Below, one piece after another: positions 1-64,000 of a stretch of DNA of 64,000 nt. Positions within the stretch are counted from its first letter, which is position 1; each line of letters opens with the position of its first letter. Both the position numbers and the translations under genes were made by a program. The notes below the pieces were generated by a model, which was not told the origin of the DNA, made no database searches, and saw only the letters and a list, made by a program, of their open reading frames with translations. The stretch is from contig NZ_CP041242.1 of assembly GCF_006547045.1 (NCBI RefSeq), positions 1,002,001-1,066,000 on the forward strand. The letters run 5' to 3'. The DNA is from Lysobacter alkalisoli (GTDB lineage Bacteria; Pseudomonadota; Gammaproteobacteria; Xanthomonadales; Xanthomonadaceae).

Positions 1-323
1 GCGACCAGGCGCCTGTCGGCGCGCCGCTGGCGGTGCTGCTGGTGGGCGAAGCGCCACATGCGCGCGTCTACGTGCCCGAACCGATCCGGGCCGGCATCCG
101 CGTCGGCCAGCGGGCACGCGTGAGCGTCGATGGCCACGAGGCTGCCTTCGAAGGCCGTGTCCGGATGATCCGCAGCGAACCCAGCTTCACCCCGTACTAC
201 GCGCTCACCGGCGAGGACGCGGCGCGCCTGAGCTATCTCGCCGAGATCACGCTCGATGGCGACGCGGCGCGTGAGCTGCCGGTCGGGTTGCCGGTGCGGG
301 TCGAGTTCGTCGACGCGGACTGA
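1..323 (+). CDS. HlyD-family periplasmic adaptor, C-terminal part (truncated by window edge)
   Basis: The reading frame is open from the first bases of the window, so the start lies upstream; about 107 residues remain. They have the character of the C-terminal beta-barrel of a membrane-fusion (HlyD/YbhG-type) adaptor: a segment about a tunable protein surface (HARVYVPEPIRAGIRVGQ) followed by strands ending in LPVGLPVRVEFVDAD. Such adaptors link an inner-membrane ABC exporter to an outer-membrane channel. The stop codon overlaps the start of the ABC ATPase gene by one base (TGATG), and a permease gene follows, giving the usual adaptor-ATPase-permease order. Family assignment is inferred from this short tail and the context. 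Confidence 0.75.
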   Translation, partial: DQAPVGAPLAVLLVGEAPHARVYVPEPIRAGIRVGQRARVSVDGHEAAFEGRVRMIRSEPSFTPYYALTGEDAARLSYLAEITLDGDAARELPVGLPVRVEFVDAD

Positions 324-1363
324 TGGGCACCGTCAACGCCAATGCTGCCGAGGACAACGCCGTCGGAGCATCCGACAGGGAAGCGCCCGACGTTGCGATC
401 CGCGCACGTGGGCTGACCAAGCGCTTCGGCGACCTGGTCGCGGTCGATGGCGTCGACCTGACCGTGCCGCGCGCGCATGTGTACGGCTTCCTCGGCCCGA
501 ATGGCTCGGGCAAGACCACCACCATCCGCATGCTGTGTGGCCTGCTCGGCCACGACGCGGGCGAAGTCGAGGTGCTCGGCCTGCGCGTGCCCGGCCAGGC
601 CGAGGAGCTCCGCCGGCATATCGGCTACATGACCCAGCGCTTCTCGCTGTTCGGCGACCTGAGCGTGCGCGAGAACCTCGAGTTCATGGCTGCCGCGCAG
701 GGCGTGCCGAAACAGAAGACACGTTCGCGGATCGACGAACTGGTCGAGCAGTACCACTTCGGTGATCGCCAGAAGCAGCTCGCCGGCACCATGAGTGGTG
801 GCCAGAAGCAGCGGCTCGCGCTGGCGGCGGCGGTGATCCACGAACCGGAGCTGCTGTTTCTCGACGAACCGACCAGCGCGGTCGACCCGGAATCGCGGCG
901 GGATTTCTGGGAGAAACTGTTCGAACTGGCCGATGCCGGCACTACCCTGCTGGTATCGACCCACTACATGGACGAGGCCGAGCGCTGTCACCGGCTCGCG
1001 ATCCTCGATCGTGGCGCACTGGTCGCCGACGGTTCGCCCGACGAACTGACCGCGAAGCTGCGAGGGCGCACCGTCGAGGTCCGCGCCGAGCAGCCACGCC
1101 GCGCCCAGAAGGCCTTGCTGGACGTGCCGGGCGTGGTCAGCGTGGCGCAGATCGGCAACGCGTTGCGGGTGCTGACCCGCGAGGATGGCGATGCCGACGT
1201 GCGGATCCGCGATGCGCTCGACGGGGCCGGGCAGCGCGCCGAGGTCGAGGCGGTGCCGCCGAACCTGGAGGACGTGTTCGTGGATGCCACCCGTGGCGGC
1301 GAGACGCACCGCGAACTGCATCCTGAACAAGTGAGTGACCAGGCGGCGGAGGACGCGACATGA
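323..1363 (+). CDS. ABC transporter ATP-binding protein
   Basis: A 346-residue ATPase subunit of an ABC-2 type exporter. One complete nucleotide-binding domain is visible: Walker A GPNGSGKTT, signature SGGQKQRL, Walker B LLFLDEPTS and the switch histidine in THYMDEAE. The C-terminal ~100 residues, ending NLEDVFVDATRG, are the extension usual in drug/lipid exporters of the DrrA/YbhF type. The YbhF/YhiH relatives often carry two fused ATPase domains; this has one. The start overlaps the adaptor stop by one base and the stop overlaps the permease start (ATGA), so the three are translationally coupled. The substrate cannot be told from sequence. Confidence 0.93.
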   Translation: MGTVNANAAEDNAVGASDREAPDVAIRARGLTKRFGDLVAVDGVDLTVPRAHVYGFLGPNGSGKTTTIRMLCGLLGHDAGEVEVLGLRVPGQAEELRRHIGYMTQRFSLFGDLSVRENLEFMAAAQGVPKQKTRSRIDELVEQYHFGDRQKQLAGTMSGGQKQRLALAAAVIHEPELLFLDEPTSAVDPESRRDFWEKLFELADAGTTLLVSTHYMDEAERCHRLAILDRGALVADGSPDELTAKLRGRTVEVRAEQPRRAQKALLDVPGVVSVAQIGNALRVLTREDGDADVRIRDALDGAGQRAEVEAVPPNLEDVFVDATRGGETHRELHPEQVSDQAAEDAT

Positions 1364-2463
1364 ACTGGCGACGCCTGCTTGCGATCGTGGTCAAGGAAAT
1401 GCGGCAGATGCGCCGCGACCGCATCACCCTGGCGATGATCATCGGCATCCCGGTGATGCAGCTGGTGCTGTTCGGCTACGCGATCAACCTCAACCTGCGT
1501 GGGCTCGATGCCGCGATCGTCGACGAAGCCAACACCTCCGGCTCGCGTGCGGTGGTGATGGACATGCTCGCCACCGGCGTGATCCGCCCCGTCGCAGAGG
1601 CGCGGACACCGCAGGAGCTGGTCGACATGCTGCGCCGCGGCGAGATCAGCGTCGGCGTCGCGATCCCGCCGGACTTCGAACGCCGTCGCATCGACGGTCG
1701 CGAGGCCGTGCAGGTGATGGTCGATGGCAGCGATACCGTGGTCCAGAGCGCGGCGATCCAGCTCGCGCGGATGCCGATCGACGGTGGGGCGTCCACGCGT
1801 CCCGGGACCAATGCCGACATTGCCGCGCCGATCAGCGTGGTCGCGTTCTACAACCCGGAACGACGTTCGGCGGTCAACATCGTGCCCGGCCTGATCGGGG
1901 TGATATTGACGATGACGATGGTGCTGTTCACCGGCGTCGCCATCGTCCGCGAACGCGAACGCGGCAACATGGAACTGCTCATCGCGACCCCGATCAGCCG
2001 CGCCGAACTGATGATAGGCAAGGTGCTGCCGTATGCGGCGATCGGCCTGGTGCAGACCACGGTCGTGCTGTTGCTCGGGCTGTGGCTGTTCCAGGTGCCG
2101 GTACTCGGCAGCGTACTGCACGTCTATCTGGCGGCGGTGCTGCTGATCCTGGCCAACCTGACCCTCGGCCTGCTGATCTCGACCAAGGCGCAATCGCAGT
2201 TCCAGGCGATGCAGATGACGTTCTTCGTGTTCCTGCCGTCGATCCTGCTGTCGGGCTTCATGTTCCCGTTCGCCGGCATGCCGCGGGTGGTGCAGTGGAT
2301 CGCCGAGCTGCTGCCGCTGACCCATTTCCTGCGCCTGATCCGCGGCATCATGCTGCGCGGCGCCAGCCTGTGGGAGCTGTGGCCGGACGTGCTGGCGCTG
2401 GTTGCCTTCACGGCGGTGATGATGACGCTGGCGATCAACCGCTTCCGCAAGAGCCTCGACTGA
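1360..2463 (+). CDS. ABC-2 type transporter permease
   Basis: A 367-residue membrane protein of the ABC-2 permease family (YbhS/YbhR-like). It has an N-terminal membrane anchor (residues ~20-45), a large periplasmic domain, then a cluster of about five hydrophobic segments from ~residue 175 onward. The conserved stretch RERERGNMELLIATPISRAEL, shortened here to its key part ERGNMELLIATPISR, is characteristic of the family. It is the third gene of the adaptor-ATPase-permease unit. Only one permease gene is present before the convergent msrB, so it probably homodimerises, whereas the E. coli ybhGFSR system has two permeases. Confidence 0.93.
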   Translation: MNWRRLLAIVVKEMRQMRRDRITLAMIIGIPVMQLVLFGYAINLNLRGLDAAIVDEANTSGSRAVVMDMLATGVIRPVAEARTPQELVDMLRRGEISVGVAIPPDFERRRIDGREAVQVMVDGSDTVVQSAAIQLARMPIDGGASTRPGTNADIAAPISVVAFYNPERRSAVNIVPGLIGVILTMTMVLFTGVAIVRERERGNMELLIATPISRAELMIGKVLPYAAIGLVQTTVVLLLGLWLFQVPVLGSVLHVYLAAVLLILANLTLGLLISTKAQSQFQAMQMTFFVFLPSILLSGFMFPFAGMPRVVQWIAELLPLTHFLRLIRGIMLRGASLWELWPDVLALVAFTAVMMTLAINRFRKSLD

Positions 2464-2497
2464 GGCGTCTCAGGCAATGGCTGGACCAGTCGAAGCT

Positions 2498-2533
2498 CGT
2501 CATCCCAGCTTTCTCCCGGATGACGGCTTTTTC
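2498..2533 (+). terminator. REP-like palindrome acting as terminator
   Basis: The inverted arms CGTCATCC and GGATGACG enclose 12 bases and are followed by a short T run. The core is a degenerate copy of the GTCATCCC...GGATGAC repeat found elsewhere in the window (16570, 40915). It lies between the convergent permease and msrB genes, so it can end the ABC operon transcript. Confidence 0.6.
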
Positions 2534-2543
2534 AGCATTGCCC

Positions 2544-2990
2544 TCAGTCCGCGGCCTTGCGCAGCGCCACGGCGTTCATGCAGTAGCGCAGCCCGCCCGG
2601 CGGCGGGCCGTCCGGGAATACGTGCCCCAGGTGCGCATCGCAGCTGTTGCAGGTGGTCTCGATCCGCTGCATGCCATGGGCATCGTCGCGATGGTACGCG
2701 ATCGCGTTCTCGGTCGCCGGTTGGGTGAACGACGGCCAGCCGGTGCCGGAGTCGAACTTTCCGGCGGCGTCGAACAGCAACGCGTCGCAGCAGACGCAGT
2801 GGTAGCGACCCGGCTCGAACAGCTCGCACATCGGGTTGCTGAACGCACGTTCGGTCCCGGCCTGGCGGGTGACGCGGTACTGCTCGGGCGTCAGCCGCGC
2901 GCGCCACTCGTCGTCGCTTCTCTCGACCCGCCGCGCTGGCTCCGGATTACCGGTCGTCGCGAAGGCGATCACGTCCTGCCACTTGAGCAT
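2544..2990 (-). CDS. msrB: Peptide-methionine (R)-S-oxide reductase
   Basis: A 148-residue MsrB that reduces methionine-R-sulfoxide in proteins using thioredoxin. Both zinc-binding CxxC pairs are present (C65/C68 in CVCC, C114/C117 in CNSC). The family landmarks GTGWPSF and HLGHVFPDG are also present, and the catalytic cysteine C137 is in LRYCMNA. Length is normal. The start was set at the ATG giving MLKWQDVI. The much longer open frame upstream only runs antisense to the amidohydrolase gene. It is divergent from that gene and convergent with the ABC operon. Confidence 0.95.
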   Translation of the reverse strand: MLKWQDVIAFATTGNPEPARRVERSDDEWRARLTPEQYRVTRQAGTERAFSNPMCELFEPGRYHCVCCDALLFDAAGKFDSGTGWPSFTQPATENAIAYHRDDAHGMQRIETTCNSCDAHLGHVFPDGPPPGGLRYCMNAVALRKAAD

Positions 2991-3086
2991 GCCTGTCCTC
3001 CTCGTGCGCAGTGTACGCCGGGCCGCGGCTTGCATCATCGGCCGCGACCCGCCACATTCGGACGTCGCGTCGTCCGGAGAGAGGCC

Positions 3087-4748
3087 ATGAGCGCATACAT
3101 CCGTGTCCTGCCGCTGCTGCTCGCGCTGTGCGCGGCGTCGCCCGCCGCGGCCGAAATCACCGTTCTGAGCGCACGCACGATCCACACCATGGAAACCGCG
3201 CAACCGCATGCGCAGGCGATGGCCTTCGACGACGCAGGCCGGATCCTCGCGGTGGGCACGACGGCCGAGGTCGGCCAGCGCTTTCCCGATGCGCGCACGC
3301 TGGACCTTGGTGACGCGACCGTTGTGCCCGGACTGATCGACGCCCATGCCCATGTCGGCGGGCTCGGCATGGCGATGCTGACCGCCGACCTGGTCGGCGC
3401 GCGCGACAAGGCCGGGATCGTGAGGCGGCTGCGCGAGTTCGAACGTGACCTGCCTGCCGGTGCCTGGCTGATCGGCCGCGGCTGGGATCAGAACCGGTGG
3501 CCGGAGAAGCAGTTTCCAACTGCGGCGGATCTCGACGCGGCCTTCCCCGAGCGTCCGGTCTGGCTGGAGCGCGTCGATGGACACGCCGGCTGGGCCAACA
3601 GTGCGGCACTGGCTGCGGTGACGCGGGACCTGGCGGGTGACTGGCAGCCCGAAGGCGGCCTGATCGTCCGCGATGCGGCCGGACAGCCGACCGGCGTGTT
3701 CATCGACGCAGCGATGAACCTGGTCGAGCAGGCGCGTCCGCCGCTGGACGAGGCGACCGCCGAGCGCGCGCTGGTGCTCGGCATGCAGGCCGCGGTCGAA
3801 CATGGCCTGACCGGCGTGCACGATGCCGGCATCGATCTGGCTGAATTGCAGCGCTACCGGCACCTGGCCGACCGCGACGCGCTGCCATTGCGGATCACCG
3901 CGATGGCGTCCGGCGACGGCGATGCATTGGACGCGCTGTGCCGTGATGGTCTCTACCGGCACCCGTCCGGCAGGCTGCAGATGCGCACCGTGAAGGTCTA
4001 CGCCGATGGCGCGCTCGGCAGCCGCGGTGCCGCATTGCTGGCTGACTACAGCGACGACCCCGGCAATCGTGGCCTGATGCTGACCCCGCCCGACGGCCTG
4101 CGTGAAGTCGCGCGCAAGGCGCGCGGTTGCGGGGTGCAGGTGGCGACCCATGCGATCGGAGACCGCGGCAACCATGAAGTGTTGGAGGCCTACCTGGATG
4201 CATTCGGAGACCGGCCGCGTGGTGACCACCGCTGGCGCATCGAACACGCCCAGGTCGTTGCGGTGGACGAACTGTCTCGACTGGCGGAACTGGGCGTGAT
4301 CGCCTCGATGCAGCCCACCCACGCCACCAGCGACATGCCCTGGGCCGAGGACCGTGTCGGCCCGCGCCGGATCGTCGGCGCCTATGCCTGGCGGCAGTTG
4401 CGCGACAGCGGTGCCCGGCTGGCATTGGGCTCGGATTTCCCGGTCGAGTCGGTCGATCCGCGGCTGGGCCTGTATGCGGCGGCCACCCGCAGCGATGCCG
4501 ATGGCCTGCCGCAAGGCGGCTGGCGCCCGGAAGAAAAACTGACCGCGTTCGAGGCCTTGCGCGGTTTCACCCTCGACGCGGCATACGCCGGTTTCGCCGA
4601 GACAGAGGTCGGCAGCCTCGCCGTCGGCAAGCGCGCCGATTTCGTCGTCCTGGCCGAGGATCCGCTGGCGATCCCGCCGGAGAAGCTGCGCGACCTGACC
4701 GTGCTGTCGACTTGGGTCGATGGCAGGCCGGTGTACGAAAACAATTGA
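3087..4748 (+). CDS. Secreted metal-dependent amidohydrolase (YtcJ-like, amidohydrolase family 3)
   Basis: A 553-residue protein with a signal peptide (positively charged start, hydrophobic core, cleavage near AAAE at ~residue 20). The amidohydrolase fold follows: the metal-binding HxH in DAHAHVGG, the YADGALGSRGA segment, histidines in HAIGDRGNHE and EHAQVV, and the metal aspartate in LGSDFPVESVDP. This arrangement is that of the YtcJ/NfdA branch, whose members hydrolyse C-N bonds in varied substrates. The substrate here is unknown. The start ATG is preceded by the Shine-Dalgarno GGAGAGAGG. It is probably periplasmic and has no operon partner. Confidence 0.9.
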   Translation: MSAYIRVLPLLLALCAASPAAAEITVLSARTIHTMETAQPHAQAMAFDDAGRILAVGTTAEVGQRFPDARTLDLGDATVVPGLIDAHAHVGGLGMAMLTADLVGARDKAGIVRRLREFERDLPAGAWLIGRGWDQNRWPEKQFPTAADLDAAFPERPVWLERVDGHAGWANSAALAAVTRDLAGDWQPEGGLIVRDAAGQPTGVFIDAAMNLVEQARPPLDEATAERALVLGMQAAVEHGLTGVHDAGIDLAELQRYRHLADRDALPLRITAMASGDGDALDALCRDGLYRHPSGRLQMRTVKVYADGALGSRGAALLADYSDDPGNRGLMLTPPDGLREVARKARGCGVQVATHAIGDRGNHEVLEAYLDAFGDRPRGDHRWRIEHAQVVAVDELSRLAELGVIASMQPTHATSDMPWAEDRVGPRRIVGAYAWRQLRDSGARLALGSDFPVESVDPRLGLYAAATRSDADGLPQGGWRPEEKLTAFEALRGFTLDAAYAGFAETEVGSLAVGKRADFVVLAEDPLAIPPEKLRDLTVLSTWVDGRPVYENN

Positions 4749-4754
4749 GTCCCC

Positions 4755-4795
4755 GTAGCCCGGGTAAGGCGAAGCCGCACCCGGGAAGTTTTTTT
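4755..4795 (+). repeat. REP-type palindrome (GTAGCCCGGGT family) with T tract
   Basis: The sequence begins GTAGCCCGGGTAAGGC and ends GCACCCGGG, pairing CCCGGGT with ACCCGGG. Seven Ts follow directly, so the repeat also serves as a rho-independent terminator for the amidohydrolase gene. A second copy lies after uvrB at 35110. The GTAGCCCGG...CCGGG form is a REP family known from many gammaproteobacteria. Confidence 0.75.
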
Positions 4796-4886
4796 GAATG
4801 GTTCTTCGCCTGATCGCGGGAGGTCGCCTTCAGCGAAGGCTCTGCCGGTTGCGTTCGATTGCCGGTTCTCGCCGCTACCTGGTTGT

Positions 4887-4990
4887 CCCGCTGTGGCCTG
4901 CCGGCCTTGACGGCGAATGTCCCCCGGCCGCCGCCAATGGCGGCGGCCTCCTCCTTGATTTCGCCGTCAAGGCCGGCAGGCCACAGCGGG
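4887..4990. repeat. Large perfect inverted repeat with nested hairpin
   Basis: Arms at 4887-4917 and 4960-4990 are exact 31-nt reverse complements. The 42-nt spacer contains a second perfect hairpin (4926-4935 with 4939-4948, loop AAT). The element fills the middle of the 332-nt gap between the amidohydrolase and the PAP2 gene (4749-5080); apart from this and the REP at 4755 I see no gene there. It could extrude as a cruciform, form a very stable RNA, or be a non-autonomous repeat element. Confidence 0.85.
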
Positions 4991-5080
4991 TCGCGCGAGC
5001 ACATTGGAGCGCTGGGGTCGCGCGGTCACGCTGGAGGGCGAAGCCGGTCCTCACCGGGATTCCGCTTCTGGAACCACCGG

Positions 5081-5839
5081 TCATGTCCGAACGCCGGGAG
5101 CGAAAACCGCGCGGTATACCGGCGCGACGCGCGTGATCAGCGTTGACAGGCTCCGGGAGCCGGGGCGATCAATCGCGCATCGTAGCCGCGGCGCGCTGGT
5201 GCAATGACGCCGTGGCAGGCATCCGCCTGCCCAGCAGTCCGGCCCACCATAGCCCGCGAACGCGGTCGCCGCGCCGCCAAGCAGATCGACCGCGTAATGC
5301 TGGCCGGTGGTGACGATGGTCGGGAACAGCAGCACCGGCAGCCATATCCATGGGCGCGAGCGTGGGTGCTGGCGGGCGAAGGCGACCATCACCACGACCG
5401 GGATCGTGATGTGCCCGGACGGGAAGCAGCTGTTGGGCTCGTCCAGTGCATGGAGCAGATCCCAGACCGCACGGGTGGCGCCGCCAAGGTCGTCGGGCAG
5501 GGCGTGGCGGACGATCCGGGTCGGCCAGGCCAGCCACAGCGCCATGTTCAGGCCCATCGCCAGCCCATAGGCCTTGAAGGTCGCCCACAACAGCGTCCTG
5601 TCGCGCAGCCCCATTGCGAGAAAGGGGTTGATGCACAGCAGCAGCCAGTACGGCCATATCGTCCATGCATGCCAGCCGATGGCGGTGTCGATCGCGGACA
5701 GTGGCAGCAGGGCCGGTTCGCGGGTCGGATGGGCGTTGGCCAGCAGGTACAGCGCGGTGTTGACGGCGACCACCGCCAGCACTGCCAGCAGGCGGATGCG
5801 GAACGCGACCGGGTGGGCGTCCATGGCCCGGGCCGCCAT
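5081..5839 (-). CDS. PAP2-superfamily membrane phosphatase
   Basis: A 252-residue integral membrane protein with about five hydrophobic helices. It carries PAP2-type phosphatase motifs: FPSGHIT (residues ~140) and a later conserved histidine/aspartate segment, TTGQHYAVDLLGG. The pattern is closest to the inositol-phosphorylceramide-synthase-like PAP2 subgroup. Enzymes of this type act on lipid phosphates at the outer face of the inner membrane. The last ~60 residues after GGAATAFAGYGG lose membrane character and are rich in Cys and Arg, which is unusual for the family and may reflect a frameshift or lost stop. It starts 19 bp downstream of miaB on the same strand, so the two may be co-transcribed. 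Confidence 0.75.
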   Translation of the reverse strand: MAARAMDAHPVAFRIRLLAVLAVVAVNTALYLLANAHPTREPALLPLSAIDTAIGWHAWTIWPYWLLLCINPFLAMGLRDRTLLWATFKAYGLAMGLNMALWLAWPTRIVRHALPDDLGGATRAVWDLLHALDEPNSCFPSGHITIPVVVMVAFARQHPRSRPWIWLPVLLFPTIVTTGQHYAVDLLGGAATAFAGYGGPDCWAGGCLPRRHCTSAPRLRCAIDRPGSRSLSTLITRVAPVYRAVFAPGVRT

Positions 5840-5858
5840 CAGGCTGCGTGCCCCATCG

Positions 5859-7307
5859 TCATGCCGCCGCGTTGTCGCGGGTGTGGACGCGCCCGCGCAG
5901 CGAGTTGCTCATCGCCTCGGTGATCACCACGTCGACGAACTGCCCGACCAGGCGCGTACTTCCTGGGAAGTTCACCGAGCGCATGTTCTCGGTCTTGCCG
6001 GTCAGTTCGTTCGGGTCCTTCTTCGACGGGCCTTCGACCAGCACCTTCTGCACGCTGCCGACCATCGCCTCGGAAATGCGCTTGGCATTGGCGTTGATCG
6101 TCGCCTGCAGCCGCGACAGCCGCGCGTGCTTCTCCTCGCTGGTCACGTCATCCTCGAGGTCGGCGGCCGGGGTGCCCGGGCGCCGCGAATAGATGAACGA
6201 GAAACTCTGGTCGAAGCCGACGTCCTCGATCAGCTTCATCGTCTTCTCGAAATCGGCCTCGCTCTCGCCCGGGAAGCCGACGATGAAGTCCGAGCTGATC
6301 GAGATATCCGGCCGCACCGCGCGCAGCTTGCGGATCTTCTGCTTGAACTCCAGCGCGGTGTAGCCGCGTTTCATCGCGCTGAGCACGCGGTCGGAACCGG
6401 ACTGCACCGGCAGATGCAGGTAATTGGCCAGTTCCGGCACGTCGCGGTAGGCCTCGACCAGCGAGTCGGAGAACTCCAGCGGATGCGAGGTGGTGAAGCG
6501 GATGCGGTCGATGCCGTCGATCTCGGCGATGGTGCGGATCAGCAGGCCGAGGTCGGCGAGCTCCTGGTCGCCGATCTTTTCGGCCCCGTCTTCGACGGGC
6601 GTGATGGGGCCACGATAGGCGTTGACGTTCTGCCCAAGCAGGTTGATCTCGCGCACGCCTTGCGCGGCCAGTTCGGCGACTTCGACCAGTACGTCCTCGA
6701 ACGGACGGCTGATTTCGGTGCCGCGGGTGTAGGGCACCACGCAGAACGAGCAGTACTTGGAGCAGCCTTCCATGATCGAGACGAACGCGGTCGGTCCCTC
6801 GGCGCGCGGCTCCGGCAGGCGGTCGAACTTCTCGATCTCGGGGAAGCTGATGTCGACCTGCGGCCGGCCGGTTTCGCGCTTGGCGCGGATCAGTTCGGGC
6901 AGCCGGTGCAGGGTCTGCGGGCCGAACACCAGGTCGACGTACGGGGCGCGCTTGATGATCGCCTCGCCTTCCTGGCTGGCCACGCAGCCACCGACACCGA
7001 TCAGGACGGGCCGCTCGCCGTCCTTCAGGCCCTTCCAGCGGCCCAGCTGGCTGAACACCTTCTCCTGCGCTTTTTCGCGTATCGAGCAGGTATTGACCAG
7101 AATCACGTCGGCATCTTCGGCGTTCGTGGTCAGCTCGAAACCGTCAGAGGCGGCCAGCACGTCGGCCATCTTGGCCGAGTCGTACTCGTTCATCTGGCAC
7201 CCGTGGGTCTGGATGAAGAGTTTTTTCGTAGCCTCGCCCGGCTGGCGCGTGCTGGCAGGGGCGGGGGCCGACGCAGTGGTCGGCAGTGGGATCAGGTTTT
7301 CGGACAT
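5859..7307 (-). CDS. miaB: tRNA-2-methylthio-N6-dimethylallyladenosine synthase
   Basis: A 482-residue radical-SAM methylthiotransferase that adds the methylthio group to i6A37 in tRNAs reading UNN codons. The N-terminal UPF0004 domain has its three cluster cysteines ([22 protein letters not shown]). The radical SAM motif is [10 protein letters not shown] and the C-terminus has a TRAM domain. The start chosen is the ATG giving MSENLIPL. A longer reading upstream adds 44 residues with no family counterpart. The residues before the UPF0004 domain ([10 protein letters not shown]...) form a short Ala/Pro-rich extension. Confidence 0.96.
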
Positions 7308-7447
7308 GGTCGGGTCCCGGGATGCGGTGGGTAATCCGTGCCGGAAAGCACTTCGGCGGCCATTGTAGCGGCCGGAAGGGGGTGCAAGTCGCGTTTCTTC
7401 AGGCAGGTGGTGGCAATCCGGTCGCTTTTTGAGGGACACTCGCGCCC

Positions 7448-8386
7448 ATGAAGGGGGGCTTTCTGCTATTGGGGATCATCGGCCTGCTGGCCGTCCTGCC
7501 TGCGGCTGCGGGCACGATCTACCGTTGTGAATCGGCCGATGGCGTGCGCAGCTACGTCAGCAAGCGCGTGCCCGGGGCCCAGTGCTCGGCGGTGACCAGC
7601 TATTCGGGAGGCGGTAGCCGGCCCTCGCGGCCCGAAACCGCGGCCTCGCTGCCGCAGCCTTCGCGTCCGGCCACGGTCGGCAACGCCACGCCCGAGGCGG
7701 TGGTCAGCGGTTCGCCGGCCTCCGGCCGGATCCAGTCGGCCGATGAAAGCGCGATGACCAATGCGTCGCCGATCCAGGCGGTCAAGCCGGGCGCGCCCGG
7801 TTCCAGGGTCGTGTCCGGGCAGGTTTACTCCTACATCAAGGACGGCGTGCGCCACTACACCAGCCGCAAACCGGCCGGGTTGGCCAACGCGGGCCCGGTG
7901 CGGACGATCAACTACAGCTTCATCGAGACCTGTTATGCCTGCAACACCCGCTCCGGAGTCAACTTCGGCGCGGTGCGGCTCAATACCTCCGCCTACCAGG
8001 ACGAGATCGCCGCCGCTGCCCGCAGGCACGGGGTCGACGAGGCCGTCGTGCGCGCGATCATCCATGCCGAATCGGCCTACAGGCCGACTGCGGTGTCGCG
8101 TGCCGGTGCCCAGGGCCTGATGCAGCTGATGCCGGCCACGGCGCGCCGGTTCGGGGTGGCCGATTCGTTCGATCCCGGCCAGAACATCAACGGCGGGGTT
8201 CAATACCTGGCCTGGCTGCTCAAACGCTTCAACGGAGACCTGACCCTGGCCGCGGCCGGCTATAACGCCGGTGAGGGTGCGGTCGACAGGCACAAGGGCG
8301 TGCCGCCGTACCGGGAAACCCAGGTCTACGTGCAGCGCGTCGGTGTACTGGCCGAGCGCTATCGGCAGGCGATCGTCCAGCGCTGA
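7448..8386 (+). CDS. Lytic transglycosylase (SLT domain) with DUF4124-like repeats
   Basis: A 312-residue exported protein. It has a signal peptide ending near AAAG (residue ~22) and two DUF4124-like modules ([17 protein letters not shown] near 22-40, [16 protein letters not shown] near 124-140) separated by a Ser/Pro-rich linker. The C-terminal lytic transglycosylase domain starts near residue 185. Its catalytic glutamate is E208 in IIHAESAY, followed by [16 protein letters not shown] and [11 protein letters not shown]. It cleaves peptidoglycan glycan strands to 1,6-anhydro products in the periplasm. It is a single gene, divergent from miaB. Confidence 0.93.
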
Positions 8387-8598
8387 AGCCGGGTTTCCGT
8401 CGCAATGGCCCACTGCAGCGGCGTTTCCGGCCGGATTTCATGTTGCCCGCCAGGCTTGCCCGGACATCCGGACGTAGACACGGATTGTCTGTCCGTTAAG
8501 GCTTCCGTTACACTTCCGCGTCTTTATAAGCCGCGAGCAGTCGCCAGTGGCTGGCCTGCGGTGAACCTCGACATCCAACAAGTTTTGCGGAGTGCCGG

Positions 8599-9243
8599 AT
8601 GGCCAACCAAGGGGTCAATGATCCTATCCACGAGCCCGTCAATACCGGCCGACGCCGGTTCCTGACGGCGACCACTGCTGTGGTCGGCGCCGCTGGCGCG
8701 GGTATTGCGGCAGTGCCGTTCATCAAGTCCTGGAATCCCAGTGCGCGGGCCCAGTTGGCCGGCGCGCCGGTCACCGCCGACATCAGCGCGCTCGAGGAGG
8801 GCCAGCGCCTGGTGCTGGAGTGGCGCGGCCAGCCGATCTGGATCGTCAAGCGTTCCAGGGCCGTGCTCGACGCGCTGCCGACCCTGGACAGCCATCTGCG
8901 CGACCCCGAGTCGGACAACGCCGACCAGCAGCCGGCCTACGTGCTGGAGGGCAACCGCGAGTTCCGCTCGCTCAAGCCCGAGGTCCTGGTCCTGGTCGGC
9001 CTGTGCACCCACCTGGGCTGCGCGCCGGAGATGAAGGCCGAAATCCGGCCGGAACCGTTCGACGCCGAGTGGAAGGGCGGCTTCTTCTGCCCCTGCCACA
9101 AGTCGAAGTTCGACATGGCCGGGCGTGTGTTCGAAGGCGTGCCGGCGCCGACCAACCTGGTCGTGCCGCCGCACCACTACGTCGACGACAACACCATCGT
9201 CATCGGCGTCGATCCATCCCAGGCCAACACGGGGGCCGCGTAA
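8599..9243 (+). CDS. petA: Ubiquinol-cytochrome c reductase, Rieske iron-sulfur subunit
   Basis: A 214-residue Rieske subunit of the bc1 complex. It has a Tat-like N-terminus (RRRFLTATTAVVG) with one membrane anchor. The [2Fe-2S] boxes are CTHLGC (C136, H138, C141) and CPCHKS (C164, C166, H167). C and H of each box bind the cluster and the remaining cysteines form the disulfide. It transfers electrons from ubiquinol at the Qo site to cytochrome c1 on the periplasmic side. It is the first gene of petABC, with 3 bp to petB. Its TTG/GTG-free start at MANQGVND is preceded by a purine-rich GCGGAG. Confidence 0.96.
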   Translation: MANQGVNDPIHEPVNTGRRRFLTATTAVVGAAGAGIAAVPFIKSWNPSARAQLAGAPVTADISALEEGQRLVLEWRGQPIWIVKRSRAVLDALPTLDSHLRDPESDNADQQPAYVLEGNREFRSLKPEVLVLVGLCTHLGCAPEMKAEIRPEPFDAEWKGGFFCPCHKSKFDMAGRVFEGVPAPTNLVVPPHHYVDDNTIVIGVDPSQANTGAA

Positions 9244-9246
9244 GCC

Positions 9247-10506
9247 ATGTCGAACATCATCTCCCGTACCGCCACCAACGTGATGGACTGGGTCAATGAG
9301 CGCGCGCCCGGCATGATGCCGGCGTACCGCAAGCACATGACCGAGTACTACGCGCCGAAGAATTTCAACGTCTGGTACTACTTCGGCTCGCTGGCCCTGC
9401 TGGTGCTGGTCAACCAGATCGTCACCGGCATCTTCCTGACGATGCACTTCAAGCCGAGCGCGGAGGAAGCCTTCGCCTCGGTCGAGTACATCATGCGCGA
9501 CGTCGAGTGGGGCTGGCTGATCCGCTACATGCACTCCACCGGCGCATCGCTGTTCTTCATCGTCGTCTACCTGCACATGTTCCGCGGCCTGATGTACGGC
9601 TCGTACCAGAAGCCGCGCGAACTGGTGTGGATCCTCGGCATGCTGATCTACCTGGTGCTGATGGCCGAGGCCTTCATGGGCTATGTGCTGCCGTGGGGCC
9701 AGATGTCGTTCTGGGGCGCCAAGGTGATCATCTCGCTGTTCGGCGCGATCCCGGTGATCGGCAACGGCCTGGTCGAATGGATCATGGGCGACTACCTGCC
9801 CGGCGATGCCACCCTCAACCGCTTCTTCGCCCTGCACGTGATCGCGCTGCCGCTGGTGCTGCTGCTGCTGGTCGTGCTGCACCTGGGCGCGTTGCACGAG
9901 GTCGGCTCCAACAACCCCGACGGCGTCGACATCAAGAAGGGTCCGAAGGGCAACCGCTGGGACGCCAACAAGCCGGCCGACGGCATCCCGTTCCATCCGT
10001 ACTACACGGTCAAGGACCTGTTCGGCACCGGCTTCTTCCTGATCATTGCCGCCTTCATCATCTTCTTTGCCCCGGCCTTCGGCGGCTGGTTCCTGGAGCA
10101 CGACAACTTCGTCGAGGCCAATCGCCTGGTCACCCCGGAGCACATCAAGCCGGTCTGGTACTACACCCCGTACTACGCGATGTTGCGGGTGGTGCCGGAC
10201 AAGCTGTTCGGCGTGATCGTGATGTTCGCGGCGATCGCGATCCTGTTCCTGGTGCCGTGGCTGGACAAGGCCAAGGTCAAGTCCTACCGCTACCGCGGCC
10301 TGTTCTCCTGGCTGATGCTGCTGGCCTTCGCCTTCAGCTTCATCTGGCTGGGCAAGATCGGCGCCGGTCCTGGCACTGACCCGGTCGAGACCATCGTCGG
10401 TCGTGTGCTGACCTTCTTCTACTTCGCTTTCTTCATCACCATGCCGGTCTGGACCAAGCTGGACAGGACCAAACCGGTGCCGGAACGGGTGACGATGCAT
10501 GACTGA
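9247..10506 (+). CDS. petB: Ubiquinol-cytochrome c reductase, cytochrome b
   Basis: A 419-residue membrane subunit with eight predicted helices. The haem-ligand histidines are in two pairs: H96 and H110 (RYMHSTGAS, VYLHMFR), and H197 and H212 (FALHVIALP, VVLHLGALH). It oxidises ubiquinol at Qo and reduces quinone at Qi. The Qo loop reads PVWY (302-305) where many organisms have PEWY, so the usual acidic residue is absent. Length and the rest of the sequence are normal for a proteobacterial full-length cytochrome b. It is followed by petC with an 8-nt overlap. Confidence 0.97.
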   Translation: MSNIISRTATNVMDWVNERAPGMMPAYRKHMTEYYAPKNFNVWYYFGSLALLVLVNQIVTGIFLTMHFKPSAEEAFASVEYIMRDVEWGWLIRYMHSTGASLFFIVVYLHMFRGLMYGSYQKPRELVWILGMLIYLVLMAEAFMGYVLPWGQMSFWGAKVIISLFGAIPVIGNGLVEWIMGDYLPGDATLNRFFALHVIALPLVLLLLVVLHLGALHEVGSNNPDGVDIKKGPKGNRWDANKPADGIPFHPYYTVKDLFGTGFFLIIAAFIIFFAPAFGGWFLEHDNFVEANRLVTPEHIKPVWYYTPYYAMLRVVPDKLFGVIVMFAAIAILFLVPWLDKAKVKSYRYRGLFSWLMLLAFAFSFIWLGKIGAGPGTDPVETIVGRVLTFFYFAFFITMPVWTKLDRTKPVPERVTMHD

Positions 10507-11275
10507 CATGACCCAGGTCTATTCCTTCCAGATGATGCGTATCCTGAAGAAGCTCGCACTCGTTGCCTCCGCGCTGCTGGTTTCTGGCAGCGCCCTCGCG
10601 GCCGGCGGGAACGCCGATCTGCAGCAGGCGGGCGTCGATCTTGGCGACCGTGCCTCGCTGCAGCGTGGCGCCCAGCTGTACATGAACTACTGCTCGGGCT
10701 GCCATTCGCTCAAGTACCTGCGCTACTCGCGAATGGCCGAGGACCTGGGCCTGAGCGAGGACGAGGTGATGGAGAACCTCAACTTCACCGGCGCCCAGTT
10801 CGGCGAACACATCGTCGCCAGCATGCCTGCCGAGCAGTCCACCGGATGGTTCGGCCAGGTGCCGCCGGACCTGAGCCTGGTCTCGCGCTCGCGTGGCAGC
10901 GACTGGATCTACACCTATCTGAAGTCGTTCTACCTCGACGAGTCGCGTCCGCTGGGCTGGAACAACACCCTGTTCCCGAATGCGTCGATGCCGAACCCGC
11001 TGTGGGAGCTGCAGGGCCTGCAGCATGCCGAGTTCGGCGAGCTGGACGCGCTCGGCGAGCGCCCGGTGACGGCCCTCAAGGTCACCCAGGCCGGTCAGCT
11101 CGATAGTGCCGGCTTCAACCAGGCAGCGCGCGATATCACCACTTTCCTCGAGTACGCCGGCGAGCCGGCCGCCCTCAAGCGCCAGAAGATCGGCGTCTGG
11201 GTGATCCTGTTCCTGGTCGTGTTCACCTTCCTGGCATGGCTGTTGAAGACGGAGTTCTGGCGCGACGTGAAGTAA
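10499..11275 (+). CDS. petC: Ubiquinol-cytochrome c reductase, cytochrome c1
   Basis: The third bc1 subunit, at most 258 residues. It has a signal peptide (MRILKKLALVASALL, cleavage after ALA near residue 34), the haem c motif CSGCH (C65, C68, H69), and a conserved YSRMAEDLGL segment. A C-terminal membrane anchor (VWVILFLVVFTFLAWLL) precedes a basic tail. The start is ambiguous: the ATG at 10499 overlaps petB, while ATGs at 10508, 10532 or 10535 would give a more conventional signal peptide. The gene ends the pet operon, followed by a terminator at 11415. Confidence 0.95.
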   Translation: MTDMTQVYSFQMMRILKKLALVASALLVSGSALAAGGNADLQQAGVDLGDRASLQRGAQLYMNYCSGCHSLKYLRYSRMAEDLGLSEDEVMENLNFTGAQFGEHIVASMPAEQSTGWFGQVPPDLSLVSRSRGSDWIYTYLKSFYLDESRPLGWNNTLFPNASMPNPLWELQGLQHAEFGELDALGERPVTALKVTQAGQLDSAGFNQAARDITTFLEYAGEPAALKRQKIGVWVILFLVVFTFLAWLLKTEFWRDVK

Positions 11276-11414
11276 GCCGCCGGCGGTGTCTTCATGGTGC
11301 CCCGGCGGTTGCCGGGCTGCCTTGGCAAGGGCCGCCATGAGCGCCAGGGCCCGGCGCGTGTCCTGGACACTTTACGGATACGCGCTGAACAGGCAGGCTC
11401 GGGGAGCATGACGA

Positions 11415-11441
11415 CCGTCCACAAGGGGTGGACGGCGTTTT
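11415..11441 (+). terminator. Rho-independent terminator after petABC
   Basis: The stem CCGTCCAC/GTGGACGG (11415-11422 with 11428-11435) has a 5-nt loop and is followed by CGTTTTC. It separates the bc1 operon from sspA. Confidence 0.75.
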
Positions 11442-11484
11442 CATGACCGGAGCGCGATCATCGGCCCGGTTTCCGGAGAGGCCG

Positions 11485-12123
11485 ATGATGGCGGCGAGCC
11501 CACGTATGCGAAATACACTGACACTGTTCTCCTCGACCGATTGCGTCCTGTGCCACCGGGTCCGGCTGGTGCTGGCTGCGAAGGGCGTGACCTACGACCT
11601 TGTCCCGGTCGATCCGCAGAACCCGCCCGAAGATCTCGTCGACCTCAATCCCTACCATTCGGTGCCGACCCTGGTCGAACGCGAGCTGGTGCTGTACGCC
11701 GCCAGCGTGGTCAGCGAATACCTCGACGAGCGCTATCCACACCCGCCGCTGATGCCGGTCGATCCGCTGTCGCGCGCGCGCCTGCGCCTGGCGATGCTGA
11801 GGCTGGAGCACGATTGGGTACCGCAGGTGCAGGCGATCCAGCTCGGCAACAAGGCCCAGGCCGATGCCGGCCGCAAGCGGCTGAAGGAGCTGCTGACCGC
11901 TTCGGTGCCGCTGTTCAAGGCCAGCAAGTTCTTCCTCAATCCGGAAATGAGCCTGGCCGACTGCGCCATGGCGCCAATCGTCTGGCGTCTGCCCACACTC
12001 GGCGTGCCGCTGCCCAAGGACGGCAAGGCGATCGAGGACTACGGCAACCGGATCTTCCGCAGCCCGGGCTTCGCCCGCAGCCTGAGCGATGACGAGCGCA
12101 AGCTCAACGAATTGCCGATCTGA
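11485..12123 (+). CDS. sspA: Stringent starvation protein A (glutathione S-transferase fold)
   Basis: A 212-residue RNA-polymerase-associated regulator with thioredoxin-like N-terminal (residues ~10-85) and helical C-terminal GST domains. It is recognised by TLFSSTDCVLCHRVRLVL, NPYHSVPTLVERELVLY and YLDERYPHPPL. SspA binds RNA polymerase and reprograms transcription under starvation or acid stress, and lacks GST activity in characterised members. The start is placed at the tandem ATGATG at 11485 because GGAGAGG lies just upstream. sspB follows after a hairpin, and the pet-sspA-sspB order is common in this group. Confidence 0.95.
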   Translation: MMAASPRMRNTLTLFSSTDCVLCHRVRLVLAAKGVTYDLVPVDPQNPPEDLVDLNPYHSVPTLVERELVLYAASVVSEYLDERYPHPPLMPVDPLSRARLRLAMLRLEHDWVPQVQAIQLGNKAQADAGRKRLKELLTASVPLFKASKFFLNPEMSLADCAMAPIVWRLPTLGVPLPKDGKAIEDYGNRIFRSPGFARSLSDDERKLNELPI

Positions 12124-12150
12124 CGCGAACTGCCGCATCGACTGTCGAGA

Positions 12151-12187
12151 CGGGCCCTGGTGTGAGTCCACGCCGGGGCCCGGTTTT
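12151..12187 (+). terminator. Hairpin between sspA and sspB
   Basis: CGGGCCCTGG pairs with CCGGGGCCCG (one mismatch) around a 12-nt loop and is followed by GTTTTC. It may attenuate rather than fully end sspA transcription, since sspB follows on the same strand 204 bp after sspA. Confidence 0.55.
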
Positions 12188-12327
12188 CATGGCGGCCTGG
12201 CGTGATTGCCGGATGCTGCTGCAGATGAACAGGCGCAATGCGGACTGCGCCCTCGACAGGGCCCGGTGCGGACCGCAAAGTAGACCCATCTCCCGATCCA
12301 TCGACGCAACGCATAACGCGGTTTGAA

Positions 12328-12867
12328 ATGAGCAATGACACCCACGGCATGACCAGCCACCGCCCGTACCTGCTGCGTGCGCTGTACGAATGGATCGCCG
12401 ACAACGGCATGACCCCGCACCTGCTGGTGGATGCCACCCGCGCCGGCGTGCAGGTGCCGCAACATGCGGTCCAGGAGGGCCGGATCGTGCTCAACGTGGC
12501 CCAGCGCGCGGTGACACAACTGGAAATGGGCAATGAGCTGATCCGCTTCAGCGCCCGCTTCGGCGGGGTCAGCCAGGCCGTGGCCGTGCCAGTGGAAGCC
12601 GTGCTGGCGATCTATTCCCGTGAGACCGGCCAGGGCATGGCCCTGCCGGACGACAGTCCGGTGCCGGATGCGGTGCCTGAAGAGCATGAAGGCGATTCTG
12701 GAGAGGCCGGGGTCGAGGCCGGCATCGATGCGGTCCCCGGCGATGCCGGCGAGCCAGTCGCGACACCGCCGCTGAGTGCAGTGCCGGGCGCGCAATCGCC
12801 CGACGGAGACGACGACGGGCCGCCCAGCACGCCCCGCCGTACCGGGCATCTGCGTATCGTGAAGTGA
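12328..12867 (+). CDS. sspB: ClpXP specificity-enhancing factor SspB
   Basis: A 179-residue adaptor that tethers ssrA-tagged and other substrates to ClpXP. The N-terminal ~110 residues are the substrate-binding domain (SHRPYLLRALYEWIADNGMTPHL, quoted in part as RPYLLRALYEW; IRFSARFGG; VEAVLAIYSRETGQGM). A long acidic, low-complexity linker ends in the ClpX-docking tail (RTGHLRIVK). The family's C-terminal tail with a conserved LRxVK is retained. The start was chosen at MSNDTHGM; MTSHRP, seven codons later, is possible. Confidence 0.95.
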   Translation: MSNDTHGMTSHRPYLLRALYEWIADNGMTPHLLVDATRAGVQVPQHAVQEGRIVLNVAQRAVTQLEMGNELIRFSARFGGVSQAVAVPVEAVLAIYSRETGQGMALPDDSPVPDAVPEEHEGDSGEAGVEAGIDAVPGDAGEPVATPPLSAVPGAQSPDGDDDGPPSTPRRTGHLRIVK

Positions 12868-12885
12868 CTGGAAGCCGCCCTCACA

Positions 12886-13212
12886 TCAGCCCTCGATCTC
12901 CCGTGCAGAGGGCATCACCGGTCCGCTGAACATCACCATCCGGTCGCCACGCAGGGTCAGCCGCCCGATGTGGCGGTCGTGGCCGTTGAGTGAGTAGTCG
13001 AAGCGGAACGTGCGCTCCAGGCCCAGCCAACCGTTTTCGTGCCGGCACAGGCGCATCGCGACCACATGCACGGTCTGGTCCAGCCACTGCACTCCGGCAG
13101 TCCGGCAGGCCTCGCGGCCGAATTGTTCGGCACGTTCGGCCGCAGCGCGGCCGGCGTTCCACCAGGCATAGCCGAAGGCGCCGAGGATCATGAGCAGGAT
13201 TGCGGTGGGCAT
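12886..13212 (-). CDS. DUF3301 family membrane protein
   Basis: A 108-residue protein with one N-terminal transmembrane segment (AILLMILGAFGYAWW) and a soluble domain with the FRFDYS...DRHIGRLTLRGDRM pattern of DUF3301. The molecular function is unknown. It is third in the minus-strand run Trm112, nadC, this gene, with 14 bp from nadC, so it is probably co-transcribed with them. It is convergent with sspB. Confidence 0.75.
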   Translation of the reverse strand: MPTAILLMILGAFGYAWWNAGRAAAERAEQFGREACRTAGVQWLDQTVHVVAMRLCRHENGWLGLERTFRFDYSLNGHDRHIGRLTLRGDRMVMFSGPVMPSAREIEG

Positions 13213-13226
13213 GGCGGCGGTTACCT

Positions 13227-14171
13227 TCAGGCCGGGGGCGGGCCGAGCTTGAGCGACAGGTCGATCGCGTGCACGTGCTTGGTCAGCCCGCCGATCGAAA
13301 TGAAGTCGACGCCGTCGGCGGCGATCTCACGCAGGCCTTCCAGGTCGACACCGCCGGAGACTTCCAGCGGGATGCGGCTATCGAACGGCGCGCCTCGCGC
13401 GATCGCGACGGCTTCGCGGCGCATGTCCGGGTCGAAATCGTCGATCAGGATCCGGTCGCAGCCGGCAGCCAGTGCTTCACGCAGTTCATCCAGGTTTTCG
13501 ACCTCGACGATCAGCGGCAGCGCTGGATGCATCGCGCGCGCGGCGCCGATCGCCGCGGCCAGCGAGCCGGCGGCGCGGACGTGGTTCTCCTTCAGCATGA
13601 CCTGGTCGAAGAGGCCCATGCGATGGTTGTGCCCGCCGCCGACCCGGACCGCGTACTTCTGCGCCACGCGCAGGCCGGGCAAGGTCTTGCGGGTGTCGAG
13701 GATGCCGGTACCGGTTCCGCGTACCGCCTCGACATGAGCGGCGGTAACGGTGGCGGTGCCGGACAGGGTCTGCATGAAGTTCAGCGACGTGCGTTCGGCG
13801 GTGACCAGCGCGCGGCTGCGTCCCTGCAGAGTCGCCAGTACGGTGCCGGCCGCGACCCGGTCTCCCTCGGCCACGCGCCAGTCGATCCGGACATCCGGAT
13901 CCAGCGCGCGATGGCAGGCATCGAACCACGGCCGTCCGCAGATCACCGCGTCCTCCTTGCATAGCAGGTAGGCGCTGTCGGCTGCGTCGGGCAGCAGGGC
14001 GGCGGTGACGTCGCCGCTGCCGACATCCTCGGCCAACGCCGCGGCCACATCGGCCTCGACCTGCCCGGCGGGGGGCGGGGCGATCGACGGGCCTCCGGAC
14101 GGCGGGCTTGTGGATGGCATGCTTGCAGACGGCGCGCTTGTAGACGGCACGTTGGCAGGCGGCGTGCTCAC
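13227..14171 (-). CDS. nadC: Nicotinate-nucleotide pyrophosphorylase (carboxylating)
   Basis: A 314-residue quinolinate phosphoribosyltransferase that makes nicotinate mononucleotide from quinolinate and PRPP in NAD synthesis. Family segments are clear: ERTSLNFMQTLSGTAT, DTRKTLPGLR, KYAVRVGGGHNHRMGLFDQV (key residues K, H, H, R), LKENH, DRILIDDF and LEVSGGV. The first ~37 residues are not part of the fold; they are a Ser/Pro-rich extension encoded by 15-bp tandem repeats (14101-14166). An internal ATG in that region could be the true start. The start overlaps the Trm112 stop by 4 nt. Confidence 0.95.
   Translation of the reverse strand: MSTPPANVPSTSAPSASMPSTSPPSGGPSIAPPPAGQVEADVAAALAEDVGSGDVTAALLPDAADSAYLLCKEDAVICGRPWFDACHRALDPDVRIDWRVAEGDRVAAGTVLATLQGRSRALVTAERTSLNFMQTLSGTATVTAAHVEAVRGTGTGILDTRKTLPGLRVAQKYAVRVGGGHNHRMGLFDQVMLKENHVRAAGSLAAAIGAARAMHPALPLIVEVENLDELREALAAGCDRILIDDFDPDMRREAVAIARGAPFDSRIPLEVSGGVDLEGLREIAADGVDFISIGGLTKHVHAIDLSLKLGPPPA
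14101..14166. repeat. 15-bp tandem repeat within nadC 5' end
   Basis: About 4.4 units of a degenerate 15-bp unit (GGC-N-CGCTTGTAGAC type) start at 14101, 14116, 14131, 14146 and 14161. On the minus strand they encode Ser/Pro pentapeptides such as PSTSA and PSASM. One of five such 15-bp arrays in this window. Confidence 0.8.
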
Positions 14172-14437
14172 GGTGCGCCGAAGCCGTCGAGCCGGGAGGT
14201 ATCAAGGGCCTCCTCGGCCAACAGCACCGGGATGCCATCGTCGATCCGGTACACCGTCTTGCGGTCGCGGGTGACCAGGGCCTCGACCAGCGCTTCGGCC
14301 TGCGGACCGCCGTCGCCGCGGGCGACGCTGCCGGCCGCGATCGCCGTGTTGAGCGTCTTCAGGCCCGCGGCGTCAAGCAGCGACAGTGGCTGGCGGGTGG
14401 TCGGGCAGACGAGGAGGTCGAGCAGTTTGCGGTCCAT
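14168..14437 (-). CDS. Trm112 family protein
   Basis: An 89-residue small protein of the Trm112/YcaR family: MDRKLLDLLVCPTTRQPL at the start, and VYRIDDGIPVLLAEEA near the end. In other organisms Trm112-like proteins activate methyltransferases; bacterial roles are poorly defined. The usual CPxC zinc site is reduced to CPTT, so zinc binding is doubtful. There are ~20 extra residues in the middle (ARGDGGPQAEALVEAL). It is the first gene of the nadC run. Confidence 0.85.
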   Translation of the reverse strand: MDRKLLDLLVCPTTRQPLSLLDAAGLKTLNTAIAAGSVARGDGGPQAEALVEALVTRDRKTVYRIDDGIPVLLAEEALDTSRLDGFGAP

Positions 14438-14475
14438 GATGTTCCAGGGCAGTAATGGGGCGGGGCTGGTTCGCC

Positions 14476-14549
14476 ATTCCCGCCAAGGCGGGAATCCGGC
14501 GTCCTATCTTGTGGGCTCCAAGGCGCCGGGTTCCCGCTTTGACGGGAAC
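14476..14549. repeat. Paired intergenic palindromes (ATTCCCGCC...GGCGGGAAT type)
   Basis: The perfect hairpin ATTCCCGCC-AA-GGCGGGAAT (14476-14495) is followed by GTTCCCG...CGGGAAC (14530-14549). These are copies of a small palindrome family seen again at 16570 and 40915-41040. It lies between Trm112 and purE, which are divergent, so it is outside both coding regions. Confidence 0.75.
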
Positions 14550-14631
14550 GACTACCCGCTTCCTATCGGGAGGGGGGCAACAGGGCCTAGAATAGCCTGC
14601 TTTGATTCATGTTCCGACGTTGGGCCAACAC

Positions 14632-15150
14632 ATGAAAACAGGTTCTGAGGTCGCGGCTGACGCCGCACCACTGGTGGGCATCGTGATGGGATCGCGATCC
14701 GACTGGGAAACCATGCAGCACGCTGCCGCGCGGCTCGAGTTGCTGGGCGTGCCGCACGAAGTGCGAGTGGTGTCCGCGCATCGCACCCCGGACGCGCTGT
14801 TCGAATACGCCGCCAGCGCGAAGTCGCGCGGCCTGCGCGCGATCATCGCCGGTGCAGGCGGCGCCGCCCACCTGCCGGGCATGCTCGCCGCCAAGACCCT
14901 GGTGCCGGTGCTGGGCGTGCCGGTGCAGAGCAAGGCGCTCAACGGAATGGACTCGCTGCTGTCGATCGTGCAGATGCCGGCCGGCATCCCGGTGGCCACC
15001 TTCGCGATCGGCAATGCCGGTGCCGCCAATGCCGCGCTGTTCGCCACGGCGATGCTGGCCGCCGAGCATCCGGCAATCGGCGCGGCACTGGAGGCGTTCC
15101 GGCAGAAGCAGACCGACGACGTCGCCGCCAACGACGACCCGCGGAAATGA
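14632..15150 (+). CDS. purE: N5-carboxyaminoimidazole ribonucleotide mutase
   Basis: A 172-residue class I PurE that converts N5-CAIR to CAIR in purine synthesis. Active-site segments are [29 protein letters not shown] and [18 protein letters not shown]. The start ATG at 14632 was preferred to an in-frame TTG ten codons earlier because it matches the family N-terminus. It forms a two-gene operon with purK, 10 bp downstream. Confidence 0.96.
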
Positions 15151-15160
15151 CCGGCACGCC

Positions 15161-16303
15161 ATGACCACGGTAGGAATTCTCGGCGGCGGCCAGCTCGCCC
15201 GCATGATGGCCCTGGCCGGTGCGCCGCTCGGCTTGCGCTTCCTGGTGATGGATACCGCCGCCGATGCCTGCGCCGGCCAGTTCGCGCCGATGGTTGTCGG
15301 CGACTACCGCGACGAGGCCGCGCTGACGGAATTCGCGTCCAGGGTCGATGTCGCCACCTTCGACTTCGAGAACGTCCCGGCCGAGTCGGCCGAATGGCTG
15401 GCCGGGCGGATTCCGGTGTTCCCGAACCCGCGCGCGCTGGCCATGGCCCAGGACCGCCTGGCCGAGAAGACCCTGTTCCGCGAACTCGACATCCCGGTAC
15501 CCGCATTCGCCGCGGTCGACAGCCGCGCGGCGCTGCAGGCGGCGATCGCAGAGGTCGGTACGCCGTGCATCCTCAAGACCCGCCGCCTCGGCTACGACGG
15601 CAAGGGCCAGTTCCGGATCAAATCGCCGGCCGATCTGGATGCGGCCTGGGATGCGCTCGGTGCGCAAGCGACCACCGTCGGCCTGATCGTCGAGGGCTTC
15701 GTTGCTTTCGAACGCGAGCTTTCGGTGGTGGCAGTGCGCAGTCGCGAGGGCGAGTTCCGCACCTGGCCGCTGACCGAGAACTGGCATGTCGACGGCGTGC
15801 TGTCGGCCAGCCTTGCGCCGGCCACGGCCGACGATGCATTGATCGCCAGAGCGGTCGACCATGCACGCAAGCTGGCCGAGGCGCTCGACTACGTCGGCGT
15901 GTTCGCTCTAGAGCTGTTCTGCCGTGACGGCGAACTGCTCGCCAACGAACTCGCTCCGCGCGTGCACAACTCCGGTCACTGGACCCTTGAAGGCAGCGAG
16001 ACCAGCCAGTTCCAGAACCATCTGCGCGCCGTGCTCGGCCTGCCACTGGGCGACACCCGCATGCTGGGACAGGCCTGCATGCTCAACTGGATCGGCGCGA
16101 TGCCCGATGCGCTGCCGGTGCTCGACGAGCCTGGCGGTCACTGGCACGACTACGGCAAGTCGCCGCGCGTGGGCCGCAAGGTCGGTCATGCGACGTTGCG
16201 CGCGGATACGCAGGAGGTGCTGGCCGAGGCGCTGCAGCGCGTTGGCGTGGCACTGGGGCGCGAAGCGCAGGTGGCGCCGGTGATCGAGCGCCTGCGCGGC
16301 TGA
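15161..16303 (+). CDS. purK: N5-carboxyaminoimidazole ribonucleotide synthase
   Basis: A 380-residue ATP-grasp enzyme that carboxylates AIR using bicarbonate and ATP, supplying the PurE substrate. The N-terminal GILGGGQLARM motif, ATP-grasp lysine region ILKTRRLGYDGKGQ, metal/ATP segment VGVFALELF and NELAPRVHNSGHWT are all present. Length is normal. It follows purE and is followed by a large inverted repeat. Confidence 0.96.
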   Translation: MTTVGILGGGQLARMMALAGAPLGLRFLVMDTAADACAGQFAPMVVGDYRDEAALTEFASRVDVATFDFENVPAESAEWLAGRIPVFPNPRALAMAQDRLAEKTLFRELDIPVPAFAAVDSRAALQAAIAEVGTPCILKTRRLGYDGKGQFRIKSPADLDAAWDALGAQATTVGLIVEGFVAFERELSVVAVRSREGEFRTWPLTENWHVDGVLSASLAPATADDALIARAVDHARKLAEALDYVGVFALELFCRDGELLANELAPRVHNSGHWTLEGSETSQFQNHLRAVLGLPLGDTRMLGQACMLNWIGAMPDALPVLDEPGGHWHDYGKSPRVGRKVGHATLRADTQEVLAEALQRVGVALGREAQVAPVIERLRG

Positions 16304-16333
16304 AAGAACGAAGTCGCGGGGGGTGTTCGTGGG

Positions 16334-16442
16334 GAAGCCGGAGCCCATGGGGTTTGCGGGACACGCTGCAAGTACGTCCATGTAAGCTCATCGTCGGCGT
16401 CCTGCCTCCGAAGGTCCCGCAAACCCCATGGGCTCCGGCTTC
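16334..16442. repeat. Perfect 28-nt inverted repeat downstream of purK
   Basis: Arms 16334-16361 and 16415-16442 are exact reverse complements and contain the palindromic core GCCCATGGGG. The 53-nt loop includes CTGCAAGTACGTCCATGTA, a string I associate with dispersed intergenic repeats in this family. It lies in the 335-nt gap 16304-16638, which otherwise holds only the sodB terminator and a REP-like palindrome. Confidence 0.85.
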
Positions 16443-16526
16443 TGGACAGGCCGTCGGCGCTTACAGGAAAAACAATTCTTCCAGGTCGAACGAAGTCGAT
16501 ATCCCTGCGAAGATGGACGAACCATG

Positions 16527-16554
16527 AAAAACGGCCGGGTCGCCCCGGCCGTTT
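16527..16554 (-). terminator. Rho-independent terminator of sodB
   Basis: AAACGGCCGGG pairs with CCCGGCCGTTT (16529-16539 with 16544-16554). Read on the minus strand the stem is followed by a T run, so it fits the 3' end of sodB. Confidence 0.75.
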
Positions 16555-16569
16555 GCATGTCCTGCATGG

Positions 16570-16592
16570 AGCCCGGCTTTCGCCGGGATGAC
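16570..16592. repeat. REP-like palindrome (CCCGGCTTTCGCCGGGATGAC)
   Basis: The short hairpin CCCGGC/GCCGGG followed by ATGAC is the same family as the elements at 2498 and 40915. It lies between the sodB stop and its terminator. Confidence 0.7.
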
Positions 16593-16638
16593 TCAATGGC
16601 AAAGGCGACCGCGTTCGATACGCGGACGTGCCATTGCG

Positions 16639-17217
16639 TCACTTCATCTGCGAAGCGACGAAGTCCCAGTTGACCAGGTTCCAGAACGACTCGACGTACT
16701 TGGGCCGGGCGTTGCGGTAGTCGATGTAGTAGGCGTGCTCCCACACGTCGCAGGTCAGCAGCGGAGTGTCGTCGCCGGTCAGCGGGGTGGCGGCGTTGGA
16801 GGTGCTGGCCAGCGCCAGCGAGCCGTCAGGGCGCTGCACCAGCCAGCCCCAACCGGAGCCGAAGGTGGTCACCGCGGTCTTGGTGAACTCCTCCTTGAAG
16901 GTGGCGAAGTCGCCGAACGCCTTGTTGATGGCATCCAGCAGCTTGCCGGTCGGCTCGCCGCCGCCATTCGGGGACAGACAGTTCCAGTAGAAGGTGTGGT
17001 TCCAGATCTGAGCGGCGTTGTTGAACATCCCGCCCTGCGACTTGCGGATGATGTCCTCCAGCGGCATGTCGGCGAACTCGGTGCCCTCGATCATCTTGTT
17101 GAGGTTGTCGACATAGGTCTTGTGATGCTTGCCGTAGTGGAAGTCGATGGTCTCGCCGGAAATATGAGGTTCCAGCGCGCTGCGGTCGTAGGGGAGGGCA
17201 GGCAGTTCAATCGCCAT
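16639..17217 (-). CDS. sodB: Superoxide dismutase (Fe type)
   Basis: A 192-residue cytoplasmic superoxide dismutase. All four metal ligands are present: H27, H74 (NHTFYWN), D157 and H161 (DVWEHAY). The [14 protein letters not shown] and [10 protein letters not shown] segments favour the iron-type subgroup over manganese, an inference. The start ATG is preceded by AGGAG. The longer open frame upstream only runs antisense to grxD and the SDR gene. It is divergent from grxD, sharing a 199-nt promoter region, which suits two oxidative-stress or iron-related genes. Confidence 0.95.
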
Positions 17218-17416
17218 TGGGGGCTCCTTGTGGCTGGGTTTATTGCTCCGGGGTGTGGTTCCGGAAGCGTGGCTGAAGGGAGGCCGTCGGTGGCAGCCGG
17301 TGTAGCTGCGTCGGGGACTCGGTGAGGGATTACAATGCGCGATTGTATCCCCACGTCCTGTTGTCGGGCCGTCAATTCCGGTCCGTTCGCGCAACGGGCC
17401 ATCCCAGGAGCATTCC

Positions 17417-17752
17417 ATGTCCGTGCTTGAGCGGATCCAGACCGAGGTTGAAGGCCACCCGATCGTGTTGTTCATGAAGGGGACTCCGCAGTTCCCGATG
17501 TGCGGCTTTTCCAGTCGCGCCGTGCAGGCGCTGAAGGAAGCCGGCGCAACCGAACTGCATACCGTCAACGTGCTAGAGGACCCGGATGTCCGCGCCAACC
17601 TGCCGCGCTTTTCCAACTGGCCGACCTTCCCGCAGCTGTTCATCAACGGTGAGCTGATCGGCGGCTGCGACATCACCCTGGAGCTGTTCGAATCCGGCGA
17701 GCTGGCGCGCATGATCAGCGAGATCCAACCGGCCAAGATTGCGACCCCGTGA
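17417..17752 (+). CDS. grxD: Monothiol glutaredoxin (Grx4 family)
   Basis: A 111-residue CGFS-type glutaredoxin with active site MCGFS (C29) and the [28 protein letters not shown] landmarks. Members bind a bridging [2Fe-2S] cluster with glutathione and act in iron-sulfur trafficking with BolA partners. It is the first of three genes chained by 4-nt overlaps (grxD, SDR, marC), and divergent from sodB. Confidence 0.96.
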
Positions 17753-18525
17753 GCGCGGCGACACCGGAGAAGCCGGCCCTGGCGGGGACTGCTCCTGAAG
17801 GGTCTGCTCTTGAGGGACCTGTTCTTGAGGGACGTGTCGTCCTGATCACCGGTGCCCACGGCGGCCTCGGTGCCGCCGCCGCACAGGCCTGTGCGCAAGC
17901 GGGCGCCACCGTGATCCTGCTGGGCCGCAAGGTGCCCAAGCTCAACCGTGTCCATGACGCGGTGGCTGCGGTTGGCCCGGAGCCGTTGTTGTACCCGCTC
18001 GACCTTGAGGGCGCCTCGGCCGACGACCATGCCGAGATGGCCGCCCGCATCGAGGGCGAACTGGGCCGGCTCGATGGCGTGCTGCACTGCGCGGCCGAGT
18101 TCCGTGGCCTGACTCCGCTGGCGCAGACCGATCCGGCGGCGTTCGCGCGGGCGATCCATGTCGACCTGACCGCGCGCTGGTGGCTGACCCAGGCCTGCCT
18201 GCCGCTGCTGTCGAAAGCGGAGGACGCGGCCGTGGTGTTCGTCATCGACGACCCGGCCCGGGTCGGCCAGGCCTACTGGGGCGGCTACGGCATTGCCCAG
18301 CACGGCCAGGCGGCGATGATCGGCATGCTGCACCATGAGCTGGCCAATGGCCCGGTCCGGATCAGCGGCCTGCAGCCGGGGCCGATGCGCACCCCGCTGC
18401 GCTCGCGCGCCTATGCCGACGACGCCGGTGGCCAGGCCCGCGACCCGGCCGGATACGCCGCCGCCTGCGTGACCCTGCTATCGTCCGCCGGAGCTGCCCA
18501 TCGCGGACAGGTCTGGACGCCATGA
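17749..18525 (+). CDS. SDR-family protein lacking catalytic residues (YciK-like)
   Basis: A 258-residue Rossmann-fold protein of the short-chain dehydrogenase family, starting at GTG (GTGA overlap with grxD). The nucleotide-binding TGAHGGLG motif is intact near residue 34. The catalytic set is not: the YxxxK motif reads Y180-GIA-Q184, the serine position falls in VFVIDDPAR, and the usual NAG reads HCAAE. It may therefore bind NAD(P) without SDR catalysis, or use altered chemistry. Its N-terminus carries three 15-bp repeats giving an acidic pentapeptide array before the fold begins. Confidence 0.85.
17785..17829. repeat. 15-bp tandem repeat at the start of the SDR gene
   Basis: Three in-frame 15-bp units (17785, 17800, 17815) encode [10 protein letters not shown] and GPVLE, ending where the Rossmann fold starts. 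Confidence 0.8.
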
Positions 18526-19118
18526 CCATTGCCGCCGCTGCCCTGCTGCTGTTCCTGATCCTGGACCCGCTGGGCAACATCCCGATCTTCCTCAGCCTGC
18601 TGCGCAGCCTGCCGCCGCGCCGGCAGCGGATCGTGCTGGCGCGCGAGCTTCTGATCGCACTGGCGGTGCTGATGCTGTTCCTGTGGGGCGGCAAGTACGC
18701 ACTCGAGCTGATGCACCTGCGCCAGGAGTCGGTATCGATCGCCGGCGGCATCGTGCTGTTCCTGATCGGCATCCGGATGATCTTCCCGCCGCCGGAAGGC
18801 CTGATGGGTGAATTGCCCGACGGCGAACCCTTCATCGTGCCGATGGCGATCCCGCTGGTCGCCGGGCCTTCCGGCATGGCCGCGGTGATGCTGATGGGCA
18901 GCAATGAGCCGGCCCGGCTTGCCGACTGGAGCATCGCCCTGCTGATCGCCTGGGGCGCGACCGCGGTGATCCTGTTCTCGGCCACCTTGCTGTACAAGCT
19001 GCTCGGCCGCCGTGCCCTGACCGCGATCGAGCGGTTGATGGGCATGTTGCTGGTGGCGATCTCGGTGCAGATGTTCCTCGACGGGCTTGGCACCTACCTG
19101 CAGATTTCGCCGCCCTGA
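18522..19118 (+). CDS. MarC/YhgN family membrane protein
   Basis: A 198-residue protein with six predicted membrane helices and the MarC-family hallmark LDPLGNIPIFLSLL at the N-terminus. Internal features are RIVLARELLIAL, GGIVLFLIGIRM and PLVAGPSGMAAVM. It most resembles the YhgN branch; the transport role of the family is uncertain. It overlaps the SDR gene by 4 nt (ATGA), so it is translated from the grxD operon. Confidence 0.92.
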   Translation: MTIAAAALLLFLILDPLGNIPIFLSLLRSLPPRRQRIVLARELLIALAVLMLFLWGGKYALELMHLRQESVSIAGGIVLFLIGIRMIFPPPEGLMGELPDGEPFIVPMAIPLVAGPSGMAAVMLMGSNEPARLADWSIALLIAWGATAVILFSATLLYKLLGRRALTAIERLMGMLLVAISVQMFLDGLGTYLQISPP

Positions 19119-19264
19119 CCGGCCGAGACGGGCCATGCGACGCACGGGCGGACCGGCTCCGTGCCGGGGCTCGTGGCGGTCGTCACATTCCTGACTTCCA
19201 ATGCCGGCAGAATCCGTCGCCCCGCCAGGGCGCATGCGACCTTCCGTTGACGGTCGTCACACCC

Positions 19265-19294
19265 TTGTCACATCGGCTTTTTAGTCTGTTAAAC
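19265..19294 (+). promoter_or_regulatory. Possible sigma-70 promoter of the TonB receptor gene
   Basis: TTGTCA (19265-19270) is followed after 18 bp by TTAAAC (19289-19294), a fair -35 but weak -10 match. The 300-nt gap 19119-19418 holds no gene. It also contains a direct repeat ATTGCCACGT (about 19318 and 19383) of unknown meaning. Confidence 0.3.
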
Positions 19295-19418
19295 TGATGT
19301 TAACCCGACGGCGGCGTATTGCCACGTCGGAGGGGTTCATCGCAGCACACCTTGCCGATGCGGCCTTGCCGTATCGACGGCAATTGCCACGTATTCCCAC
19401 GCACCGAGGCCATCTCCC

Positions 19419-22400
19419 ATGACCCATTCGAACCGTGTCCGACTGTCCAGGCTCACGCTTGGCCTGCTCGCCGTCCTTGCCACCGCCCCCGCATTCGCAC
19501 AACAGACTTCCGCCGGCGTCGGCGGTCGTGTCGTGGGCGCTGATGGCCAGCCGGTCGCAGGCGCCGAGATCACCATCGTCCACGCCGAGTCGGGCACGGT
19601 CAGTCGTGCGACCACTGATGCCAATGGCCGCTACAACGCGCGCGGTCTGCGCGTGGGCGGCCCTTACAACGTGACCGTAAGCAAGGCTGGTGAAGGCACC
19701 GACTCCCGCGACAACGTATTCCTGACCCTCAGCAACGTTACCCAGGTGGACGCGACCCTGCGCGGCGACGTGACCACGCTGGAGTCGGTCATGGCGGTTG
19801 CGATGGGCGGCTCGGAAGTGTTCAGTGCCGACAAGATGGGTGCGGGCACCAACGTCTCCCAGCAGCAGCTCGAAGGGCTGCCTTCGGTCCAGCGCAACAT
19901 CCAGGACTACGTTCGCCTCGATCCGCGTATCGCGCAGACCGACAAGGGCCGTGGCGAGATCTCGGCCGGCGGCCAGAACACGCGCTTCAATGCGATCCGC
20001 GTCGATGGCGTCACCATCAACGACACCTTCGGCCTGGAAGCGAACAACCTGCCGACCTTCCGCCAGCCGGTGTCGATGGACGCGATCGAACAGATCCGCG
20101 TCGACCTGTCCAACTACGACACCACCATCACCGGTGCCACCGGTGCAGTGGTCGATGCCGTCACCAAGTCGGGTACCAACGAGTTCCACGGCAGCGTCTA
20201 TGGCGCCTACCGCGACAACAGCATGATCCGCAAGAACACCGACGGCTCCAAGTTCTCGGGTTTCAAGGACGAGCTGACCTACGGCGCCACCCTCGGCGGC
20301 CCGCTCGTCAAGGACAAGCTGTTCTTCTTCGTGAACTACGAGAAGTTCGAGCGCTCCACCCCGGGGGCCTCGTTCGGTCCGATCGGCTCGGGCGCCTCCA
20401 ATATCGTCAACATCCATCCGGACGAGATCGCCGAGGTGCGGCAGATCGCGCGTGACGTCTACGGTATCGATATCGGCAACGACGAGACGCCCGACAGCAT
20501 CAACGAGAAGCTCGAGGAATACGCCGCCAAGATCGACTGGAACATCAACGACAACCACCGCGCCTCGCTGCGCTATTCCAAGGTCGAACAGGCGCAGCCG
20601 TTCCTGTCCGGTTCCGGCGCCAGCTCAATCGGCCTGAGCACCCGCTGGTACACGGTCAACAAGAACGTCGAGACCACCGTCGCCCAGCTGTTCAGCGACT
20701 GGAGCGACAATTTCTCGACCGAGTTCAAGGTCGGTCATCGCAAGTACGACTCGCTGAGCACGATCGAATCGCGGATGCCGGCGGTCAGCATCGGCTTCGG
20801 CGACCTGACCGGCGACCGTGACGAACCGCGGACCCCGACCCTGAACTTCGGTGCCGACGAGTTCCGCCACGGCAACCAGGTGGGCACCAAGACCACCAAT
20901 GCGCTCGGCCTGGCCCATTGGTACATGGGCGACCACACCCTCAAGTTCGGCTTCGATTGGGAGTCGAACGACGTCTTCAACCTGTTCGCGCAGAACATCT
21001 TCGGCGCCTACTCGTTCGCCAGCACCCGCCACTTCCGCGACGGAGAGTACTGGCAGTACCGCCTGAATGCGCCGGTGCCGGGGATGCCGTTCGAAAGCAT
21101 CACCATGAACTACAAGCACGACAACCTGGGCCTGTACGTGCAGGACACCTGGGCGGTCAACTACAACCTGAACCTGATGTTCGGCCTGCGCGTCGACATC
21201 CCGTCGATGGATGACGTCGGCACCCACAACCTGCTGGTGCAGGAGATCTACGGGCGCGACAACCGCAAGACCCTGGACGGCAACAACCTGGTCCAGCCGC
21301 GCTTCGGCTTCAACTACACCTTCGACAGCGACCGCCCGACCCAGCTGCGCGGCGGCTTCGGCCTGTTCCAGGGTGCGGCGGCCAATGTCTGGATCGGCAA
21401 CTCCTACCAGAACGCGGGCTTCGGCCTGATCGGCTACAACCAGCAGATCGATCCGGACATGACCGATGCCGAGCGCGAGGCGATCTGGGCCTCGCTGCCG
21501 GTGACCATGGATCCGGACAATCCGACCACGCCGCCGCCGGCCGCCGGTTTCCAGATGATGGTCAACCTGATGGACGACGGCATGCGCCAGCCGTCGGTCT
21601 GGAAGACCAACCTCGCGTTCGAGCGCGAGCTGCCGTGGTTCGGCATGGTCGCCTCGGCGGAGCTGCTGCTGACCAAGGTCAAGGATGGCCTGCATTTCGA
21701 GCGCCTGGATCTGGGCGCACCGACCGGGTTCATGCCGGACGGTCGCGAGATGTACTGGGGCAACCCGTACACCCGTAGCGGTGTCCGTGCCAACGGCAGC
21801 AAGGAAATCCAGGAGTTGATCGACGCCGGCCAGTTGCCGGCCGGCTATGAGAGCGTCACCGGCTGGCACAACGACGGTGTGATCCTGCTCAAGAACACCA
21901 GCAAGGGCCATACGCAGCAGCTCACCTTGAGCCTCGACAAGCCGATGACCGAGAACTGGGCCTGGACCGCTGCCTATACCTTTACCAAGGCCAGTGAAGT
22001 CAGCCCGCTGACCAGCTCGCGCGCGATCTCCAACTGGAACGGTCGCATGGTCTACAACCCGAACGAGGACGTCGCATCGCGTTCGAACTACGAGATCCGC
22101 GACCGCTTCATCGGCGTGCTGAACTGGCAGAAGGCCTTCTTCGGCGACAACAGGACCAAGGTCGGCCTGATCTATGAAGGCCGCAGCGGTCGTCCGTACA
22201 GCTGGGGCTTCCGCAACGATGCCAACGGCGATGGTTACGTCAACGATCTGTTCTACGTGCCCAACGGCCCCGGCGACGTGATCTTCCGCGATGCCGCCCA
22301 GGAAGCGGCGTTCTTCGAGATGCTGGCCCGGACCCCGGAACTGGCCCGCTACCGCGGGCGCGTGGTCGATCGCAACTCCGGCACCTCGTCCTGGGTCAAC

Positions 22401-22685
22401 ACCTTCGACCTGCGCATTTCGCAGGAACTGCCGGGCTTCTTTACCGGCCACAAGGCCGAGATCACCTTCGACGTCATGAACATCGGCAACCTGCTGAACA
22501 AGGACTGGGGCCGGATCGAGGAGGTCGGCTTCCCGTTCCGACGCCGCGTGGCCGAGTTCGACGGCATCGACGAGGCGACCGGCAAGTACAAGTACAACTA
22601 CACCGGCGTCGACGGCGAGTTCCTGTACGACAACACCGGACAGTCGCGCTGGGCGTTGCAGGCAACCCTGCACTACCGGTTCTGA
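19419..22685 (+). CDS. TonB-dependent outer membrane receptor (Oar-like)
   Basis: A 1088-residue receptor. It has a signal peptide cleaved near AFAQQ (residue ~29), then a carboxypeptidase-regulatory-like beta domain (GVGGRVVGADGQPVAGAEI...). A plug domain (NTRFNAIRVDGVTINDTFG, GATGAVVDAVTKSGTNEFHG quoted in part) is followed by a ~850-residue beta-barrel ending in WALQATLHYRF, whose terminal aromatic is the usual barrel-assembly signal. This architecture is that of Oar/OmpA-related TonB receptors, abundant in Xanthomonadaceae. The substrate is unknown; related proteins are linked to peptide or carbohydrate uptake. It is monocistronic and ends at the terminator at 22709. Confidence 0.92.
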   Translation: MTHSNRVRLSRLTLGLLAVLATAPAFAQQTSAGVGGRVVGADGQPVAGAEITIVHAESGTVSRATTDANGRYNARGLRVGGPYNVTVSKAGEGTDSRDNVFLTLSNVTQVDATLRGDVTTLESVMAVAMGGSEVFSADKMGAGTNVSQQQLEGLPSVQRNIQDYVRLDPRIAQTDKGRGEISAGGQNTRFNAIRVDGVTINDTFGLEANNLPTFRQPVSMDAIEQIRVDLSNYDTTITGATGAVVDAVTKSGTNEFHGSVYGAYRDNSMIRKNTDGSKFSGFKDELTYGATLGGPLVKDKLFFFVNYEKFERSTPGASFGPIGSGASNIVNIHPDEIAEVRQIARDVYGIDIGNDETPDSINEKLEEYAAKIDWNINDNHRASLRYSKVEQAQPFLSGSGASSIGLSTRWYTVNKNVETTVAQLFSDWSDNFSTEFKVGHRKYDSLSTIESRMPAVSIGFGDLTGDRDEPRTPTLNFGADEFRHGNQVGTKTTNALGLAHWYMGDHTLKFGFDWESNDVFNLFAQNIFGAYSFASTRHFRDGEYWQYRLNAPVPGMPFESITMNYKHDNLGLYVQDTWAVNYNLNLMFGLRVDIPSMDDVGTHNLLVQEIYGRDNRKTLDGNNLVQPRFGFNYTFDSDRPTQLRGGFGLFQGAAANVWIGNSYQNAGFGLIGYNQQIDPDMTDAEREAIWASLPVTMDPDNPTTPPPAAGFQMMVNLMDDGMRQPSVWKTNLAFERELPWFGMVASAELLLTKVKDGLHFERLDLGAPTGFMPDGREMYWGNPYTRSGVRANGSKEIQELIDAGQLPAGYESVTGWHNDGVILLKNTSKGHTQQLTLSLDKPMTENWAWTAAYTFTKASEVSPLTSSRAISNWNGRMVYNPNEDVASRSNYEIRDRFIGVLNWQKAFFGDNRTKVGLIYEGRSGRPYSWGFRNDANGDGYVNDLFYVPNGPGDVIFRDAAQEAAFFEMLARTPELARYRGRVVDRNSGTSSWVNTFDLRISQELPGFFTGHKAEITFDVMNIGNLLNKDWGRIEEVGFPFRRRVAEFDGIDEATGKYKYNYTGVDGEFLYDNTGQSRWALQATLHYRF

Positions 22686-22708
22686 CCGATCTGCCAATGC
22701 AGTACACG

Positions 22709-22740
22709 AAACGGCTGGGGGCAACCCCGGCCGTTCTTTT
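22709..22740 (+). terminator. Rho-independent terminator after the TonB receptor
   Basis: AACGGCTGGGG-GCAA-CCCCGGCCGTT (one mismatch pair) is followed by CTTTT, starting 24 bp after the stop. Confidence 0.8.
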
Positions 22741-22795
22741 GTGGGAGCAGCTGCGCTAGAGTCGCAAGGCTATGACGAAAGAAGAGAAGGAAAGA

Positions 22796-24187
22796 ATGAG
22801 CAAGGCCTCCAGTGCGGCGAGTGGCGCCGTATACCCCACCGTCAATGCCCGCATTTACCCCAGTGGCGGTCTCGACGTGTTGTCGCGCGACGAGGTCGCA
22901 CGCCTGCGCGACGCCTCCACCGGCATGCACGACCTGCTGCGCCGCTGCGCGCTGGCGGTGCTGACCACCGGCAGCATCGCGGACGATCCGCGTGCGGCGC
23001 AGGCGCAATATCCCGACTTCGACATCCAGGTCCACCAGCAGGACCGTGGCATGCGACTGGACCTGAGCAACGCGCCGGCGATGGCCTTCGTCGACGGCGA
23101 GATCATCCGCGGCGTGGCCGAGCTGTTGTTCGCTGTGGTCCGTGATCTCGCGTTCCGTGCGATCGAACTGGGCGACGACGGTGGCCGCGACCTGGAAAGC
23201 ACCGAGGGCATCACCGATGCCGTGTTCGGTCTGCTTCGCAATGCCCGCATCCTCGAACCGGCCGACCCGAACCTGGTGGTGTGCTGGGGCGGTCACTCCA
23301 TCTCGCGCATGGAGTATGACTACACCAAGCACGTCGGTTACCAGCTCGGCCTGCGCGGGCTGGACATCTGCACCGGCTGCGGCCCGGGCGCGATGAAGGG
23401 GCCGATGAAGGGCGCCAACGTCGCCCATGCCAAGCAGCGCAGCCGTCATCCGCGTTACATCGGCGTGACCGAGCCGGGCATCATCGCCGCCGAATCGCCG
23501 AACCCGATCGTGAACCACCTGGTGATCATGCCGGACATCGAGAAGCGCCTGGAGGCGTTCGTCCGCATCGGCCACGGCATCATCGTGTTCCCGGGTGGTG
23601 TCGGCACGGCCGAAGAAATCCTCTACCTGCTCGGTATCCTGTTGCGCGAGGAGAACGCCGAACTGCCGTTCCCGCTGATCTTCACCGGCCCGGCCGCCTC
23701 GGCGCCGTACTTCGAGCAGATCGACAGGTTCATCCGCCTGACCCTGGGCGAGGCCGCGACCTCGCGCTACGAGATCATCATCGACGATCCGGCCGAGGTG
23801 GCCAGGAAGATGATCGCCGGCATCCGCAAGGTCCGCTCGTACCGTATCGAACACAAGGACTCGTTCTTCTTCAACTGGTCGATCGGCATCCCGCTGGCGT
23901 TCCAGCAGCCGTTCGTGCCGAGCCACGAGGCGATGGCCGCGCTCGACCTGCACAAGGGCCGCAAGCCGCACGAACTGGCCGCCGACCTTCGGCGCGCGTT
24001 CTCCGGCATCGTCGCCGGCAACGTCAAGGAAGACGGCATGCGCCGCATCGACGAACACGGCCCGTTCGAGATCCACGGCGATCCGGAGATGATGCAATCA
24101 CTCGATGCCCTGCTGCGAGCCTTCGTCGAACAGCGGCGGATGAAGATCGAAGGGGAGTACAAGCCCTGCTACCGCGTGGTGGTTTGA
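22796..24187 (+). CDS. ppnN: Pyrimidine/purine nucleotide 5'-monophosphate nucleosidase PpnN (LOG family)
   Basis: A 463-residue nucleosidase that hydrolyses nucleotide monophosphates to base and ribose phosphate; the E. coli enzyme is stimulated by (p)ppGpp. The Rossmann-like LOG core has VVCWGGHSIS, CTGCGPGAMKGPMKGA, TEPGIIAAE and the LOG motif PGGVGTAEE. Flanking N- and C-terminal domains match PpnN (AADLRRAFSGIVAGNVKE near the end). The start at 22796 was preferred over an ATG 24 bp earlier because AAGGAAAG sits correctly before it; the extra residues would be MTKEEKER. Confidence 0.93.
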   Translation: MSKASSAASGAVYPTVNARIYPSGGLDVLSRDEVARLRDASTGMHDLLRRCALAVLTTGSIADDPRAAQAQYPDFDIQVHQQDRGMRLDLSNAPAMAFVDGEIIRGVAELLFAVVRDLAFRAIELGDDGGRDLESTEGITDAVFGLLRNARILEPADPNLVVCWGGHSISRMEYDYTKHVGYQLGLRGLDICTGCGPGAMKGPMKGANVAHAKQRSRHPRYIGVTEPGIIAAESPNPIVNHLVIMPDIEKRLEAFVRIGHGIIVFPGGVGTAEEILYLLGILLREENAELPFPLIFTGPAASAPYFEQIDRFIRLTLGEAATSRYEIIIDDPAEVARKMIAGIRKVRSYRIEHKDSFFFNWSIGIPLAFQQPFVPSHEAMAALDLHKGRKPHELAADLRRAFSGIVAGNVKEDGMRRIDEHGPFEIHGDPEMMQSLDALLRAFVEQRRMKIEGEYKPCYRVVV

Positions 24188-24189
24188 CG

Positions 24190-24293
24190 GCCCTCACCCC
24201 AACCCCTCTCCCGCAAGCGGGATTGGGGTTATAGGCAGCCGGTCGCTTTCAAAGCCCCTCGCCCGCTTGCGGGAGAGGGGTTGGGGTGAGGGC
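24190..24293. repeat. Perfect 32-nt inverted repeat after ppnN
   Basis: Arms 24190-24221 and 24262-24293 are exact reverse complements, of the CCCTCACCCC...CTCCCGCAAGCGGG type widely dispersed in proteobacterial intergenic regions; the loop is 40 nt. It lies between convergent ppnN and the histidine kinase gene and may terminate both. A truncated relative lies at about 39931-39965. Confidence 0.85.
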
Positions 24294-24316
24294 AAACAGG
24301 CAGGCCAAAGGCCTCC

Positions 24317-25333
24317 TCAGCCCTCCCCGGACAGCGGCAACCGCACTGTTGCGACGAACCGCCCGTTTTCCCGCTGGGTCAGCACGCTGCCACGCCCGTC
24401 GGTCAGCGCCTCGATCCGCACCTGCGATGCGTTCAACCCCACCTGGTGCCCCGGCCGTGAAGCCAGGCCTTCCGGCGGCAACGGGTTGCTGATGCGGACG
24501 ATCACCATTTCCGGCGTCGTCGACACCACTATCTCGACCCGGCCGCCTTCCGGCCGACGCTCGATGCCGTGTCGGATCGCGTTCTCCACCAACGGCTGCA
24601 CGGTCAGGGCCGGCACCGTCACGTCGGGTATCTCACGCGGAAGCTTCCACTCGACCTCGAGCCGCGAGCGAAACCGCAGCGACTCGATCTCCAGGTAGCG
24701 CCGCGCCAGCCCCAGTTCGTCCTCCAGTGAGACCTGGTGCGGTCCCGCCAATGCCGCGCGGAACAGGTCCGACAAGTCCAACAGCAATTGCTCGACTGCC
24801 TCCGGCTGCTGGTGCACCAGCGCCGCGCCGGTGTTGAGTGTGTTGAACAGGAAATGCGGCCGGATGCGCGCCTGCAGGGCTTCCAGTTCGGCCTGGCGTG
24901 CGCGCAGGCCCAGCGTGCGGTTTCGCCAGTGGCTCTGGAATGCGGCGATGCCCAACAGTCCCACCGTCAATGCGAGCAGAGTGAGCAGCGCGGCGATGCG
25001 CAGGGCTTCCGGCAGGGTCATGCCGCCCGGCCAGGCCAGCCAGGCGGCACCGGCGAGGAGCCAGGTCGAGAGCAGCCACAGTCCCAGTGCCACCCAGGCA
25101 ATCTGGACCGGCTGCAATCGATCCAACCTGTGCCGGGCCAGGTACAGACCGGTCAGAGTCAGCAGGATGACCCACATGATCCCGAGCGCGGCCAGGCCGA
25201 AGAAGACCAGACGGTCGCCGATATCCGCCGGCGTCAGTGTCAATACAAGGGCCAGGCCGATGCCGGACAGAGCCAGTCCAGTCAGGGCGCGCGGCTGCCA
25301 GAGAAATTCCAGTGGGCGTTCGTGCAGGGGCAT
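24317..25333 (-). CDS. LytS/YehU-type sensor histidine kinase (FimS/AlgZ-like)
   Basis: A 338-residue membrane kinase. There are four predicted helices (~15-33, 43-65, 78-101, 113-133), then a short coiled region and the His_kinase domain with phosphoacceptor H160 in RIRPHFLFNTLN. An ATPase domain (VQPLVENAIRHGIE) and a C-terminal segment, QVGLNASQVRIEAL, follow. This layout is that of P. aeruginosa FimS/AlgZ, which with AlgR controls the fimU-pilE operon. Here the kinase is divergent from exactly that operon, but no LytTR or other response regulator is adjacent. The N box is present; the glycine-rich G box is poor, so kinase activity may be weak or absent. Confidence 0.85.
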   Translation of the reverse strand: MPLHERPLEFLWQPRALTGLALSGIGLALVLTLTPADIGDRLVFFGLAALGIMWVILLTLTGLYLARHRLDRLQPVQIAWVALGLWLLSTWLLAGAAWLAWPGGMTLPEALRIAALLTLLALTVGLLGIAAFQSHWRNRTLGLRARQAELEALQARIRPHFLFNTLNTGAALVHQQPEAVEQLLLDLSDLFRAALAGPHQVSLEDELGLARRYLEIESLRFRSRLEVEWKLPREIPDVTVPALTVQPLVENAIRHGIERRPEGGRVEIVVSTTPEMVIVRISNPLPPEGLASRPGHQVGLNASQVRIEALTDGRGSVLTQRENGRFVATVRLPLSGEG

Positions 25334-25479
25334 CGGCGGTCAGGAAGGTGATCCGGTTCGCATGGGTGTGAGTCCAGTCTGCCGCCGATTCCGCCGCATT
25401 CACCGTCCGTCGGTGTTGGCTGGTGTGGGTGGACGGCACGCTCGTAGTCTTGGCTCATAAGAGCATAAGGGCGCAGACG

Positions 25480-26055
25480 ATGTCCCGCAGCAAACCAAAA
25501 CCGATGTCTCCTCCCGCATCCGGCGTCAGGGCGGGCGGCTTCACCTTGGTCGAACTGGGGGTGACTTTAGCGGTGTTGGCGATCCTGGTGACGATCGCCG
25601 CGCCGAACTTCCAGGGGATGATCAACCACAACCGCCTGGTCTCGGGGACCAACGAGTTCGTAGCCGCCCTGCAGGTCGCCAAGTCGGAAGCCATTCGCCG
25701 CAATGCACGTGTCACCCTGTGCCCCACCACAAACGGCACCAGTTGCAGCGGTTCGGACTGGAGCAGGACGGTCATGCGCACGTCAGACAATGCGGTGCTG
25801 CGTGAGGTCGCAATCAACTCCCGCCTCACCGTGCGTGCCAGCAGCAATGTCGGCACCTCGATCGTGTTCCGGCCTGACGGCCTTGCGCGACAGGGGAGCT
25901 CAGTGGGCACCATTCTCAGCGGCAAGATCGAGGTCTGCACGAATACCACTCGACCGACGCAGAACGCGCGTCACGTTGCCGTTTCTGGCGCCCGGGTATC
26001 GGTCGATCCGCCTTTGACCTCGGCTTCCTGTGCCGGCCAGGTGGGTAACTCATGA
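25480..26055 (+). CDS. fimU: Type IV minor pilin FimU/GspH-like
   Basis: A 191-residue prepilin-like protein. It has a class III signal with cleavage at G|FTLVELGVTLAVLAIL, a hydrophobic N-terminal helix, and a GspH/FimT-type globular domain with four cysteines. The start at MSRSKPKP (25480) has AAGGG upstream; a second ATG 24 bp later is also plausible. It is first of the minor-pilin operon, with a 4-nt overlap with pilV. Minor pilins with PilY1 form the tip complex that primes pilus assembly. The C-terminus lacks the GRxR DNA-binding motif seen in the separate FimT-like gene at 32252. Confidence 0.88.
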   Translation: MSRSKPKPMSPPASGVRAGGFTLVELGVTLAVLAILVTIAAPNFQGMINHNRLVSGTNEFVAALQVAKSEAIRRNARVTLCPTTNGTSCSGSDWSRTVMRTSDNAVLREVAINSRLTVRASSNVGTSIVFRPDGLARQGSSVGTILSGKIEVCTNTTRPTQNARHVAVSGARVSVDPPLTSASCAGQVGNS

Positions 26056-26546
26056 GCAAGCAGATGACACAGACGACATCGCGCCTGCGTGCGCTGCGGA
26101 CGCGAGCGCGGGACTTTCGCGCACGTCGGCAACACGGCGCCTCTCTGATCGAGGTCATGGTGGCCGTGCTGGTCATGGCGGTCGGCCTGCTTGGCATTGC
26201 GGCCTTGCAGACGGTGGCCCTGCGCAACAGCCAGAGTTCCATGGAGCGCACCCAGGCAGTGATCCAGAGCTATTCGATACTGGATGCGATGCGTGCCAAC
26301 GTTTCCGCGGCGCGGGCGGGAAGCTACGACCGTGGCAGGACCTGTGCACCCGTAGCTGGCGCCGGCCAGGTGGAAGCCGATCTCAACCTCTGGATCGGTG
26401 CGCTGGGGCAGACCGTTGGCAGCAGTGCCTGCGGGGCGATCGACTGCGACGGCGACAATGTCTGCACGGTCACGGTGTCCTGGGACGAATCCCGCGGTAC
26501 TGCAGGTGCTGCTGCCATGTCCATCGAGACCACGAGCCGGCTATGA
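26052..26546 (+). CDS. pilV: Type IV pilus modification protein PilV
   Basis: A 164-residue minor pilin. The prepilin motif is RQHG|ASLIEVMVAVLVMAVGLLG, then LQTVALRNSQSSMERTQA, typical of PilV. The leader before the cleavage site is long (about 28 residues) and Arg-rich. It overlaps fimU and pilW by 4 nt each. Confidence 0.92.
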   Translation: MSKQMTQTTSRLRALRTRARDFRARRQHGASLIEVMVAVLVMAVGLLGIAALQTVALRNSQSSMERTQAVIQSYSILDAMRANVSAARAGSYDRGRTCAPVAGAGQVEADLNLWIGALGQTVGSSACGAIDCDGDNVCTVTVSWDESRGTAGAAAMSIETTSRL

Positions 26547-27562
26547 CTCATTCTGCTTACTATTCCCCAAACCAGCGCCGCTACCAGCGCGGCGTCAGCC
26601 TGATCGAACTCATGGTCGGCATGGTGCTCGGCCTGATCGTGGTCGGCGCGGCCGGCTCGATCTTCCTGTCCAACAAGCAGACCTACAACGCCACCGAAAC
26701 CCTGGGACGGATCCAGGAGAACGGCCGCATCGCCTTCGAACTGATGGCGCGCGATATTCGCGAAGCAGGGTCGACGGCCTGCGGCAACAATATTCCCATC
26801 GCCAACGTGCTCAATACGCCGGGTGACACCTTCAACTGGGGCGACGGCCTGCGTGGCTATGAAGGAAATATGGCGGCTGCACTGGCGCCGTTCGGCACAG
26901 GTGCTGGCCAGCGGGTAAACGGCACGCAGGCGATCGAACTGCGCTCCTCGGCCAGCGGTGGCGTCACCGTCACCAAACATGTTCCGTCTTCGGCCGTGGT
27001 CCACGTCAACACCGCCAACCACGGTTTCGAGCCGGGCGATGTGCTGATCATCTGCGACTACTCCCAGGCGACCATCTTCGAGATGACGCCGGGTGGTGCC
27101 GTGCTGCATATCGGCCACAACACCGGCAACAGCGGTGAGCCTTCTGGGGGCAATTCCTGCAAGGCGCTCAGCTTCCCGGTCGATCCCGACTGCAAGGACA
27201 AACCGAAGGACGGCAAGCAGTATGACGACAACGCCGTGGTCGCCAAGCTTCATGCCGCCATCTGGTACATCGGCAACAACTCGCGCGGCGGCCGCTCGCT
27301 GTATCGCAGGGTCGCCGGCCGCGATGCCGAGGAGATCACCGAAGGCGTGCAGAACATGACACTGACCTACCTGGAGCCCGGTAACGACTATCGGACGGCA
27401 AGCAGTATTTCGCTCTGGAGCGATGTCGCAGCCGTTCGTGTCGGGCTGAACCTGCAGGCCGTCGAGGGCGCCCTGCGCAGCCGCGAGATCACCGGCGTCG
27501 ACGGGGATGCGTTGAATCGCCAGCTCGCCCACGTGGTCACCTTGAGGGGGCGTAATCCATGA
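26543..27562 (+). CDS. pilW: Type IV pilus assembly protein PilW
   Basis: A 339-residue minor pilin. The prepilin motif is YQRG|VSLIELMVGMVLGLIVVG, followed by SNKQTYNATETLGRIQENGR, the PilW signature, and a large globular domain with five or more cysteines. A long open frame upstream of the start belongs to a different reading of fimU/pilV and was discarded. It overlaps pilV and pilX by 4 nt. Confidence 0.93.
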   Translation: MTHSAYYSPNQRRYQRGVSLIELMVGMVLGLIVVGAAGSIFLSNKQTYNATETLGRIQENGRIAFELMARDIREAGSTACGNNIPIANVLNTPGDTFNWGDGLRGYEGNMAAALAPFGTGAGQRVNGTQAIELRSSASGGVTVTKHVPSSAVVHVNTANHGFEPGDVLIICDYSQATIFEMTPGGAVLHIGHNTGNSGEPSGGNSCKALSFPVDPDCKDKPKDGKQYDDNAVVAKLHAAIWYIGNNSRGGRSLYRRVAGRDAEEITEGVQNMTLTYLEPGNDYRTASSISLWSDVAAVRVGLNLQAVEGALRSREITGVDGDALNRQLAHVVTLRGRNP

Positions 27563-28113
27563 ACCTGCGTCATGCGGCCATGCGCGCCAAAGGTTTCCGA
27601 CAGTCCACCCAGCGCGGTGTGGCCCTGGTGATGGTCCTGGTCCTGTTGCTGGTCGTGACCCTGCTGGGATTGGCGAGCATGCGCGGGGTTCTGCTGGAAG
27701 AGCGCATGAGTGCGGCTCTCTACGACCGTTCGCTGATGTTCCAGGCGGCCGAGGCGGCCCTGCGCGAGGGCGAGGCGGTCGCTGCCGATTCCCGCCGTGG
27801 GGACTACACCGCCACTTGCGGCGCCGGCCTGTGCGACGTGCCCAACCCGGATGGTGCAGATGACTGGGTGGATCGCTGGCATCAGGCTGCGCCGCCCTAT
27901 GTCGCCGCGGCCACGGTGAAGTCGGGCGATCTGGAAGTCCAGCCGGAATACTTCATCGAATACATCGGCTTGTACCCCAACTGGGTGGGCTGCGATCGCT
28001 CCGAGCCGATGCAGGTGGGCTGCATGGGACCACGCTATCGAGTCACCGCGCGTGCCCGTGCCGCGGGCCGTTCCGAGGTCATGCTGCAAAGCAGTTTCAC
28101 ATCCCCCGAATGA
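27559..28113 (+). CDS. pilX: Type IV pilus assembly protein PilX
   Basis: A 184-residue minor pilin. The prepilin-like motif QRG|VALVMVLVLLLVVTLLGLA lacks the usual glutamate at +5 (methionine instead), as is common for PilX/GspK-type pilins. It is followed by FQAAEAALREGE, the PilX hallmark. It lies in the tip-complex operon; pilY1 follows after 43 bp. Confidence 0.92.
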   Translation: MNLRHAAMRAKGFRQSTQRGVALVMVLVLLLVVTLLGLASMRGVLLEERMSAALYDRSLMFQAAEAALREGEAVAADSRRGDYTATCGAGLCDVPNPDGADDWVDRWHQAAPPYVAAATVKSGDLEVQPEYFIEYIGLYPNWVGCDRSEPMQVGCMGPRYRVTARARAAGRSEVMLQSSFTSPE

Positions 28114-28156
28114 TTCATGCCCAGGCGCCTGAAAGGCGTCGCTGTGGAGTATCAAG

Positions 28157-31100
28157 ATGAACGATCCCGTCACCCGCTCCGTGCCACGCGCTCCGCGCGC
28201 GCATCCATTGCGCGCCGGCCTCGCGGCCTGCCTGCTGACCACCCTGGCCCTGCCGGTGCATGCCGCCGTGGTCATCCCGGATGTGCCACTACAGTCTGGT
28301 TCCACCGTGTCGCCGAACATCATGTTCATTCTTGATGACTCGGGGTCGATGCAGAGTGAGGTGTTGCCAGATGAGTCGATTGATGTTGTCAGCCGGTGTA
28401 GCCCTAATCTTGATGATCGCAATGCCAATGGTATTCGTTGCAACAATGGCACTACGAGCATTACGAATATTGGCAGGGTCTACCCCAGGATCCCGACTCT
28501 TTATGGGGCTATCTTCGAGGGGCAGGGAGTTGGCGAGTATGCGAATGCTGTAGCAGATCCGGGCAATGTTTATGGGCGGATATTGCGTACGGCGATGTTC
28601 AACCCCCAATACTATGACCCCAAGGTCATTTATCGGCCCTGGGTCAGGTCGGATGGTACGAGCTATCCGGATGCCAACCCTGCTCAGGCGTACTGGAATC
28701 CTGAAGACCCAGACAAGGGGGCGGTGAATTTGGCGGGCACGCTGTCTTATGCGAACGTCTGGTGGCAACGTACAGACAGTAGCTTTTGTTCGACCAGGGC
28801 CTGTTTCGTTTCTCGCGGCAGCAGAGATATAAAGTTCAACGTCTACTACGAATTCACGGGTGATCCTGCCAGCCCACAATCGAAGTACAATGCGAATAAC
28901 TACGTTGAGCGCACAGTCAGTGGTGCTGAGCTCCAGAATTTCGCCAACTGGTTCCAGTACTATCGCTCCCGCATTCTTGCGAGTCGCGGCGGCATCGGGC
29001 GGGCCTTTTCGAGCCTGCCTGATGACCCCGAGAGCGGCCCGCGTGTTGGCTATGCGACCATCAATACGGATGGAGCCGTTTCTCGATACATCCGTCCATT
29101 TGCCGGAACCGACCGGCAGGCGTTCTACGACAGCCTGTATGGCGGCACCATTCCGAACAGGGGCACGCCGTTGCGCAAGGCGCTCTACGATGTCGGCAAG
29201 CATTTCGAGACCGAGACCGGCGTAGACGATCCATGGCGGACTGGCGTCGGCAACGCCAGTGATCCGAAGCATTCGGAGTACCTGGCTTGCAGACAGAACT
29301 TCGCCATGCTGATGACGGACGGTTACTGGAACGGTGCAGACTCCGGGTTGGGCAATGAAGATGGCACCGCGGGTTATCCATTCTCCGATGGGTACGGCAA
29401 CACGCTGGCCGACGTTGCCTACCACTTCTGGAACAAGGATCTCCGTGCCGACATCCCGAACGAGGTTCCGGCCAGTCCGTTGAACCCGAACACCCACCAG
29501 CACATGGTGACCTACGGTATTGGTCTCGGTGTATTCGGCCGGTACACCCCGGACTACGCGTTCGGCGAGATCGGCAAGACATCCGGCTCCCTGGTCTGGC
29601 CGGATCCATTCGATGCAAGCAATCCTTCGGCAAAGATCGACGACCTGCTGCATGCGGCCGTCAATTCGCGCGGTGACTTCTTCAGCGCCGGCGATCCGGA
29701 AACGTTTGCGGAAGAGCTGACGAAGACTCTTTCCAGTATCATCGAACGCACCGCCTCCGGCTCGAACGTGGCGGCCAACAGCGTGGCCCTGCGCGACGAG
29801 ACCCGTATCTTCCAGGCCAGCTACGTCGGTGGGCAATGGACCGGTCAGCTGGCGTCCTACCCGATCACCGCGAATGGTGTGTCCGCCACGCCTTCGTGGC
29901 GTGCCAGCGATCCAGGCAAGATCAAGCCCCATACCGCGCGGCGCGACCGCGTGTTCACGCCAGGAGGCACCTTCCATGGGCAGCGTGGCGATGCGCTGGG
30001 CAGTGTCGACGGCCACGGGGTTGCCGATTACTTGCTGGGCGACCGTTCCGGCGAGCGCAGCAATGACGGGCCGTTCCGCAACCGCAACACGGTGCTGGGC
30101 GACATCATCCATTCCTCGCCGGCGTTCTCGTCCGAAACAGCGACGCCTGCCCTTTTTGTCGGTGCCAATGACGGCATGTTGCATGCCTTCCACGCGGAGA
30201 ATGGTGAAGAGCTGTTCGCCTATGTACCGGGCCCTAACCTCATTAGCAACGACAAGCTGAAGAAGCTGTCGGATCCCGATTACAGTCACGAATACTATGT
30301 GGACGGCCCGGTCACTGTGTCGACCCAAGCCAAGACGCCTAACAAAAACCTGTTGGTAGGCACGCTGGGCCGCGGTGGTCGTGGTGTATTTGCCCTTGAT
30401 GTTTCCAGCCCGTCGACGTTCACTGCTGCCAATGTGCTATGGGAAGCTTCATCTACCAGCGCGCCTACCGGATGGACGGCCCAGGACCGTGCCGATCTGG
30501 GTTTGATCCTGAGCCGGCCCCTGATCGTGCGCACCAATGCGCGGACCGGCAATCAGAACAGCAACCTGCGCCCGGCAATGGCGATATTCGGCAATGGACT
30601 CAACAGCGAGAGCGGAAACGCCACTCTCTTTGCGGTCGATGCCGAAACCGGCCAGATGATGTGGAGTCTCCCGGTCGACACCACGGGAGACAACGGCATC
30701 ACCAGCATCCAGGCCTGGGACGAGGACGGTGACGGTATCCACGACTATGTCTTCGCCGCCGACCTTAAGGGCAATGTCTGGAAGTTCGATCTCGACTACC
30801 ACGATCCGGGCAAGTGGGGCCTGGCCGACGGCGGCCAGATCCAGGGGCAGGTGCGGCGGGCTGCTGGTGGCAACCCCCTGGTGGCTACCGGTCGGCCGAT
30901 CACCGGTGGCCTGCAGATCGCCTTCGATCCGATGACCTACGAACGCTGGGTTTTCTTCGGCACCGGCAAGTACCTGGAGCAATCGGACACCACCAGCACG
31001 GGCCAGCAGCGTTGGTACGGAATCAAGGACACTGGCAGCCGGATCACAGGCGATGCCCTGTTGACCGAGCGCAAGATCGAGATTGTTGGCAGTCATGGCG

Positions 31101-31579
31101 GACGCAAGGTCCGTGCGTTCGAGCCGCATGCGCCGTTGCCCGATGACAGCCGCGGCTGGTACGTGAACCTCGAGGCTCCCGCGCCGCCAGCGGTTACGCC
31201 CCCGTCCGAGCGCATGGTGTCCGATCCGCTGATGGTCGGCCGTGTCCTGGTGACCGCCAGCATCCTGCCGGATTCGGATCCCTGCAAGGCCGGTGGCACC
31301 GGTTACATGAATGCCATCGATGCCTTCACCGGCACCAGCGTCCGGGCATCGTTCTTCGATGTGAACGGCAATGGCAGCTTCGACGACGACGTGCTGGGCG
31401 TTGGCGACAGCAGCAGGCCGATCGGTTCGGTTGATCTGGACATCGCCATGCCGACCTCGCCCACCGTGGTCGAGAGCCTGCTGGTGGCCGGCGGTTCACT
31501 GGGCACTACCGGTTCCGTTGGCATCAATCCCCAGGTCATCAAAGGCCGAATCTCTTGGCGCGAAATCATTGGAGACTGA
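28157..31579 (+). CDS. pilY1: PilY1-type pilus tip adhesin
   Basis: A 1140-residue exported protein with a signal peptide ending near VHA (residue ~36). A VWA-like N-terminal domain carries the MIDAS motif DDSGSM (~60-65), and the C-terminal PilY beta-propeller covers ~620-1130. Its calcium loop is DEDGDGIHDY near residue 856 followed by VFAADLKGNVWKFD. A second EF-like loop (DVNGNGSFDDD) lies near 1072. PilY1 sits at the pilus tip and affects adhesion, retraction and surface sensing. From ~28330 to ~28980 the DNA is markedly more AT-rich, with many AT-ending codons, unlike both flanks; this suggests recombination of the VWA region. A GGAG lies 8 bp before the start. Confidence 0.92.
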   Translation: MNDPVTRSVPRAPRAHPLRAGLAACLLTTLALPVHAAVVIPDVPLQSGSTVSPNIMFILDDSGSMQSEVLPDESIDVVSRCSPNLDDRNANGIRCNNGTTSITNIGRVYPRIPTLYGAIFEGQGVGEYANAVADPGNVYGRILRTAMFNPQYYDPKVIYRPWVRSDGTSYPDANPAQAYWNPEDPDKGAVNLAGTLSYANVWWQRTDSSFCSTRACFVSRGSRDIKFNVYYEFTGDPASPQSKYNANNYVERTVSGAELQNFANWFQYYRSRILASRGGIGRAFSSLPDDPESGPRVGYATINTDGAVSRYIRPFAGTDRQAFYDSLYGGTIPNRGTPLRKALYDVGKHFETETGVDDPWRTGVGNASDPKHSEYLACRQNFAMLMTDGYWNGADSGLGNEDGTAGYPFSDGYGNTLADVAYHFWNKDLRADIPNEVPASPLNPNTHQHMVTYGIGLGVFGRYTPDYAFGEIGKTSGSLVWPDPFDASNPSAKIDDLLHAAVNSRGDFFSAGDPETFAEELTKTLSSIIERTASGSNVAANSVALRDETRIFQASYVGGQWTGQLASYPITANGVSATPSWRASDPGKIKPHTARRDRVFTPGGTFHGQRGDALGSVDGHGVADYLLGDRSGERSNDGPFRNRNTVLGDIIHSSPAFSSETATPALFVGANDGMLHAFHAENGEELFAYVPGPNLISNDKLKKLSDPDYSHEYYVDGPVTVSTQAKTPNKNLLVGTLGRGGRGVFALDVSSPSTFTAANVLWEASSTSAPTGWTAQDRADLGLILSRPLIVRTNARTGNQNSNLRPAMAIFGNGLNSESGNATLFAVDAETGQMMWSLPVDTTGDNGITSIQAWDEDGDGIHDYVFAADLKGNVWKFDLDYHDPGKWGLADGGQIQGQVRRAAGGNPLVATGRPITGGLQIAFDPMTYERWVFFGTGKYLEQSDTTSTGQQRWYGIKDTGSRITGDALLTERKIEIVGSHGGRKVRAFEPHAPLPDDSRGWYVNLEAPAPPAVTPPSERMVSDPLMVGRVLVTASILPDSDPCKAGGTGYMNAIDAFTGTSVRASFFDVNGNGSFDDDVLGVGDSSRPIGSVDLDIAMPTSPTVVESLLVAGGSLGTTGSVGINPQVIKGRISWREIIGD

Positions 31580-31582
31580 TCG

Positions 31583-32023
31583 ATGACCCGTATCCATCAT
31601 GCCAGGCGCCAGCCGCGCCGCCCGTTGTCCCAGATGCGCGGCTTCACCCTGATCGAACTGATGATCGTTGTGGGGATCATCGCGATCCTTGCCGCGATCG
31701 CTTATCCGAGCTATCAGGAACACATCATCAAGACGCGACGCAGCGCGGGTGCGGGCTGTCTGTTGGAGATGGCGCAGTTCATGGAGCGCTACTACACCAC
31801 CAACATGACTTATGCCGCCGCAGAATTGCCGCAGACAGCCTGCCGTTTCGATACGGATGACCACTATGACTATGCAGTCAATGTGGGAGGGGCAAACGCC
31901 TTCAGCATTACTGCCACGGCAAAGGGGGCGCAGGAGAAGGATTCCAAGTGCGGAGACCTGTCGGTCAACCAGGCCGGCGCGAAATCGGTGACCGGCACCT
32001 ATAGCGCCAGCGAGTGCTTCTGA
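31583..32023 (+). CDS. pilE: Type IV minor pilin PilE
   Basis: A 146-residue pilin with QMRG|FTLIELMIVVGIIAILAAIAYPSYQ after a 17-residue basic leader, then CLLEMAQFMERYYTTNMTY, typical of PilE. Four cysteines allow two disulfides. It lies 3 bp after pilY1 and is the last gene of the operon, followed by a strong terminator. It is a minor rather than the major pilin by context. Confidence 0.92.
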   Translation: MTRIHHARRQPRRPLSQMRGFTLIELMIVVGIIAILAAIAYPSYQEHIIKTRRSAGAGCLLEMAQFMERYYTTNMTYAAAELPQTACRFDTDDHYDYAVNVGGANAFSITATAKGAQEKDSKCGDLSVNQAGAKSVTGTYSASECF

Positions 32024-32050
32024 ATACGGCTGTTCAAAGCGCAGCCGATG

Positions 32051-32091
32051 CAAACAGAAAGGCCCGCGCGATGCGCGGGCCTTTCTGTTTG
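32051..32091 (+). terminator. Strong rho-independent terminator after pilE
   Basis: A perfect 19-bp stem (32051-32069 with 32073-32091), loop GAT, has A-rich 5' and T-rich 3' flanks, so it can work in both directions: for the pil operon and for transcripts on the minus strand. Confidence 0.9.
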
Positions 32092-32097
32092 CAGATC

Positions 32098-32174
32098 TGG
32101 CGCCCGAAGTTGGACTCGAACCAACGACCCCCTGATTAACAGTCAAGTGCTCTAACCAGCTGAGCTATTCGGGC
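32098..32174 (-). tRNA. tRNA-Asn (GTT)
   Basis: A complete 77-nt cloverleaf on the minus strand. The acceptor stem is GCCCGAA/TTCGGGC, the anticodon loop CTGTTAA with GTT, the T arm GTTGG-TTCGAGT-CCAAC, and a CCA end is encoded. Confidence 0.96.
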
Positions 32175-32251
32175 GGGGACGGGCATTGTAAAGCCTGGCG
32201 GGGACGGGTCAAGCCCTCCAGGGTCGGATATGGTGGTTGCCGGGGGCCTGT

Positions 32252-32779
32252 TCAGACGGAGCAGGGCGTCCCTTCGGGCGGGGTTTCGGTGCGCGTCCGG
32301 CCGGCGTTGTTGACGATCAATCTGGCGAGCAGGCGGCCATCGGACGAGCAGAGGCGGACTGTCTGGTTGTAGCCGGCGGACCAGCCATGCGGCGAGAAGC
32401 GAAGCCGCTGGCGCCCGACGGTGCCCAGGACCGCGATGCCGCTGCCGAGCCCGTCGGAGGCCTCCAGTACCTTGCTGTCGTCCAGTGGGCTGGATGTACG
32501 CTGTGGATCGGCATACACGATCCAGCCTTCGCTCCAGTCGCTGTCGCCGCGGCAACTACGACCGTCGTGGCTGGGGCAGGCGGTGATCGGGATACCGAGG
32601 CGCACCGCCGAGATCCGCGCCAGCGCCAGCGAGCTGGTCAGGCGGTGCAAGGCGCTGGTCTTGCGGCTGTGCTCGGCGATCCGGCCGAAGGCGGGCGTGG
32701 CCAGGCTGAGCAGGATGGCCAGCACCGCGACTGTCGCCACCAGTTCCACCAGGGTGAATCCGTCTGCATTCCGTCGCAT
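32252..32779 (-). CDS. fimT: FimT/GspH-like pseudopilin with GRxR motif
   Basis: A 175-residue prepilin: cleavage at ADG|FTLVELVATVAVLAILLSLA, then a GspH/FimT globular domain with cysteines C68, C76, C144 and C173. Near the C-terminus it has GRTR (160-163), matching the GRxR motif that binds DNA in FimT proteins needed for natural transformation in Legionella and relatives. It is transcribed on its own, opposite to the pilus operon and next to tRNA-Asn. That it takes up DNA is inferred from the motif; otherwise it may act as an ordinary minor pilin. Confidence 0.85.
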   Translation of the reverse strand: MRRNADGFTLVELVATVAVLAILLSLATPAFGRIAEHSRKTSALHRLTSSLALARISAVRLGIPITACPSHDGRSCRGDSDWSEGWIVYADPQRTSSPLDDSKVLEASDGLGSGIAVLGTVGRQRLRFSPHGWSAGYNQTVRLCSSDGRLLARLIVNNAGRTRTETPPEGTPCSV

Positions 32780-33028
32780 TTCGAAGACTCCATCCGGGAG
32801 ATGAAGGCATCATCCCGGCGGGCGCGACGACGGGGCATCGGCATCACGGATGGGGATGGGTAGGAAAACCGCCCGTCGTCCCCATCCTTTTGTCCGACTA
32901 CACTCACAGGATTCGTCGTTTCCGTGTCCTTGCCGTCATCCACACATGACGCTTCAAAGCAGCCGGATGGCTGATCGGGCGGAGACGATGAGTTCGGCAG
33001 ACTTCCGCAACGACCACGGCTCCCCCCA

Positions 33029-35095
<2,067 letters not shown>

Positions 35096-35109
35096 TGAGG
35101 ACGGTTTCC

Positions 35110-35139
35110 GTAGCCCGGGTAAGCGGAGCGCACCCGGGT
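35110..35139. repeat. REP-type palindrome (GTAGCCCGGGT family), second copy
   Basis: GTAGCCCGGGTAAGCGGAGC, then GCACCCGGGT, pair CCCGGGT with ACCCGGG. It is the same family as 4755-4785 and lies 15 bp after the uvrB stop. Confidence 0.8.
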
Positions 35140-35167
35140 CCGGCGCGGGCCATCGCGGTCCGCAAAA

Positions 35168-35200
35168 ACGAAGGCCCCGGCAGCAAGCCGGGGCCTTCGT
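35168..35200. terminator. Bidirectional terminator between uvrB and tRNA-Val
   Basis: ACGAAGGCCCCGG pairs exactly with CCGGGGCCTTCGT (35168-35180 with 35188-35200), loop CAGCAAG. A-rich sequence lies before it, so minus-strand transcripts from tRNA-Val end in Ts. Confidence 0.8.
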
Positions 35201-35208
35201 CGTGAATC

Positions 35209-35283
35209 TGGTGGGCGGTACAGGGTTCGAACCTGTGACCCCTACCATGTCAAGGTAGTGCTCTACCGCTGAGCTAACCGCCC
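35209..35283 (-). tRNA. tRNA-Val (GAC)
   Basis: A 75-nt cloverleaf on the minus strand: acceptor GGGCGGT/ACCGCCC, anticodon loop TTGACAT with GAC, T arm ACAGG-TTCGAAC-CCTGT, encoded CCA. Confidence 0.96.
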
Positions 35284-35369
35284 TTTGCCGGCTGAAAACC
35301 TCCCGGCGAAGGGCGCGCAGTGTAGCCTGTCCGTCGCGCGTCGGCAACAGTCGCGGACGTGGGCGCGGT

Positions 35370-36098
35370 TCACGGGCGCAGCCGCAACGCGTGCAGGCGT
35401 TCATAGGCCGGGCGGCAGGCCTCGGCGACCTCCCGGGCGTGGCCGGTGAGATGAGTGTCGCGCGACTGCGGCCTCTCGAATCCGGTGGACTTCCAGACCG
35501 CGTCGTACCAGTACGGCGCCCATACGCCGTCGCTGTCTCGCGGACCGGCGGGCCAGTGCAGCATCCGCTGTGTGAATCCGATCCCGAGCAGGCCGCAGAG
35601 GGCGCGCAGGTGGGCCTCCGGATCACGCAGGAAATCGCCGGCGTCGATCACCGGCGGCGGCGTGCCCGCGTCGGCGAGGGCGTCGTACAGCTCGACCTGC
35701 TGCAACAGGCCGATGTCCTCCGGTGCGACGGTCGCGCGGGACCTGAGGTACGAGGCGACCACTTCGGCCGGATCGCGGATCAGGAAGACATTTATGAGCC
35801 CGTGGATCCAGTCGCGATCCATGCCGGGCAGCAGGTGGTGGCTCATGTGCTTCTGGTACCAGAGCGGGGTATTGCCCGGAACCGGCCCGGTCAGGGTCTG
35901 GGCGACCTGCCGCCAGTCGCTCTCGCCGGCGGCGATCACCTCGTCGCGCCCTGGGTGGTCGAGCCCGGTCATGGCGAGGTAGGCGGCATACAGAGGTTCG
36001 TCGCTGACCACGCAGTCCTCGCGGTTCTCCCATGCCCGCATCATCGCAGTGGAGATGTTGCGCGGACCGCTCCACATCGCGATGCGAAGCGCGCTCAT
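35370..36098 (-). CDS. Sulfotransferase-like P-loop protein
   Basis: A 242-residue protein with a sulfotransferase-type 5' phosphosulfate loop at the N-terminus (MWSGPRNISTAMMRAWENR), DEPLYAAYL, and the 3' phosphate-binding segment FLIRDPAEVVASYLRS. The fold is that of PAPS-dependent sulfotransferases, but the substrate is unknown. Its start overlaps the stop of the class IV aminotransferase by 4 nt, so the two proteins are made together. Plant branched-chain-aminotransferase-like proteins are, to my recollection, fusions of these same two domains, which would support a shared pathway. No PAPS-synthesis gene is in the window. Confidence 0.85.
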   Translation of the reverse strand: MSALRIAMWSGPRNISTAMMRAWENREDCVVSDEPLYAAYLAMTGLDHPGRDEVIAAGESDWRQVAQTLTGPVPGNTPLWYQKHMSHHLLPGMDRDWIHGLINVFLIRDPAEVVASYLRSRATVAPEDIGLLQQVELYDALADAGTPPPVIDAGDFLRDPEAHLRALCGLLGIGFTQRMLHWPAGPRDSDGVWAPYWYDAVWKSTGFERPQSRDTHLTGHAREVAEACRPAYERLHALRLRP

Positions 36099-37030
36099 GC
36101 GAGTCGTTCCCCGGCCCGGAAGGCGATGTCGCGCGCCACCAGGTCGCGGTAGAGATCCTGCAGTCGCGCGACCATCGGCCCGGGGGTGCCGTCGCCCATC
36201 ACGCGGCCGTCGATCTGGCGCACCGGGACCACGCCGGCGAAGGTGCCGGTGACGAAGGCCTCGTCGGCGCCGTAGACCTCGGTCAGGCTGAAGTTCTTCT
36301 CGAATGCGGGGATGCCTGCCTCGTGGCAGGCGCGCAGCACGTTCGCGCGGGTGATGCCGCCCAGGCAATAGTCCCCGCTCGAGGTCCACACCTCGCCCTT
36401 GCGGACGATGAAGAAGTGGGTCGAATTGCAGGTGGCGACAAAGCCGTGGGGATCGAGCATCAGGGCCTCGTCGGCGCCGGCCTCGGTGGCCTGGATGCAC
36501 GCGGTGATGCAATTGAGCTTGCTGTGGCTGTTGAGCTTGGGGTCCTGCACGTCCGGGTAGCCACGCCGCACGTGCACGGTGAACAGCTTCAGCCCTGTTT
36601 CGAGTGTCTCCGGCTTGGCGGTCTTGTGCTCCGGAATGATCACGATCGTCGCCGGTCCGATCGTCACCCGCGGGTCCTGGTAGGGCGTGCGCTTGACGCC
36701 GCGGGTCACCATCAGGCGCAGGTGCACGCCGTCGCGCATCGCGTTGGCCGCGAGCGTGTCGTAGATGGCCCGGGTCAGTCGTGCCCGATCGAGACCGATG
36801 TCGAGGGCGATCGCCCGGGCCCCCTCGTACAGGCGGTCGAGATGGGCATCGAGGAAGGCCGGATGCCCGTCGACCACCCGGAGCCCCTCCCAGACCCCGT
36901 CGCCGAGCACGAAACCGCTGTCGAATACCGAGACAACCGCTTCGGCACGCGGTTTGAGGGCGCCATTGATCCAGATGCGGATGTCGGCGTTGCGTGGGTC
37001 ATCGTGGAAGTCATGGATGCTGGTGGCCAT
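36095..37030 (-). CDS. Class IV aminotransferase (branched-chain/D-amino-acid type)
   Basis: A 311-residue PLP enzyme of the BCAT/D-alanine aminotransferase fold. It has VFDSGFVLGDGVWEGLRV, the lysine segment DPKLNSHSKLNCITACIQA carrying the likely PLP lysine, EALMLDPHGFVATCNSTHFF, and LGGITRANVL. Length is normal for the fold. Together with the downstream sulfotransferase-like gene it forms a two-gene operon. Which amino donor it uses is not evident, and it does not look like housekeeping IlvE. The start chosen is MATSIHDF; the frame is open further upstream without homology. Confidence 0.88.
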   Translation of the reverse strand: MATSIHDFHDDPRNADIRIWINGALKPRAEAVVSVFDSGFVLGDGVWEGLRVVDGHPAFLDAHLDRLYEGARAIALDIGLDRARLTRAIYDTLAANAMRDGVHLRLMVTRGVKRTPYQDPRVTIGPATIVIIPEHKTAKPETLETGLKLFTVHVRRGYPDVQDPKLNSHSKLNCITACIQATEAGADEALMLDPHGFVATCNSTHFFIVRKGEVWTSSGDYCLGGITRANVLRACHEAGIPAFEKNFSLTEVYGADEAFVTGTFAGVVPVRQIDGRVMGDGTPGPMVARLQDLYRDLVARDIAFRAGERLA

Positions 37031-37137
37031 GTGTTGACGGGTCCGTCGGAGGGCGGGGGAGGCGGTGCCACCCCGGGCGTTGCCCGGGGCGGGGCCTACT
37101 CTAATGTCGCCTGGCGCCGCGTGCAGGGATGGGTTCA

Positions 37138-37166
37138 TTGACTTCGCACCGGGCCGCCACTACCTT
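37138..37166 (+). promoter_or_regulatory. Candidate sigma-70 promoter of thrS
   Basis: TTGACT (37138-37143), 17 bp, TACCTT (37161-37166). Transcription would start near 37173, just before the elements of the putative leader region. Confidence 0.45.
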
Positions 37167-37189
37167 GACCGGCGACCCAGCGAAGACAA

Positions 37190-37299
37190 GGTGGCCTGCG
37201 GCAAACCGCCGGTCGAGCGTGTGACATGAGGACTACCCGTTTCCAGCGCTGAACACCTGCCCGAGGCCACCATCAAGGCGCCCTCGCGGCGCCTTTTTT
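37190..37299 (+). promoter_or_regulatory. thrS leader with short Thr-containing ORF and terminator
   Basis: The region holds GGTGGCCT (37190-37197) and its complement AGGCCACC (37264-37271). Between them is an 8-codon ORF (37226-37252, MRTTRFQR, two adjacent Thr codons). A rho-independent terminator follows (AAGGCGCC-CTCGC-GGCGCCTT, 37275-37295, then Ts) 65 bp upstream of thrS. A second small hairpin, CCGCACAT/ATGTGCGG, lies at 37324-37341. This resembles a transcription attenuator sensing Thr-tRNA, but no good Shine-Dalgarno precedes the ORF and no clear antiterminator overlaps the terminator stem. The terminator could simply end leaky upstream transcription. Confidence 0.45.
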
Positions 37300-37363
37300 G
37301 TTGCCCGTCCAAGGGCGAAGAACCCGCACATCCATGTGCGGACTTTCCAAAGCAAAAGCACCC

Positions 37364-39280
37364 ATGATCACGATTACCCTTCCCGACGGCAGCCGCCGCG
37401 AATTCGACCAGCCCGTGTCCGTCATGGACGTGGCCCAGTCCATCGGCCCCGGCCTGGCCAAGGCCACCATCGCCGGCGCGGTCGATGGCAGGCTGGTCGA
37501 TGCCAGCGACGTCATCGATCGCGACGCCAGCCTGCGCATCATCACCGCCAAGGACGAGGAGGGTGTCGAGATCATCCGCCACTCCTGCGCCCACCTGGTC
37601 GGCCACGCGGTCAAGCAGCTGTACCCGGACGCCAAGATGGTGATCGGTCCGGTCATCGATGAGGGCTTCTATTACGACATCTGGTCCGAGCGCCCGTTCA
37701 CCCCGGACGACATGGCCGCGATCGAGCAGCGCATGAAGGAGCTGATCGACCAGGACTACGACGTGGTCAAGAAGGTGACCCCGCGCGAGGAGGTCATCAA
37801 GGTGTTCGCCGAGCGTGGCGAGGACTACAAGCTGCGCCTGGTCGAGGACATGCCCGACGAGAAGGCGATGGGCCTGTACTACCACCAGGAATACGTCGAC
37901 ATGTGCCGCGGCCCGCACGTGCCGAACACGCGTTTCCTGAAGGTGTTCAAGCTCACCCGCATTTCCGGCGCCTACTGGCGTGGCGACTCCAAGAACGAGC
38001 AACTGCAGCGCATCTATGGCACCGCCTGGGCCGACAAGAAGCAGCTTGCCGCCTACATCCAGCGCATCGAGGAAGCCGAGAAGCGCGATCACCGCCGCAT
38101 CGCCAAGCAGCAGGACCTGTTCCACCTGCAGGAGGAGGCGCCGGGCCTGATCTTCTGGCACCCGAAAGGCTGGTCGATCTGGCAGGCGGTCGAGCAGTAC
38201 ATGCGCAAGGTGTACCGCGACAGCGGGTACCAGGAGGTGCGCTGCCCGCAGATCCTCGACGTGTCGCTGTGGAAGAGGTCCGGCCACTGGGACAACTACC
38301 AGGACAACATGTTCTTCACCGAGTCGGAGAAGCGCACCTACGCGCTCAAGCCGATGAACTGCCCCGGCCACGTGCAGGTGTTCAACCACGGCCTGCACAG
38401 CTACCGAGACCTGCCGATCCGCTACGGCGAGTTCGGCGCCTGCCACCGCAACGAGCCGTCCGGCGCGCTGCACGGCATCCTGCGCGTTCGCGGCTTCACC
38501 CAGGACGACGGTCACGTGTTCTGTACCGAGGGCCAGATCGAATCCGAGGTCACCGCCTTCCATACCCAGGCGATGCAGGTCTACGCGGATTTCGGTTTCG
38601 AGGACGTGCAGGTCAAGCTGGCGCTGCGTCCGGAACCGCGGCTCGGCGACGACGCCACCTGGGACAAGGCCGAGGAGGCCCTGCGCGCGGCCCTGCGTGC
38701 GGCCGGGGTGGAGTGGACGGAGCTGCCGGGCGAGGGCGCGTTCTACGGCCCGAAGATCGAATACCACCTGCGCGATGCGATCGGCCGTACCTGGCAGCTG
38801 GGCACGATGCAGGTCGATTTCATGATGCCGGGCCGGCTTGGCGCCGAGTACGTCGACGAGCACAGCCAGCGCCAGCATCCGGTGATGCTGCACCGCGCGA
38901 TCGTCGGTTCGATGGAGCGTTTCATCGGCATCCTGATCGAGCACCACGCCGGCCAGCTGCCGACCTGGCTGGCCCCGGTCCAGGCGGTGGCCATGAACAT
39001 CACCGATGCCCAGGCCGATTATGTGGATGAAGTCCGGAAATCCCTTTCAAATCAAGGATTCCGGGTCCAGTCCGATTTGCGGAACGAGAAGATCGGCTAT
39101 AAGATTCGCGAGCACACGTTGCAGCGCGTGCCTTACCTGCTGGTGGTCGGTGACCGTGAGCGGGATAATGGCATGATCGCCGTGCGGGCACGAGGAGGGG
39201 AGGACCTGGGGACGATGACCGTCGCCGAGTTCGCCTCGCGTTTGCGCAGTGAGCAGGTTGGCGCGGTTTCTACCGAGTGA
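37364..39280 (+). CDS. thrS: Threonyl-tRNA synthetase
   Basis: A 638-residue class II synthetase. An N-terminal TGS domain ([17 protein letters not shown]) is followed by an editing domain with [12 protein letters not shown], zinc-ligand region [13 protein letters not shown], and catalytic motifs including [14 protein letters not shown] and [21 protein letters not shown]-terminal anticodon-binding domain follows. The start giving MITITLPDG matches family length; the frame is open 22 codons upstream across the hairpin region. It heads the translation cluster thrS-infC-rpmI-rplT-pheS-pheT-ihfA. Confidence 0.97.
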
Positions 39281-39373
39281 TCCGCTGCTTCCTGGCGCCC
39301 GGCATGTGACGATTGGACCGGCCCGATTCCCCGCAGTTCCAGGGCCGGAACGCCCCTCATTGGAGATTGCACA

Positions 39374-39895
39374 ATCAGTACCCCCGAAAAACCGAATCGC
39401 AGGAACCACGAGATCCGCGTACCGCGCGTCCGAGTGATCGGCAGCGATGGCGAGATGATCGGCGTGCTTTCGCGCGACGAAGCCCTGAGCATGGCCGGAG
39501 AGGAAGGCCTGGACCTGGTCGAGATCCAGCCCAACGCCGATCCGCCGGTCTGCAAGATCATGGACTTCGGCAAGTTCCGGTTCGACCAGCAGAAGAAGGC
39601 GGCCGAGGCCAAGAAGCGCCAGAAGCAGGTCGAGATCAAGGAAGTCAAGTTCCGCCCGGTCACGGACGAGGGCGACTACCAGATCAAGCTGCGCAAGATG
39701 CGTGCATTCCTGGAAGAGGGCGACAAGATCAAGGTCAACATCCGCTTCCGTGGCCGCGAGATGAGCCACCAGGAGCTGGGCCGGGAAATGGCCGCGCGGA
39801 TCGAGGCCGACCTTGGCGAAGACATCGTGATCGAATCGCGTCCGCGCCTGGAAGGCCGGCAGATGGTCATGATGATCGCCCCGAAAAAGAAATAG
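39374..39895 (+). CDS. infC: Translation initiation factor IF-3 (starts at ATC)
   Basis: A 173-residue IF-3. The N-domain contains [20 protein letters not shown], then [21 protein letters not shown], and the C-domain [16 protein letters not shown], ending MIAPKKK. The N-terminal segment that families retain begins at ATC (39374, Met/Ile-Ser-Thr-Pro-Glu), with GGAG 8 nt upstream. The first conventional start, a GTG at 39434, would remove 20 conserved residues. An AUU/AUC-type start is known for infC, where IF-3 represses its own mRNA by rejecting non-canonical starts. I infer the same autoregulation. Confidence 0.9.
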
Positions 39896-39968
39896 CTTTC
39901 GCGCCACTGGTGCGACTGGCCAACCGTTCCCCTCTTCTGCTTGCGGGAGAGGGTCAAGGGTGAGGGGA

Positions 39969-40000
39969 GAAGGCGCCGCCACAGGCGCCTTCCGCTTTTG
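39969..40000 (+). terminator. Hairpin between infC and rpmI, beside a partial repeat
   Basis: GAAGGCGCC-GCCACA-GGCGCCTTC (39969-39992) is followed by CGCTTTT. Just before it (about 39931-39965) lies a truncated copy of the CTTGCGGGAGAGGG...GGGTGAGGGG repeat of 24190-24293. Because rpmI has its own promoter downstream, this can separate infC from rpmI-rplT. Confidence 0.6.
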
Positions 40001-40023
40001 TCGAATGTCCCTAACCGGATGAT

Positions 40024-40052
40024 TTGCAAGCAAATCCCGCAGCGGGCATAAT
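40024..40052 (+). promoter_or_regulatory. Sigma-70 promoter of rpmI-rplT
   Basis: TTGCAA (40024-40029), exactly 17 bp, CATAAT (40047-40052), a good match. The resulting leader of ~165 nt begins with a small hairpin, CCCGG-TTCG-CCGGG, and a T-rich tract (40060-40085). These could serve L20-dependent autoregulation, an inference. Confidence 0.65.
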
Positions 40053-40223
40053 ACGCGGCCCGGTTCGCCGGGTTGGTTGTTTTTGTTGTACTCAGGACCT
40101 GTCGTGATCCCTTGTTGATCAACGACTTACAAGCCGGCTCGGGCAGGATGGAAAGCGTGGTCGCTCCCATGGGGATGTCGCCACCGCCCAGGTCAGTGAT
40201 CCAATATCCGAAAGGACATCCCA

Positions 40224-40421
40224 ATGCCCAAGATCAAGACCCACCGGGGTGCGGCCAAGCGTTTCCGCAAGACCGCCTCCGGCAAGTACAAGGCTGGCCA
40301 CGCCAACCGTAGCCACATCCTCACCAAGAAAGCGACCAAGCGGAAGCGCAACCTGCGGCAGACGAACCATGTTCGTGCCGAGGATGCGGGCCGTCTGAAC
40401 CGCATGCTGCCGTATCTCTGA
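40224..40421 (+). CDS. rpmI: 50S ribosomal protein L35 (bL35)
   Basis: A 65-residue, highly basic protein, [20 protein letters not shown] at the start and NRMLPYL at the end, exactly as in bL35. GAAAGGA lies 8 bp before the start. It is the first gene of the rpmI-rplT unit, 13 bp before rplT. Confidence 0.98.
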
Positions 40422-40434
40422 GGAGGGCTGAAAA

Positions 40435-40794
40435 ATGGCACGAGTCAAGCGTGGCGTCACTGCACGACGCCGTCACAAGAAGATCCTCAAGCAGGCCAAG
40501 GGCTACTACCACGCGCGCCGCAAGGTGTTCCGCGTTGCCAAGCAGGCCGTCACCAAGGCCCTGCAGTACGCCTATATCGGCCGCAAGCAGAAGAAGCGCA
40601 ACTTCCGCTCGCTGTGGATCACCCGCATCAACGCCGCGGCCCGCATCAACGGCCTGAGCTACAGCCGCTTCATGAACGGCCTGATGAAGGCCGGCATCAC
40701 CCTCGACCGCAAGGTGCTGGCGGACATCGCCGTGCACGATGCGGCGGGTTTTGCCGCGCTGGCCGAGAAGGCGAAGGGCGCGCTCGCAGCGTAA
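40435..40794 (+). CDS. rplT: 50S ribosomal protein L20 (bL20)
   Basis: A 119-residue basic protein ([40 protein letters not shown]) of full family length. bL20 starts assembly of the large subunit and in many bacteria represses its own operon through the leader mRNA. GGAGG is placed before the ATG. A terminator-like hairpin follows. Confidence 0.98.
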
Positions 40795-40857
40795 TTGTCG
40801 CCGGCCGCCGTCGTGCGCGATTCGCACGGGGCTGGCCGGACACAATGCAATACACGC

Positions 40858-40910
40858 ATGGGGAAGGGCGCAAGTCCTTCCCCATGTTTCGTTTTGGGGT
40901 TTTGTTTTTT
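40858..40910 (+). terminator. Terminator after rplT
   Basis: CATGGGGAAGG pairs exactly with CCTTCCCCATG (40858-40868 with 40876-40886). It is followed by a long T-rich stretch (TTTCGTTTTGGGG and TTTTGTTTTTT). Confidence 0.8.
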
Positions 40911-40914
40911 GCCC

Positions 40915-42071
<1,157 letters not shown>

Positions 42072-42080
42072 CCTTGCTTT

Positions 42081-42180
42081 TGTCCCCTCCCCTTCAAGGG
42101 GAGGGTTAGGGTGGGGATGGGTTTTCCTGCGGCTAACGAAACCCGCCTCCACCCCGGCCCTCCCCCTGAGGGGGAGGGAG
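42081..42180. repeat. Imperfect inverted repeat between pheS and pheT
   Basis: Two small hairpins (CTCCCCTTCAAGGGGAG and CCCTCCCCCTGAGGGGGAGGG) flank a larger imperfect palindrome (AGGGTGGGGA...TCCACCCCGGCCCT). It resembles the dispersed CCCTCCCC-type intergenic repeats. It has no T tract, so pheST are probably still co-transcribed. Confidence 0.65.
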
Positions 42181-42202
42181 GAAAAATCTTCGGACAACCC
42201 GC

Positions 42203-44590
42203 ATGAAATTCAACGAAAACTGGCTGCGCCATCATGTCCCGACCACCGCCAGTCGCGACGAGCTCGTCGCCACGCTGACCGCGATCGGCCTCGAGGTCGA
42301 GGAGGTCACGCCGCTGGGCGAGTCGCTCGACGGTGTTGTCGTCGCGCAGATCCTCAAGGCGGAAAAGCATCCCGAGGCCGACCGTCTGCAGGTCTGCGAG
42401 GTCGACACCGGCAACGGCATCGTGCAGATCGTCTGCGGTGCGCCGAATGCGCGCGCCGGGCTGAAGGCGCCGCTGGCCACCGTCGGCACCGTGTTGCCCG
42501 GCGAGCTGAAGATCAAACCGGCCAAGCTGCGCGGGGTGGAGTCGTTCGGGATGCTGTGCTCGGCCAAGGAGCTGGCCAGCGACACCGACAGTTCCGGCCT
42601 GCTGGAACTGCCCGGCGACGCTCCGGTCGGCACGCCGATCGCCGAGTACCTCGGCCTGCCCGATGCGACCCTCGAGCTCAAGCTGACCCCGAACCGTGCC
42701 GATTGCTTCAGCGTGCGCGGCATCGCCTATGACGTGGCCGCCGCGCTGGGCAGCGATGTCCTGTCGCTGGATACCACCCCGGTGCCGCCCGCCAGCGAGG
42801 TCGCACCCGAAGTGATCCTCGACGCCGGCGCCAAGGTGCCGCGCTTCGTCGGCCGTGCGATCGACGGTGTGGATGCCCGTGCGGCAACCCCGCTGTGGAT
42901 GGCCGAGCGCCTGCGCCGCAGCGGCATCCGTCCGATCAGTTTCCTGGTCGACGTGACCCAGTACGTGATGCTGGAGCTCGGCCAGCCGATGCATGCCTTC
43001 GACCGCGACACCCTGGAGGTGCCCGTGGTCGTGCGCCCGGCGCGCAGCGGCGAGTCGTTGGCCCTGCTCGATGGCCGCAGCGTGACGCTCGACGACGACT
43101 TCCTGGTCGTGGCCGACAGCCGTGGCGGCAAGGGCGCGCGCGCAGTGGCACTGGGCGGCATCATGGGCGGCCTCGACACGCGCGTCACCGACGCGACCCG
43201 CAACGTCTTCCTCGAAGCCGCGCACTGGATTCCGTCGGCGATCATCGGCCGCAGCCGCAAGCTCGGCATGCACACCGACGCCGGCCACCGCTTCGAGCGC
43301 GGCGTCGATCCCGAGCTGCCGCGGGTCGCGGTGGAGTATGCGACCCGGTTGATCCTCGACATCGCCGGCGGCACCCCGGGCCCGGTGGTCGAGGCCGTGC
43401 GCGAAGCCGACCTGGCCCGGCCGCGGCCGGTCGAACTGCGGCGCGAGCGCCTTGCCCGCGTGCTGGGCGTGCGCGTGTCCGACGAGGAGGTCGAGCGCAT
43501 CCTGCGCGCGCTGGGGCTGGGCGTGGAGACCATCGGCGATGGGTGGCGCATACAGCCGCCGGCGCGCCGTTTCGATATCGCGATCGAGGAAGATCTGATC
43601 GAGGAGATCGCCCGCATCCACGGCTACGATGCGGTGCCGACCACGCTGCCGGTAGGCGCCAGCCGGCTGGCCGCGCCGGGCGAGGGCCGCGTCGATGACG
43701 CCACCTTGCGCAGGCAGATGGCCGCGCGCGGCTACCTGGAGGCGGTCAACTACGCCTTCGTCGATACGGCCCTGCTCGACGCCTGGGGCATGGCCGACGG
43801 CGCCGTGCCGCTGGCCAATCCGCTCAGTGCCGAGCTGGGGGTGATGCGGACCCGTCTGTTGCCGGGCCTGGTCGCCGCGCTGGGCCGGAATGCCGCCCGC
43901 CAGCAGTTGCGGGTGCGCCTGTTCGAGGCCGGCAACGTGTTCGCGGCGCGTGCCGGCGAAGCACCGCTGGAGACCCTGCACATCGCTGCTGCCGCCTGCG
44001 GATCGTCGCATGCCGAGCAGTGGGGGCAGCCGGAACGGGCGGTCGGCTTCCACGACCTCAAGGGCGACCTCGAAAGTCTGGCCGCGCTGGCCGGGGCCGA
44101 GTTGGAATTCCGGCCTTCGCAGCCGGCCTGGGCGCATCCGGGGCGCTCGGCGGACATCGTCCGCGACGGCCGGGTGATCGGCTGGATCGGCCAACTGCAC
44201 CCGCGCCTGCAGCAGAAGCTGGAGCTGGATGTCGACGTGGTCGCGTTCGAGCTGGCGCTGGAGCCGTTGGCTGAACGGGCGATCCCGAAGGCGCGCGTCC
44301 TGTCCAAATACCCGTCCGTCCGCCGGGATCTTGCGTTCGTCGTCGCCGAATCGGTCAGCTGGGCCGAGCTGTCGGCCAGCGTGCGCGCCGCGGCAGGCCT
44401 GTCCCTGCGCGATCTGGTGCTGTTCGACCGCTACCAGGGCAAGGGGGTGGAATCAGGATTCAAGAGTCTCGCTATGGGCTTGATTCTGCAGGATGAATCG
44501 CGCACTCTGACCGACCGGGATGTGGATGCGGTGTTGGCCGACGTAACGGCAGCGCTGCAGCGCGACCACAGCGCGGTGGTGCGTAGTTGA
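42203..44590 (+). CDS. pheT: Phenylalanyl-tRNA synthetase beta subunit
   Basis: A 795-residue subunit with an N-terminal tRNA-binding EMAP-like domain (VVVAQILKAEKHPEADRLQVC, partly quoted here), then B3/B4 editing and B5 domains. A catalytic-like core and a C-terminal anticodon-binding FDX-ACB domain (FDRYQGKGVESGFKSLA) follow. It assembles with PheS as an alpha2-beta2 enzyme. Full length and intact; ihfA follows after 27 bp. Confidence 0.97.
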   Translation: MKFNENWLRHHVPTTASRDELVATLTAIGLEVEEVTPLGESLDGVVVAQILKAEKHPEADRLQVCEVDTGNGIVQIVCGAPNARAGLKAPLATVGTVLPGELKIKPAKLRGVESFGMLCSAKELASDTDSSGLLELPGDAPVGTPIAEYLGLPDATLELKLTPNRADCFSVRGIAYDVAAALGSDVLSLDTTPVPPASEVAPEVILDAGAKVPRFVGRAIDGVDARAATPLWMAERLRRSGIRPISFLVDVTQYVMLELGQPMHAFDRDTLEVPVVVRPARSGESLALLDGRSVTLDDDFLVVADSRGGKGARAVALGGIMGGLDTRVTDATRNVFLEAAHWIPSAIIGRSRKLGMHTDAGHRFERGVDPELPRVAVEYATRLILDIAGGTPGPVVEAVREADLARPRPVELRRERLARVLGVRVSDEEVERILRALGLGVETIGDGWRIQPPARRFDIAIEEDLIEEIARIHGYDAVPTTLPVGASRLAAPGEGRVDDATLRRQMAARGYLEAVNYAFVDTALLDAWGMADGAVPLANPLSAELGVMRTRLLPGLVAALGRNAARQQLRVRLFEAGNVFAARAGEAPLETLHIAAAACGSSHAEQWGQPERAVGFHDLKGDLESLAALAGAELEFRPSQPAWAHPGRSADIVRDGRVIGWIGQLHPRLQQKLELDVDVVAFELALEPLAERAIPKARVLSKYPSVRRDLAFVVAESVSWAELSASVRAAAGLSLRDLVLFDRYQGKGVESGFKSLAMGLILQDESRTLTDRDVDAVLADVTAALQRDHSAVVRS

Positions 44591-44617
44591 GTGCTGCGGC
44601 TGAGGCAAGGAGTTGAG

Positions 44618-44917
44618 ATGGCACTGACCAAGGCGGAGATGGCCGAGCGACTGTTCGACGAGGTCGGCCTGAACAAGCGCGAAGCGAAGGAGTTCGTCGA
44701 TGCATTCTTCGATGCCCTGCGCGAAGCGCTGGAGCAGGGACGCCAGGTGAAGCTGTCGGGCTTCGGCAATTTCGACCTGCGCCGCAAGAACCAGCGGCCG
44801 GGACGCAACCCGAAGACCGGCGAGGAAATTCCGATTTCGGCGCGCACGGTGGTGACCTTCCGTCCGGGCCAGAAACTCAAGGAGCGTGTGGAAGCCTATG
44901 CTGGACCCGGGCAGTAA
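44618..44917 (+). CDS. ihfA: Integration host factor alpha subunit
   Basis: A 99-residue IHF-alpha ([47 protein letters not shown]) that bends DNA as a heterodimer with IhfB. The start was set at 44618 because AAGGAG precedes it; the frame is open nine codons upstream. It follows pheT as in most gammaproteobacteria and overlaps the MerR-family gene by 20 nt. Confidence 0.97.
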
Positions 44918-45254
44918 CCGCGAGCTGCCGCCGATCCCGGCGAAGCGCTACTTCACCATCGGTGAAGTCAGCGAGTTGTGCGACGTCAAGCCGCACGTCC
45001 TGCGTTACTGGGAAACCGAGTTCCCGACCCTGAACCCGGTCAAGCGTCGTGGCAACCGCCGCTACTACCAGCGCCACGAAGTGCTGATGGTGCGCCAGAT
45101 CCGTGCCCTGCTGTACGAACAGGGCTACACCATCGGCGGTGCCCGCCAGCGGCTGGAAGGCGATGCGGGCAAGGAAGAGTCTGCGCTGACCGCGCAGGTC
45201 ATCAAGCAGGTGCGGATGGAGCTGGAGGAGATCCTGCACCTGTTGAAGCGGTGA
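44898..45254 (+). CDS. MerR-family transcriptional regulator
   Basis: A 118-residue regulator with a winged-helix DNA-binding domain ([24 protein letters not shown], key part [19 protein letters not shown]) and a short dimerisation helix, but no metal-binding cysteines. This gene is found after ihfA in many gammaproteobacteria; its targets are unknown. The ATG at 44898 was chosen over an in-frame GTG at 44886. Confidence 0.92.
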
Positions 45255-45386
45255 TTCCGCCCCGCGGGTTGCGGCGCGATACCGAATGCCGCGCCCGGGG
45301 CATGGTCGGATGCCCTGGCACTGGTTATACTTGCCGCCCGCTCGATGGCCGGCCGTCGCGATCGAAGCGGAATCCGGAAACATCAT

Positions 45387-45463
45387 CGGGGTGTAGCGCA
45401 GCCTGGTAGCGCACCTGTCTGGGGGACAGGTGGTCGTCGGTTCGAATCCGGCCACCCCGACCA
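45387..45463 (+). tRNA. tRNA-Pro (GGG)
   Basis: A 77-nt cloverleaf: acceptor CGGGGTG/CACCCCG, anticodon stem CCTGT/ACAGG with loop CTGGGGG (anticodon GGG), T arm GTCGG-TTCGAAT-CCGGC, encoded CCA. It closes the thrS-ihfA region. Confidence 0.96.
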
Positions 45464-45490
45464 ATCCGAAGCCCTGCTTAACGACCATCG

Positions 45491-45516
45491 ACACCCGGGA
45501 CTTCCGGGTGTTTTCG
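45491..45516 (+). terminator. Terminator after tRNA-Pro
   Basis: ACACCCGG-GACTT-CCGGGTGT (45491-45511) is followed by TTTTC. Confidence 0.8.
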
Positions 45517-45592
45517 CATGCGCGCGGTTCTGCTTAATTCACGACTCCGTCGGGTACGCCCGATATGCCCATCGCTTGGCCAAGGAGCTTGA

Positions 45593-46741
45593 ATGCGATT
45601 CCTCCGCTTTCTTTCCGTCCCCGTCCTGACCCTGTCGTCGCTGCTGGCCGCGCCAGCCGTCGCGCAGGATGCCGCGGCTCCGTCGCTTCCGCTGCCCGTT
45701 GACGAACTTCACGCGGATGAACTTCACGCGGATGAACTTCCCGTGGACGACACGGTCCGTGACATCGATGCCGTCGTCGTCAGCGGCGTGCTGCCCGGCC
45801 CGGGGCTGTGGAAAGTCAGCAATGGCGGGCACGTGATGTGGGTGCTGGGCACGGTGTCGCCACTGCCGAGGAAGATGGAGTGGGAAGCGCGCGAGGTCGG
45901 GCAGGTGATGGCCCGGGCTCAGGAACTGATGTGGTGGCCGAGCGTCAGCTTCAGCGCCGACGTCGGTTTCTTCCGCGGTCTGGCGCTGGCGCCGAAGGTG
46001 ATCGGCATGCGCAAGAACCCGGATGGCGCCCGGCTGGAGGACGTGGTGCCGGCGGAGGACTACGCCCGCTGGGCCGTGCTCAAGCGGAAGTACGTCGGCC
46101 GCAGCAACCGGATCGAAGGCTGGCAGCCGATCTATGCCGCGCTCGAACTGTACGGAGAGGCGATCGACGATACGGGGCTGCGCCAGAGTGGCGTGATCGA
46201 ACCCGTCCTCGAAAAACTGGCCCGGACGCACGGCGTCACCCAGAGCAGGCCGGTCATCAAGGTGGTGATCGAAGACCCGAAGCAGGCGATAGCCGAGCTG
46301 CGCAAGACCCGGTTCGACGATCTGGACTGCTTCCGCAAGACCCTGGACAAGCTGGAGGGCGAGCTGGGCATCATGCGCGAGCGCGCCAATGCCTGGGCCG
46401 TGGGCGATCTTGAAGAACTGGCCACGTTGCCGGATACCAACCACTACCAGGCGTGCCTGGATGCGGTGCAGGCCACCGAAGTCATCAGCCGCCGCAGCGG
46501 CGGCGACCTGCTGGCGCGGATGCGCGAGGAATGGCTCGGCGAGGCCGAACGCGCGCTGTCGAACAACGATGTGACCCTGGCCCTGCTATCGCTCCGCCAG
46601 TTGCAGGGCGAGGACGGTCTGGTCGCCGAACTGCGCGCGCGCGGCTACACCGTCGAGGCACCCGGCGAGTACGAGGCCGACCCGATCGCGGACGAGGCCG
46701 CAGCCGGGGGCTACGAGGCGGGTGCGGCAAGCGCCGACTGA
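45593..46741 (+). CDS. TraB/GumN family exported protein
   Basis: A 382-residue protein with a signal peptide cleaved near AVAQ (residue ~25), then a short acidic repeat region and a TraB/GumN domain from ~70. Family marks are GPGLWKVSNGGHVMWVLGT, SPLPRKMEWEAREV and ANAWAVGDLEEL. GumN was first noted beside the xanthan genes but its function is unknown; related TraB proteins are proposed metalloproteases, though I see no confident HEXXH-type site. The last 31 bp overlap the 3' end of the convergent lipid operon. Confidence 0.85.
   Translation: MRFLRFLSVPVLTLSSLLAAPAVAQDAAAPSLPLPVDELHADELHADELPVDDTVRDIDAVVVSGVLPGPGLWKVSNGGHVMWVLGTVSPLPRKMEWEAREVGQVMARAQELMWWPSVSFSADVGFFRGLALAPKVIGMRKNPDGARLEDVVPAEDYARWAVLKRKYVGRSNRIEGWQPIYAALELYGEAIDDTGLRQSGVIEPVLEKLARTHGVTQSRPVIKVVIEDPKQAIAELRKTRFDDLDCFRKTLDKLEGELGIMRERANAWAVGDLEELATLPDTNHYQACLDAVQATEVISRRSGGDLLARMREEWLGEAERALSNNDVTLALLSLRQLQGEDGLVAELRARGYTVEAPGEYEADPIADEAAAGGYEAGAASAD
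45701..45745. repeat. 15-bp tandem repeat in the GumN-like gene
   Basis: Three units (45701, 45716, 45731) of GAYGAACTTCACGCG encode DELHA, DELHA and DELPV just after the signal peptide. Confidence 0.85.
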
Positions 46742-47637
46742 TCCTGTCGGGCACGCATCCGCATCAGGAAGTCGTGCAGCATCTCGGTCGACAACCCGTG
46801 CAGGGTCAGGCGGAAGCCGGCGCGCAGGGTCGACATCGGCACCAGCGGGTGGCGGTTGTTGAGCAGCACCAGGTGGTCGTGGGCGTCGAGCAGGGTGGCC
46901 GCGTACAGGCCGATGGTCTCGTCGAGCTGCAATGAGTTGGTCGCGCGCCAGAAGTCGCTGTCGGTCAGCAGCAACTGGTAGATCGGGGTGAACAGCTCGA
47001 TCGAGCTCTGCAGGTCGAGGAAGTTGCGCCGCTGGCGTGGCATGTCTTCCAGCCGCAATGGCGGTTGCCGGATCATCGACAGGTTGGGACGCTCGACGTA
47101 CTCCAGCTGCCGCCCTTCGTCCTGCAGTGTCTTGTTGAGGCGGATGATGAAGTTGTAGAGGTTGAGGTCGTGGATGAGGAACAGTTCCTCGCGCACATCC
47201 GCGATCTTTTCCGGGCGCAGCGGATTGGTGGCGACCGCGACCGGCGCGTTGCGGGCGATGAATTCGAGGATCTGCGAGCCGAGGTGGAAGTGGCGCAGGA
47301 TCAGCCAGTTCGCCTCCGGGCGGATGAAGTTCTCCATGCCCCAGGCCAGCAGCCGGTGCAGCGCGCGCGAGAATGCCAGCTTGCGCGGGGTGAATACCTT
47401 GAACACCTGGATCAGCACGATCATCGTGCGTGCGAACGGGCGGATGAAGGGCAACAGGTACTGGCGCGAGCGCGAGCTGGAGTCGGCCAGCCAGGCATGC
47501 TTGACCGCGTCGTCGATCGGCGTGCTGCGGTCCAGGTACATCGCCAGCCATGGGTTCGGGTCGCGCGGATCATGGGCCTGGTCGAGGAAGTCGGGCTCGC
47601 GCCTCATCCCGGCGTGCTTGATGTCGGCATGCTTCAT
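46711..47637 (-). CDS. Conserved protein of unknown function, lipid operon
   Basis: A 308-residue protein without a signal peptide. I do not recognise a characterised domain (possibly a DUF6999-type family). The middle is helical with one moderately hydrophobic stretch (MIVLIQVFKVF), conserved-looking motifs WGMENFIRPEANWLILRHFH (key HFH) and VREELFLIHDLNLYNFIIRL. The several His, Glu and Asp residues could bind metal, but this is speculative. Its start overlaps the ketosynthase-diiron fusion stop by 4 nt, so it belongs to that operon as the last gene. The 3' end overlaps the convergent GumN-like gene by 31 bp. Confidence 0.75.
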   Translation of the reverse strand: MKHADIKHAGMRREPDFLDQAHDPRDPNPWLAMYLDRSTPIDDAVKHAWLADSSSRSRQYLLPFIRPFARTMIVLIQVFKVFTPRKLAFSRALHRLLAWGMENFIRPEANWLILRHFHLGSQILEFIARNAPVAVATNPLRPEKIADVREELFLIHDLNLYNFIIRLNKTLQDEGRQLEYVERPNLSMIRQPPLRLEDMPRQRRNFLDLQSSIELFTPIYQLLLTDSDFWRATNSLQLDETIGLYAATLLDAHDHLVLLNNRHPLVPMSTLRAGFRLTLHGLSTEMLHDFLMRMRARQDQSALAAPAS

Positions 47638-49538
47638 CTCGGTGTGTCCTGTGCGATGGCCAGGTGTTCGAACTGCATCAGGTACAGCCCGGCGGTGCGG
47701 CGCGCGGTGTCGATGATGGCCCGGGCCCCGCTGCCACTGGCGTCATTGTCCAGCACGATCTCCACCGCGCGCAGCCAGCGGGCCAGGTGGTGCGCGTCGT
47801 TCTCGCCATGGTATTCGAGGAAGCGGAACGCGTCCGGCGGCAGGTCGAGCGCGGCCTTCATCAGTGGCAGCAGCGCCGGGATGATGCGCTGGCCGGTGCC
47901 CTCGATGATGTAGATCGCGCCGAGCAGGCCGAGCGGGTTGGGCGTCGCGGCCAGCGCATGCAGGTAGCTGTTGAGCGCCTCGCCGCCCGGATTGCGGCGC
48001 AGCGCGTCGATGTCGGCGATATCGCCGCCGGCCTTGCGGTAGTCGTCGAACAGGATCATGTAATCGTCCTGCTCGTCACCGGCATGGGTTTCGATCAGGG
48101 TGGCCAGCGCCTCGTACGGCGGGCGCACCGAGGCCGCACCCTCGCGCATCCACTTGCTGCCCTCGCGCACCTGCGGGATCCAGTCGCGCATCCAGGCGAC
48201 GTAGTCGGGCGCGGTGAAGCGCCCCTCGCGCAGCTTGCGGATCATCGGCGTGCGCCATGCGCGCGAGCGGTAGTCGTGCCAGATCGTCGCCAGTTCGCCG
48301 AGCAGGTGGCGCAGCGCGGCGGGCGCATCGCCCGGATCATGGGGCGGGGCGATGCCATCGTCCGCCACGGCCGGTGTTACCGGCAATGGCGTGGTCGCGG
48401 TCCTGGCCGGTGCGTCGGCGGCCTCGACCTCGATCATCGCGAAGGCGACGGTGAAGCGCCCCGACTCGGGGATGAAGCAGAGGATGCGCTGGCCCGGCTG
48501 CAGTGCGTGCGTGCGCAGGAACTCGTCGAGCATGATGAAGATCGAGGCGGCGCCGGTGTTGCCGCGGATGGTGAGGTTGCTGTACCAGCGTTCGCGCGGG
48601 ATCGACAGGCCGGCCTTGGCCATCAGCTCATCGACGACCGGGGCGAAACGCTCGGACGAATAGTGGCAGAGGAAATGATCGACCGTGGCCGGATCGATCC
48701 AGCCGCCGTGGCAGAGCTTGGCGTACTCATGCACGCCGACGTCGAACAGGTGCGGCAGCAGGCGGATGTCCTGGCGCAGGAACAATGCGCCGTCCGCCTC
48801 GGCAGCCTGCCAGGCGTCGTAATCGAGGTGCGAGCGGCTGCGGTCCGGAGTCAGGCCGAGCTGCATGCAGACCGGGTAGTCGCCGGCGAACGAGCGCTGG
48901 TGGATGAAGCGCAGGCGCAGGCGGATGCCGCCCTGCGTCGGTGCGGTCGAGGTCAGCTGCAGCGCGCCGGCACCGTCGGACAGCATCCAGCGCAGGAAGT
49001 GGGCATCGAAGTCGGCGTCGTAGTCCTTCGCTGCGTAGCGCGAGCGCTTGAACAGCCGCGACGGCATCTCGGCGGCGGCGACCAGGGCGCGTTCGTGCGA
49101 GCCCAGTTCGACCGCAGCGGCCGCGCTTTCCCACGCCGCCACGCCGGAAGCGCAGATGCCGTGGTTGGAGAACACCTGCATCGGCGGTGCCGCCAGTTCG
49201 CCATGGACCATGCTGGCGAAGCCGGGCATCAGCGCATCGCCGCCGGAACTGCCGCAGGCGAGCAGGCCTATCGCATCGAGCGGAGTGCGGGTCGTGCCGA
49301 GGCAGTCGTGGATCGCGGCCGCGGCCATTGCCGCGCAGGAATGCACGGTGTGGCCGTCGCGGTCGATCGCGTAGTGCCGGGTGCGGATGCCGTTCTCGCC
49401 CAGGATGCGGCGCTTGATCCGGCCCGAGACCCGGTTCAGCGGCGCGATGTAGGCATCCATCGCCTCGTTGTCGATGGCCGGGCCGGGCAGGAAGCGACCG
49501 CTGCCGTGGATCCAGGTGCGATTGAAAACGGTAGGCAT
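47634..49538 (-). CDS. Ketosynthase III - haem-oxygenase-like diiron domain fusion
   Basis: A 634-residue fusion. Residues 1-~372 form a FabH/OleA-type ketosynthase with an intact triad: C129 (GICASG), H292 (CHYSS) and N327 (RGNTGAAS). After a Pro/Ala linker (~375-405), residues ~408-630 have a haem-oxygenase-like helical domain (Haem_oxygenas_2/TenA-like). Its ligand pattern is that of diiron oxidases: E476 or E483, H485, E546 (YIIEGTGQ) and H577-x3-D581-x2-H584. Known relatives include UndA (alkene-forming) and SznF (N-oxygenating). A condensation product could be oxidised while bound, but product and chemistry are unknown. The start ATG overlaps the desaturase stop by 1 nt; the frame upstream of it is antisense noise. 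Confidence 0.85.
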   Translation of the reverse strand: MPTVFNRTWIHGSGRFLPGPAIDNEAMDAYIAPLNRVSGRIKRRILGENGIRTRHYAIDRDGHTVHSCAAMAAAAIHDCLGTTRTPLDAIGLLACGSSGGDALMPGFASMVHGELAAPPMQVFSNHGICASGVAAWESAAAAVELGSHERALVAAAEMPSRLFKRSRYAAKDYDADFDAHFLRWMLSDGAGALQLTSTAPTQGGIRLRLRFIHQRSFAGDYPVCMQLGLTPDRSRSHLDYDAWQAAEADGALFLRQDIRLLPHLFDVGVHEYAKLCHGGWIDPATVDHFLCHYSSERFAPVVDELMAKAGLSIPRERWYSNLTIRGNTGAASIFIMLDEFLRTHALQPGQRILCFIPESGRFTVAFAMIEVEAADAPARTATTPLPVTPAVADDGIAPPHDPGDAPAALRHLLGELATIWHDYRSRAWRTPMIRKLREGRFTAPDYVAWMRDWIPQVREGSKWMREGAASVRPPYEALATLIETHAGDEQDDYMILFDDYRKAGGDIADIDALRRNPGGEALNSYLHALAATPNPLGLLGAIYIIEGTGQRIIPALLPLMKAALDLPPDAFRFLEYHGENDAHHLARWLRAVEIVLDNDASGSGARAIIDTARRTAGLYLMQFEHLAIAQDTPR

Positions 49539-50455
49539 CAACAACGGTCCTTGTGCGGATTTTCGGGGTTGACGGTAGCAGGCCGCAGCGATCGCGAGCG
49601 CAGGGCGGGTGCGAACGGCCCGAGCACGAACACCCGCAACACGTAGCGCGCGAAGCCGCGTTCGAGCAGTCGAGGATCGACGCGCTCGCGATAGCGCCGG
49701 TGCAGGCGTGGCAGCTGCGACCAGTGCGCGCGGCCGTGCTCGTGATGGGCGGTGTGCAGGCCGATGTTGAACAGCAGCGGGTTGAGCCAGCCCTCGAAGT
49801 TGCGGGCATAGCCATAGCGGCTGCCGTCGTCGGCATGGGCGTGCTGAAGGTAGTTGGCCGCCAGCAGCCAGTGCAGGCCGAACAGCTGCGGCACGATCAC
49901 CAGTCCCAGCGCCTTGCCGGGATCGAGTGCGAGCAGGAGTGCCCAGCTGCCCAGCCACAGCGCGTACTGCGCGATGTACCAGCGCCATACCGCGGGCCGG
50001 TGCCGGCGCAGGCGTCGCAGCCAGGTCAGCACCAGCGGGTAGACGGCGATCGCGGCCTGGAGCGGATGCAGCGCCCAGCCGGGCAGGTGGTTGTGGTCGC
50101 CAAAGCGCCAGGTGCGGGCCGCATCCTCCGGACCGTGGCGGAAACGGTGGTGGTTGAGGCGATGGGCCGGGTGCAGCACGCAGGTCGGATGTCCCTGCAA
50201 CAGGGTGATGGCGAGGTCGGTGGCCCGGTTGGGATGGCGCCGCGTCCACATCGGCAGGTGGGCGTGATTGTGGTGGATCACGCTGATCCCGACAGCAAGG
50301 AACAGGCTGGCGGCGTACGCCAGCGGGTGGAAGCCGTGGACCCATTGCCAGGCCATCAGCATCGGTTGTGCGAGCAGGTAGGCCAGGCTCTGCAGGTCGC
50401 TGCGATCGCGCAGCGGGCCGAGCGGATCGAGCGGGCTGATCGGAAGCCGGCTCAC
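49538..50455 (-). CDS. Membrane fatty acid desaturase
   Basis: A 305-residue integral membrane diiron desaturase with three histidine boxes: HHNHAH, HRLNHHRFRH and HTAHHEH. Hydrophobic stretches lie around ~20-60 and ~130-190. Such enzymes desaturate (or hydroxylate) acyl chains in the membrane. It starts at GTG, overlapping the preceding hydroxylase stop by 4 nt (GTGA), and is followed by the ketosynthase fusion. Position and substrate specificity cannot be predicted. Confidence 0.88.
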   Translation of the reverse strand: MSRLPISPLDPLGPLRDRSDLQSLAYLLAQPMLMAWQWVHGFHPLAYAASLFLAVGISVIHHNHAHLPMWTRRHPNRATDLAITLLQGHPTCVLHPAHRLNHHRFRHGPEDAARTWRFGDHNHLPGWALHPLQAAIAVYPLVLTWLRRLRRHRPAVWRWYIAQYALWLGSWALLLALDPGKALGLVIVPQLFGLHWLLAANYLQHAHADDGSRYGYARNFEGWLNPLLFNIGLHTAHHEHGRAHWSQLPRLHRRYRERVDPRLLERGFARYVLRVFVLGPFAPALRSRSLRPATVNPENPHKDRC

Positions 50456-51228
50456 CGCGATACCTCCGTGGTGCCATGCCCGGTATGCCGGGCGATGTTG
50501 CGGTCGGCCGCGTCGAGCGGGATCACGCTGCCGAACATCCGGTCGAACACCTCCAGCAGAAACCCGTAATTGCCGTGGTAGCAGGCATGGTGCAGGTGAT
50601 GGCGGCGGCTGGCGCCGAGCCAGCCGCGCGCGGGTGCGTCGCGGCTGGCCTCGTAGTTGGAGTGGCCGAGGTTGTTGAGCGCGATGCTGAGCACCGGCAG
50701 GGTCATCAGCGCGGCGAAGCTGAAATCGTGCAGCAGCATCGGGATCAATGGCACGCTGCCGAGCATCGCCGCCTCGACCGGATGGAAGGCGTAGGTCGAC
50801 CACGGCGTCGGCACGTGCGATCGATGATGCATGGCGTGGAAGCGCCGCATCGGCCGGGTGTGCAGCAGGCGATGGTTGAGGTAGAAGTGCAGTTCGTTCC
50901 AGAGAAACAGCACGCCGATCTCGATCGCGACCTGCCACCACGGCGGATCCACCGCCAGCCCGGCCCAGCCCAGTCGCAGCAGCCCCCACGGCACCACCAG
51001 GCCGATGCCGAAGATCAGGATCGACGAAGCCGAGGCCCTGAGCTCGCGGCGCAACTGCTCGCCTGTGACCGGGCGTGGATCGAGCCGGCGCCCGTGGCCG
51101 ATGTGCGGCAGCACGACTCGTGACAGCAGTACCGAGAGGAGGCCGGTGCCCGCATAGAGCAGGGTGAAGAAGGCCACGCCGACCGCCATCACGGTCAGGG
51201 CGTTCTGCGCGATGAACCACTCACCCAT
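50452..51228 (-). CDS. Sterol desaturase/fatty acid hydroxylase family protein
   Basis: A 258-residue membrane protein of the ERG3/fatty acid hydroxylase superfamily. It has about four membrane helices and the diiron histidine clusters HFYLNHRLLH, HAMHHRSH and HHLHHACYHGNYG. Bacterial members hydroxylate or desaturate lipids, carotenoids or ether lipids. It is the first gene of the four-gene lipid operon, with a strong AAGGAG ribosome site 9 bp before the ATG. It lies 62 bp downstream of dxs on the same strand, so dxs read-through is possible. Confidence 0.88.
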   Translation of the reverse strand: MGEWFIAQNALTVMAVGVAFFTLLYAGTGLLSVLLSRVVLPHIGHGRRLDPRPVTGEQLRRELRASASSILIFGIGLVVPWGLLRLGWAGLAVDPPWWQVAIEIGVLFLWNELHFYLNHRLLHTRPMRRFHAMHHRSHVPTPWSTYAFHPVEAAMLGSVPLIPMLLHDFSFAALMTLPVLSIALNNLGHSNYEASRDAPARGWLGASRRHHLHHACYHGNYGFLLEVFDRMFGSVIPLDAADRNIARHTGHGTTEVSR

Positions 51229-51290
51229 CCATCAACTCCTTTGATTCCGGCGACCCCGCATCCATGGGACCGGCGCCCGGTGGCGGAAGT

Positions 51291-53240
51291 TCAGAGCGAA
51301 GCGCTTTGTGCTGCAGGCTTGTCCAGCCCAACGGACTCGAGTTCCGGCCAGCGCGCCAGCACCGCGGCGCGGATGCCATCGACATCCAGGCCGGCCTCGG
51401 CCAGCAACTGTTCGCGACTGGCATGGTGCTGGAAAGCGTCCGGCAGGCCCAGATGCAGCACAGGCAGGGTGATGCCTTCGGCAGCCAGCAGTTCGGCCAC
51501 GCCGGAACCGGCGCCGCCGGCGATCACATTGTCCTCGACGGTGACCAGGCCGCTGTGGCTGCGGGCCAGGTCGAGCACCAGCGCGCGATCGAGCGGCTTC
51601 ACGAAACGCATGTTGACCAGGGTCAGGTCCAGCGAGTGCGCCGCCTGCTCGGCCGCCGCGACCATCGCGCCGAACGCGAGCACCGCGACCGGGCCGCCGT
51701 GGCGGCGCAGTTCGGCCTTGCCGATCGGCAGAGTGTCGAAACCCGGCTGCACGGGTACGCCCGGGCCGGTGCCGCGCGGGTAGCGCACCGCGGCCGGACC
51801 TTCGTAGCAGTGTCCGGTGGACAGCATCATCCGGCACTCGTTCTCGTCGGCCGGCGCCATCACCACCATGTTCGGCACGCAGCGCAGGTAGCTCAGGTCG
51901 AGGTTGCCGGCGTGGGTTGCACCGTCCGGGCCGACCACGCCGCCACGGTCGATCGCGAACAGCACGTCGAGATTCTGGATCGCGACGTCGTGCACCAGCT
52001 GATCGTAGCCGCGCTGCAGGAAGGTCGAGTAGATCGCGCAGACCGGCTTGGCGCCCTCGCAGGCCATGCCGGCGGCGAGGGTAACCGCGTGCTGCTCGGC
52101 GATGGCGACGTCGAAGTAGCGCTGCGGGTACTCACGGCTGAAGCGCACCAGGCCCGAGCCTTCGCGCATCGCCGGGGTGATGCCCATCAGCTTCGGGTCG
52201 GCGGCGGCCATGTCGCACATCCAGTCGCCGAACACGTCGGTGTAGGTCGGCTGTTTCGCGCCGGCCTTCCTGGCCATGCCCTGGGCCGGATCGAACGGGC
52301 TGACCGCGTGATAGCCGATCTGGTCGCCCTCGGCCAGTTCGTAGCCCTTGCCCTTGGTGGTGACGATGTGCAGCAACTGCGGACCCTTGAGGGTCTTGAG
52401 CGTCTTCAGGGTGGAAACCAGCGCCGGCAGGTCATGGCCGTCGATCGGGCCGGTGTAGTGGAAGCCGAGCTCTTCGAACATCGTCGAGGGCACGAACATG
52501 CCCTTCCAGTGCTCCTCCCAGCGCCGCACGAAGCGCGCCGGCGCGCCATGCTTGTCGCCGAGCAGTTTCTTGCCGCCCTCGCGGATCGCATTCAGGGTGC
52601 GGCTGCCGGTCAGGCGGCCGAGCATGCGGGTGACGCCGCCGACGTTTTCCGAGATCGACATCTGGTTGTCGTTGAGGATCACCAGCATGTCCGGCTCGGG
52701 AGTCTGGCCGTCGTCGCCCATGCCGCCAGCGTGGGCCAGCGCCTCGAAGGCCATGCCTGCGGTCATCGCGCCGTCGCCGATCACCGCCACGACCTTTCTG
52801 GGGTCGGCATTGCGGTCTTCATCCAGCCGCTGCAGCGCCACCGCCATGCCGAGCGCGGCGGAAATCGAGGTCGAGGAATGGCCGACGCCGAAGGTGTCGT
52901 ACTCGGACTCTTCGCGCTTCGGGAACGGTGCAACGCCGTCCTTCTGCTTGACCGTGTGGATGCTGTCGCGGCGGCCGGTCAGGATCTTGTGCGGATAGGT
53001 CTGGTGGCCGACGTCCCAGACCAGGCGGTCTGCCGGGGTGTCGTAGAGATAATGCAAGGCGACGGTCAGCTCGATCACGCCCAGTCCCGCGCCGAAGTGG
53101 CCGCCCACGCGCGCGACCTGCTCGATCAGGTAGTCGCGCAGTTCGTCGGCGATGGCGGTGAGCTCCTCTTCCGGGAATTGCCGCAGGTCGGCGGGGACCG
53201 CGATGCGGGAGAGGCGGGGGTAGCGTTGGGGGTCGATCAT
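51291..53240 (-). CDS. dxs: 1-deoxy-D-xylulose-5-phosphate synthase
   Basis: A 649-residue thiamine-diphosphate enzyme, first step of the MEP isoprenoid pathway from pyruvate and glyceraldehyde 3-phosphate. Motifs present are [32 protein letters not shown] (key HQTYPHK), the ThDP-binding [14 protein letters not shown]...NDNQMSIS, and the catalytic segment [12 protein letters not shown]. The start was placed at [10 protein letters not shown] to fit family length; the frame continues 24 codons upstream. It may be co-transcribed with the lipid operon downstream. Confidence 0.96.
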
Positions 53241-53415
53241 TACGACAGAGAGGCTCTGTATCGCTGCGTGCAGCCAGTCCGTCATTGTCCTGCGGGCAAA
53301 GGGGTGGGGCAAGCGATCCCGGGCGATGGTTCATCGCCGTGCGGAATCGCAGACAGACCAGGTCGGTCGAAGCCCATGCCGCTCCCGCAGGGGCAGGACT
53401 TTCCGGCCGGAGTGC

Positions 53416-53985
53416 CTAGCGACCGCGCAGGCGGCCGAACAGACCTGTCCTGGCGGCCTCCGGCTCCGGCGCCGACTCGCTGTACGGCTCGGCAAAGCCG
53501 GTGGCCAGGTTGGCGTTGATGAAGTCGGCCACGTCGGCCTCGGGCACGCCGCTGGCGACGACGATCTCGGCCAGCGTTGCGGGCCCCTTCATCATCACCG
53601 TCGAAATGCGGAAGTGCTTGGGGTACTCGCGCTCGGTCTGCGGCCATTTGAGCATGTGGAAGCGCGCATCCGGGGCATGGTCGCCGACGATGCGGCCCTT
53701 GCCGGCGAGCAGGCCTGCCAGCCAGATCAGCCTGGTCAGGGGCTGCGGTTCGATCTTGCCGGCTTCGGCGGCCCAGCCGGCTATGTCGACAGGCTTGAAA
53801 TCGGCCGCGGTCAGCGCGCCATCGAACAGAGGTGCCAGCGGTTTGAGCGCGGCGCCTGCCAGGTACTGGCGGGAGTCGGCATCGATCAGGACGCGCTGGC
53901 CGCCACGTTCCAGCCGGACGCGGCCGGCCAGCCGGCCCTCGGCCAGCCAGTGGGCAAGGGTGCTGGTGGACGTCGGCGCAACCAT
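53416..53985 (-). CDS. C-terminal part of split pseudo-receiver protein (winged-helix-like)
   Basis: A 189-residue open frame. The last ~70 residues (HFRISTVMMKGPATLAEIVVASGVPEADVADFINANLATGF, key PATLAEIVVASGV) look like a winged-helix domain. The reading begins at an internal ATG with no ribosome site and overlaps the upstream frame by 100 nt. One extra C in the CCCC run just before that ATG would join it in frame to the 53886-54659 reading. I therefore think this is the 3' half of one gene broken by a 1-base deletion or sequencing error. Its function is unknown. Confidence 0.6.
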   Translation of the reverse strand: MVAPTSTSTLAHWLAEGRLAGRVRLERGGQRVLIDADSRQYLAGAALKPLAPLFDGALTAADFKPVDIAGWAAEAGKIEPQPLTRLIWLAGLLAGKGRIVGDHAPDARFHMLKWPQTEREYPKHFRISTVMMKGPATLAEIVVASGVPEADVADFINANLATGFAEPYSESAPEPEAARTGLFGRLRGR

Positions 53986-54659
53986 GGGGAAGCAGTTGCC
54001 GCAGTCCCATTTGAGGGCTGGCGCAACGGAGCGGCGGGAGGCGGGGCAACGGTTGCCGTCGCCAGCGATGGCCGGGGCGGGTTGGCCACGGCGGCGGCCT
54101 CTGCAACGACCGGTGCCGGCACATGTATCGGCTCGGGAGCGGCCATGGGCTGCGGTGTCGGGGCAGGCGAACGCGGTGCAGGGGAAGGCGGTGCAGGGGA
54201 AGGCGGTGCAGGGGAAGGCGGTGCAGGGGAAGGCGGTGCAGGGGAAGGCGGTGCAGGGGAAGGCGGTGCAGGGGAAGCCGGCGTGGCGGCGGCTGTCAGT
54301 GTCCCGGTTTCCGGTCCGGTGCTCGTTCCGGGTGCGGTACCGAGAGTCACCCCGGCGTTCGCGGCCAGTTCGACCAGCAGTGCCGAGACGCCATCGACAT
54401 CGAACGGGCGCTCGAGGCGGAAATCGGTCTGGGTACGGGCCGCGGTGGTCAGGCCGGTGACCTGTTTGCGGGCCGCGTGCAGGCGCAACCAGCTCATCGG
54501 ACCGTACATGCTGTCCATGTCGACGATCACGTAGGCGGCTTCCGTCTCCGACACCAGGTGCCAGGGCTTGCCGAGACGGGCGTTGGCAGCATTGAAGGCG
54601 GCAGTCAGTGCCGATTCGGTGTCCGGGTCCATTCCGGTCAGGCCCAAGGTCAGAGGCAT
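53886..54659 (-). CDS. N-terminal part of split protein: pseudo-receiver domain and Pro-rich linker
   Basis: A 257-residue open frame from MPLTLGLTGMDPDTE. Residues 1-~110 resemble a degenerate response-regulator receiver: VIVDMDSMYGPMSWLRL at the beta3 aspartate position, VTGLTTAA at beta4, and LERPFD in place of the usual K-P-F. A ~100-residue linker includes seven PSPAP repeats. After that the frame runs into an Arg/Trp-rich tail ending at 53886, which looks out of frame. The natural continuation is the overlapping 53416-53985 reading. There are no membrane segments. It is upstream of dxs and on the same strand. Confidence 0.6.
   Translation of the reverse strand: MPLTLGLTGMDPDTESALTAAFNAANARLGKPWHLVSETEAAYVIVDMDSMYGPMSWLRLHAARKQVTGLTTAARTQTDFRLERPFDVDGVSALLVELAANAGVTLGTAPGTSTGPETGTLTAAATPASPAPPSPAPPSPAPPSPAPPSPAPPSPAPPSPAPRSPAPTPQPMAAPEPIHVPAPVVAEAAAVANPPRPSLATATVAPPPAAPLRQPSNGTAATASPWLRRRPPAPLPTGWPRAGWPAASGWNVAASAS
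54175..54279. repeat. 15-bp tandem repeat, seven units
   Basis: Seven near-identical copies of GGTGCAGGGGAAGGC (54175 to 54279) encode PSPAP units on the minus strand. They form the linker of the split pseudo-receiver gene. Confidence 0.95.
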
Positions 54660-54903
54660 GGTGCAGTCCGTACGCGTAATTTCAGATCGTAATCGAATTT
54701 TGCCAATCCTGAATGCTTCGTCAACGAGCGGGCGCCGCTTTCCGGCATCCCATCGCAACACCGCTGCCGGCAGGTGACGCGCTGGGGCAGGAAAACGCCC
54801 GCCAGGGTCAAGATCGCGGGTTTCGATGCTGCGTTGCGGCGGTGGATTGCGCAGGATCCGGCTCCCGGTTCCAGGCCGGGCATCCGGGCCGGTCGGTACG
54901 AAG

Positions 54904-55602
54904 TCAGGAGATTGGGCGCGACTTCTTCGGCAGCTGGGCTCGCAGGAAGGCCATCTGGTCGGCGAGGATGTTGCGGTTCGACAGGATCATGTGCTCGATC
55001 CAGCTTGGCCGGAACGGCACTGCCAGCAACGGCATGTGTGCCTGCTGCGGGGTGCGGTTGCCCTTGCGCGAGTTGCAGTTGAAGCAGGCCGAGACCACGT
55101 TCTCCCAGATGTCGCGGCCACCCTTCGAGACTGGATGCACATGGTCGCGGGTCAGTTGCGGGCGGTTGAAATGCTGGCCGCAGTACAGGCAAAGGTAGCT
55201 GTCGCGCGCGAACAGGGCGGCGTTGGTCAGGGTCGGGGTGGGGTCGAGCGCGCTGACTCGAGCATGTCCGCGTGCGGCGATGATCGGCGGCAGGTCGAGC
55301 ACGCTCTGCTCGCCGGTCAGGCGGCTGGTGCCGCCGTGCACGCGCAGGCAGGGTTCGCCGAGGGTCCAGGCGACCGCATCGCGGGCATAGAGGCAGGCGG
55401 CATCCTGCCAGCTCATCCAGTCGAGCACTCGACCGCAGGCGTCCAGCGACAGCAACCGGACCGAGTTCAGGCGTTCGATGGCGTTACGTGGGATGGGGCG
55501 GGGTCCGGTCGACAGCGTCGACGGGGCATCCAGACCGCGGCGATGGTTGGCATCGGGCGTTCCGGTGTGGACCAAGCGTAGTGGCGCTCTATCGGTCTCC
55601 AT
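54904..55602 (-). CDS. HNH endonuclease family protein
   Basis: A 232-residue protein with a C-terminal HNH nuclease fold of the His-Me type. Zinc-binding pairs are CLYC and CFNC, and the catalytic region LTRDHVHPVSKGGRDIWENVVS has the DH...H...N pattern. The N-terminal ~110 residues are unassigned. It is a solitary gene with no methylase, toxin or mobile-element genes beside it, so it may be a housekeeping HNH protein, not a restriction enzyme. A possible -10 (TATAAG) lies only ~12 bp before the ATG, giving an almost leaderless mRNA, but this is weak evidence. Confidence 0.88.
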   Translation of the reverse strand: METDRAPLRLVHTGTPDANHRRGLDAPSTLSTGPRPIPRNAIERLNSVRLLSLDACGRVLDWMSWQDAACLYARDAVAWTLGEPCLRVHGGTSRLTGEQSVLDLPPIIAARGHARVSALDPTPTLTNAALFARDSYLCLYCGQHFNRPQLTRDHVHPVSKGGRDIWENVVSACFNCNSRKGNRTPQQAHMPLLAVPFRPSWIEHMILSNRNILADQMAFLRAQLPKKSRPIS

Positions 55603-55829
55603 CGGGAAACCAGCTTATACCCGATTGTTGACAGTTTGTGTAAACCGTGCCCGGTCGATGCGCCGTGTCGAGGTGGCCGTGCAGGCGGGTCACGCGGCCT
55701 GCGCGCGCTCCCATCCGCTGTTGCGATCGCGGTGGTCGGGGGTGCCGGAATCGGTGTTGACGCCGGCACCGGCGATCACGAACGGCTGCTCGTGATCTTC
55801 GATGAAGATGCGGAGGGCATCGAGGGCGG

Positions 55830-57620
55830 TCAAGCCCCGAAACGTTCCGCGGCCATCGCCATCAGCGGCTCCGCGCCGGCCTCGATCGCGGCCTTGTGCG
55901 CCAGCGTACGCGGCAGGATGCGGGCGTAGTAGAAGCGTGCGGTTTCCAGCTTGGCCTGCCTGAATGCCTCGTTCTGCGCCGAGGCATTGGCCGCGGCGAC
56001 ACTGCGCGCCCACCAGTAGGCCAGCACCACGTAGCCGGAATAGAACAGGTAGTCCGTGCTGGCTGCGCCAAGCTCCTCCGGGTTGTTCGCCGCGCGCTGC
56101 AGCATGCCGGTGGTCAGTTGCGCCCACTCGCCGGCCTTGGCCTGCAGCGGGGCGATGAACTCGGCCAGTGCCGCGTCGCCTTCATGTGCTTTGGCGAACT
56201 CTTCGATCATGCCGATGAACAGCTTCAGCCCCGCGCCCTGGGTCGAGGCGGTCTTGCGTCCGACCAGGTCCAGCGACTGGATGCCGGTGGTGCCTTCGTA
56301 CAGCGTGGTGATGCGTGCGTCGCGGGCGAGCTGTTCCATGCCGTGCTCGCGGATGTAGCCGTGGCCGCCGAAGCATTGCAGTGCGTGGTAGGTGTTCTCC
56401 ACGCTCCACTCGGTCTGGCAGGCCTTGGAGATCGGGGTCAGGAAGCTGACCAGCGTCTCCGCCTTCTCGCGCTCGGCCGGGTCGCCGGCGCCATGGGCCA
56501 CATCGAGCAGCGAATAGGCATGCATCGCCATCAGGCGACTGCCTTCGAGCAGCGACTTCACCGTCAGCAGCATGCGCCGCACGTCCGGGTGGACGATGAT
56601 CGGGTCGGCCGGCTTGTCGGGGAGTTTCGGTCCGGACAGCGAACGCGACTGCAGGCGCTCGCGCGAATAGCGCAGCGCGTTCTGCCAGGCGCGTTCGCTC
56701 AGGCCGATGCCCTGCACGCCAACGCCGAGCCGGGCCGAGTTCATCATCACGAACATCGCCTGCAGACCGCGGTGCGGCTCGCCGACCAGGTAGCCCTGGG
56801 CGCCATCGAAGTTCATCACGCAGGTCACCGAGCCGTGGATGCCCATCTTGTGCTCGATCGAACCACAGCGCACGGTGTTGCGTTCGCCGATCGTGCCGTC
56901 CTGGCCGACCTTGAACTTCGGCACCACGAACAACGAGATGCCCTTCGGTCCCGGCGGTGCGTCCGGCAGTTTGGCCAGCACCAGGTGGACGATGTTCGGC
57001 ACCAGGTCGTGCTCGCCGGCGGTGATGAAGATCTTGGTGCCGCTGATGTTGTAGCTGCCGTCGTCGTTGGGTTCGGCGCGGGTGCGCAGCAGGCCCAGGT
57101 CGGTGCCGCAGTGCGGTTCGGTCAGGCACATGGTGCCGGTCCAGCGGCCGTCGACCAACGGCTTGAGGAAGGTCTCCTTCTGCCAGTCGGTGCCGTAGTG
57201 TTTGAGCGCCTCGACCGCGCCGTGCGACAGCATCGGGAAGTTGCCCCAGGCCAGGTTGGCGGCGTCGACCATCTCGGTGAGCGCATAGCCGAGCACCGCC
57301 GGCATGCCCTGGCCGCCGTGGTCGGGCGAGGCGGTCAGACCGGTCCAGCCGCCTTCGGCGAACTGCTGGAAAGCCTCCTTGAAGCCCGGCGGCGGGGTGA
57401 CCTCGGCGCTGTCCTTGTCGAACGTGCAGCCAACCTCGTCGCCGATCGCGTTGAGCGGCGCGAGCACGGTTTCGGTGAAGCGCGCGGCCTCGTCCAGTAC
57501 CGCATCGACGATGTCGCGGCTGGCCTCGTCCTGGCCGAGTGCGGCGAACTGCTTTTCCACGTCCAGCACGTCGTAGAGGGCGAAGCGAAGGTCGTCGAGC
57601 GGGGCTTTGTAGGTACTCAT
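55830..57620 (-). CDS. Acyl-CoA dehydrogenase
   Basis: A 596-residue FAD enzyme of the large acyl-CoA dehydrogenase group (DmdC-like size and layout). It has MCLTEPHCGTDLGL, ISGTKIFITAGEHD, the catalytic glutamate region LYEGTTGIQSLDL, and a C-terminal helical extension (residues ~470-596) found in this subgroup. It oxidises acyl-CoA to enoyl-CoA, feeding beta-oxidation. It is a single gene; the LEA2 lipoprotein gene lies 34 bp upstream on the same strand. The 227-nt region 55603-55829 between it and the HNH gene holds nothing I can support. Confidence 0.93.
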   Translation of the reverse strand: MSTYKAPLDDLRFALYDVLDVEKQFAALGQDEASRDIVDAVLDEAARFTETVLAPLNAIGDEVGCTFDKDSAEVTPPPGFKEAFQQFAEGGWTGLTASPDHGGQGMPAVLGYALTEMVDAANLAWGNFPMLSHGAVEALKHYGTDWQKETFLKPLVDGRWTGTMCLTEPHCGTDLGLLRTRAEPNDDGSYNISGTKIFITAGEHDLVPNIVHLVLAKLPDAPPGPKGISLFVVPKFKVGQDGTIGERNTVRCGSIEHKMGIHGSVTCVMNFDGAQGYLVGEPHRGLQAMFVMMNSARLGVGVQGIGLSERAWQNALRYSRERLQSRSLSGPKLPDKPADPIIVHPDVRRMLLTVKSLLEGSRLMAMHAYSLLDVAHGAGDPAEREKAETLVSFLTPISKACQTEWSVENTYHALQCFGGHGYIREHGMEQLARDARITTLYEGTTGIQSLDLVGRKTASTQGAGLKLFIGMIEEFAKAHEGDAALAEFIAPLQAKAGEWAQLTTGMLQRAANNPEELGAASTDYLFYSGYVVLAYWWARSVAAANASAQNEAFRQAKLETARFYYARILPRTLAHKAAIEAGAEPLMAMAAERFGA

Positions 57621-57654
57621 GTCGGGTCCGGTGTCGGGATTCGGAGGAGGGGCT

Positions 57655-58161
57655 TCAGCGCAGCACGCCGGGCAGGCCGGGGGCCGGGCTCAGCGCGCTC
57701 CTGCGTTCGATGTCGAAGTTGCGCGCCTTGCTTGCCGCGTCGGGCATCGTGGTGATGCTGCCCTTGAGCGAGTACGACACGCTGCGGCCGGCGGCCAGCG
57801 CATCGGCGACGGCCAGCTTGGCGGCGACTGCAGGAGTGAGCTGGACATCGACCACATCGGCCGACTCCGGACCGATGGTCAGCGCCGGCTGTGCCTGCAG
57901 GGTGCCGGCGGCTTCACCGGCGGTTTCCAGCGCCAGGCTGAAACTGTCGAAGCGCATCGGGATGCTGCTGTAGTTCTCGATCCGGACCTGCGCGGTCCAG
58001 CTGCCATCGGCCGCCACGATCAATTGCTGCAGCCGCGCGTCCGGCTCGGAGATCCGTCGCACCGGACCACTCGAACATGCCGCCAACGTCACCAGCAGGC
58101 CGGCTACCAGGGCAACGCGGGCCCAACCTGTCCAACAGCTTGCACAACGGCTCGCGATCAT
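57655..58161 (-). CDS. LEA type 2 family lipoprotein
   Basis: A 168-residue exported lipoprotein: a hydrophobic signal (VALVAGLLVTLAAC) with a lipobox TLAAC, then a single LEA2/WHy-type beta domain (WTAQVRIENYSSIPMRFDSFSLAL). Members occur as small periplasmic lipoproteins of unknown function in Xanthomonadaceae. It may be co-transcribed with the acyl-CoA dehydrogenase 34 bp downstream. Confidence 0.85.
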   Translation of the reverse strand: MIASRCASCWTGWARVALVAGLLVTLAACSSGPVRRISEPDARLQQLIVAADGSWTAQVRIENYSSIPMRFDSFSLALETAGEAAGTLQAQPALTIGPESADVVDVQLTPAVAAKLAVADALAAGRSVSYSLKGSITTMPDAASKARNFDIERRSALSPAPGLPGVLR

Positions 58162-58232
58162 TCCGCGCTCCTCGGGTGTGGGACCGCGAGGATACTACGG
58201 CGAATGGTGGGTGGGTGCGGCTGGTGGTCCGC

Positions 58233-58931
58233 TCAGTCCAGCAACCCTTTCCGCAATGCATAGCGCACCAGTTCGGCGGTATTGCGCACGCCGAGTTTGT
58301 CGAGCACGCGGGCGCGGTGGTTTTCGGCGGTCTTGGTGCTGATGTCGAGGCGCTGGGCGACTTCCTTGGTGGTGTGGCCTTCGGCGACGAGGTGGAAGAC
58401 TTCGCGTTCGCGGGCGGTCAGGCGGCCGTAGGGGTCGTCGACGAGACGCTCGGGGTGTTGCAGCTGTTCGGCCAGGGCGCGGGCGGCCTGCGGGCCGAAG
58501 TAGCTCTTGCCCGCCTGCAGGCTGCGCACGGCGGCGAGCAGTTCGGCGGCGGCGCTGTCCTTGACCAGGTAGCCGGAGGCGCCGGCGCGGACCGCCTGCA
58601 GTACGTATTCGTCTTCCTGGTGCATGGTCAGTACCAGCACCTTGGTCTGCGGCAGGGCCTCGCGCAGGCGGCGGACCACTTCGATGCCGTTGAGGCGGCT
58701 CATCGACATGTCGGTGACGACCACGTCGGGGTGGGTGGCGATGGCTTTTTCCACCGTTTCCAGGCCGTCGGAGGCCTGGGCGACGACCTGCACGTCGCCG
58801 CCGGCCTGCAGCAGGCTGGCCAGGCTTTCCCTCACCAGGGTGTGGTCGTCGGCGATCAGTACGCGGATGGGGACGCGGTTGGGCGTGCTGGTGGGCGTGT
58901 TGGTGTTCCCGGGCGTGTCGGTGGCTGGCAT
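58233..58931 (-). CDS. NarL/FixJ-type response regulator
   Basis: A 232-residue two-component regulator. After a ~20-residue Thr/Pro-rich N-terminus, the receiver has IADDH, the phospho-acceptor in VVVTDMSMS, and the conserved lysine in YLVKDS. The C-terminal LuxR-type HTH reads LTAREREVFHLVAEGHTTKEVA, then TAENHRARVLDKLGV. Its likely partner is the histidine kinase encoded 135 bp upstream. The gap between them contains a 21-nt direct repeat, which may be its own binding site. It is last in the FHA-kinase-HK-RR cassette. Confidence 0.93.
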   Translation of the reverse strand: MPATDTPGNTNTPTSTPNRVPIRVLIADDHTLVRESLASLLQAGGDVQVVAQASDGLETVEKAIATHPDVVVTDMSMSRLNGIEVVRRLREALPQTKVLVLTMHQEDEYVLQAVRAGASGYLVKDSAAAELLAAVRSLQAGKSYFGPQAARALAEQLQHPERLVDDPYGRLTAREREVFHLVAEGHTTKEVAQRLDISTKTAENHRARVLDKLGVRNTAELVRYALRKGLLD

Positions 58932-58987
58932 CGGATGGTCGGGCGTCGGCCCGCGACCTCGCTTGCTGGGATCGTGTCCCGAGTCTA

Positions 58988-59045
58988 TGCGATCCGTTGT
59001 CTGCAGGGCGAAACTGAAATCGTTTGCGATCCGTCGGCTGCAGGG
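58988..59045. promoter_or_regulatory. Direct repeat upstream of the response regulator
   Basis: TGCGATCCGT-N-G-N-CTGCAGGG occurs at 58988-59008 and 59025-59045 (19 of 21 matching, 37-nt spacing). It lies in the 135-nt gap between the histidine kinase stop and the regulator start. The spacing is close to 3.5 helical turns, so it may be an operator or an element of a second promoter. Confidence 0.5.
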
Positions 59046-59066
59046 GAGCTGCGGGCCGTGCCGGGG

Positions 59067-59816
59067 TCAGCCGGGAGAATCGAGCGGCACCACCGCGCGC
59101 AGGCGGGTGCCGTTGCCGGGGCTGGAGTGCAGTTCGAGGCGGCCGCCGTGCAGGCGCAGGCGTTCGCGCATCCCGCCCAGGCCGCTGCCGCCGGAGCCGA
59201 AGGCCTTGTCCGCTTCACAGCCGTCACCGTCATCGACCACCTGCAGTTGCAGGTGCGGGCCGCGGGCGACCAGGCGCAGCAACACCTCACGGGCGCTGGC
59301 GTGGCGGGCGACGTTGTTGAGCGCTTCCTGGGCGATGCGGAACAGCAGGGTCTGCAAGTCGTTGTCGAGTTCGGGCAGGGGTTCGACCTCGACCTCGATC
59401 GACAGGCCGCTGGCCTCGCCCTGGCTGCGAGCGAGCCAGCGCAGCGCCGGCTCCAGGCCGAGGTCGTCGAGCACCGGCGGGCGCAGCAGCCTCGACAGCT
59501 GACGGGTGTCCTGCAGGGTGTCGTCGCACAGGGTGAGGGCGGCTTCCAGATGTGCGCGCTGTTCCGGATCCAGTTGCGCTCCGTCGCGATCGTGGCCGAC
59601 CTGGACCAGACGGTGCTTGAGCGCGGTCAGGTTCTGGCCGATGCCATCGTGCAGTTCGCGGGCCAGCCGCCTGCGTTCGTCTTCCTGCACGCGCCAGACC
59701 GAGCGCGCGAGGCGACGGAATTCGTGTTCGTTGGCCTCCAGCCGCTGCAGCAGGCGCTGGTACTGCTGGCGGATCGCGGCCAGCGACAGGTCGTCTTCGG
59801 GCGCTGGTGTATTCAT
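59067..59816 (-). CDS. Cytoplasmic sensor histidine kinase (HisKA_3)
   Basis: A 249-residue kinase without membrane segments or an input domain other than a coiled-coil N-terminus (LAAIRQQYQRLLQRLEANEH). The HisKA_3 motif is ARELHDGIGQNLTALKHRL, with the phospho-acceptor histidine. The ATPase domain has EALNNVARHA, VDDGDGCE and GGSGLGGMRERL. Lack of a sensor suggests that its signal comes from a partner, plausibly the co-encoded Ser/Thr kinase or FHA-GAF protein. Its start overlaps the Ser/Thr kinase stop by 4 nt. Confidence 0.93.
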   Translation of the reverse strand: MNTPAPEDDLSLAAIRQQYQRLLQRLEANEHEFRRLARSVWRVQEDERRRLARELHDGIGQNLTALKHRLVQVGHDRDGAQLDPEQRAHLEAALTLCDDTLQDTRQLSRLLRPPVLDDLGLEPALRWLARSQGEASGLSIEVEVEPLPELDNDLQTLLFRIAQEALNNVARHASAREVLLRLVARGPHLQLQVVDDGDGCEADKAFGSGGSGLGGMRERLRLHGGRLELHSSPGNGTRLRAVVPLDSPG

Positions 59817-62800
59817 GATGCAGGGCCTGCAGCGGTCATCGTCGGCGGCCGGTATTCGTCGAAGCCGGCCTTGAGCGGTTCCGGCAGGCTGTCGCGCAGG
59901 GTGTCGAGGGCGGCGCGGGTACGGGCTTCGGCCGCATCGCGGTTGGCGGTATCGCCGCGGGCGTCATGGGCAGTGGCGGCGAGCCGGTGGATACGGGTGG
60001 CGCCGACATGGTCGCCGTTGCGCAACAGGGAGGAGGCCTCGCGGTAGGCGTCCAGGGCCTGGGCGGGGTCGTTGCGGGCCAGTGCGTCGCGCATCAGCCG
60101 TTCCAGCCACGCAAGCCGCAGGGTTGCATGGCCCAGCCGGGCGGTGGCGGTGTCGAGCGGGTGGCCGGGGGCCGCGGTGCCGGCGGGGATGAGGTGCAGT
60201 TCGGTCTGCAACTGCAGCAGGCGTACGCCGGAATCGGCGGCATGCTGGCGGGCCTGTTCGAATGCGGCCCGTGCCCCGGCAGCGTCGCCGGCGTCCCGGG
60301 CCAGTTCCGCGCGGATCAGTTCGGCGATCGCACGTTGCTCGGCGGAAGCATCGTCGAGCAGCGGAATGAGTGTCTCGAGCTCCTGTCGTGCCTGCTCGCC
60401 GGCATGGGCGCCACGCAGGGCCTGGGCCTTGAGCAGGCCGGCATCGGCCATGCCGCGCCGATCTTCGCGCTGGCGGAACAGCGCCTGGGCCGCTTCGGCC
60501 TGTGTGATCGCGGCACCGAGGTGGCCTTGCAGCCATTCCAGCTCGGCCAGGTTGCGGCGGCTGACCGCGGCTTCTTCCGGCATCTGCTGGCGTTCGGCGC
60601 GTGCCAGAGAGTCCTCGAGGCGCTGCCGGGCGTCGTCCCAGCGGCCGCGTGCGGTGTCGAGCAGGCCGAGGTTCTGCATGGTGCGGATCGCGCCGGTTTC
60701 CGAACCGAGGCCGCGGTAGGCATCGGCCGCCTGCTGCCAGTACACCTGGGCATCGTCGTAGGCGCCGAGCTGGTAGTGGGAGAAACCGATGTTGTTGAGC
60801 GCCTGCGCGCTGCCGTCGAGGTCGCCGATCTGCTGCCAGCTCTGCAGCGCGTCGCGGAAGGCGGCCAGGGCGCCGCCGTAGTCGCCGCGCTCTTCCTTCA
60901 GCAGGCCGAGTTCGTTCTCGACCGCGGCCAGGCCGGCACGGTCGTTGAGCTCGGTGTAGAGCGTGCGGGCCTGCTGGAGGTTGTCGGCGGCCTCGTCATG
61001 GTGCCCGGTCAGGGCCAGCACGTTGGCCAGGTTGCCCAGGCTGGTGGCGACGCCGCGCCGGTTGCCGACCGTGCGGCGGAGTTCGACGGCCTTGCGGTAC
61101 TGCTCGGTGGCATCGGCGATCTGGCCGAGGCGGGCATAGCCGATGCCGAGTGCGTTGACCGTCTCGGCCTCGCCGTAGGTATTGCGGCTGCGCTTGTAGA
61201 GCACCAGCGCGCGGACCAGGTATTCGTCCACGGCGCGCCGGGCGTCGCCGCTGAGGATGCTGAACTTGCCCAGCTCGTACCAGGCGCGCGGATCGTTGCC
61301 GTCGCGTTGGGTCAGGGCCTGCGCGGTGGCGACGGCCGCAGCGAAATCACCACCGAAGCCCTGGGCCCGTGCCAGTTGCAGTTGGGCGAAGGTGTCGTCG
61401 GGGCTGGCTTGCAGCTGCGCGCGCCACTGGCTGACGGCTGCAGGAGCGTCGCCGTCGAGGAGGGCGGCATCGGCGGCCAGGCGGCGGCGGAGGCGTTCGG
61501 GTGCATCGGTGGCGGCCTTGCCGGCGCGCTCGATCGCGTCCCAGGTGCCATCGACCTCGCCGATGGCCTGGGCGGTTTCGGCTTCGGCCAGCCAGGCGGA
61601 GGCGTAGTCGGGTGCGGCCGTGGTGGCTGCGCGCAGCTGCTCGATGGCCGCATCGAGCCGGCCATGGTCGCGTGCGATCAGGCCGGCACCGTAGGCATCC
61701 AGCGCGGTGGAGTCTTCGGGCAGGTCGAGCCTGACCGGTGACTTCAGGTCGAGTGCCCGCCGGGTGGTGCGCTGGCGGCCCCAGGCGTTGAGGGCGGCGG
61801 CGGGCGTGGCGGCGATCGGGCCCTCGAGGTTGTGGGTGCCGCCACCGGCTTCGTGCAGTTGCGCGCTGATCTGCCAGCCGCCTTCAACGGCAGTCAGTTG
61901 CGGCTGCAGTATCCGCTGCGAGGCGGCGGTGCCATGGAGCAGGGCCATGTCGGGCCGGGATGCCCTGACCGGGTCGAGCTGGCGCAGGGCCTGGATGGTG
62001 CGGTCCCGGTCGACCACCGCCGGATCGTCGGCGTTGGCCAGCGCGTCGCGCAGGTGCGCGCCAAGCGCGGTCATCCGCTCCGGGCCGGGTGCGTCCGTGG
62101 TGCCGGGGCCGGGCTGGATGGGCAATACCAGCACGCGCTGCAGCGGTGGCTGTACCGCGATCGTCGGGTCGTGGTCGTGCTGCCACCACCAGAGGCCGGA
62201 TCCGGCTGCCACGGCCAGGGCGGCGGCCAGACCCAGCCACAGGCCACGACCGGGGCGCAGTTCGCGCGGGACTTCACGGCGGTCGATCGCCGCGATCACT
62301 TCGGCCGCACTCTTGAAGCGGTGCGCCGGCTGCGGGCGCAACAGCTTGTCGAGCAGTCGCGCGACCCAGGCCGGCACGTCGCTGCGCACCTCGGTCACCG
62401 GCCGGGGCGTGCGCACCATGCGCTGGGCCAGTACTTCGGCCAGGGTGCCGCTGGAGAACGGCGGCGCGCCGGTCAGCATTTCGTAGAGGATCAGGCCCAG
62501 CGCGTAGAGATCGCTGCGCGCGTCGACGGGGTCGCCACGCGCCTGCTCGGGCGACAGGTAGTCGGGGGTGCCGACGATCGTGCCGGAGCGGGTCAGGCCG
62601 CTGGTCGCCAGTGAACGGGCCACCCCGAAGTCGCTGATGTAGGCGTTGCCGTCGGCATCGAGCAGCACATTGGCCGGCTTGAGGTCGCGGTGGATCACGC
62701 CCTTTGCGTGCGCCGCGCCGAGCCCCTCGGCCAGCTGGCGGGCGATCCGCAGCGCATCGTCGACCGCGAATGCGCCTTCGTGGCCGGCGGCCGGCTTGTC

Positions 62801-63157
62801 CAGTGCGCGCCTGTCCAGTGCGCGCCTGTCCAGTACCCGGTCGAGCGGCGCGCCGTCGACGAAGTCCATGCTGATCAGCCAGTGTTCCTGGTGGCGGGCC
62901 AGGTCGTGGATACGGACCACGTGCGGGTTGGACACCTGACGCGCGAGCAGCAGTTCGGAGCGGAAGCGTTCGAACGATTCCGGACGATGGGCCAGCTCGG
63001 GTCTGAGCAGCTTGACCGCGACCGTGACGTCCAGGTCGATGTCGGTGGCACGGTAGACCACGCCCATGCCGCCGACGCCAAGCAGCGATTCGATCCGGAA
63101 ACGTCCTGCCAGCACTGTCCCCGGTTCGAACTCGGCCTGGTTGTAGAGGCCGGTCAT
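59813..63157 (-). CDS. Ser/Thr protein kinase with TPR repeats
   Basis: A protein of up to 1114 residues. The N-terminal kinase domain (~10-300) has the glycine loop LLGVGGMGVVYRA, VAVKLL, HRDLKPANVLL and DFGVARSLA. A single membrane segment near residue 310 (GLWLGLAAALAVAAGSGLWWW, key LAAALAVAAG) puts the kinase inside. A ~780-residue extracytoplasmic region has many TPRs. The best start is ATG 63157; a TTG at 63193 that overlaps the FHA gene stop (TTGA) is an alternative, giving 1126 residues. The kinase domain carries a 15-bp repeat-encoded VLDRR/ALDRR/ALDKP insert. Confidence 0.9.
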   Translation of the reverse strand: MTGLYNQAEFEPGTVLAGRFRIESLLGVGGMGVVYRATDIDLDVTVAVKLLRPELAHRPESFERFRSELLLARQVSNPHVVRIHDLARHQEHWLISMDFVDGAPLDRVLDRRALDRRALDKPAAGHEGAFAVDDALRIARQLAEGLGAAHAKGVIHRDLKPANVLLDADGNAYISDFGVARSLATSGLTRSGTIVGTPDYLSPEQARGDPVDARSDLYALGLILYEMLTGAPPFSSGTLAEVLAQRMVRTPRPVTEVRSDVPAWVARLLDKLLRPQPAHRFKSAAEVIAAIDRREVPRELRPGRGLWLGLAAALAVAAGSGLWWWQHDHDPTIAVQPPLQRVLVLPIQPGPGTTDAPGPERMTALGAHLRDALANADDPAVVDRDRTIQALRQLDPVRASRPDMALLHGTAASQRILQPQLTAVEGGWQISAQLHEAGGGTHNLEGPIAATPAAALNAWGRQRTTRRALDLKSPVRLDLPEDSTALDAYGAGLIARDHGRLDAAIEQLRAATTAAPDYASAWLAEAETAQAIGEVDGTWDAIERAGKAATDAPERLRRRLAADAALLDGDAPAAVSQWRAQLQASPDDTFAQLQLARAQGFGGDFAAAVATAQALTQRDGNDPRAWYELGKFSILSGDARRAVDEYLVRALVLYKRSRNTYGEAETVNALGIGYARLGQIADATEQYRKAVELRRTVGNRRGVATSLGNLANVLALTGHHDEAADNLQQARTLYTELNDRAGLAAVENELGLLKEERGDYGGALAAFRDALQSWQQIGDLDGSAQALNNIGFSHYQLGAYDDAQVYWQQAADAYRGLGSETGAIRTMQNLGLLDTARGRWDDARQRLEDSLARAERQQMPEEAAVSRRNLAELEWLQGHLGAAITQAEAAQALFRQREDRRGMADAGLLKAQALRGAHAGEQARQELETLIPLLDDASAEQRAIAELIRAELARDAGDAAGARAAFEQARQHAADSGVRLLQLQTELHLIPAGTAAPGHPLDTATARLGHATLRLAWLERLMRDALARNDPAQALDAYREASSLLRNGDHVGATRIHRLAATAHDARGDTANRDAAEARTRAALDTLRDSLPEPLKAGFDEYRPPTMTAAGPAS
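62795..62839. repeat. 15-bp tandem repeat within the Ser/Thr kinase gene
   Basis: Three units of CCTGTCCAGTGCGCG (62795, 62810, 62825) encode an Arg/Asp/Leu pentapeptide array in a loop of the kinase domain, before the catalytic HRD motif. Confidence 0.85.
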
Positions 63158-63189
63158 CGTGGCGTCGTTGCCGGGGGGCGTGGTGTTGG

Positions 63190-64000
63190 TCAACGGCGCT
63201 GCCCTGCGTGGTTCGCGATGATCCGCTCCCATGCGTGCTCGCGGGGCGGTTCCGCGGGGGTGGTGTGGGCATCGAGCAGGTCGTGGGCGCGGCGCGCGGC
63301 GATCCAGACCGCCGCGTTCTCGACGAAGGCTTGCAGCAGTTCGACATCGAGGGTGCTGATCGCTGCACCGGGGCGGACCCGGTCGGCATAGACCGCGCCC
63401 AGCACGTCATCGCCGTCGAGCAGGGGCAGGCAGACCAGGGTGCTCAGTCCCGCCGCCGAGACCGAGGCGCGGCCGGCCAGCCAGGGTTGGGTCGAAATGT
63501 CGTTGGCAACCACGGCGTGGCGTTCGCCCATCGCGCGTTGCACCGCGCCGACGCTGCCGGAGAACTCGCGCAGGGCCAGCGATGCCGGTGGCAGTTCGAT
63601 GCTGGCGCGGACGCTGTAGCCGCTACCCTCTTCCAGCAGCACGAAGCCGCGGTCGCACTGGGCCAGTTCGAGCACCGAGCGCAGGGTCGCGTCGAGCATG
63701 CTGTCGAGGTCGTTGATCCGCCCGAGCTGCTGGGTGTGGGCGGTGGCCCTGGCCCGGCGGGCCGCGAAACGGGAGGCATCCGCCTCGACATGGGCATCGT
63801 CTACCGTGGCGAACTCGCAATGCACATCGCCGAAGCGCAGCCAGCAGCTGTCGGGCAGGCGGACCTCGTTGATCCGGATGCCGTCGACGAAGCTGCCGTT
63901 CTTGCTGCCCAGGTCGGCCAGGTGCCAGCTGCCGCCGACGTTGCGCAGTTCTGCGTGCAGGCGCGAGATCGAGGCGTGGGCGAGGGGCAGGCATTCCGCC
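63190..64000 (-). CDS. FHA-GAF domain protein, 5' end outside the window
   Basis: The frame is open to the window edge, so about 269 residues are seen. An FHA-like domain comes first (SRLHAELR, LADLGSKNGSFVDGIRINEV), which binds phosphothreonine peptides. A GAF domain follows (residues ~95-250 of what is visible; YSVRASIELPP and LVCLPLLDGDDVLGAVYAD). A short C-terminus ends in WERIIANHAGQRR. The Ser/Thr kinase gene starts about 32 bp after the stop, or overlaps it if TTG is used, so FHA recognition of that kinase's substrates is a reasonable inference. Confidence 0.88.
   Translation of the reverse strand, partial: AECLPLAHASISRLHAELRNVGGSWHLADLGSKNGSFVDGIRINEVRLPDSCWLRFGDVHCEFATVDDAHVEADASRFAARRARATAHTQQLGRINDLDSMLDATLRSVLELAQCDRGFVLLEEGSGYSVRASIELPPASLALREFSGSVGAVQRAMGERHAVVANDISTQPWLAGRASVSAAGLSTLVCLPLLDGDDVLGAVYADRVRPGAAISTLDVELLQAFVENAAVWIAARRAHDLLDAHTTPAEPPREHAWERIIANHAGQRR

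Follow-up and report, generated by a model that had tools for sequence, protein, structure and literature searches.

A compact gene set in Lysobacter alkalisoli probably makes an oily ring compound from two fatty-acid pieces; a fused iron enzyme would then oxidise that compound. The set consists of four genes, A to D, within the window, the whole stretch of 64,000 nucleotides that was analysed. Our leading interpretation, tentative and given a little under an even chance, is a variant DarB-type pathway for resorcinol lipids. A diiron oxidase and a DUF6999 protein would replace DarA, and A and B would decorate the product later. The first-pass annotation knew of no named pathway with this set, and the papers listed in literature searches likewise gave no description of it.

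Layout of the operon

All four genes lie on the minus strand in the order A-B-C-D, spanning 51228 to 46711 (Table 1). Neighbouring genes overlap by 4 nt between A and B (GTGA, 50452-50455), by 1 nt between B and C (TGATG, 49538) and by 4 nt between C and D (ATGA, 47634-47637). The gene coordinates and Pfam domains thus bear out the tightly overlapping four-gene operon that had been proposed from the sequence. A and B score above the cut-offs of PF04116 and PF00487, and their histidine boxes are conserved. In A, H114, H119, H123, H131, H134, H135, H210, H213 and H214 are invariant across 89 aligned rows; the box histidines of B are kept in 97-100% of 78 aligned rows. A search of the PDB with A gave no match, and the same search with B gave one, at E 0.53.

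Table 1. Genes and domains of the operon, in window positions
Feature	Position	Strand	Description
Gene A	50452..51228	-	258 aa, FA_hydroxylase (sterol-desaturase superfamily) membrane enzyme; PF04116 83.2 bits, cut-off 31
Gene B	49538..50455	-	305 aa, GTG start, FA_desaturase; PF00487 83 bits, cut-off 29.7
Gene C	47634..49538	-	634 aa, ketosynthase (KS) fused to haem-oxygenase-like (HO) diiron-oxidase-type domain
KS domain, C residues 1-372	48423..49538	-	StlD/DarB-like, triad C129/H292/N327
HO domain, C residues 407-624	47667..48320	-	all-helical; PF14518 match
Gene D	46711..47637	-	308 aa, DUF6999, all-alpha; PF22523 424.9 bits, gathering cut-off 27

The ketosynthase, its fused domain and DUF6999

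Cyclohexanedione and resorcinol lipids are the products of DarB-type enzymes. By sequence and model, the KS of gene C is best classed as StlD/DarB-like, not OleA-like. Pfam finds an ACP_syn_III_C domain in C (36.2 bits, cut-off 26.6), and the best family model for the KS is NF005293 (StlD/DarB) at 325 bits, which falls below the curated NCBI cut-off of 450 bits. Four classical DarB proteins score 583-602 bits against the same model, and L153 scores 325. Because the score lies below the cut-off, as it does in the split forms L051 (322 bits) and L054 (398 bits), the KS product may differ from that of StlD/DarB.

The StlD structure 5gk0 matches the KS by sequence (1.2e-60). It also ranks first by fold against the AlphaFold2 model of whole C (mean pLDDT 89.3, pTM 0.68), with 35% identity and E 7.5e-31, whereas OleA chains reach 18-21% identity and E 6.8e-16 at best. 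Only ketosynthases appear among the 50 matches listed in this fold search, and the identity of FabH and OleA to the KS is 18-22%. In a quick-search tree with long branches for L156, L163 and L164, the KS and the DarB-like rows form a group (SH-aLRT 100) that excludes four other ketosynthases. The Cys-His-Asn triad is present, and none of C129, E157, H292 and N327 varies across the 93 aligned fusion rows. In the StlD structure 5gk2, which carries the H302A change, the replaced histidine aligns with H292. The domain had at first been called FabH/OleA-like, a description that did not hold, with StlD nearest by family, sequence and fold and DarB in the tree. The accompanying suggestion that condensation of acyl groups is the likely first step is supported.

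Haem-oxygenase-like diiron oxidases carry H-x3-D/E-x2-H on one core helix with a Glu on another, and on their first core helix a Glu stands a few residues before a His. The HO domain matches Haem_oxygenas_2 (PF14518; 41 bits, cut-off 28.9) and is all-helical in the model of C. Its profile matches PDB 3dde (E 3.3e-12), which is the nearest solved relative by sequence and is uncharacterised. The H-x3-D-x2-H pattern lies on one helix, with a glutamate (E546) on the preceding helix. H485, E489, D492, E546, H577, D581 and H584 are identical in all 93 fusion rows, and H577, D581, H584 and E546 recur in all 16 rows of a second alignment. The PF14518 match and the invariant H577, D581 and H584 support the earlier proposal of a fused diiron-oxidase-like domain. 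These three residues and C129, H292 and N327 stand in the C translation at the positions first given.

The candidate metal ligands are H485, E546, H577, D581 and H584, together with E459 or E489. No conserved acidic residue lies shortly before H485. The candidate carboxylates near it are E459 on the preceding helix, identical in 92 of 93 fusion rows and Asp in some split forms, and E489, which follows H485. A review of haem-oxygenase-like oxidases gives a ligand set of 3-His/3-carboxylate (PMC13108848), and a study of DtpC names E143 and H153 as the Glu/His pair (PMC13232832).

Gene D is a full-length DUF6999 member. Its description as a protein of unknown function stands in that the family has no known function, but the family does have a name. 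The model of D is confidently all-helical (mean pLDDT 89.5, pTM 0.87), and the PDB gave no match to D, whether searched by sequence (E<=10) or by fold (E<=0.001). Four helices of DUF6999 carry invariant His, Asp, Glu and Arg residues. A literature search found no paper on the family. We also considered D as a second haem-oxygenase-like domain and rejected this, as an hhalign profile comparison gave a probability of 0.3 on a percent scale.

Conservation and distribution of the set

The occurrence of the set exceeds chance: the residues of C given above as identical in all 93 fusion rows are invariant, and gene order is kept in 66 of 80 loci. The fusion rows are the window plus 92 others, cut at the first stop, with several organisms present twice; L146 was left out of them and is not counted as a fusion; elsewhere its KS was taken as 1379-2512. 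The 80 loci were retrieved by a search with D and are the 80 best matches among 399, which favours close relatives; in 66 the order A-B-KS-HO-D runs on one strand. This locus set and a second one have several organisms in common, and the two counts are kept separate. Conservation as a unit had been named at the outset as a check on the operon. It holds for gene order in these 66 loci, but in part of the loci the other three lack one or both of A and B beside them. A and B are outside the core, and the constant unit is KS-HO-DUF6999.

This trio is tightly linked. In genome searches, KS and HO sequence lie next to DUF6999 in 20 of 20 genomes that have it, either fused or as separate genes. A further 11 genomes have a DarB-like KS for which no HO match was listed, and DUF6999 occurs in none of them. 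Two Variovorax loci that contain A and D without C were rejected as exceptions, because C lies with B elsewhere in the same genomes; the operon is split, with A and D at one site and B and C at another, and all four genes are kept. The set was found in Lysobacter, Achromobacter, Bordetella, Variovorax and a Pseudoalteromonas and, by inference, is also present in alphaproteobacteria.

The KS-HO fusion most simply arose once. In the KS tree the split form from Pseudoalteromonas stands beside the fused forms, which it does not in the HO tree. The latter is a quick search with long branches for L150, L156 and L162, and was built without the L054 row (fewer than 120 residues after the stop cut). 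Spread by plasmid was considered and rejected, as the plasmid collection held no DNA match; a protein search of plasmids gave one record carrying the trio, from Pseudoalteromonas.

A proposed pathway and its alternatives

In the classical pathway darA encodes the DAR-aromatase and darB the DAR-cyclase (PMC3949708). A DarA-like gene, so labelled by position and size only, directly adjoins DarB in each of the 12 classical-DarB genomes. One of these, G433, was the source of the DarA-like query and carries both the classical DarB/DarA pair and the new set. No DarA-like match at E<=1e-5 was found in the eight of eight genomes that have only the new set (G000 and seven others). An ordinary DarAB cluster was accordingly rejected for the operon, which has no DarA-like gene. 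The absence of DarA could reflect lineage instead of replacement.

In the proposed pathway, the KS would join a 3-ketoacyl and a 2-enoyl thioester, both intermediates of fatty-acid synthase, and cyclise the joined chains to a 2,5-dialkyl-1,3-cyclohexanedione, as expected from its family (step 1). The HO domain, acting as a diiron oxidase, would then oxidise the ring with O2 and so do the work of DarA in classical clusters; most simply, aromatisation would give a dialkylresorcinol or a more highly oxidised form (step 2). DUF6999 would be an obligate partner of this oxidation, in the role of an electron donor, a scaffold or a further enzyme (step 3). In beta- and gammaproteobacteria, A would hydroxylate the product within the membrane and B would desaturate it, either on the alkyl chains or on the ring (step 4). 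Computed support covers the gene set and its conservation, the fusion, the pattern of ligands and the lack of any DarA-like gene. Against the pathway, the operon lacks genes for an acyl carrier protein and for a transporter, both of which the cluster in PMC3949708 has.

The same ring-forming KS could instead feed another oxidation by the diiron domain and DUF6999, such as ring hydroxylation to a hydroquinone or quinone lipid or ring cleavage, so that the product is not a dialkylresorcinol. This is unlikely. The HO domain always occurs with DUF6999, which DarA-type genomes lack, and the review emphasises how varied the chemistry of these oxidases on fatty and amino acids is (PMC13108848); no one product is directly supported.

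An OleA/FabH-like condensation followed by UndA-like oxidative decarboxylation or cleavage would yield ketones or alkenes. The thiolase fold is common to OleA, FabH and the KS, and UndA is described as a haem-oxygenase-like diiron fatty-acid decarboxylase in PMC13108848. We regard this route as improbable and rejected it as first choice, because the fold search puts StlD well ahead of OleA and the family models and tree put the KS with DarB. The first-pass annotation had offered oxidative cleavage or decarboxylation as one reading; the StlD/DarB-type KS and the pattern of DarA presence and absence favour oxidation of a ring product instead.

Slightly less probable still is a modification of membrane phospholipids, in which the KS would transfer or lengthen the acyl chains of a lipid, with A, B and the diiron domain as their oxidases. 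Many Variovorax loci, and L053, do have a phospholipase-D-domain gene upstream, and in L051 D is followed downstream by a transporter-acyltransferase-AMP-ligase fusion. However, the neighbours of L051 were not found in L146-L150, and the flanks change from lineage to lineage: Lysobacter has dxs, while Achromobacter and Bordetella loci have a DHDPS-type gene. Conserved flanking genes were for this reason rejected as functional clues. A mainly protective HO domain, limiting peroxide in the way suggested for Acinetobacter DtpC, is very improbable. The predicted diiron site of DtpC is required for desiccation survival (PMC13232832), but HO is constantly tied to a KS with an intact triad (93 of 93 fusion rows), and katE is co-transcribed with DtpC.

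Returning to the resorcinol-lipid variant, the comparison with classical clusters suggests that resorcinol-lipid pathways solved their oxidation step twice, once by DarA and once by a diiron enzyme. More broadly, and with slightly less confidence than in the pathway itself, we propose that the three-part core makes a widespread, undescribed class of bacterial lipid. The diiron enzyme would act on a KS ring product, a substrate type that the consulted passages of a 2026 review of these oxidases do not name, and DUF6999 would have a new all-helical fold, perhaps with an active site of its own. As the set recurs across many genera, one product could explain a lipid common to them. The proposal gives a testable role to DUF6999, a Pfam family not yet characterised, and likewise to haem-oxygenase-like diiron oxidases of an orphan branch.

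Among known systems, StlD/DarB share with the KS the best family model, the nearest solved structure, the Cys-His-Asn triad and the tree grouping. They differ in that the KS here scores below the curated cut-off, has an HO domain fused or adjacent, and occurs with DUF6999 and without a DarA-like gene. The DarAB and aryl polyene cluster for arcuflavin in Azoarcus also sets a DarB-type KS beside an oxidative partner, but it has darA, a BtrH-like gene, a gene for an acyl carrier protein and ABC transporter genes, none of which is in the new operon (PMC3949708). The dimetal oxidases UndA, SznF, CADD and BesC resemble the HO domain in their PF14518 match, all-helical build, H-x3-D-x2-H helix and Glu on the helix before. 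Unlike them, the HO domain is fused to a KS, and its candidate acidic ligand near H485 may lie outside the usual place. DUF6999 (PF22523), of which D is a full-length member, is here tied to KS-HO in every one of the 20 genomes.

The operon and its ketosynthase

The four overlapping minus-strand genes described in the first-pass annotation are present as described, with overlaps of 4, 1, and 4 nt (A/B, B/C, and C/D). Gene A starts 62 nt after the end of an upstream gene, which we take, by eye from its translation, to be a 1-deoxyxylulose-5-phosphate synthase. The genome containing the window has 3,857,091 bases.

Genes of the operon and their families
Gene	Family	Position in the window	Strand	Source
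A	FA_hydroxylase	51228-50452	-	Pfam
B	FA_desaturase	50455-49538	-	Pfam
C	ketosynthase + Haem_oxygenas_2	49538-47634	-	Pfam
D	DUF6999	47637-46711	-	Pfam

A weak 15-base repeat (47604-47642, 75% matches) spans the start of gene D, where the protein reads KHADIKHAG; several relatives begin about 10 residues later than the window's D. Another 15-base repeat (54159-54281, 8.2 copies, 96% matches) lies in frame inside a minus-strand ORF (53886-54761) and encodes a Pro/Ala/Ser linker, the length of which may vary between strains. Near the start of a convergent plus-strand ORF (45593-46741), a 15-base unit is present in 2.5 exact copies (45704-45740, DELHA repeated).

The ketosynthase (KS) of gene C had been called FabH/OleA-like, which is the wrong branch: StlD/DarB is nearest by family model, sequence, and fold. 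Against NCBIfam, C scores highest with the StlD/DarB family (325 bits; the curated cut-off is 450) and second highest with DarB (265 bits, cut-off 550), while the top FabH-type model reaches only 70 bits. The StlD/DarB model gives 583-602 bits for four classical DarB proteins from other genomes, and 322, 325, and 398 bits for three relatives of the new kind. No ketosynthase of the host genome exceeds the StlD/DarB cut-off, and the top match there is C itself (327 bits). StlD ranks first among solved structures by sequence match (1.2e-60). It is again first in a fold search with the AlphaFold2 model of C (mean pLDDT 89.3, pTM 0.68), at E 7.5e-31 and 35% identity; the other chains among the matches listed, including AbyA1, FabH, PqsD, BioZ, and OleA, give E 4.2e-18 or weaker at 18-23% identity. 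H292 of C aligns with the histidine mutated in the StlD H302A structure, 5gk2.

A tree of 41 ketosynthases was built with four other ketosynthases as outgroup, from which all DarB-like rows separate (SH-aLRT 100). The 20 fused forms fall into a single clade (SH-aLRT 99), to which two Pseudoalteromonas-type split forms attach (SH-aLRT 95); in these, KS and the haem-oxygenase-like (HO) domain are separate genes. As the simplest reading of this tree, the fusion would have had a single origin. The tree gives no resolution of the deeper order inside the DarB-like group. Ketosynthases of the DarB-like type also occur on three Streptomyces plasmids (L163:9992-11128; 38% identity to C). On the one viewed, genes around it encode acyl carrier proteins, an FAD monooxygenase, and a P450.

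The haem-oxygenase-like domain and DUF6999

Residues 407-624 of C form a helical bundle in the AlphaFold2 model. A profile of 16 HO domains matches 3dde in the PDB (3.3e-12), a haem-oxygenase-like structure with no assigned function. The four other matches listed are all weak, with E no better than 0.2, and no described diiron oxidase is among the matches. The first-pass annotation proposed a diiron pattern at H577, D581, and H584. These residues are invariant in 93/93 fusion rows, as are H485, E489, D492, and E546; E459 is kept in 92/93. In split forms either Glu or Asp occupies position 459, while the other residues named are retained. PMC13108848 describes a 3-His/3-carboxylate set over three core helices for these oxidases. 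Two of the three core helices of the HO domain fit this set, but the first has no clean fit, as it is without a conserved acid shortly before H485. Either E459 or E489 may be the carboxylate serving with H485. With two helices fitting and the first lacking a clean fit, the predicted diiron site is likely, short of proof.

A tree of 28 KS-linked HO rows and eight other HO-domain matches (L054, a Pseudoalteromonas-type locus, was dropped) separates all KS-linked domains from the other eight (support 100), and a branch with support 89 has the fused forms together on the same side. Unlike in the KS tree, L162, the other Pseudoalteromonas-type locus, groups here with the other split forms. L153 and L154, from the order of the window's host, fall inside the fused group in the HO tree but at its base in the KS tree. 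Long branches were flagged at these discrepancies. According to a 2026 paper, another haem-oxygenase-like protein, DtpC of Acinetobacter, is co-transcribed with katE and takes part in surviving desiccation; no ketosynthase came up when the text of that paper was searched by term.

The model of gene D is confident and all-helical (mean pLDDT 89.5, pTM 0.87). A sequence search of the PDB with DUF6999 gave nothing at E<=10, and a fold search gave nothing at E<=0.001; the best fold match had E 1.0, and no TM-score among the matches listed exceeded 0.22. Residues R115, H116, H156, D157, D239, R276, H280, and E285 are among those invariant over 40 DUF6999 members. In the model these eight are spread over four helices, so DUF6999 may have a site for a metal or cofactor.

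Distribution and the proposed core of the set

DUF6999 is rare. It was found in 9/398 sampled genomes of the phylum, 6/250 of the order, 6/289 of another class of the phylum (probably Alphaproteobacteria), and 2/197 of another order. These searches amount to 20 distinct genomes, as each later one repeats a genome already found. Among 14 control genomes, only Caulobacter vibrioides has a match. KS and HO sequences adjoin DUF6999 in 20/20 genomes. The full-length fusion is present in 8/60 near relatives (the window's genome, six genus mates, one with the fusion in two contig pieces, and G018), so its distribution within the family is patchy.

A scan of genome contigs found 399 stretches encoding a D relative, and the best 80 of 399 were retained. 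Conservation as a unit, a check raised by the first-pass annotation, is seen in 66 of these 80, where A-B-KS-HO-D are ordered on one strand. Others are without B (8/80), A (1/80), or both (1/80), or are short contigs with HO and D only (2/80). Two Variovorax loci (2/80) have A and D only; both genomes carry a full C at another site with B adjoining, and thus retain all four genes despite a broken-up operon. At L052:10467-11335, gene B is matched as two segments, each in its own frame (37% and 41% identity), and may be broken or misread there; the matches to C and D in that locus are uninterrupted.

KS, HO, and DUF6999 are encoded by separate, adjoining genes in L051 and L146-L150 (probably alphaproteobacterial), L156, L054, and L162, and neither A nor B was found beside the split trio in these loci. 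L153 and L154 have fused C and D without adjoining A or B, on contigs under 9 kb. We infer a core of KS-HO-DUF6999, to which A and B were added later. The first-pass annotation had the right component pieces, but it misplaced the ketosynthase and counted A and B as core. A 185-188 aa protein precedes the split trio in L162 (8448-9005) and L054 (10441-11007), 64% identical between both, and perhaps replaces A or B there; the L054 copy has no Pfam match. Immediately downstream of the trio in L051 (4197-7598) is an MFS, acyltransferase, and AMP-binding fusion protein; the trios of L146-L150 showed no such neighbour.

Comparison with DarA-DarB systems

With C as query, 20 of 398 phylum genomes matched at E<=1e-25, with at most three candidates scored per genome. 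Nine are the DUF6999 genomes, each with a KS and HO sequence, and 11 have a DarB-like KS alone. We took this sample to be the same draw as that searched for DUF6999, since size and handles agree; DUF6999 is then in 0/11 of the genomes with a DarB-like KS alone. Loci were fetched around 5 of these 11 and around the second KS of G433, a genome with both systems. In them a 305-334 aa protein adjoins classical DarB and fits darA in PMC3949708, where a table gives darA as DAR-aromatase and darB as DAR-cyclase. That cluster also has acyl carrier protein, BtrH-like peptidase, and ABC transporter genes, and Pfam confirmed a BtrH domain in one fetched locus (L168). No Pfam or NCBIfam model matched the DarA-like protein, which is named from where it lies and how long it is.

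A full-text search of open-licence literature found no paper on DUF6999. On the topics of ketosynthase/StlD/DarB/dialkylresorcinol, haem-oxygenase-like diiron proteins, and fatty acid hydroxylase, no description of the gene set was among the matches listed. The set is a real, conserved, and apparently undescribed biosynthetic unit of the DarB kind.

DarB-type enzymes convert a 3-ketoacyl and a 2-enoyl thioester to a 2,5-dialkyl-1,3-cyclohexanedione. Fuchs et al. 2013, going by its title, reportedly supports this condensation and cyclisation, which we assume for the KS from its family. The kind of oxidation and the roles of A, B, and D are inferred. With the G433 protein as query, a DarA-like gene directly adjoins DarB in 12/12 genomes with classical DarB, whereas none was matched in the genomes with only the new set (0/8). 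Most simply, the new set would be a pathway of the DarB type in which the predicted diiron oxidase, with DUF6999, performs the oxidative step in place of DarA.
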